Source: Pagrus major
Lineage: Eukaryota; Chordata; Actinopteri; Spariformes; Sparidae
Assembly (NCBI RefSeq): GCF_040436345.1
Contig: NC_133232.1
Span: 4,897,501-4,961,500 of the forward strand
Direction: 5' to 3'
Length of the DNA: 64,000 bases
Made by a program: the position numbers and the translations under genes. The first letter of the stretch is position 1; each line of letters begins with the position of its first letter. The notes below the pieces were generated by a model. The model had not been told where the DNA came from. It saw nothing but the letters and a program-made list of their open reading frames with translations, and did no database searches. This document shows, piece after piece, positions 1 through 64,000 of the stretch.

Positions 1-934
1 CTGAATGTGTTTGAATGTTAATGAAGCTGCAGCTGGTTGAATTCTTGTGTGTGAACTCTAATAAAACTCCAGCACATGATAACTGACAAACAACACTCGC
101 CACTGTATTTTGATCTCCACCTGTTGTATTAGACTGAAGTCAGTGTGAAGCCAGTGACTCAGAGCAGCCTGCAGGGGGCAGCATCTCTGCTCTGCTCCAA
201 TCAAACCCACATGATTACCAGGTAAGTTCCCCAACAGGTGGAGCTGGAATGTGGCCATCCATTAATAACTGTGGGTTATTAACAGTGAACCAGAGGAAGT
301 CCTGATGATGATGAGGTCTTTTATTTTGATATGACACAGATCACAGATGTCACTTCCTGTCTCAGGTATGAAAACACCTGGCTCCTCTCCAGCTGTCACC
401 TCCGGTGTCATGTTTCCTTTCATTTTGTGTGCTTGGTGTGTCGCAGTTTACAGTTGTGTCCGTGTGAAGCTCCAGCTGAAGGTAATGAAGACATTTGAAA
501 TGTTTGACTCGTTAACACAAAGTGTGCTCAGTTTAGTGACAGTAGAAACAGAACAATGTGCCTCCATCTTCATTTCTACTAACTCACTGTAACATTAAAC
601 ACAGCCGCCATTACAAGTGTCAGCCATGTTGAGTCCAGAGGTGGCAGGTGAAGCGGGTCACTTGCAGAGTTGTCAGATGGACGGTGATTTATCGTACTTG
701 TGTAATAATTGTATCCTCTGTATAATGTACGATCAATAATGGCTAAAATGCTGTAATGTCCGATGATTTGAACATGTTGTGGCGCCTCAGTTAGCTGCTA
801 GTTGTTTTAGTTCATTTCCTGATAATCAAGATGGAGAAATATTTAGAAAGAGGAGCTTGAACTTTCTCACTTTAGTCTCATTTTCCTCATTAAAAAGTGA
901 TTTTTTGTTTTTGTGGGTGAAATTAATTTGCTGC
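1..934. other. Non-coding flank upstream of the transposon nest
   Basis: No gene recognised. Short open frames here match nothing I know. A noncoding first exon of the NLR gene may lie here, because the first coding exon has an acceptor but no visible promoter close by. A GCAGGGGGCAG motif sits near 172. Confidence 0.4.
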
Positions 935-1172
935 TCATTCATCTGCACATCAACTCAATATTAGATACAGTCACGGTCAAAAGTTTCCATCACTCATAAA
1001 GAACATGTTCATCATGTCAGTGTTCAGTTGATTCCTACAGCTCTCATGTTTCTGTCATAAATGTGTGCAACACAAACTACTTTGTCTCAAAAATATTCAT
1101 GAAGTTTGGTTCAATCATTTCATTTATTATAGGTCTTCTGAACATGTGATCATAAATATACAGACAGTAATT

Positions 1173-1433
1173 CTAATATTTGGTTAAATGTCTCTCGGCC
1201 ATTTTCACCTCAGTCAGGTGCTTTTGATCTCCATCCACAAGCTTCTGGTTGTCCTCTGGATGAGTTTTTAACCGCTCCTCTTGACAGAATCGGTGAAGTT
1301 GAAATAAATTAGTTGTCTTCCTGCCACAGACTTGTTTGTTCAGCACAGTCCACATGTTTTCGATGGGTGCAGTGCATGAAGGTATGACAGGAGAATGCTC
1401 CCTCTCTTTCACTATCAGTATCTGCTCCTGCAT
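1173..1433 (-). pseudogene. Tc1-type transposase C-terminal fragment
   Basis: An 86-codon frame with APIENMW, then QVCGRKTTNLFQLHRFCQEE, QKLVDG and HLTKY. This fits the Tc1 catalytic C-terminus and tail (PIENLW-like). It ends next to the left terminal repeat, as expected for this family. The middle of the transposase is missing. Confidence 0.7.
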
Positions 1434-1533
1434 CTAATATTCCTGTTTTGATGTCAAATGGTCACCGCAAACATCACATGTCTAATTCCTGTACAGATTA
1501 TAGAGCTAAAAATGTAATTATTGTACAACCTAC

Positions 1534-1718
1534 TGTTGTGTTATTCGGGAGTCAATGATGAGGACTTGGTTAACAGATTCACGTTACTTTACTTTAGCAT
1601 GTCAGATCATAGAGCACAGTACAGAGCACACAGCATTCCTACCCTGCTCACGTATTTAGGTCATCTCATATCACTCCGCCAAGGGCGGTAAACTAGTTCC
1701 ATTTAACATATCACAACA
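1534..1718 (-). repeat. 3' LTR of the Ty3-type element
   Basis: 185 bp beginning TGTTGTGTTATTCGGG on plus and ending ACAACA. It matches the other LTR at about 95% by eye, with one 3-bp indel and about nine substitutions. That places the insertion well in the past, but later than the host Tc1 copy. Confidence 0.85.
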
Positions 1719-2083
1719 TCCTCCCTGTTTAGCTTAAAACACCCCTCGAATCAGGAACAACATATTTTCAATCTTACTGTGTGCCAGGAGCAACATTTCA
1801 GTCAAACTAACTTAGTGCTTGTTTCAAAACATTGAGCATTACCTGCTAAACATAAACACATGGAAATTATTGCATCTTTAACCTTATATCAGTTTGCATC
1901 ATAGAATCTCTATACTTCTCTTAAATTCCTTGTTTTCTGAATGTAAACACATCTACCACACCTGAACATATCAACTTCATTTGAATGTGTTTCACATAGA
2001 TGCAACATGGGTACAATTTCGTTTTTTTTTCTTTTTACAATGTGTCATAGGGTCTCTGAGTGTATTTGTATGGCCTTTCACTG

Positions 2084-2941
2084 TTAGACATAGTCCTTGT
2101 AGTGAGCTGGTTTGACTACAGGCCTTCCAAACCTTGTTCGCATTGGCACTTTGGTTTCCGTCCCACAGGTTGGTGTGTCCCGTCTTTGCTCACTGTGACT
2201 CTTGTGGTCTTTATCCAGTGTTGCCGGCTCTGCAAAGCGGATTCTTTTTACAGTCTCTGTCTGTTGCATCTCTGTGTTGTATGGCCCGCGCAGATGGCTC
2301 CTGTTGTGCCTTATCTTGTTTCCATTTGGTGTTTTGACAATGTAGCTCTGTGGCTCGCTGCACTTTTGCAGGACAACTGCTGGGTGCCATGTCCACCTCT
2401 CCTTATTCCAGACAGTCACGTGCTGTCCAGGATGGAGTGGAGGGAGTTCCCTGCGAGAGCTGCGGTCATGGTGTGCCTTCATTGCAGCTGCTCTGTGAGC
2501 CAGATGCTGTCAGTGTCCCTCTTTTCCTGGGTCTGTTCGGCTTGACAACAGGGTGGTGACTGTTCTGCCAAAGAGAAATTCTGCAGGTGATGGCAATTTG
2601 CTGTCAGTAGGTGTCACTCTTACCTGCAGCAAAGCAATGTGAAGGTCATCTTTGTTTTGAATTGTTTTTTTCACAATGGACTTGATGTGTCTTACATGCC
2701 TTTCAATGAATCCATTGCTTTTTGGGTAATGGGGTGAGCTGGTGATGTGTCTTACTCCCCAATCTGTTATCAGTCTTTTAAAGGCTTGTCCTATGTATTG
2801 TGGTCCATTATCGGTCAGCATTTCATCCGGACGTCCAAATAAAGACATGTACGTTTGAATCTTCTGTGCAACTACATGGCTGGATACTGGAGTGGGCATT
2901 TCATCCACAAGTGGATATTTGGAGTATCTGTCCACAGTCAA
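2084..2941 (-). pseudogene. Integrase region of the Ty3-type element
   Basis: The frame 2510-2941 has TVDRYSKYPLVDEMP, LTDNGPQYIG and the SNGFIERHVRHIK segment, which carry the three DDE catalytic residues. The frame 2084-2482 continues as the chromodomain-like or C-terminal part (NGNKIRHNRSHL). They are split by a frame break near 2500. Confidence 0.75.
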
Positions 2942-3765
2942 CAGGAACTGGTGACCATTGACTTCAAACAGGTCGGAGGCTACTGACTGCCATGGCTTTG
3001 ACGGTGTGTCATGCGGTGTGAGAGGTTCTTTTGGATTTGTGTCTTGATGTTCTGCACATACACTGCATGACTAACAGGTCTTTTCAATGTCCTCTTTCAT
3101 CTTTGTCCAGTAGACACTTTCTCTTGCCAGCCAGCGTGTTTTTTCCATACCTTGATGGCCCACATGGAGTTGGGTCAAGATGTCCTTGCACATGGAATCT
3201 GGGATGAGTATCTGTCTGCCCTTGAATTTGACTCCTGACTCCACAGCAAGTTCATCTCTGAAAGACCAATATGCACGCAGGTCTTTGGGCAGGTCCTTTA
3301 TGTTTTCTGGCCATCCTTGGTGGATAAGTTATTTCAGTTCTCTGAGTTTTGAGTCGTCGGCAGTCTGTTTGCGCAGCGCGTCCTGCTTTTCAGGTTAGAA
3401 GTTTATTATGGTGATGGTGTGCCTCTCTGGGTCTTCTATTTCGGCGTTGACTCCATCTATGCGCTCGTCCAGCTGTATGTCGCCGTCATTTTCAGGGTTT
3501 GGCAAACGGCTGAGAGTGTCTGCCAGGACCATCTCTACTCCAGGTCTTTATCTGACTTCATAGTTGTACCCCTGGGTCTTGATCAGCATACGTTGGAGTC
3601 GAGGTGGTGCTGCATGCAAAGGCTTTGCACAGATGGTGACCAGTGGCTTGTGATCCGTTACCACAGTGAATGACTTCCCATACAGGTAAGTGTGGTATCG
3701 CTGCATTCCATATACTATTGCAAGCATTTCTCTTTCTATGTTACTGTACCTTGACTGGCAGTCTG

Positions 3766-4842
3766 TCAGAGTCTTTGATCCAAATGCAATGGGTCTTCCA
3801 GCGTCAGAGGTGTGCCTGTATCATAGTATTTCAGACATGCATCCTCTGCAATAGCTGTTTTCAGCTCCTCAAAACATTTCTGATGGTCTGCCTCCCATAT
3901 CCACAGCGTGTCGTTTTTTAGCAGTCCTGTCAAGGTGTGCACTTTTTCAGCAAACTTCGGTATGTAGGCTGTGAGATATTTAAGCATGCCCATGAATCTG
4001 TGTAGTTCATCTTTGTTTTGGGGGGTTGGCATTTTCTGAATGTCTCTTATTTTTGCAAGGTCAGGTTTTATGCAATTTTCCGTGTACAAGTTCCCAAAGA
4101 ATGAGATGCTGAACTGCTTAATGGCACATTTCTCACTATTGAACACCATACCTGCTTCTGCTGCTCGCTCCATCAGGTTGATCAGGTTTCTGTCGTGATC
4201 TTCTTCATCTTTGCCGCATACTGCGATGTCATCAGCTATACTGATCACGCCGTGGAGCCCCTTGAGGATCTGGTCCATCCTGGCCTGGAAGAGGTCTTGT
4301 GATACACTTAGTCCAAAGGGCAAACGTTTCCAGCAGTATCTGCCAAACGGAGTGCAAAATGCTGTTAGGAGTTGGGAGTCTTCATCCAGGTGTATTGACC
4401 AGTATCCCGCTTTGGCATCTAGCTTGCTGAATATCTTTGCATTTGCAAACTTTGGGTTCAGTTCCTTCACAGTAGGTATTTTGTGTGGGCATCTTTTCAG
4501 GCTGGAGTTCAGTTTTTGTGGGTCTAAGCATATCTGTAAGGATCCATCCTTCTTGGTACTGTATGCCAGGCTGGAGCAGCAGTCAGTGTGCTGTTCCACT
4601 TTCTGCAGTACATCCTGTTAAACAAGTTTGTTCAGCTCCTCTTGAAGTTGAAGTCTTTGATGTGGATGCTGCACTTCCATGGAGTGTCTATGAACGGCTC
4701 TGCATCCTCTTTCAAGATGAGTTTTGCAGTCCCCTTGAAGTTCCCTATCTTGTCGAACTGATTTGGATATGCTCTTGAGGTCTTCGCAGGTAGTTATTTT
4801 CAGCACTTTTTCCTTTGGTTTGTCTTTCTTGTCGTCATGCAT
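3766..4842 (-). pseudogene. Reverse transcriptase region of the Ty3-type element
   Basis: An intact 277-codon stretch (3766-4599) has Ty3 RT motifs: FSKLDAKAGYWSIHLDE, then FGRYCWKRLPFGLSVSQD, and the catalytic box SIADDIAVCG. Upstream, 4618-4842 is a separate frame cut off by a stop, and RNase H (about 2984-3760) is broken. Confidence 0.8.
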
Positions 4843-5733
4843 TTTCCTTTGTTACGGTGTCCACGTGCACAGTCACCAGATTTAGTAGTTCACTTGTGGG
4901 TAGTCCAATTATGGCTGACCCTGGTACATCCACAACATAGAACTTTGCACTGATCCACTTGGAGTCCTTGTACTGGCATGGAATGTTTATGGTTCCGAGA
5001 CAGGGGATCTCATGACCGCTGTAGGCAGACAGTCTCATGTTGTTTTGCCTCAGTCTTTTGTATGCTCCTGCCTCACTTCCATGCATTTGTCTAAATGTCC
5101 TCAATGGGAGGGTATTCCCTGATGCTCCTGTGTCTATTTTTAGACGAAGTATGTGTTCATAACCTGGAACATCAGGTGGTCTGACATTCAGTGCGGTGTA
5201 GGCCTCCTCTCTAAGTGGTCTGCTGTCGATGCTGTGCATACACTTTTCACTGATTGGAATGGAATGGAATTGTTGGTGATATAAGTGTTCATCTGGGTCA
5301 TAGCTGTCAACCACATCGATTCTGGATTCATACTGTGACTTGTGTCCTTTCTTATATGCTTGGTGTTTGGGATGCTTACTTTGGGGTGGGTGAGACTTAC
5401 TTCTTTTCCTTGCGTCGAAGTCTTGTTTTCGTTGTTGTTGTTGTTGTAGTTGTTGTCTGATCTTCTTACAGCACCTTGCCCAATGTCCTTTTCGCTGTAA
5501 GCCTTGCAGATGTCATGGATTGCGGGACACTGGCGCGGTTGATGGCTCATGCTACAGTTATGGTATGTCCGGCCCCTCTGTATTGCATGCACTTTTTCGG
5601 AGTTGGATAATCCAAGTTGCGTCAGCTGTTCATTCCCCGCTGATAATGCTTCATATTTCCTTCCTTCTTTCAATACATCAGCCAAGGAGTGGCCTTGAGG
5701 CATTCCGTATAGGTAATTTCTCAGAGCATTCAT
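4835..5733 (-). pseudogene. gag and protease region of the Ty3-type element
   Basis: The frame at 5188-5733 has gag features, including a degenerate Cys-His knuckle around YHNCSMSHQPRQCPA. The overlapping frame 4835-5314 has the aspartic protease signature LKIDTGASGNTLPL. The two overlap in different frames, suggesting a frameshift either natural to expression or from decay. Confidence 0.7.
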
Positions 5734-5907
5734 CTGGCTTTTGTCTGAATTGCATTAAGTGGAGTCTGTGAATCCTAAAGTTCACATTTGATTTAAGCTG
5801 ATCTTCAAAAAAAAGTCACCACTTCTTGGGTTTTACTTGTCATCATCGCTGAGTCCAGTAGCATTCAGTCTTCATAGCCCTTCATCCTCAATGCCTCTGC
5901 AAATTTT

Positions 5908-6080
5908 GGGGGGTGACCATTCAGACGGTCCGCCATTCTGACCGGGTTAGGGTTAGGGTTAGGGTTAGGGTTTCAGGTTCGGAATGGTGCCCTTTTTTCA
6001 TAAATAATTAAGGGCCGGCATTTTGAAACATGAAAGTGAACGTTCGGAATGGTGGCCCTTCGGAATGCCGCCCTGGAACC
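5908..6080. mobile_element. 173-bp MITE carrying telomere-like repeats
   Basis: Flanked by a perfect 9-bp direct repeat GCAAATTTT (5899-5907 and 6081-6089), so it is an insertion into the Ty3-type element. Ends are imperfect inverted repeats (GGTGACCATTCAGACGG on the left, a CCATTCCGAA-type match on the right). The interior has about five GGGTTA units at 5944-5972. A 9-bp target duplication is typical of Mutator-like elements. Confidence 0.65.
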
Positions 6081-6418
6081 GCAAATTTTCCTAGCTCGTT
6101 TCACTTTGTCTGTTATTCTCTCATCGTCCAAATCAAGACACATTTTCTGCTTGAACAGCAAGATAGCTTCACTCAGATCCGCTTTGGACCAGTTCATCTT
6201 TGGTATATGCGATGCCATTTCTTCCTCTTATTTTCACTAGGCTGTATCACGCTCCCGCTAGCTACTTAGCTTGCTCCCGCTAGCCACTTAGCTTGCTTCT
6301 CACTCACCACGTTTGGCGAAATGAAAGTTATCCTTGGACAATTTCTCTTGAGAATCACTCCATGTGAAGAGCAGATGTTCGTGTAAGTTTCATAGGCGAT
6401 CCATTACCGCTGCCACCA

Positions 6419-6606
6419 TGTTGTGTTATTCGGGAGTCAATGATGAGAACTTGGTTAACAGATTCACGTTACTTTACTTTAGCATGTCAGATCATAGAGC
6501 ACAGTACAGAGCACACACATGTATTCCTATGCTGCTCACGTATCTAGGTCATCTCATATCACTCCACCTAGGGCAGTAATCTAGTTCCATTTAACATATC
6601 ACAACA
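6419..6606 (-). repeat. 5' LTR of the Ty3-type element
   Basis: 188 bp partner of the repeat at 1534-1718. The internal side abuts TGGTGGCAGCGG (minus strand), a primer-binding-site-like sequence. Confidence 0.85.
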
Positions 6607-6659
6607 CCATCCATTGCTCTAAGTTGCATTCTTCCAGTAAGCCCTGCGATGACTCAGAG

Positions 6660-9600
6660 CAAAATATTTTCAACTCACATGCTTTTAAATGCAGAAAGGG
6701 CTTCGGTTTGATACATTTAAATATCAGAATCTAAATTAGATGAATTGAAAATTCTCCTATCACAGACTGATCCCGATATCTTGGTTCTGACAGAAACCTG
6801 GCTCAAGCAGAGCATTCATGATTCAGCTTCTCTACTTAACTGTAACCTGTACAGAACAGACAGAGCTGGAAGAGGTTCATGTTCTGTTTGTTAAATCAGG
6901 TTCATCTGTCACTGTTTTAAATGCTGTCACTATACCTCATTCATTTGAATGTATTGCTCTGAAAATGAACTTATCTTGTAATATTGCAATCATTATTGTT
7001 GGTGTATACAGACCACCCTCAGCTATCTCCAGTGCAACTGATAACTTAGCAGACTTACTTGCTCAGTACTGTAACTCAGAAATGCTGGTTCCAGGTGATT
7101 TTAACCTAAACTGGTTAACAAATGATTCAAACCGTTGAAAAGAGATATATGACAATCTCAATCTGGCACAGTTGATCGATGATCTGACCAGACCTGATTT
7201 GAAGGATCCCTCAAAGTCAACACTCATAGATCTGACTCTGTGTAATAGGAGGGAGAAAATTACTGCCTCTGGAGTCTTTGTGTGGCATACAGAGCCATCA
7301 GTGGTACATTATTATTAGTTACATGTTTAACGTGATTTCCTTTTAGTACAGCTCATGTTCAGAGTGTGGTGAAAATTGTCTGTGTGTCTTCTGATAAGGA
7401 AAGAGGTTGGTTTATTGGTTGAAAAATGTGGCGTTATCTAGCAGTATGCATTGTCTAACTCTGACCAGCAGAGGGCGCGTTTGCTACACTGTGTGTGCAG
7501 GGACAAGGGAAGTCTCGCGTGAATACGTTCAGAGAACGAGAACACACACTTGAATGTGAAGTTACGGTGTGTGTGGCGAACTGTGATGATAATATGACAT
7601 ATTTTTGCTCTTTGCAGAACAAAATAAAAGACTTTAAATTAAATGTGTAGTGGAGGGCAACTTCACTCTGCACCACGCTACATTTGCACTTGGTCTAAGT
7701 GACCACTGTCCTGTAGCCTGCATTTGAAGTGCTGGATTGGCAAAATCAACGTCAAGATTTTTTATCAAAAGAAATTTAAAACATTTTAATGAACAGGCTT
7801 TTTTAACAGACATTGCTGACAGTAATATACAGTATACTACTGAAATACTGGATGTAGAACAGGCTCTTGAAGATTTCACCAACTCTTTAGTTACCATTAC
7901 TGATAAACATGCACCCTTCATAAAGCTCAGAGTTAAAGATAGATCAAACCCCTATCAATGACGCTCAATACAAGGGACAAAGCCTGGGCTTTAGCAAGGC
8001 GTACTGGTGAGGAAGCCCACTGGTTAACTTTTAGACAACTCAGAAATAAATGCACATCTTCATTGAGAAAAGCAAAGGCCAACTATCACACAGAATTAAT
8101 CTCCAGCTCCTGTACAAACCCATCCACATTTTGGAAAGCAGTAAATGTAAATAAAAACAAATCCTCTATGTCTATTCCTTCTAGTATAACATTTAATAAT
8201 TGTCAAATAGATAAACCATCAGATATTTGTGATGATTTTATCAAATATTTTGCTGCTGCTGGATATCAGTTTGACATGGTGTACTCAGGTTCTGCTGTCA
8301 GCTGCTGCCTCATGAGCCTCCTCAAACAAAACCTCTGTGTTCACACTGCACAACTTCACTTCCTCTGTTGTTAAGGAGGCACTTCAAGGTGTAGATATCA
8401 GGAAAGCAAATGGGAAGGATAAACTAGACCCATATTTTTTAAAGCTCTGTGCTCCATTTATTTCTGATGAAATGAATTATCTTTTTTAATCTATCCATTT
8501 CTTGTGGGGTTATCCCTACAATCTGGAAAACTGCACATGTTGTCCCACTGCATAAAGGTGTTGATAAAGCTGATATTAACAACTATCGACCAATTTCTAA
8601 ACTGCCTTGTCTAAAGGAGTCATTAGTCAATATTCAGCTCAAATCATTCCTCTCAATATATCCTGTTTTGAGTCCTCAGCAGTCTGGTTTCAGAGCTAAG
8701 TACAGTACTGTTACTGCTCTCACCTCAGTGACTAATGATATTATATCTGCTGTTGATAAAGGGAAATACTGTGCTGCTCTCTTTGTGGATCTAACAAAAG
8801 CTTTTGATACTGTTGACGATGCTTTGCTCATACAGAGGTTAAGTGATGTTGGTTTTGATTGTAATTCCTGTAATTGGTTCAAGGACTACCTGTCTCATAG
8901 ACAACAATGTGTGACTGTAGGAAATGATCGTTCTGTGTTTCTACCATTGTCTAAAGGGGTTCTGTAAGGTTCAATACTGGGTCCTGTCTTATTCACAATC
9001 TAAATTAACAATATGACATCCTCTACAACAAATTGCAATGGCCATCTTTATGCTGATGATACAGTCCTGTACTGCTGTGCTGAAATTGCACATAAAGCCA
9101 TTATAATTCTCCAGCAAGCTTTTGACAAACTGCAAGATTCTTTTTTTAACCTGAAACAAGTCCTCAATGCAAACAAAACCAAATTCACGATATTCTCAAG
9201 AGCCAGAGATATCGCAGACATTGGTCTGCATGTTACCACTCTAACAGGACACAGTATTGAAAGGGTTTCTGAATACAATATATATGTATCTGGTTGGATC
9301 AGAAACTTACATTTAAATTTCATATTAACACACTTGTTAGCAAGCTAAGACAAAATATTGTTTATTTCTACAGAAACAGAACTACTTGTTCTGTAGGAAA
9401 CAGATCATTGAAGTTGTCTTCTTATCTGTCCTGGATTATGGTGATGTTATCTATAGACATGCCTCTGTCTCCACTCTTACTCCACTAGACTGGGTTTATC
9501 ACTCAGCCCTCAGATTCTTTACTGGTGACTGTTATTCCACTCATCATTGTATTTTATATGAAAAAGTTGGGTGGGAACCTTTAACACTAAGACGTGACAG

Positions 9601-10188
9601 CTGTTGGTTTGTGTTTCTTTTTAAAGCCTTGAAGCGCAACATGCCACCATATATCAGCCCTTTATTAAACTGGTCTCAGAGTCGATATTCAACATGCTCT
9701 AGTGATTGTATAATGCTCCTAGTTCCCGGGAAACACTACATTTGGGAAAACTGCTTTCAGTTTCAGTGCTCCATACACTGGGAACATTTTACAACGTACA
9801 TTTAAACTTGATACAGTTATACCTATAGGTCAGTTTAAGACTTTGATTTCAAACTACTCAGCATTTGAATGTTACTGTTTTTAACTAAGTGCTGTCCTGT
9901 ATGGTTGTCTGCCATTTATCTTTTATGCACCTCTGTTTTATTTGTGTTTTGTCATGTTTGTTTGCTGCAGTTTCTTATCATTTTTATTGGTAATCTGTCA
10001 TATTGTTTCTTATCTGTTATCATTTTTATGTACCCATTCTGTCTATTTACTCTGTGATTATGTTTATTGTTTCTGTTTGTTATCAAATTTTTGCACCTAT
10101 TCTGTTTTTTATATGTGCTCTTGACATCACCGAAAATGAGGGCCTGCCCTCAATGATTTTTCGAGATTTAAATAAAGGTTGAACGAAG
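6660..10188 (+). mobile_element. Decayed jockey/L2-like LINE
   Basis: EEP endonuclease motifs (DPDILVLTETWLKQ near 6770, VGVYRPPS at about 7000, PGDFNLNW at 7090) are followed by reverse-transcriptase pieces: NYRPISKLPCL (about 8580), SGFRAKYSTVTAL, LFVDLTKAFDTVD (8780-8820) and HLYADDTVLYCC (9040-9080). C-terminal LDYGDVIYRH lies near 9430. The 3' end is AATAAAGGTTGAACGAAGG near 10170. Many frameshifts and stops. A foreign block of about 350 bp (about 7316-7670) interrupts the endonuclease. Confidence 0.8.
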
Positions 10189-10199
10189 GAATCAAAAGT

Positions 10200-10349
10200 C
10201 AGTTTTCTCTCAGCAGCAGTGATAGTTTGTTGTAGAGTTGATCTTGGGACCTGTAACTACTTTGAAATGGCTCCAAGTGACTTTCCTGACTTGTTCAAAT
10301 CAATAATGTGCTCCATCAGATCAATGCTGAGCTCCTTACATTTTCCCAT
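10200..10349 (-). pseudogene. Tc1 transposase N-terminal fragment
   Basis: Reading minus from ATG at 10349 gives MGKCKELSIDLMEHIIDLNK, then SGKSLGAISK, a stop, and LQVPRS. This matches the first helix-turn-helix of Tc1-family transposases. An in-frame stop and the adjacent LINE break it. Confidence 0.75.
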
Positions 10350-10780
10350 TATAGTGTTTGTGTCTGAGTCTAATGGCTGTCATACACGTCCTATTAAAAT
10401 TATCAGCTGTTATCAATCAGAATCAGTCAGAAGAAGTTAAGATGCTACAAAAAACATTTGATTCACAACTTTCTATAATCACCTGAACTGATTGTTCAAC
10501 TTACTGTCTGTATATTTATGATCACATGTTCAGAAGACCTATAATAAATGAAATGACAGAATCAAACTTCATCAATGTTTTTGAGAAAAAGTAATTTGTG
10601 TTGCACTATTTGATCACAGAAACATGAGAGCTGTAGGAATCAACTGAACACTGACATGATGAACATGTTCTTTATGAGTGATGGAAACTTTTGACCGTGA
10701 CTGTATCTAATATTGAGTTGATGTGCAGATGAATGATCTGTGTTTCCTCTGCAGACGACAGTGTGTGTGAGCTGAGCAGC

Positions 10781-24733
<13,953 letters not shown>

Positions 24734-25921
24734 GAGTCTCCTCCTGAACAGACTCAACTGTTGACAGTTACAGGAACCTTCAGGTTACTGTCATCAGTTC
24801 ATTAGATGATTGTGACTCAGTCATTAATGTGAAAACATGATTTTCCTGTTGTAGTTGTTGAGGTGGAGCTCATTTTGAACTGTTTTGTACAGGACTGACA
24901 CTGATGATTCATTCAGACCTGCTCTGATGACACTGAGCTCCACAGTCTGGTTAAACTCCATTGGAGCCGCTGTGGATGATGCTCGGAGCCACAAGTGCAA
25001 CAAGTCTTCTGCATGTACGAGTGGAAACACGAGCGATCTTTACAAACACCTAGTGAGAGTTCATCACACACATCCAGGAGCAGAAGTGCACAGACTGCTG
25101 AGCTCATAGTTCATCTCTTGTTTCCTCATCCACCTCAGCTGTGTTACAGAGTCAACTACAGGCTACATACATGGTTCATGAAGAAAAGGAAGCATTAGTC
25201 CGCTGATTGTTTACATCTAAACATGGTGCAGTTTCAGAGTCACACTGTTCTCTGGAGTCCAAATAGAAAATGAAAAAGATCATTTTACTGCCCTACTAGG
25301 AAGAATTAGGCCTGAATTCAACTTTAAAACTGGAAACTGAAAAGGAAATTTAAAATGTAAATGATGATGTGAACATGTAAAGGGAGGACATGAGAAAAGG
25401 GAAATTTAAAATGGAAATGCTGGAACTGAAAGCTGAAACTAAAGATGGAATTAAAAATGGTGATGAAATAAGACGAAGGACATCACATCAACATCAAATA
25501 TGAAACTCAAAATGGGGAAGAGAAAAGCTTGAATGGAAAAAACTAAATGTTGTTTTGCATTTTCATGTCAAGTCATTAATGAAATGAAGCCTCAGCTGTC
25601 ATTTGAATGAACTTTGGTGAGAGATTTGAATCAGCTGATGGCTGTCATAGTAAAGAGTCAAATCACAAAGAAAAAAGCATTCAGCTCCTGATTTGAACAC
25701 AAACTGTATCCATCACTACATTTCTGTGGAAGCCATGAAATGCTCTTATTAGCATTTATTATGTTATGCAAAATATCTGTAAATGTCAAAATGAATCTTT
25801 AGTGATGATCTTTTCTTTGTACAAACTGATTCAAACTGATGCTCATGTTCATTATAAACTTCTTCACTGCCTGTCCTGTACACACTTAAAGTTATGATCA
25901 TCACAGTGTAATGTGTCATTA
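24734..25921. other. NLR 3' flank
   Basis: Presumed 3' UTR then intergenic sequence. I did not find a convincing poly(A) signal. From about 25260 the sequence is purine-rich with many GGAAA/GAAAT words. Confidence 0.4.
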
Positions 25922-26011
25922 CAGCTCGTCCAAAACGCTGTTGCCTGGTTACTAACGAGGTCCAAGAAACGAGACCACGTCGCTCCTAATGTTGCTTCTC
26001 TGCACCTTCTG
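25922..26011 (+). pseudogene. L2-like LINE reverse-transcriptase C-terminal scrap
   Basis: Plus-strand reading gives QLVQNAVAWLLTRSKKRDHV and then APNVASLH, the conserved C-terminal motif of fish L2-type LINE ORFs (usual form ending HWLPV). Only about 90 bp is recognisable. Confidence 0.65.
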
Positions 26012-26596
26012 TCATGAAAACAGAGTTTGTTTCTTTCGCTTGTTTCAGTCACTGAAGATCTTTCTCTTCTCATTAGCATTTCTACATAAAAACTACAGTC
26101 TGCTCCTTTAAAGGTCGTCAGTTTTCTGTCTCACAGCATCTTTCAGTACGTCCGGTCTCCACACAGTGAAACATTCAAAGACTTCATGTTTTTTATGTTT
26201 TCTTCAGATTGAGGTCATTTTGAAAACACTGAGATCTCACATGAATTTTAATATTAGGTTTTGTGAGTTTAAATGACAGCAACATGTGTTCACTCAGATA
26301 TAAATCAGCTGCTGTAGTTGATAAATCAGCTGCTGCCTCTACAATGCCCTTAATGAACACAAAGTTAAATACAGTGCTGTAAGTGCTGCAGTGCTGTAAG
26401 TGCTGCAGTGCATGCACTTTCTCCTACAATGTAAAACATTCAACAAAATGAGGAAAATTTTATTTTAATAAGTTTAATTCGGTAATATCAGACTTCAAAG
26501 AGCTAAACGACATATCAAAATTAAAAATACTCCTGGGAGAAGGAGCCAAATATGTGTCAACATGCCACAACCTGAGGGACAGTGAGTGACCGACAC

Positions 26597-26655
26597 ACAC
26601 ACACGTGCACACACACACACACGCACACACACACGTGCACACACACACACACACT
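26597..26655. repeat. (CA)n/(CG)-interrupted microsatellite
   Basis: CA dinucleotides with periodic ACGTGC and ACGC interruptions. Confidence 0.9.
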
Positions 26656-26843
26656 GTATATGGGTGTGTGACCTGACAACGCAGTTTTGCTGTCTTCAGT
26701 GTCAAACATGTATAAATATAAAATATATTTGTCAAAAACCTTCTCAATATTGTGCAGAAGATTATGCTTTATGTGAACATACTCAACATTAAAACAGTTC
26801 ATCACTCATTTTTTCAGAATTTTCAACCAAACATAACAAAACT

Positions 26844-28471
26844 CATATGGTGTGACTGTCCAGCACTTGATTCTCAAAGTAAGAACTTGAATAAAGCTAA
26901 GAAAAATAAATGCAAAAATTCTCAAAACAATACAGAAAAATGATACAGATGTCTATTTGTGAGCCTACTCTTTTCAAAGTCCACGCATAATGTTTTGAGT
27001 CAGTTCTGATCAAAAAGATTTTGTCACACAAATCAAAATCATATGGTGTGACACTATTTTGGGATATTTCAACGGGCAACTTTTTTGACATCCTTGGGAA
27101 TGAGAGGTCCTTCTTCAGCAAGGTTGTTCAGTACTATTAATACCAGACAATGACAGGTTTCTGAGGTGAGTTATCATTTTTGTGTTTTCAATAAATCAGA
27201 TTTTGTTGGCACTCTGACAAAAGTCCCACTTCCAGATGTCTTTTGGTGTGACACATTTTTCATAGAAATGCAAAAGAAATTTTATTTTTGTTGTCATAAT
27301 TACATGTAAATCTATGTTGCTTTGTTATAGCTAGCATCTTGTTAGCATGTTAATGTGTATCTACAAGACTCAAGGTTGTGCTAAGTGCAGAAAACATAAT
27401 ATGGTGTGACACTTTATCATATGCTGTGACCTGTCTGCCTGTCACGCCATATGATTTTGATTGTCACACCATATGATACAAATTGTAATTTCCTGCAGAT
27501 ATAACAATAAATAACAAAGTCCAATGTATGTTTTGTCCTTTTAAACATTTGTTTGCATCCATCATCACATAAAAGCTGTAATTATCCACAATAGATGTGT
27601 TTAGTTTAGTTTAGTTTTATTCGGTGATACAGATTTCTAGTTTATCAGACAGACACAGCAGACCCCTTCACAGAAACCTTAGAATGCTGTTTAAGTCTAA
27701 ACAATGTTTTGTCTTCGTCTTAAACCATACATTCCCTTTTTTTTGTCAGCTTGAGGCAAATAATGACACCCTGCGAGGAGAGAGGAGTTGCTGAGGCAAA
27801 GAAAAGAAAAGTAAACGACAACGGTCTGTTTCCATCCGCTGACCAATAGGAAGGTCTGATGGAGGGTTTTAGAGGGTGCCTTCATTGTTGATTCAAAAGG
27901 CCTTGGGGCAGATTTCTTGAAGCCTGGAAATACATGATATCTAAAATATCATTGGACTAGAACACTGTAGGCAGTGCAACTAAGAGGAACGCAGAGAATC
28001 TCATCTCATCTCAACCCTAATTAATATTTCATGCCATATGAGTGATCAGTACTCCAATAGGTAGGTTCATACATGTTTTGCATTGACACATGGCGACATG
28101 ATCATATGGTGTGACACTATATCATGTGGTGTGACATTCCAAATTGTGACAATAACATACCTTTATTAATGATTAAATGTGAAAATGTTCATGGAATACA
28201 TAGAAAATAGTATGAGCAAGAGTCACAAATATTTTTATAATTTTATAGCAAGGTTTGTCACAATAAATAGAAAATACGTTGAAAGACTGACGACATAGGT
28301 CTCACATTGAGCAATGATTTAGAAAATAATACACAAATTTAATTAATTTTCACAAAACTATAATGGATCACAGTTTAGTTATGATAAAGGACTTTGATAA
28401 AGTGAGTAACTTAAAAAAGGTATAATCCATTTTCATTTTATATACAATTATTTTCATGTCACACCATATGA
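26844..28471. repeat. Dispersed CATATGGTGTGAC motif, ten copies in both orientations
   Basis: Copies near 26844, 27040, 27241 (partial), 27399, 27418 (one change), 28103 and 28123 (plus), and 27441 (one change), 27462, 28458 (minus). Spacing is irregular and the sequence between copies is A/T-rich and not repeated, so it is not a tandem array. No known element was recognised. Confidence 0.75.
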
Positions 28472-28679
28472 CGATTTTAGGCACTAATACAACAAATTGT
28501 CACATAAATTCTGATTCCAATTGAAAATCTAAAAATAACATATGTTTCTATAAAGATGAGAATTAGTAGAACAAAAGTCAATCATTTTTATGCCTGTTAT
28601 TTGAAGTTTTTGAAAAAACACTTTTTTCTGGTGTATATGTCACTGACCCATATACTGTATATATAATTAATGTAAATCA

Positions 28680-28812
28680 ATCTTGGTGTTGTGTTTATGT
28701 TGTTATTTGTTATGTTCTGTCCGAGTGTTTGGACAAGTTATGTTTTAATGCTTTGGCAACATTGTTGTAAAAACTTTCATGCCAATAAAGCTCCTTTGAA
28801 TTTGAATTTGTA
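28680..28812 (+). mobile_element. LINE 3' end
   Basis: GCTTTGGCAACATTGTTG, then CATGCCAATAAAGCTCC and a (TTTGAA)n-type tail. This is a 3' terminus commonly seen on fish LINEs. No coding part remains. Confidence 0.5.
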
Positions 28813-29494
28813 AGGATGAATTAATTAAATTAAATGTATAGCAGTAAAAAGCTAATGTTAGGCTACAAACAGACGACATCACGGTCACATGACTTAAATG
28901 TCACCACCACTAAGTGTCTTACTGCACAATTACTGGTTTTGTATAAACTGATCAATGTACAAGTTGTAAAGTCAGAGTTAGAATAGTTTGTGACTAAATT
29001 GGGCCTGTAAAGACAGACTAGTGAGTAGATGAGTCTCTGTGTTCGCTGTGAGGACGTTTAATGTCCCCGACCACCTCTGTAGTCTCATTTAGACACTTGT
29101 TAGCAACCGCTAAGCGAACCTCACCTGAAGCTTACCTGAAGCTCACCTGAACCTCAGCTGAACCCCACCTGAACCCCACCAGAACGTAACCTGAACCTCG
29201 CCTGAACACGTTTAGTTTCATTTAAACGTGAGCTTTTATTCTGAAACAAGTTTTTCAGGACTCAGTTTTCAGGCTAACGTCGAGAAAAAAGTCAAAAGCT
29301 AAATTAAAAAGTCATCGGCTGATTTTAAAAGCTGTTACAGTTTAATCACAACATTCTGATTTAATTAAAGGAGCAGAATGAAGACTACATTTCCCATGAG
29401 CACCTCCTCCTCCTGTAGGGTTTAACTTTCTCCTCATGAAGTTCTTCAGTCTGTTTTCTGTCACCAGCAGAGGGAGCTCTGCACACTGAAACCA

Positions 29495-29499
<5 letters not shown>
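28813..29499. other. Intergenic, nothing recognised
   Basis: Contains a short decayed direct repeat of ACCTGAACC/CACCTGAAGC words at 29120-29205. Confidence 0.4.
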
Positions 29500-29539
<40 letters not shown>

Positions 29540-29621
29540 CCTTCCTGTGGGTGACCTTTGACCTTGAGAGAACATCTGCTGGAAACCTGAACACAAAGCA
29601 GCTCTGTTTGTTACAGACCAT

Positions 29622-29695
<74 letters not shown>
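29500..29695. repeat. Paired (TG)n and (CA)n microsatellites
   Basis: A (TG)n run at 29500-29537 and a (CA)n run at 29626-29693, about 90 bp apart and complementary. Together they can form a long stem. Confidence 0.9.
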
Positions 29696-30102
29696 TAGTA
29701 TGTTTGCTTTAAATCTTTTATTTTGAAAAACAGATCAGTTTGGCCGCTGTGACTCTCAGACTGAAGCAGCAGATGTTTTATTGTATTATTGATGTTATTA
29801 CAGTTATTTTTTGTACATTGTTTACTAACTGAAGTCATGATTTGATTTATTAAATGACAGTTTGTGTCAGTCTGCACATGAATACATGTTCCAGTGAAAC
29901 ATCTGCAGACGTGTCTTCATGTTCTGTGTCACAGAGACTGATCCAACTTTAAAAGATCAATCAGTTCTAGTTGAATGAATCATGTAGAGGTTTGGATGGA
30001 GCGTCGCTCAGGTCCACTGATATCAGGAGTTTTAAATGATTGAGGAGGTTTGATCTCAATCAGAAGAGAAACAAACACAGAAGATTCAGCCGAGTCAGAT
30101 CA

Positions 30103-30500
30103 GTGATGTACAATACTGTGATGTCGTACTCGAGTAAAGTAAAGATATGGTGTTAAAATATTACTGTGGTAAAAGTGAACGTCACACATATACTCCAGTA
30201 AAAGTCTTAAAGTATCTGATGTTAAATATACTTAAGTATGAAAAGTACCAGTGATTTATATATTTACATGTATGTATAGACTCAGACAGACTGATATCAG
30301 GCTCTTATTCAGCATCTTTCAGATTTTCTGTGATTTTTCTGTCAGATTGTCGATAAAATAAACTAATTTAAAAATGTGCTGCACTATCTGATCAGTAACA
30401 CGTCACAATAACAGCCTGTAAACAATAACATAATCTGAATCTGTAAAGTAATTAGTAACTAATTAATATCCAATTAATGTAATGGAGTAAAAGGAACAAT
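30103..30500. repeat. Dispersed ACTCGAGTAAA-type repeat, copy 1
   Basis: Shares TACTCGAGTAAAGT, AAGATATGGTGTTAA and CCAGTAAAAGTC words with the element at 38511-39009. It ends in AATGGAGTAAAAGGAACAA. This is a high-copy fish MITE-type family. Confidence 0.55.
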
Positions 30501-30876
30501 ATTTGTCTCCAGACTGTGGGATGGACCGGCAGCGTCCAAACGTCTGGACTGCAGCGCTCGTCCAGACTCTGCTGGTGTGTTCAGGGGACGTCTGTGAGTG
30601 TGGAGGGCTCAAACCCACAATTCATCCGGTCCACGAGGGCCCTCAGGAGAACTTTCTGCAGACTTCACCAGACTTCACTCATTTAATTACCCACAATTCA
30701 CTGAAGGTGGATGTTTGGATCCGGCTTTGATCAGCAGGGTGGAGTCTGTCTCCTGTCAGCAGCTCAGAACCTCCGTCACTAAAGAAAACCCAACATCAGA
30801 ATCATCTGCATCAGTTTAATGATCCGGTTCACAGGAAACACTCAGTCATTAACAAACACAAGTTCTGCTGCTGCCT

Positions 30877-31266
30877 TCACTGACTGACTGACTGACTGAC
30901 TGACTGAAGGACTGACTGAAGGACTGACTGACTGACTGACTGAAGGACTGACTGACTGATTGACTGACTGACTGACTGAAGGACTGACTGACTCACTGAC
31001 TGAAGGACTGACTGCCTGACTGACTGAAGGTCTGACTGTCTGACTGTCTTACTGACTGCCTGACTGACTGAAGGTCTGACTGACTGACTGAAGGACTGAC
31101 TGTCTGACTGACTGACTGAAGGTCTGACTGACTGAAGGTCTGACTGTCTGACTGACTGAAGGTCTGGCTGACTGTCTGACTGACTGACTGAAGGTCTGAC
31201 TGACTGACTGAAGGACTGACTGTCTGACTGACTGACTGAAGGTCTGGCTGACTGTCTGACTGACTG
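30877..31266. repeat. Degenerate ACTG tetranucleotide array
   Basis: About 390 bp of (ACTG)n, with GAAGGA/GAAGGT interruptions forming a higher-order unit of roughly 20-40 bp. Confidence 0.95.
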
Positions 31267-31663
31267 GTTGGTTCCAGGAGGGTAAACCTGATCTATTTTC
31301 CTCCTGTTAAATGTTTTACAGGTGGAAAAGGTCCTGAAGGGTCAGAGGAGGAAGAATTCAGTTCAGACTCATGCAGGTCACACTCAGCTGTTAGCTGTTA
31401 GCTGTTAGCCGTTAGCTTACATAACTTCAGGTAGAGTGTGTCTGTAATAACAGCCGTCATGTTTTCATCGTGGTCATCATCGTCTTGCCTCTCTGTGCTC
31501 TGATGTCGGAGCTTCGACATGGAAGAACTTTGAAAACCAGCTGCACTCAGAACCAGAATCCCACAAAGTGAAGGTGAGTGACGACCCGACGACCCGCAGA
31601 GAGCTTCAGTCCCAGTGTCTCTGACATGATGAAGTGCTGTGAGCTGTAAACCTGCAGCTCTGA

Positions 31664-31664
31664 T

Positions 31665-31700
<36 letters not shown>
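31664..31700. repeat. (TG)n microsatellite
   Basis: Pure TG run. Confidence 0.9.
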
Positions 31701-31704
<4 letters not shown>

Positions 31705-31814
31705 GGGTGTCACAGCACCAGAATGTGAAAAAGCTCAAATTTGCTGTAAAGAAACCTGAGAGATTCCTCACTTCACCACAGAGAGACAGAGACAGACAGA
31801 GAGAGAGAGAGAGA

Positions 31815-31820
31815 TGATGG

Positions 31821-31851
<31 letters not shown>

Positions 31852-31862
31852 GATGAAGATGG

Positions 31863-31893
<31 letters not shown>

Positions 31894-31897
31894 GATG
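31815..31897. repeat. (GAT)n microsatellite
   Basis: GAT trinucleotides with GGT and GAA interruptions, directly after a GACAGA/GAGA run. Confidence 0.9.
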
Positions 31898-31919
31898 CTT
31901 GTCACCTCCTCCATTAAAG

Positions 31920-32749
31920 GAGTTCAGAGGCGTAAACAGCTGCTCTGATGTCTCGTGGTGATGTTGGACAGGTTAGATGTCTTTGTGTATGATGAGTTCA
32001 CTGACGTCTGTGTTGAATGTAGTCCGGAGTAATTCAAGTCTGCAGAAGCTCTGAGATCCCAAACTGATCTGAAGAGGTGTTTTTTACAGCCTCGATGGTA
32101 AAGCTCAGTTATCATAGCAGCTCGGGTGAAGACTTCATCTTAATAAAGGCTGTAAATAACGTCTTCAGATCAGTTTGTACAGCAGACGAGCTGTACGGAG
32201 ACATCTGGTGTTTCTTTGTTTTTTTTTGTACGTTTTGTGATGACTTCACCCTTCCACCAGGGGCTCCTGCTCCTCCTGCTGGTCGTCATTGGCTTGATGA
32301 GCTACACCTGAGCTACACCTGTGCCCGGTGTGGTCCGTCCTGTTTCTGTTGTTGCTGACGTCCACACTCTGCACGCTCACATTACTCATGACTGACTGTA
32401 AATAAATGTTTGTCTTACTTGTCTGGTCTCCTGGTGTCGCAGCCTTTGAGTCGAGCTGTGACGGTTTTAAACCAACAAGGTTTTACTGTTCAGCATCTAA
32501 TCATCAGGTTGTACGATCGTACAGTTTGACTCAAACCGTTCTCTCTCTCCGCTACAACAGAAATGTGGTATTTCAGACGTTCCTTGGGATTTGGAATCAG
32601 TTCTCGTCTCCAAACATATTCAACATCAGCTCCAACGACCTCCATCTTTGATCGATCATGCATTCACTGTGTGGTCCGACTGAGGCATCAAAGTAAAGTA
32701 AAGATTTTTGCTTCAGTTATCTGAGAGGTTTTCTCTACAACAACTCTTC
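31920..32749. other. Intergenic, nothing recognised
   Basis: No gene or repeat boundary seen on either strand. Confidence 0.35.
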
Positions 32750-33390
32750 TTCAGGTATCTACAGTTTCCTGTCCGACCTGTTGATTCACAGCTGGACACG
32801 TTCCTCTAGCCAGTACCTGCTCTGAAGGAGAGATATCATATTATCTACGTTCAGACTCCTTAAATCCCATATATCAATGGAGGATCAGGGAGAAGACAGT
32901 TCTGAGGAACTCTTCATGAAGTACACAGTCAGCTATCTGTGCAAAACATGGACCAGATTGTACCGGAGCACCTGAGAGACATGCTCACATGTTCTGGTGT
33001 TTAGATCACTACAGAATGGATCAACCTGATGCTATGATTGCATTATTTAATCCCACCTTCAGTCTCTCTTCTCCACGCCTCTCCCTCTCACACGCTGTGG
33101 GTAAGAAAAGTCCTTGATTTTGCCAAACTGGAAAGAATTAGGTGCACAATGAAGAGCTCACTGAGGACATTTGGTAAGATGTGGGAGTTTTTATTCATTT
33201 CATGTCCTCCTGATGTGTCCTCAGTCCAGAGTCCTGGTTCTGTCTTGGTTTTGTCTCGTTCCTATTTTGCCCACAATTTGCACTTTTGCTTTATCATTAT
33301 TGTATTGACCAAATGTTGTTTTCCATTGTTGGCTTTCATTCAGGAAGTATCAATAAACAGATTGTGGAAAATAAAAATGGTTTCTTCAAG
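32750..33390 (+). mobile_element. 5'-truncated L1-like retrotransposon
   Basis: With frameshifts the plus strand reads the end of ORF2: RHAHMFWCLDHY near 32975 (the usual C-terminal HMFW motif), then FAKLERIRCTMKSSLRTFGK near 33118 and W-EFLF. A T-rich 3' UTR ends in AATAAACAGATTGTGG near 33355. Adjacent sequence to about 33650 is another unclassified repeat. Confidence 0.6.
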
Positions 33391-35455
33391 ATTCAAAATG
33401 TTTATTGTCACTCTGATTGTACAAGTTCACTCGTGTGAAGTTCTTCTGCTCAACTACAGACATGGTAAACAGTAAATTAGTACATAAAATACACATAAGA
33501 AATACTACTACTAATAATAATACAATTATACATAAAGAAACATAGAGTATACAAAATATGGACAGCAGGGATAAGGTGCATGTGTATATATCTGTCTATG
33601 TGTGTACATGAGACCGTGCAAAGACAGTAAGTGTTAATCTGTTGCCACGAACACAACTGGAAAATGTTAAAAAGTGAAACTCTTTGTCTTGAACAGATGA
33701 GACTCAGTCTTGAACAGTGATCTCTGGCCTCTCTGGTCCAACCACTCCTGATTCATCAGTTCATTAACGCTGAAACCTTTTAAAAACGTACATCCTGTCT
33801 GTAAAATGTCATCTGTGTATAAACTCTGAATCAATTAGTTCTTTTTTAGTTCAAACACACACTGACCTCAGCTGAGAATTATTTTCAGACCTCCTCAGAG
33901 AGATGACTTCATCTCAACAGTTCTTTAACCTTGGCCCACATCTTCTCTCTGCGGAGGGGCAGGGCTGAATAGTTTCCATCTATATTCATTTTCTATGCTG
34001 ATGACACCCACGTTTATCTCAAAGTTAAACTTTTTAAAGAAAGAATGAAGAAACACAGCTGGATTATAACGTTCAGATGAAGCAGTTTGAATCCAGTGAA
34101 GAACGTGACTTTGTCCATGCTCCACTGTGACATGATTAAAAATATCATCTAACAGAATCTGAACATTTTAAAACTCCCAAAACCTGATATTTTATAAATA
34201 TCTTGTGTCTGTAAGATATTTTTGTTTGAAACACTCAAAGGTCCAGTTTGTAAGATAGTTGATTGTTGAGACAGTGTTGGGTTCAACTGACTGAGAGTGC
34301 AGGATGTTTCCTCCTGGCCTGTCTTCAGAGGTTAGCTGTCAGTGTTGCGATGATCTCAGCAGACAGATTTAGTTTAAAGTGGAAACCACAAATTTATACA
34401 AACTGTGATCCGTCCTGGAGCCGGCAGACGTTCAGGAAGTTTCCATATTGGTGTTTGTTTATCGCTTCACCTCCAGCTCTGAGTTTATCAGCTCTCTAAC
34501 ACAGCACAGTGTGACAGCTGGCTTTGATTTATCTGATTTTATCACAGGCTCATGAACGCAGCAGGAAAGAAGAGCTGGCCAACCAGTGAGGGGGTTCACA
34601 GACGGACTTCAGTCCCCAAGTTATCCTCTGCTGTCTCCTGTGATTTACTGGTCAAACTGGGCAGAATTTGTTTTTCAAAGATTAAAAATCCAGAATAAAT
34701 AAACGTGTCAGTAGATCTTAACATCATTTCAACTGAGATGTGCAAATAACCGTTAACCCTCCATGTTCCAGTGGTTTTGATCCGTGGATCATCAGATCAG
34801 TCCTGACTGACGTCTCTCAGGACAGAACCAGATCTAAATGAATCAGTGATCTGGTTTGAGACAGAAAGCAGCTGCTGTGTTGGAGAAACATTCAGACTGT
34901 TTGGAGACGGACGATCTGTTAAATCCATCAAATCTCAGCTGGAGTTTGGTTGAGACGCTGAACTCAGAGACTGTGTCGTCCTGTATGGACACTTTGTTCT
35001 GTCTCATCACTGTTGGAGCTGATCACTGGGACACTCACCTGGACAGGTACGTCACGGTAGAGCACCCAACATATACCAAGACTGAGGCCGGGTTTGTTCT
35101 CTTCGCTGCTCGGCCTCTCTCTCCTGTTTCCTGTCCAAAAACAAATTAGTTTAAATAAAGAGTATGAATGTAGAGTTTGTAGCACCAGTTATTAAAATGG
35201 ACCAACATGTTATTTATTTCTGTCTTCAGACCGACATCACAAGACAGCATGTGTCCCTGAACGCCTCACCTGTGGGTCGATGATGTCATCAGACACAGTG
35301 AGGCTGCAGCCTGACAGATGACCAGCGCTGTGTTCACTGTCAGTGGGACTTCACAGTGTTTTAATAATGAGACACTTGTTCTAGTTTAATCAACCTCTGA
35401 CTTGTTAGTTTGTTGTTTTCTGAAAAATGATCAGGTTTTATCATCATCATCGTCG

Positions 35456-35533
<78 letters not shown>

Positions 35534-36196
35534 TCAATAACAATAATAATAATAATAATAATAATAATAAGAGCAGGTGGTGTTCGTCCCTCCTCACCAC
35601 ATGGTGGCAGTCAGACTCTGTCTCTGTGTTTCACAGCTGCATCAAAGTTCACAAAGAAGATTTAACTGTTTCTTTTCGTTGCTTCGTGATCAAAATGTTT
35701 TGATCGACCTGCTGAGATCATTTCATTTGTTGATTGCTGTCAGGAGATTTTCTACAAATGTAACAAACAACGCTGACAACAGCGTTCAGATTAAAATAAC
35801 TGTAATGACAGTGTGAGACATTCAAGGAGACTGCCATGTTTCATATGTTTCCTTTCCTTGAGTACTTTGTGTCGGTTCTTGTTCATGTAAAGTCAGCAGA
35901 GTCTGCACCGACAGAAGCTCTTCTCTCCCACAGAAAACACTGCTCCTGAACGCCTCGTCAGTGACTTTGTGACATCACTATGTCACCATGTCACACGTTT
36001 GCATTATTTCTATACATAAGAATTGATTTAGCAACAGCTGCTCTGTTGTTGTTAGCGGTGCTGGCTGACCAATCAGAGGAGACTGGCTCTTAAAGAGACA
36101 GTACGAGACCACTGTGGACTTATAAAGCTGACAATGAGCAGCATGTGTCTCCTTTAAGAGAAAAGAAAAGGGACACGTGGTGCCAGAGGCTTTTCA
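33391..36196. other. Intergenic upstream of tgfbi
   Basis: No gene recognised. It contains A/T-rich repeat sequence (33390-33650) and a composite microsatellite (35441-35571). Confidence 0.4.
35441..35571. repeat. (ATC)n-(TTTC)n-(AAT)n composite microsatellite
   Basis: Three different simple repeats abut without spacers: ATC (about 35441-35498), TTTC (about 35499-35535) and AAT (about 35537-35570). Confidence 0.95.
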
Positions 36197-36211
36197 CCAC
36201 TGGTGGCGCTA
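36197..36211 (+). promoter_or_regulatory. CTCF-like motif upstream of tgfbi
   Basis: CCACTGGTGGCGCTA resembles the vertebrate CTCF core. It lies 0.46 kb upstream of the tgfbi ATG. Binding is inferred only. Confidence 0.35.
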
Positions 36212-36520
36212 CAGAGCCTCCTGGATGTAAATGATATAAGTTTAAATTATTATTATTATTATTATTTTAAATCATCCTTCCAGCTGATTTATGCGGATTG
36301 AACAACGTTCACATGTTGGTTCACTGCACAGAGCTTTACATCAGACTGTACGGTAGCCAGTTCAGGACAATTTAAGTTTCATCAGACTCAGCTGGACTTT
36401 TCTTTCTTTTTTGAAGCTCACAGGCTGTTTCTGCTTTAGAGGTTCTCAAGTGAGCCAGGTCCTGGTGTCGATGTCTCCTCCCTCCCTCCCTCCTCCCTCC
36501 TCCCTCCTCCCCCTCCTCTG

Positions 36521-36530
36521 CTTTATATAT
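36521..36530 (+). promoter_or_regulatory. TATA box of tgfbi
   Basis: CTTTATATAT lies 126-135 bp upstream of the tgfbi ATG, preceded by a CCTCCC-rich pyrimidine tract at 36477-36515 that could bind Sp/KLF-type factors. Transcription would start near 36550-36560, giving a leader of about 100 nt. Confidence 0.6.
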
Positions 36531-36655
36531 CGGTCCGGTCCTGGATCCTGGACGGACCGCGGGGCAGCGGAGAAGAAAGAAGCAGCAGCAGTTGAAGCAG
36601 AAGAAGAAGAAGAGGAGTGATCAGCAGCTGGAGGATTCAGACTCTGTGGTTGAAG

Positions 36656-53706
<17,051 letters not shown>

Positions 53707-54329
53707 AGGTGCAGACGAGACGAGACGAGGCGAGATGAGACAAGACGAGAGCTGAGGAACCAAGAACACAACAAGTTCTCGACACAAAGATCAAACCGGA
53801 AAAATCCCTCTGAGATCCTCCAGCACTGCCGCTCGTCCTGTTTCTGGACTCATCTATAAAAACCTGAACACACTTCAGCTCTCAGCCGAGCACGATCCAA
53901 CAAAGCAAGTCAACACCTTCCCTGGAGATTGTTGAAAGGCATTCTGGGAAATGTAGGAAACCACTAAGTGAAGGAGACGAGGCCGATCAGATCAATAAGT
54001 GTTCGTGAGACAGCGTGAGAGGATCTGAGGGGGATTTTTCTTCTTCGTCAGTTTGTGGAGAGAAGATGAAATATGGTTTGTTCATGTTTTATTTTTGTTT
54101 TCTGTGTACTGTAAAAACAACAACTAGTTTTGACCAAAAGTCACTTTTTGAAAGTTTGAATGTTCACATGTGTGAAACTTTTGTAAAGTTTATGTTGTGT
54201 ACTCTGTGTGTTGTTGTTGTCCTGTAGCATGTGGGCAGGTCTGAGCTCAAACAAACAAACAAACAAACAAAGTGACCTGATGGATTCTGGAGGTTTTTTT
54301 TAGGATTTTTTTTCTTCGTGTTTTTGTAA

Positions 54330-54335
54330 AATAAA
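54330..54335 (+). terminator. tgfbi: tgfbi poly(A) signal
   Basis: AATAAA about 620 bp after the stop codon, followed by a GT-rich stretch from 54379 that could serve as the downstream element. The 3' UTR is 53707 to about 54355. Confidence 0.65.
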
Positions 54336-54374
54336 GCTGAAAAATGGGCTCTGAAAAGTGTCGAGTTACTGAAG

Positions 54375-54378
<4 letters not shown>

Positions 54379-54421
<43 letters not shown>

Positions 54422-54438
54422 TGAATGTGTGTGTGTGT
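54379..54438. repeat. (GT)n microsatellite downstream of tgfbi
   Basis: GT run with a few TATG/AATG interruptions, just past the poly(A) signal. Confidence 0.9.
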
Positions 54439-54746
54439 TCCTAAATAAAAGCCCGTTCAGAGGCCTCTGGGTTCAGGCCGGGTTCACGTCTCTCTCGGCT
54501 GGTTTGTAAAAGGCTGCAGAGCGTCGACGCGTCACAGCCGTCACGCCGACTTAAATCATCCGGAATCTGTGCACTTTCCCTCGCTGCCGCTGAAGGAGGA
54601 TCAGAGTTATGAAATATTAATGTGGTCCAGGTGAGGTCAACAGCAGCCGGGTCCAACAGAAACAGAGCTTCTTTTTACAGGGTCTAATGTGAAGCAGTGA
54701 ACGCCTCACAGAGAAAACCTTCAGTCCTCTGGAGGGAGGAAGAACT

Positions 54747-54777
<31 letters not shown>

Positions 54778-56059
54778 ACTCTGTTCTTTGTCTTTAACTG
54801 AACACAAACTGAACTTGAAGCTTCAGTTTCTACTTTGAACTTTCTCGACCACAACGTCAAAAAACAGTTTCTTCAACTGGAACATAAATTAAAACCAAGA
54901 AGAAGAAGGAGAAGCAGAGTGACAGCAGCAGATAGAGGACAGAGATCGTGTGCAGCTGGTTTTATATGTGAAGTTTCTTCATGTTTCTGTTTGGATCTAT
55001 AAAACATGTCGGCGTGTGAAAGACTCAAACAGACTCTGACCTGCTGCCACATCACAATGACACATGAACGCTTCAGTAATTATAATAATAATCCAACATT
55101 AGAAACAGGATGTCATAACTTTAAATACTTGAGGAACATCAGGAAGTACTTTGAATACAGGACTTTTCCTTGTAATCGAGTATTTCTACTGTAGTGTTTT
55201 CTTTAAAGGATCTGATGAATCTGATTCTGAGCCGAAACCTTCGAGAGTCTGAACTCTGATGGTATCTTCATCTCAGATCAACATGCTCACTTTATTAAAT
55301 CAACTCGTTCTTATGTTATTACAGCGAGCTGACTGTGATTTCCTGTCAGTCGTCCGTCTCCCTCAAACCTTTTTCTGGGTCTGATGTTGGTTTTGTTCTC
55401 CTGCAGCAGTTTGACACCTTCAGTTAATGTGAAACAGGTTTCAGCTGCAGGTCTGCGGCTTCTGTTGGTCCTCCAGTGTTTGTGTAGAGAAGAAGAGTGA
55501 CAGCTGCTGCTGACCCCAACCCACAGCTGAGGAAACACAGAGGAACTCAATACAAATACTCATTTCTATGTAATACTCAAGTAAAGTACAAATATTTGAT
55601 AATGATACTGAGGCACAGTATTTTCATAAATGTACTCAGTTACTTTCCACCAATGAAAACAGTTTTAATCACCATGTTTATAAGGACGTCACACTGCAGA
55701 AAAACACGTTCATAAAGTCAAAGTACTAATACATGATCTGTGTACAAATACTCCTGCATCGATGTTTGAGCTACTTTATAAACAGTGTGTTTAGTCCAGT
55801 TCCTCAGCTGCGGGTCGGGCCCTCCAGAGTCAGCACATGAACCTGAGCCGTGGTCAGACTGATTTAAAACCAGGTTTAAAATTTAAACGACTCAGGAGAC
55901 ACAACGACACACTGATTTAATGTACATGAGCAGCAGAAGTGTGAAGACACACAACGTGTAAATCATTCAGGTCAGTTACTCAAATAAATAAATATATAAA
56001 TAAATATAAATATTAACAACTGCATGAGAAGAAGCTTCTGCTCAGTCCAGTGAGGTCAG
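54439..56059. other. Intergenic between tgfbi and exosc3
   Basis: No gene recognised. Contains a (CA)n run near 54748-54777 and a partial copy of the ACTCAAGTAAAG dispersed repeat at 55550-55645. Confidence 0.5.
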
Positions 56060-56075
56060 AGCGCCCCCTGCTGCT
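56060..56075 (-). promoter_or_regulatory. CTCF-like motif, minus orientation
   Basis: AGCGCCCCCTGCTG, reverse of CAGCAGGGGGCGCT. It lies 0.35 kb upstream of exosc3 and points away from the plus-oriented motif at 56312. Confidence 0.45.
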
Positions 56076-56311
56076 CAGAGGAACTCATCACAAACACCTG
56101 AGAAACTGGATTAAAAATCAAAACTGCTGTGGTTAAACCTCAGTTTAAATGTTTGTGATCAGAACCAGGACAACAAACAGCCAACGTGTTTTTTTATTAT
56201 AAAAATAATTTTTATTTGGTTAAATTGTCCCAAAACATATTATTTATATAACATGAAACAAGCTGCAGCTCCATGTTCAGTCACGTGCTCACATGTTGTT
56301 GCTCCTCGCGC

Positions 56312-56344
56312 CCCGCAGAGGGCGCTGCAGGCGCAGCTTCCGGT
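56312..56344 (+). promoter_or_regulatory. exosc3 core promoter: CTCF-like and ETS-like sites
   Basis: CCCGCAGAGGGCGCTG (CTCF-like, 56312-56327) is followed by CTTCCGGT (ETS-like, 56337-56344) in a CpG-rich stretch about 90-115 bp upstream of the ATG. No TATA box is present, as usual for a housekeeping gene. Confidence 0.45.
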
Positions 56345-56427
56345 GTCCTGCGTGTCACATTTATTTCTGTCCGTCGAACAACAGCAGCAGCAGCGACACA
56401 TGTGAGCAGAGCTGCGAAGGAGTCGCG

Positions 56428-58632
56428 ATGTTTTCTGCTGTAAAAGAGAAAGTCGGGGAGGTTTTGTTACCGGGAGATGAATTCTGCTCTGAGGCCGACG
56501 ACACCATCTCTCTGACGGATCACGTTAAACCGGAGAAGGTGGTGTGTGGTCCGGGTCTGAGGCGGAGCGGAGACCGGCTGCTGGTGTGTAAAAGCGGCGT
56601 CCTCCGACACAAACAGCCCAACATGTTCTGGATCGACTCACAGCAGAGGAGGGTGAGACTTTAACGTCCTGTTCACACCGACACGAACGAGCCGTTTACT
56701 GTGAGTCTGCGTCCAGCAGCAGCTTCTACAACAGGCAGGATCCCATTTAGAAAAGTCGCAATTTAAAGGTTTTGTCGTCAGCAGACCTCAAACGCGTCAT
56801 ACGACAAGACTTTCAGACTGAATCAGATCATTAAGCTCCAGCTGTGATTACGGCTGTAACATGATGTCACCAGGCTGTGCGTGGTGCTCTCAGAGTTACA
56901 CTGAATGAATCAGGTCCGCTGTCATGTCGTCCCTCCGTCCGCTGAAGACCGCCGGGCTTTACTGCAGCGAGCAGCGGGACTCGGTTCTGAAAAGATCAGA
57001 TTATTTAGTAATACAGTACCGCTCGGTGAACCAGTCACACCCCGAATTACTCACAAGACCAAATCCGTTCATGAGAACTTTAGTTTTGGTTCTGAAAGTT
57101 AAAGTAATAACAACCGGATTCAGTCAAAATAAAAAGGTATATTTTTAAGCGGAGATCAGCAGATCCAGGTAGAAGACCTAAAGTAAAGTCAACCTAACAG
57201 TGAAGATTTTTGTGAAGTGAGGACATTTCGTCAGAAGAGGACATGTGTTGGAGCAGTGCATGCTGGGAGCTGAGTCTGTCTCTGTGTCCTCAGTATGTCC
57301 CCGCTAAAGGAGAGACCATCATTGGCATCGTGACGGTCAAATCAGGAGACGTCTTCAAGGTGGACTTTGGAGGAAGTGAGCAGGCGTCTCTGTCCTACCT
57401 GGCGTTTGAGGGAGCGACCAAGAGGAACCGGCCCAACGTCCAGGTGAGACTCTGAGGACATGGACAGGTCCAGGTGAGACACAGGCAGGTCCACGTGAGA
57501 ATCTGAGGATGCAGGCAGGTCCAGGTGAGACACAGACAGGTCCAGGTGAGACCCCGAGGACACAGACAGGTCCAGGTGAGAATCTGAGGACGCAGGCAGG
57601 TCCAGGCGAGACACAGGCAGGTCCAGGTGAGACCCTGAGGACACGGACAGGTCCAGGTGAGACTCGGACAGGTCCAGGTGAGACACAGACGGGTCCAGGT
57701 GAGACTCTGAGGACACAGGCAGGTCCAGGTGAGAATCTGAGGACACAGGCAGGTCCAGGTGAGACACAGATGGGTCCAGGTGAGAATCTGAGGACATGGA
57801 CAGGTCCAGGTGAGACACAGATGGGTCCAGGTGAGAATCTGAGGACACAGGCAGGTCCAGGTGAGACACAGATGGGTCCAGGTGAGAATCTGAGGACACA
57901 GGCAGGTCCAGGTGAGAATCTGAGGACACGGACAGGTCCAGGTGAGACTCGGACAGGTCCAGGTGAGACACAGATGAGTCCAGGTGAGACTCTGAGGACA
58001 CAGGCAGGTCCAGGTGAGACCCTGAGGACACGGACAGGTCCAGGTGAGAATCTGAGGACACAGGCAGGTCCAGGTGAGAATCTGAGGACGCAGGCAGGTC
58101 CAGGTGAGACACAGATGGGTCCAGGTGAGAATCTGAGGACGCAGGCAGGTCCAGGTGTGTGACCCCTCCCTCCCCGTGTGTTACCTGTGCAGGTGGGGGA
58201 CCTGGTGTTCGCTCAGTTCGTCATAGCCAATAAGGACATGGAGCCGGAGCTGGTGTGTGTGGACAGTTCTGGACGGGCCAATGGGATGGGAGTGTTTGGA
58301 GGAGGCGGCCTGCTGTTCAGCGTCTCTCTGGGATTGGTCCGCAGGTACGAGCTGCCTCAGGTGTTTGTGTGTCAGTGAGCAGGTGTGAGTGTCTCTGTTC
58401 TCAGACTGTGTCCCCCCCGTCCAGGCTGCTGTCCCCCCACAGTGACGTCCTGTCGGACCTGCAGCAGCTGTTCCCCTGCGAGCTGGTTCTGGGGATGAAC
58501 GGTCGTCTGTGGGTCAAGTCCTCCAGCGTCCAGCAGACGCTCGTCATCGCAAACCTGCTGCAGAGCTGCGACACCATGACGGCCCCGCAGAGACAGCAGC
58601 TGTTCAGGAGGGTGGCACAGGGGGCGCTGTAG
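56428..58632 (+). CDS. exosc3: Exosome component 3 (Rrp40), RNA exosome cap subunit, 4 exons
   Basis: Non-catalytic S1/KH cap subunit of the nuclear and cytoplasmic RNA exosome, which binds RNA and guides it into the 3'-5' decay channel. Exons 56428-56652, 57294-57443, 58193-58344 and 58425-58632 give 735 nt, 244 aa (human 275). The N-terminal region carries VVCGPGLRR and GDRLLV, followed by RHKQPN and WIDSQQRR. The S1 domain comes next, with [13 protein letters not shown] and KSGDVFKVD, then the family hallmark [16 protein letters not shown]. The KH-like C-terminal domain has [18 protein letters not shown] and GMNGRLWVK. The Asp matching human D132, the common pontocerebellar hypoplasia site, appears kept in SGDVFKVD. 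The N-terminus is shorter than in mammals. Exon 2 runs straight into an expanded splice-donor minisatellite. AATAAA at 59041 is the probable poly(A) signal. Confidence 0.95.
57438..58158 (+). repeat. Splice-donor minisatellite in exosc3 intron 2
   Basis: 28 tandem units of 30 bp (GTCCAGGTGAGAATCTGAGG, then ACACAGGCAG) or 21 bp (GTCCAGGTGAGACACAGATGG). Unit 1 contains the real exon 2/intron 2 junction. 25 of the 28 units keep CAGGTGAGA exactly. The exceptions are unit 3 (CACGTGAGA), unit 7 (CAGGCGAGA) and the last unit (CAGGTGTGT). The array fills almost the whole 749-bp intron, leaving about 35 bp before the exon 3 acceptor. Confidence 0.97.
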
Positions 58633-59040
58633 ACCGGGTCGGACCACAAGGACACCTGCTGGTCCACCTGAAGCAGTTCTCAGGGGCTCTGGTTCCGGGT
58701 TTTTGGTGCAGAACTGATTTAGTTTGTTGGAGTTTAAAGGACCATTGCACAGTTTTTTCCATCCCAGCTGAAACATCAGAGTCGTGTTTGTCGGTGCCGT
58801 CTGCTGCTGCAGTCTAAAACGTGGATCAGACGGATCCTACAGAGTTCTGACCCGGAGAACAAAACGTTCTCGGACCTTTTGGACGGGTCAAAATGTGTTT
58901 TTGTGAAACTAAACTATGAACAACAGACAAACAGTTTATTGTTTCAGCCGTATTTCTGAATTCTGTCCTCGGCTGCTTGCGACAAAAAAGACAAAAACCC
59001 AGAAGACGTCCAGAGAAGCTTCAGATGTTTTTATGTTTTC

Positions 59041-59046
59041 AATAAA
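59041..59046 (+). terminator. exosc3: exosc3 poly(A) signal
   Basis: AATAAA about 410 bp downstream of the exosc3 stop; the only canonical signal noticed in that stretch. Confidence 0.6.
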
Positions 59047-59069
59047 ATTCTGAGTAGAACCGGTTCCAG

Positions 59070-59850
59070 TTTGAATCCAGCATGAATTTTTTAAAATTAT
59101 TTTTATAACGGTGAATTTTAGTTTAAAAAAATTAAAATGAACTAAGCTACAACTAACTGCAGCTAGCCGATAGCGGTTACTGTGGGATACGCTGCCCCCT
59201 GTTGGTTTGGAGGATGAATTCAACTGATGACTCGTTCTTTCATTTTCCACTTCAACCAGTAAAAAGAAGGAAACATCACTGATGATGATGATGATGTCAC
59301 TGCAGTCTGTACTCATCAGAGATCCTCACTGACAGACAGATGCTCCACTCTGTAAAGAAATCTCTGCATGTTTAAAACGTCAGTTGAACCTGATTAAGTG
59401 TGGCTCAGTGTGGTGCAGCAGTACGGAGGACCAGAGGGGTCATACAGAGAAAATACATTGATACGATCTCAATTTAAAAACTGCTGTTATAAGATTATCA
59501 TTATTAATTATTAATCTAACATTACAGACCAAAGTCACACTGAAAGATAAAAGTGGTCGACAATTATCTTTGTCGACTCAACTCGTTTTTTTAACTTTAA
59601 ATTCATCAACAAATGTAAAAAATCAATTGTTTTAGTTGTTTTCTTTCTTCTCATTTGTGGCTGTTTTGTTAATGTTTTGTCTTCTGAATATCTTTTTAAA
59701 ATAGTTATCAGATATAATGTCGACTAGTTGGTTAAAAGATCATTCATTAAAAAAACGTGCTGATTATTCTATATGATATATATATAATTACTGTTAGTTT
59801 CTATCAGACACTGACGAAGGTGAAAATAACTGCAGTCAAACAAACTGAGA
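59070..59850. other. Convergent gap between exosc3 and paip2
   Basis: A/T-rich, no gene recognised apart from the two 3' ends and the CTCF-like site. Confidence 0.5.
59191..59205 (-). promoter_or_regulatory. CTCF-like motif between exosc3 and paip2
   Basis: GCTGCCCCCTGTTGG, reverse of CCAACAGGGGGCAGC, in the convergent intergenic gap. Inferred from motif only. Confidence 0.35.
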
Positions 59851-59867
59851 CTTTTTCTCCATAAACA

Positions 59868-59873
59868 TTTATT
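59868..59873 (-). terminator. paip2: paip2 poly(A) signal
   Basis: AATAAA on the minus strand (TTTATT on plus) about 615 bp after the paip2 stop, giving a 3' UTR of about 60486 down to 59850. Confidence 0.55.
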
Positions 59874-60486
59874 TTCAAATAGATTAAGAAAAAATAGATA
59901 TTTTTTTACAACTTTTTTCTTTATATGACTTTTTATACAGTACTTTATGTGCATTTAGAAAAAACAACAAACAAACATCAGTTAATGAGGCAGCAGAGTG
60001 CCGGCAGCTCACAAAGGATTCTGGGAGAAGACGAAGAAATACAGAGAGAAGGAATCCAAAACAACCAGATCAGACTGGACCGGGTCTAAACTAGAGTAAA
60101 ATGTGAACACAAATTTGTTTTGGGGTTTTTATAAAAGTGCAAATAAAAGCTCAGACTGTGAGCGGAGACATCAGAGCTGATTGTAACAGAAACCAGTTTG
60201 TTCTTGAAGTGAACACAAACACTCTCAGCTGATTTACATTCAGAGAGTTACCACACACACACACACACACACACTCAGTCAGACAGACACACACACTTAG
60301 TCAGACAGACAGACGGGTGGAGGATGGCGGTAACTAACAGTAACTTTACTCTGAACTTGAACACATGCGAGCGCAGAACTTTGGCAACACGGCAGGCTGA
60401 AGGTCGAGTGGCGACTATAAAATACGGCAGACATCTTGTTAGTGATGTCACAGTGCGGACAAGGGCGGGGGCGGAGCCCGGCGGGG

Positions 60487-63449
60487 TCACATAGTGTGTT
60501 TCTGGATTCCCGGGATGAACTCCTTGGCGTTGGGGTTCAGACTGCTGTTTATCTGGAGGAGGAGGAGAGAGTGATGACATCAGCAGGTCGGTTTAAAACA
60601 GAAACATCAGATTTCAAACAACATGTCCAGAGCCTGAACTCACCACGAGATCAAAGTCTGCGTCGGCGTGAACGTCTGTGTCGAGAACCAGCAGGCTGAT
60701 CTGGTCCTGCAGCTGAGTGACGGTCTGAGCCGGGAGGTCTCTGGACGGGATGAACCACTCCCACTGCTCCTCCTCCTCCATCAGCTCCTGGATGCAGCGC
60801 TCGATGAACTCCTCCTCCCACAGCTCCTCCTCCACCTGCGCACACACACACACACACAAGGGCTGTGTCTCAATTCAGGGTCTGCATCCTTCAAGGACGC
60901 GGCCTTTGCGGCCCACGAAGGCCGGGTCCTTCGGAGGTTCCTTCGGAGGTACCTTCGAAAGCCGCGTCCACCATTGTTAAATGGGACGGTCTAGCCTTCG
61001 GAGCATTTCCTGCTTGCATCACCAGATGTACCCGCCCCTTACCCTTACGTCACGATTGTGAATGAAGAGATGCGTTAAAGTCTGTTTTGGTTCAAATCTA
61101 TCAAACGCGTACATTTATTTGTGTGTGTACAAAAATTAACGACAAAATGTGTCAAATCTAAATTGAATTATCAACATTACAAAATAAACATGAACCCATT
61201 GGTGAATAACAACTATATTTACCATAGCATTACCAGCGTCACGTATTTTAACTGAAAGTTAAAATTTGGAGGTTTTATAGTCCCTTGAAGTTTAACATAT
61301 CTGGCGTTGGATGTTCAAATGACTAAAAACCGAGTATAAACCCATTACTTAAATTTTAATGTCATGTCTGCGCCACTTGATGTCGCCATTTTCTCTTGCT
61401 TCCTCTTCTGTTTCGGGACTGAGCAGCGGTGCGCAAAGGATCTTGGGATATGGGAGGCCGCGAAGGATAGTTGCAGTGCGTCCTCCGAAAAGAGGGAAGG
61501 GCAGGCTGCATTTGTGGGCTGCATTTGGAGGAGCCTTCCAATTGGGACAGCCTTCGCGCGGCGTTGTGACGTAATTGGCCTTCAAATGCGCCCTTCGTGG
61601 GCTGCAGCCCCTGAATTGGGACACAGCCACAGTTCATCATGGAGGTGGTGTATCTGGGTCACATGACCAGAGGACATGTCTGCAGCAAACAGATTCAAAG
61701 GAGCAGACTGCTGTTTGTACACCATCAGTCAGGACGTCTTTTCTGTTTCAAATTTGCTGTTTCCTGGGTTTCAATAACAGAAAACGGCAAATTTGGGGTT
61801 TTTAAATGTCGGTCAGAGAAAATGAAAATTGAAGACGTCACTTTAGACTTTAAGTTTCTGCATTTTATCACTTTTTATTTACAAAATAACAATGATTTCA
61901 TTGAGACTATCAATAACTTTTAGTCTTATTTTGTTTTGTTTCATATTATTTGGATATTTTTTCTTTCCACTGACCTCTAAAACATGAGTTCATGATCCAT
62001 CAGAGTGAAAATGTCAGATTATTGATTATTGTTGATGGTGAAGTAGTGCAGAGTCGTGATAACACCACTAATGATTATTCTAATTATCAATTTAATTGAT
62101 CAATTATTTGGGCTAATAAACTTTGAAAAAGCTGAAAAATGTCCATTAACACATTCGAACACAATGTGACATCATTTAGTGTATTGTGTTGTGTCACCAA
62201 CTGTTTACTGACATTTGACTGTTTTCTTGAATTTCTTCTGATCGGCTAATTGATTAATTGCTGCAGCTCTAGATTCAACGACACAAATTTGTCTCCTCTT
62301 TTCATTGTCCTCCTGTTGTGAGGAAGCGATGACACAGTAACCAGATGGTACCGCAAAAATAATAGAGACAGAGTCAGGTCCGATAAAGGGTTTGATAAAA
62401 ATGACAGAGAAATTAAGAACAGCTCTTCTGCAGGTGTTACGCTCTCGAGGGGATTACAGGTGGTGTGATGGTTCCTTTGTTGAACGTAAGTATTCACACT
62501 GGACAGCTGTAACTAATGATTATCTACTCAACTGACTGTCATTTTCATCCTTTAGTCAAAAATGTTCATCACAATTTCCCCGAGACAAAGTTCACTTATT
62601 AAAATAACAAAAAACTATAGTTCTATAAAAATAATTAACTTACAATGATATCAAACAGCTGCACGATCGATCTGTTAGTAGTCAACTATTAAATCAATCA
62701 GAGTATTTTGATAATCAGTGAATCAGTTTGAATAATTTAAAGTCTCCATTCTGTGATGTCAGCTCGTTAAATGTGAATATTTTCTCTTTTCTTTCCTCTG
62801 TGACAGTAAACTGGACAAAACACTGGTTGACATGTTTATACATTTTATCACGTTTTAGAGGCCAAACAACTGATTACTTAATCCAGAAAATAATAATCAG
62901 ATTAATCAACAAGGAAAGTAATTATTAGCTGAAACTCAAACCAAAAATTTATATTTTTTTTGTGGATTTTAGCACCTTATATTTTTTAAGTAAATTTTTT
63001 TTAATGATAAAGTGATCTACTGACTGGAAATCAGTGGTGAAATGTCTACTCTGTGAATCTTTTTATTGTGTTTTTCATCTGTATGTTTTATGAATAAAAG
63101 GTCATTAACAGGTCAGCCCTCCTGTGACACCTGAGCCTCTGTTCATGCATATTTCTGGATATAAATAGTTGTGGATGACCTTCCTCTGATGACATAACCT
63201 GACCTGATTTCCAGCCGGACATGTCAGCTGTGTGTCGGTGTTTACGGGCTGTGTTTGCCCTTTAATAACTCGAGCCTCAGGTGTGTCACCGGTCCTGGTT
63301 CTCCTCACCTGTCTGTTGAACTCCTCCTCGTTCTCCATCCACATGTACTCTGCGAACGGGTTCTCCTCGGAGTTGAACTGGTTCATCAGGATGACCTCGT
63401 TGCTGATAGTCATGTTGGTGTTGACGTTGCTGAGTCTCGGGTCCTTCAT
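60487..63449 (-). CDS. paip2: Polyadenylate-binding protein-interacting protein 2, 3 coding exons
   Basis: Small acidic cytoplasmic repressor of translation that displaces PABP from poly(A). Coding exons, transcribed right to left: 63309-63449, 60644-60835 and 60487-60552; 399 nt, 132 aa (human PAIP2 127). The N-terminus starts MKDP. PAM1 spans [18 protein letters not shown] and the acidic [24 protein letters not shown] block, which contacts the PABP RRMs. The last exon has the PAM2 motif [13 protein letters not shown], which binds the PABC/MLLE domain. The MKDP start and WFIPSRDLP context favour paip2; paip2b is the alternative. A noncoding first exon probably lies at or above 63761. The gene is convergent with exosc3, with 3' ends about 0.8 kb apart. 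Confidence 0.93.
60861..61628. mobile_element. Non-autonomous DNA transposon in paip2 intron
   Basis: The left end GGCTGTGTCTCAATTCAGGG matches the reverse complement of the right end (CCCTGAATTGGGACACAGCC). Both subterminal regions are CpG-rich with CCTTCG/CGAAGG words. 768 bp, no transposase. It lies 25 bp from the exon 3 acceptor, separated only by a (CA)n run. The target duplication is obscured by that run. Confidence 0.75.
61629..63308. other. Rest of paip2 intron (between the first two coding exons)
   Basis: A/T-rich sequence with no exon or clear repeat recognised. Confidence 0.5.
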
Positions 63450-63760
63450 GTCAGTCTCCTCACAGACAGCCTGGATCACCACAGACGGACCGACGACACT
63501 TTAACACACAGACACAGAGGGAGAGACACGGTTAACCGACGGACAGCGGACAGTCGGTGCGGTGTGTTCAGGGTCGCTGAGATGGCCGCTGTCTGACAGA
63601 CAATAGCAGCCAGCTAGCGACTGTCGCTGACTGCCATTTTACAGTAAACACACCGGAATAAATATGTGACTTACATTAACAGAAACACACGAACACACAC
63701 ATTTAACAACGTCTCGTTAATGTAAGAAAATAAAACGTTGTGTTTCAATGAGTGAAATAC

Positions 63761-63840
63761 CTGAAAACCTGGTTTGCTCGACGGCAGCGGGGCAGACGGT
63801 GAACTCTGTGAAGAACTCTGCTGTAACTGTCATGGCCGCG
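63761..63840 (-). other. paip2: paip2 noncoding exon 1 with upstream ORF
   Basis: A good donor (TTTTCAG/GTATTTC) at 63761 joins an acceptor above 63498 to give a 5' leader. An ATG at 63833 opens a 31-codon uORF that crosses the junction and stops at 63476-63478, 26 nt before the main ATG, in a different frame. The splice pairing is inferred from consensus only; the upper end of the exon is not defined. Confidence 0.45.
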
Positions 63841-63860
63841 CTGCCTCTGTTTGTTTACAT

Positions 63861-63895
63861 GGCTGACGTCACTCTGTGCTCGCTCCTGATTGGAT
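63861..63895 (-). promoter_or_regulatory. paip2 proximal promoter: CRE and CCAAT
   Basis: A perfect palindromic cAMP-response element TGACGTCA lies at 63864-63871. An inverted CCAAT box (ATTGG) follows at 63889-63893. Both sit just upstream of the inferred paip2 exon 1, in a CpG-bearing stretch. The role is inferred from motif and position. Confidence 0.45.
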
Positions 63896-64000
63896 AAACC
63901 GTCCTGCTGCCTTCACGTGCTCTACGTGACCTATAAAAAACAAAGGGGACAGTAGGAAGATCCTTTTTTGGACTTCGGACATGTGATTTAACCCACATTA

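Follow-up and report, generated by a model that had tools for sequence, protein, structure and literature searches.

We analysed a window of 64,000 nucleotides of the Pagrus major genome (C18:4897501-4961500; the genome comprises 786 Mb in 25 contigs); positions without a contig name refer to this window. On its + strand lies exosc3, with four coding exons (56428-58632). We identified the gene as EXOSC3/RRP40 from the match of its spliced 244-aa product to PDB 6h25_G (E 4.8e-96) and to the Pfam family RRP40_S1 (E 7.2e-35). The coding part of exon 1 (56428-56652) was placed by comparing the spliced translation with the PDB RRP40 protein, the CDS being in frame. Exon 2 (57294-57443; 150 nt, ending ...RPNVQ) was defined by protein alignment and is bounded by the acceptor TCAG and the donor CAG|GTGAGA, and exon 3 (58193-58344) and the coding part of exon 4 (58425-58632) were defined by protein alignment and the CDS. 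The alignment with 6h25_G is continuous across the junction of exons 2 and 3 (VQ|VG), and the last six exonic bases of exon 2, GTC CAG, are the codons for V-Q, which is also present in the aligned human protein. Intron 3 is 80 nt long. Intron 2, as delimited by sequence reading and protein alignment, occupies 749 nt (57444-58192, + strand), and its non-repeat 3′ end (58158-58192) reads as a pyrimidine tract followed by TGTGCAG. The A at 58162 (TGTGAC) is a candidate branch point.

The rest of the window holds, on the + strand, an ORF of the fish NLR type with FISNA, NACHT and helical domains (16310-18121) and, beyond it, a PRY-SPRY ORF (24059-24733). There are also a short telomere-like GGGTTA run (5944-5972), which is internal to the contig, a large 30-bp minisatellite of about 38 copies (49145-50344) and, on the − strand, an 11-bp donor-like array, TTCAGGTGAGG (29116-29207), with no adjoining exon seen by eye.

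The intron 2 donor of exosc3 lies inside a minisatellite. Using Tandem Repeats Finder and unit parsing, we observed a + strand array at 57438-58148 that is made up entirely of 27 complete units (16 of 30 bp and 11 of 21 bp). It is followed by a partial 28th unit, GTCCAGGTG (58149-58157), which begins GTCCAGGTGTGTGA and merges with the 3′ part of the intron. Scores over parts of the array reach 658, and therefore a chance origin can be excluded. We counted 25 exact copies of GTCCAGGTGAGA in the window, all of them on the + strand and within the array; the − strand has none. Units 3 (GTCCACGTGAGA), 7 (GTCCAGGCGAGA) and 28 deviate from this sequence. AGGT is found in all units but two, unit 3 having ACGT and unit 7 AGGC. 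Unit 1, which includes the last two codons of exon 2, is the authentic donor of this exon (CAG|GTGAGA, 57441-57449), and 24 exact decoys stand 3′ of it. The array fills 95% of intron 2, with the intron length set at 750 nt in this calculation.

An earlier note on this DNA had given the same counts of exact copies and decoys at the same coordinates, and both unit parsing and the exact-word count bore them out. It had also taken unit 1 to be the real donor, which agrees with the register of units 1 and 2 across the end of exon 2 and with the protein-confirmed junction, and had described the array as nearly the whole intron, as the 95% coverage confirms. Its proposal that the array grew from the exon-intron boundary is supported as well, since the six exonic bases GTC CAG are repeated in register with the remainder of the unit. 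As this register is kept throughout the array, expansion from the boundary is the simplest history.

We distinguished 16 unit types among the 27 units. The 3′ half of the array is more uniform, but only moderately so: units 1-10 are all distinct, units 11-20 comprise six types and units 18-27 eight. The 21-bp units seem to resemble 30-bp units that lack 9 bp, with two distinct losses, one of the CACAGGCAG type and the other of the CTCGGACAG type. Two other sources of the array were considered and rejected. For a longer exonic source, the bases preceding GTCCAG in exon 2 aligned with four unit tails no better than shuffled sequences did (P 0.30 to 0.63). For an import from elsewhere, a genome search with the whole array returned the array itself, a second exosc3 copy at 91% and ten matches at 64-76%, and the latter proved on reading to be arrays of similar composition.

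Deleting units 2-27 (681 nt) would leave an intron 2 of 68 nt. This residue is close to the 80 nt of intron 3, and so we infer that the array probably enlarged a minimal intron some tenfold. The position of the acceptor and the candidate branch point beyond the repeat suggests that intron 2 may be older than the array. Introns arising from tandem arrays were reportedly described by Zhuo in 2007. Intron gain by tandem duplication is the subject of a further report (PMC4974935). The likeness to exosc3 lies in a tandem duplication across a splice site, and the difference is that in exosc3 no new intron is seen, the repeat seeming to have extended one already present.

Unit 1 and all of the 24 exact decoys have the same predicted pairing with U1 (−11.1 kcal/mol), compared with −4.7 for unit 3, −6.7 for unit 7, −8.5 for unit 28 and −7.1 kcal/mol for the exon 3 donor. 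A shielding of the decoys by RNA structure was rejected: opening the real donor was predicted to cost 4.0 kcal/mol with a narrow folding window, against 2.6-4.9 for the other units, and 4.8 kcal/mol with a wide one, against 2.7-5.3. As the real donor is predicted to be no more accessible than the decoys, RNA structure offers no account of how it would win.

Translation beyond exon 2 runs GTG AGA CTC TGA and thus stops after three codons. This TGA (57453-57455, + strand), located by frame translation and in frame with exon 2, would be reached by any decoy isoform as well as by intron retention. Because it lies inside unit 1, the stop is identical for every decoy; when computed for the donors of units 2, 3, 6 and 27, it was in all cases three codons past exon 2, so that the common stop codon proposed beforehand for all decoys also held. 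The exon 3/4 junction is at least 170 nt 3′ of the TGA, and therefore, on general knowledge, nonsense-mediated decay of the decoy isoforms would be expected. A tie between the decoys and the exosome's own role in decay is speculation.

The second exosc3 copy found in the genome search with the array is complete (copy B; C18:4630687-4634000, L056) and lies 323 kb upstream on the same contig. A genome search with the DNA from exon 1 to exon 2 found two places only and no third exosc3 locus. The segment common to the window copy (copy A) and copy B spans 56266-59535 on the + strand (C18:4630687 onward in copy B), with a near-identical gene body and an interrupted 3′ flank. The two copies agree throughout the 735-nt CDS and the last 44 nt of intron 2 (58149-58192), which include the partial unit. 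There is one change in 641 nt of intron 1 and one inserted base in intron 3. Three changes fall within the first 183 nt of the 3′ UTR (58633-58815) and four within the 162 nt 5′ of the start codon. On the 5′ side the homology stops at 56266. The outer 3′ flank (59161-59535) has an identity of only 85.4%, and in copy B about 1.2 kb of additional DNA separates it from the preceding shared sequence.

Against this near identity of intron 1 and CDS, the array has 27 units in copy A and 10 units, plus the same partial end unit, in copy B. Eight of the ten are exact, hence copy B has 7 exact decoys compared with 24 in copy A, and its units 9 and 10 carry GGCGAG. Unit 1 is identical in both copies, and its type is found in both at position 1 only. 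The seven unit types of copy B are all among those of copy A. Their order differs between the copies, and therefore neither copy is a simple deletion of the other. A difference of 17 units between nearly unchanged flanks indicates that the array is hypervariable, with both of its ends fixed. Hypervariable minisatellites in general have internal variant repeats and change in length far faster than their flanks change by substitution. The exosc3 array has the same traits, but here the first unit also serves as a functional donor.

As the array length is taken from the assembly, an assembly artefact or a false duplication might account for this picture. We judge this very unlikely, since the presence of 16 different unit types in 27 units argues against an artefact, and a false duplication is at odds with a copy B whose 5′ flank is unmatched beyond 56266 and whose 3′ flank is interrupted at 85%. 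For the same two reasons, copy B is more likely to be a true paralogue than a haplotype. The contrast between the near-identical gene body and the 85% identity of the outer 3′ flank leads us to suspect gene conversion between the copies, and the best fit would be an old duplication, the gene body of which was later homogenised in this way.

Two copies that encode the same protein and have 24 and 7 exact decoys, each decoy in copy A pairing with U1 as well as the real donor does and all sharing one stop codon, could point to a regulatory function. The decoys would then send a set share of the transcripts to nonsense-mediated decay, the unit number would set the output of each copy, and selection would keep the decoys intact while holding the copies at different settings. 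The low variation of the 12-nt core is also in favour of this possibility. In the copy A array, 2 of 324 core cells are changed, compared with 50 of 387 in the rest of the unit (Fisher P 7e-12, a value valid for independent cells, whereas the cells here are non-independent). When minimum events were counted instead, we obtained 2 in the core and 12 elsewhere (P 0.015), and after removal of the 7 of these 12 that we classified, by our own judgement, as CpG-type, the comparison became 2 versus 5 (P 0.31).

Of 30 loci (28 that were read and both exosc3 copies), we compared 14 for core variation; this comparison is biased, since the arrays outside exosc3 had been chosen either for an exact core or for similarity. 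A vps52-like gene and L039, L030, L062 and L040 also had a core of low variation, and L047 and L043 showed the same trend weakly. At L039, L030, L062 and L040, we detected no coding exon where the array begins, so that a conserved core is also seen away from detected coding donors, which speaks against a regulatory reading of it. The trend was opposite, with a more variable core, in vps13c, L009 and L060, and the core and the rest were alike in L058 and L051. Some decoys have moreover been lost, as in units 9 and 10 of copy B. The loss of significance without the CpG-type events leads us to reject selection on the exosc3 core as a finding; the sequences give no convincing sign that the decoys would be maintained by selection, with some room for it left by the cell counts and the P of 0.015. 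Altogether, we regard a selected series of decoys that diverts transcripts to decay as unlikely.

The genome-wide behaviour of donor-like words bears on the same question. We searched for a pattern of three word copies with gaps of 4-34 bases on both strands, with the reversed pattern as a control; the counts are overlapping hits and not numbers of arrays. The donor word CAGGTGAG (U1 pairing −11.1) gave 1563 hits (686 + 877 by strand) against 341 for the reversed pattern. This excess of ∼4.6-fold over its own control indicates that the word is favoured over its mirror. As a single word, the only one so counted, CAGGTGAG occurs 55,598 times compared with 19,113 reversed. The corresponding pattern counts were 2570 versus 233 for CAGGTGTG (−6.7), 1146 versus 376 for CAGGTCAG (−6.9) and 224 versus 11 for AAGGTGAG (−9.6), most of the listed matches of the latter coming from one C23 locus. 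CAGGTAAG, a strong donor word (−11.0), gave 12 versus 4. Hence, the weakly pairing words CAGGTGTG and CAGGTCAG form arrays about as readily as CAGGTGAG does. Donor strength as the main driver of the arrays finds no support in these array-rich weak words and the paucity of CAGGTAAG arrays; array formation tracks sequence and not the strength of U1 pairing. That weak words build arrays about as often also counts against the decoys being a selected device. Two 39-bp CAGGTAAG arrays (C13:18538988-18539151 and C23:8499660-8499823) match in the letters listed; they have a pyrimidine tract before CAG (TTTCTTTCAG|GTAAG), and their units look like an acceptor plus a donor.

Among 100 listed matches to the CAGGTGAG pattern, which reach C4, we distinguished 23 arrays by eye and read 22 of them, the remaining one, at C2:697844, being nearly equal in its listed sequence to C2:666300. 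Within these listed matches, 2 of the 22 arrays read start at a coding donor (L042 and L044). Six further loci came from the whole-array search (L057-L062); one of them starts at a coding donor (L061), and L057 and L059 are without a CAGGTGAG array. At L061 (C4:39897800-39899200), the array starts at the donor of a vps13c exon (PDB 9yqp_B, E 1.7e-11), and at L044 (C4:35729800-35730900), an array of three units lies at the donor of phka exon 1 (PDB 8jfk_M, residues 1-26, E 6.2e-8). At L042 (C3:877800-878900), the array is at the donor of a putative vps52 exon; the next exon was seen, and searches of Pfam and PDB gave no support for the vps52-like label.

Thus, exosc3 is not alone: vps13c, a phka gene and a vps52-like gene share its arrangement, with unit 1 at the real donor. 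The arrays of L045, L050 and L040 may start at 5′-UTR exons; one open phase is present upstream in L040, without a Pfam match. No exon-linked case was found in the two AAGGTGAG arrays read (L065 and L066). At L026 (C1:2.53 Mb), a CAGGTGAG array is antisense and directly precedes the acceptor of an ATG8-family exon, so that in the sense of the gene it is a CTCACCTG array. Judging from the excess of the single word, the share of arrays at coding donors is probably not above expectation, provided that many CAGGTGAG words taken at random are real donors.

Arrays of this kind have a human counterpart. A donor minisatellite in IFI6 (G1P3, 6-16) was reportedly described by Turri, Cuin and Porter in 1995; its 12-bp unit is said to resemble the donor consensus and to begin near the end of an exon, the in-frame use of later units reportedly adds residues, and a variable unit number is said to be a trait of this kind of array. 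According to a later report, two downstream repeat units of human IFI6 act as donors and give rise to different isoforms (PMC4526556). The exosc3 array is similar in that its unit contains the donor consensus (25 of the 28 units are exact GTCCAG|GTGAGA), in that the authentic donor is itself an array unit and in its variable unit number, 27 versus 10 between the two gene copies. It differs from IFI6 in having 21/30-bp units and in the stop that any later donor meets, and its later units are candidate donors. The earlier note had stated that no case was described in exosc3; this part stands, as our literature searches, some of them weak, turned up no description of an exosc3 array of this type, but the kind itself is known from human IFI6.

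UBC is a tandem array of dual-specific splice sites, and VCX3A is treated likewise (Duan 2024, PMC10809524). UBC and VCX3A resemble exosc3 in the AGGT of each unit and in a unit number that changes quickly. One could accordingly imagine recursive splicing in exosc3, in which the AG|GT of each unit would serve alternately as acceptor and donor as in UBC; every exact unit has CAG|GTGAGA and would regenerate the same donor, and the study on UBC describes tandem repeats with dual-specific sites. However, the exosc3 units are purine-rich before the AG and have no pyrimidine tract. The UBC repeat is coding and its sites act both as donors and as acceptors, whereas the exosc3 repeat is intronic and lacks acceptor features. 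Both intron ends are in the repeat in the UBC type, but intron 2 of exosc3 ends at a conventional acceptor (58190-58192), outside the array and after a pyrimidine tract. We find recursive splicing here hardly credible.

We consider it probable that the array is a nearly neutral, hypervariable minisatellite, which had its origin at the donor of exosc3 exon 2 and then grew within a formerly minimal intron. An early duplication would have fused six exonic and about 24 intronic bases, and slippage or unequal exchange may then have enlarged and contracted the block. Its left edge would be fixed by coding constraint and its right edge by the branch point and the acceptor. Unit 1, the use of which we assume, would be chosen in most transcripts through exon definition, and leakage to the decoys would lead to the stop after three codons and to removal by nonsense-mediated decay. 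Because leaky transcripts would be stopped and decayed in this manner, the array could be tolerated and remain close to neutral. Such arrays would be common because CAGGTG-type sequence readily makes minisatellites in this genome, and not mainly because of a donor role.

Instead of being nearly neutral, the array might be a mildly harmful burden, whose decoys waste transcripts and whose load is bearable thanks to the second gene copy. The two copies with identical proteins would allow this, and the 24 decoys, which equal the real donor in predicted strength and have no structural shield, would be a plausible source of waste. However, the array is present in both copies, and changes in the exosc3 unit are fewer, not more numerous, inside the core than outside it. 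It is improbable, in our view, that the array is such a load. We also give little credence to the idea of a heritable dial, in which the decoy number (24 versus 7) would set the share lost to nonsense-mediated decay, so that a fast-mutating minisatellite would tune the dose of an essential RNA-decay subunit, with the same dial in the vps13c, phka and vps52-like genes. The two copies with 24 and 7 exact decoys make dosage tuning directly testable, and the transcripts of copies A and B could be distinguished by the three changes in their 3′ UTRs (58633-58815).

How the spliceosome chooses among many equal donors is an old question, which has usually been studied with few sites. Here, exosc3 offers a natural test of it, with 25 equal donors at known spacing in copy A and 8 in copy B, which encodes the same protein. 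Three more genes with the same anatomy, found among the 28 loci read, suggest that such loci form a natural series in genomes with many CAGGTG minisatellites.
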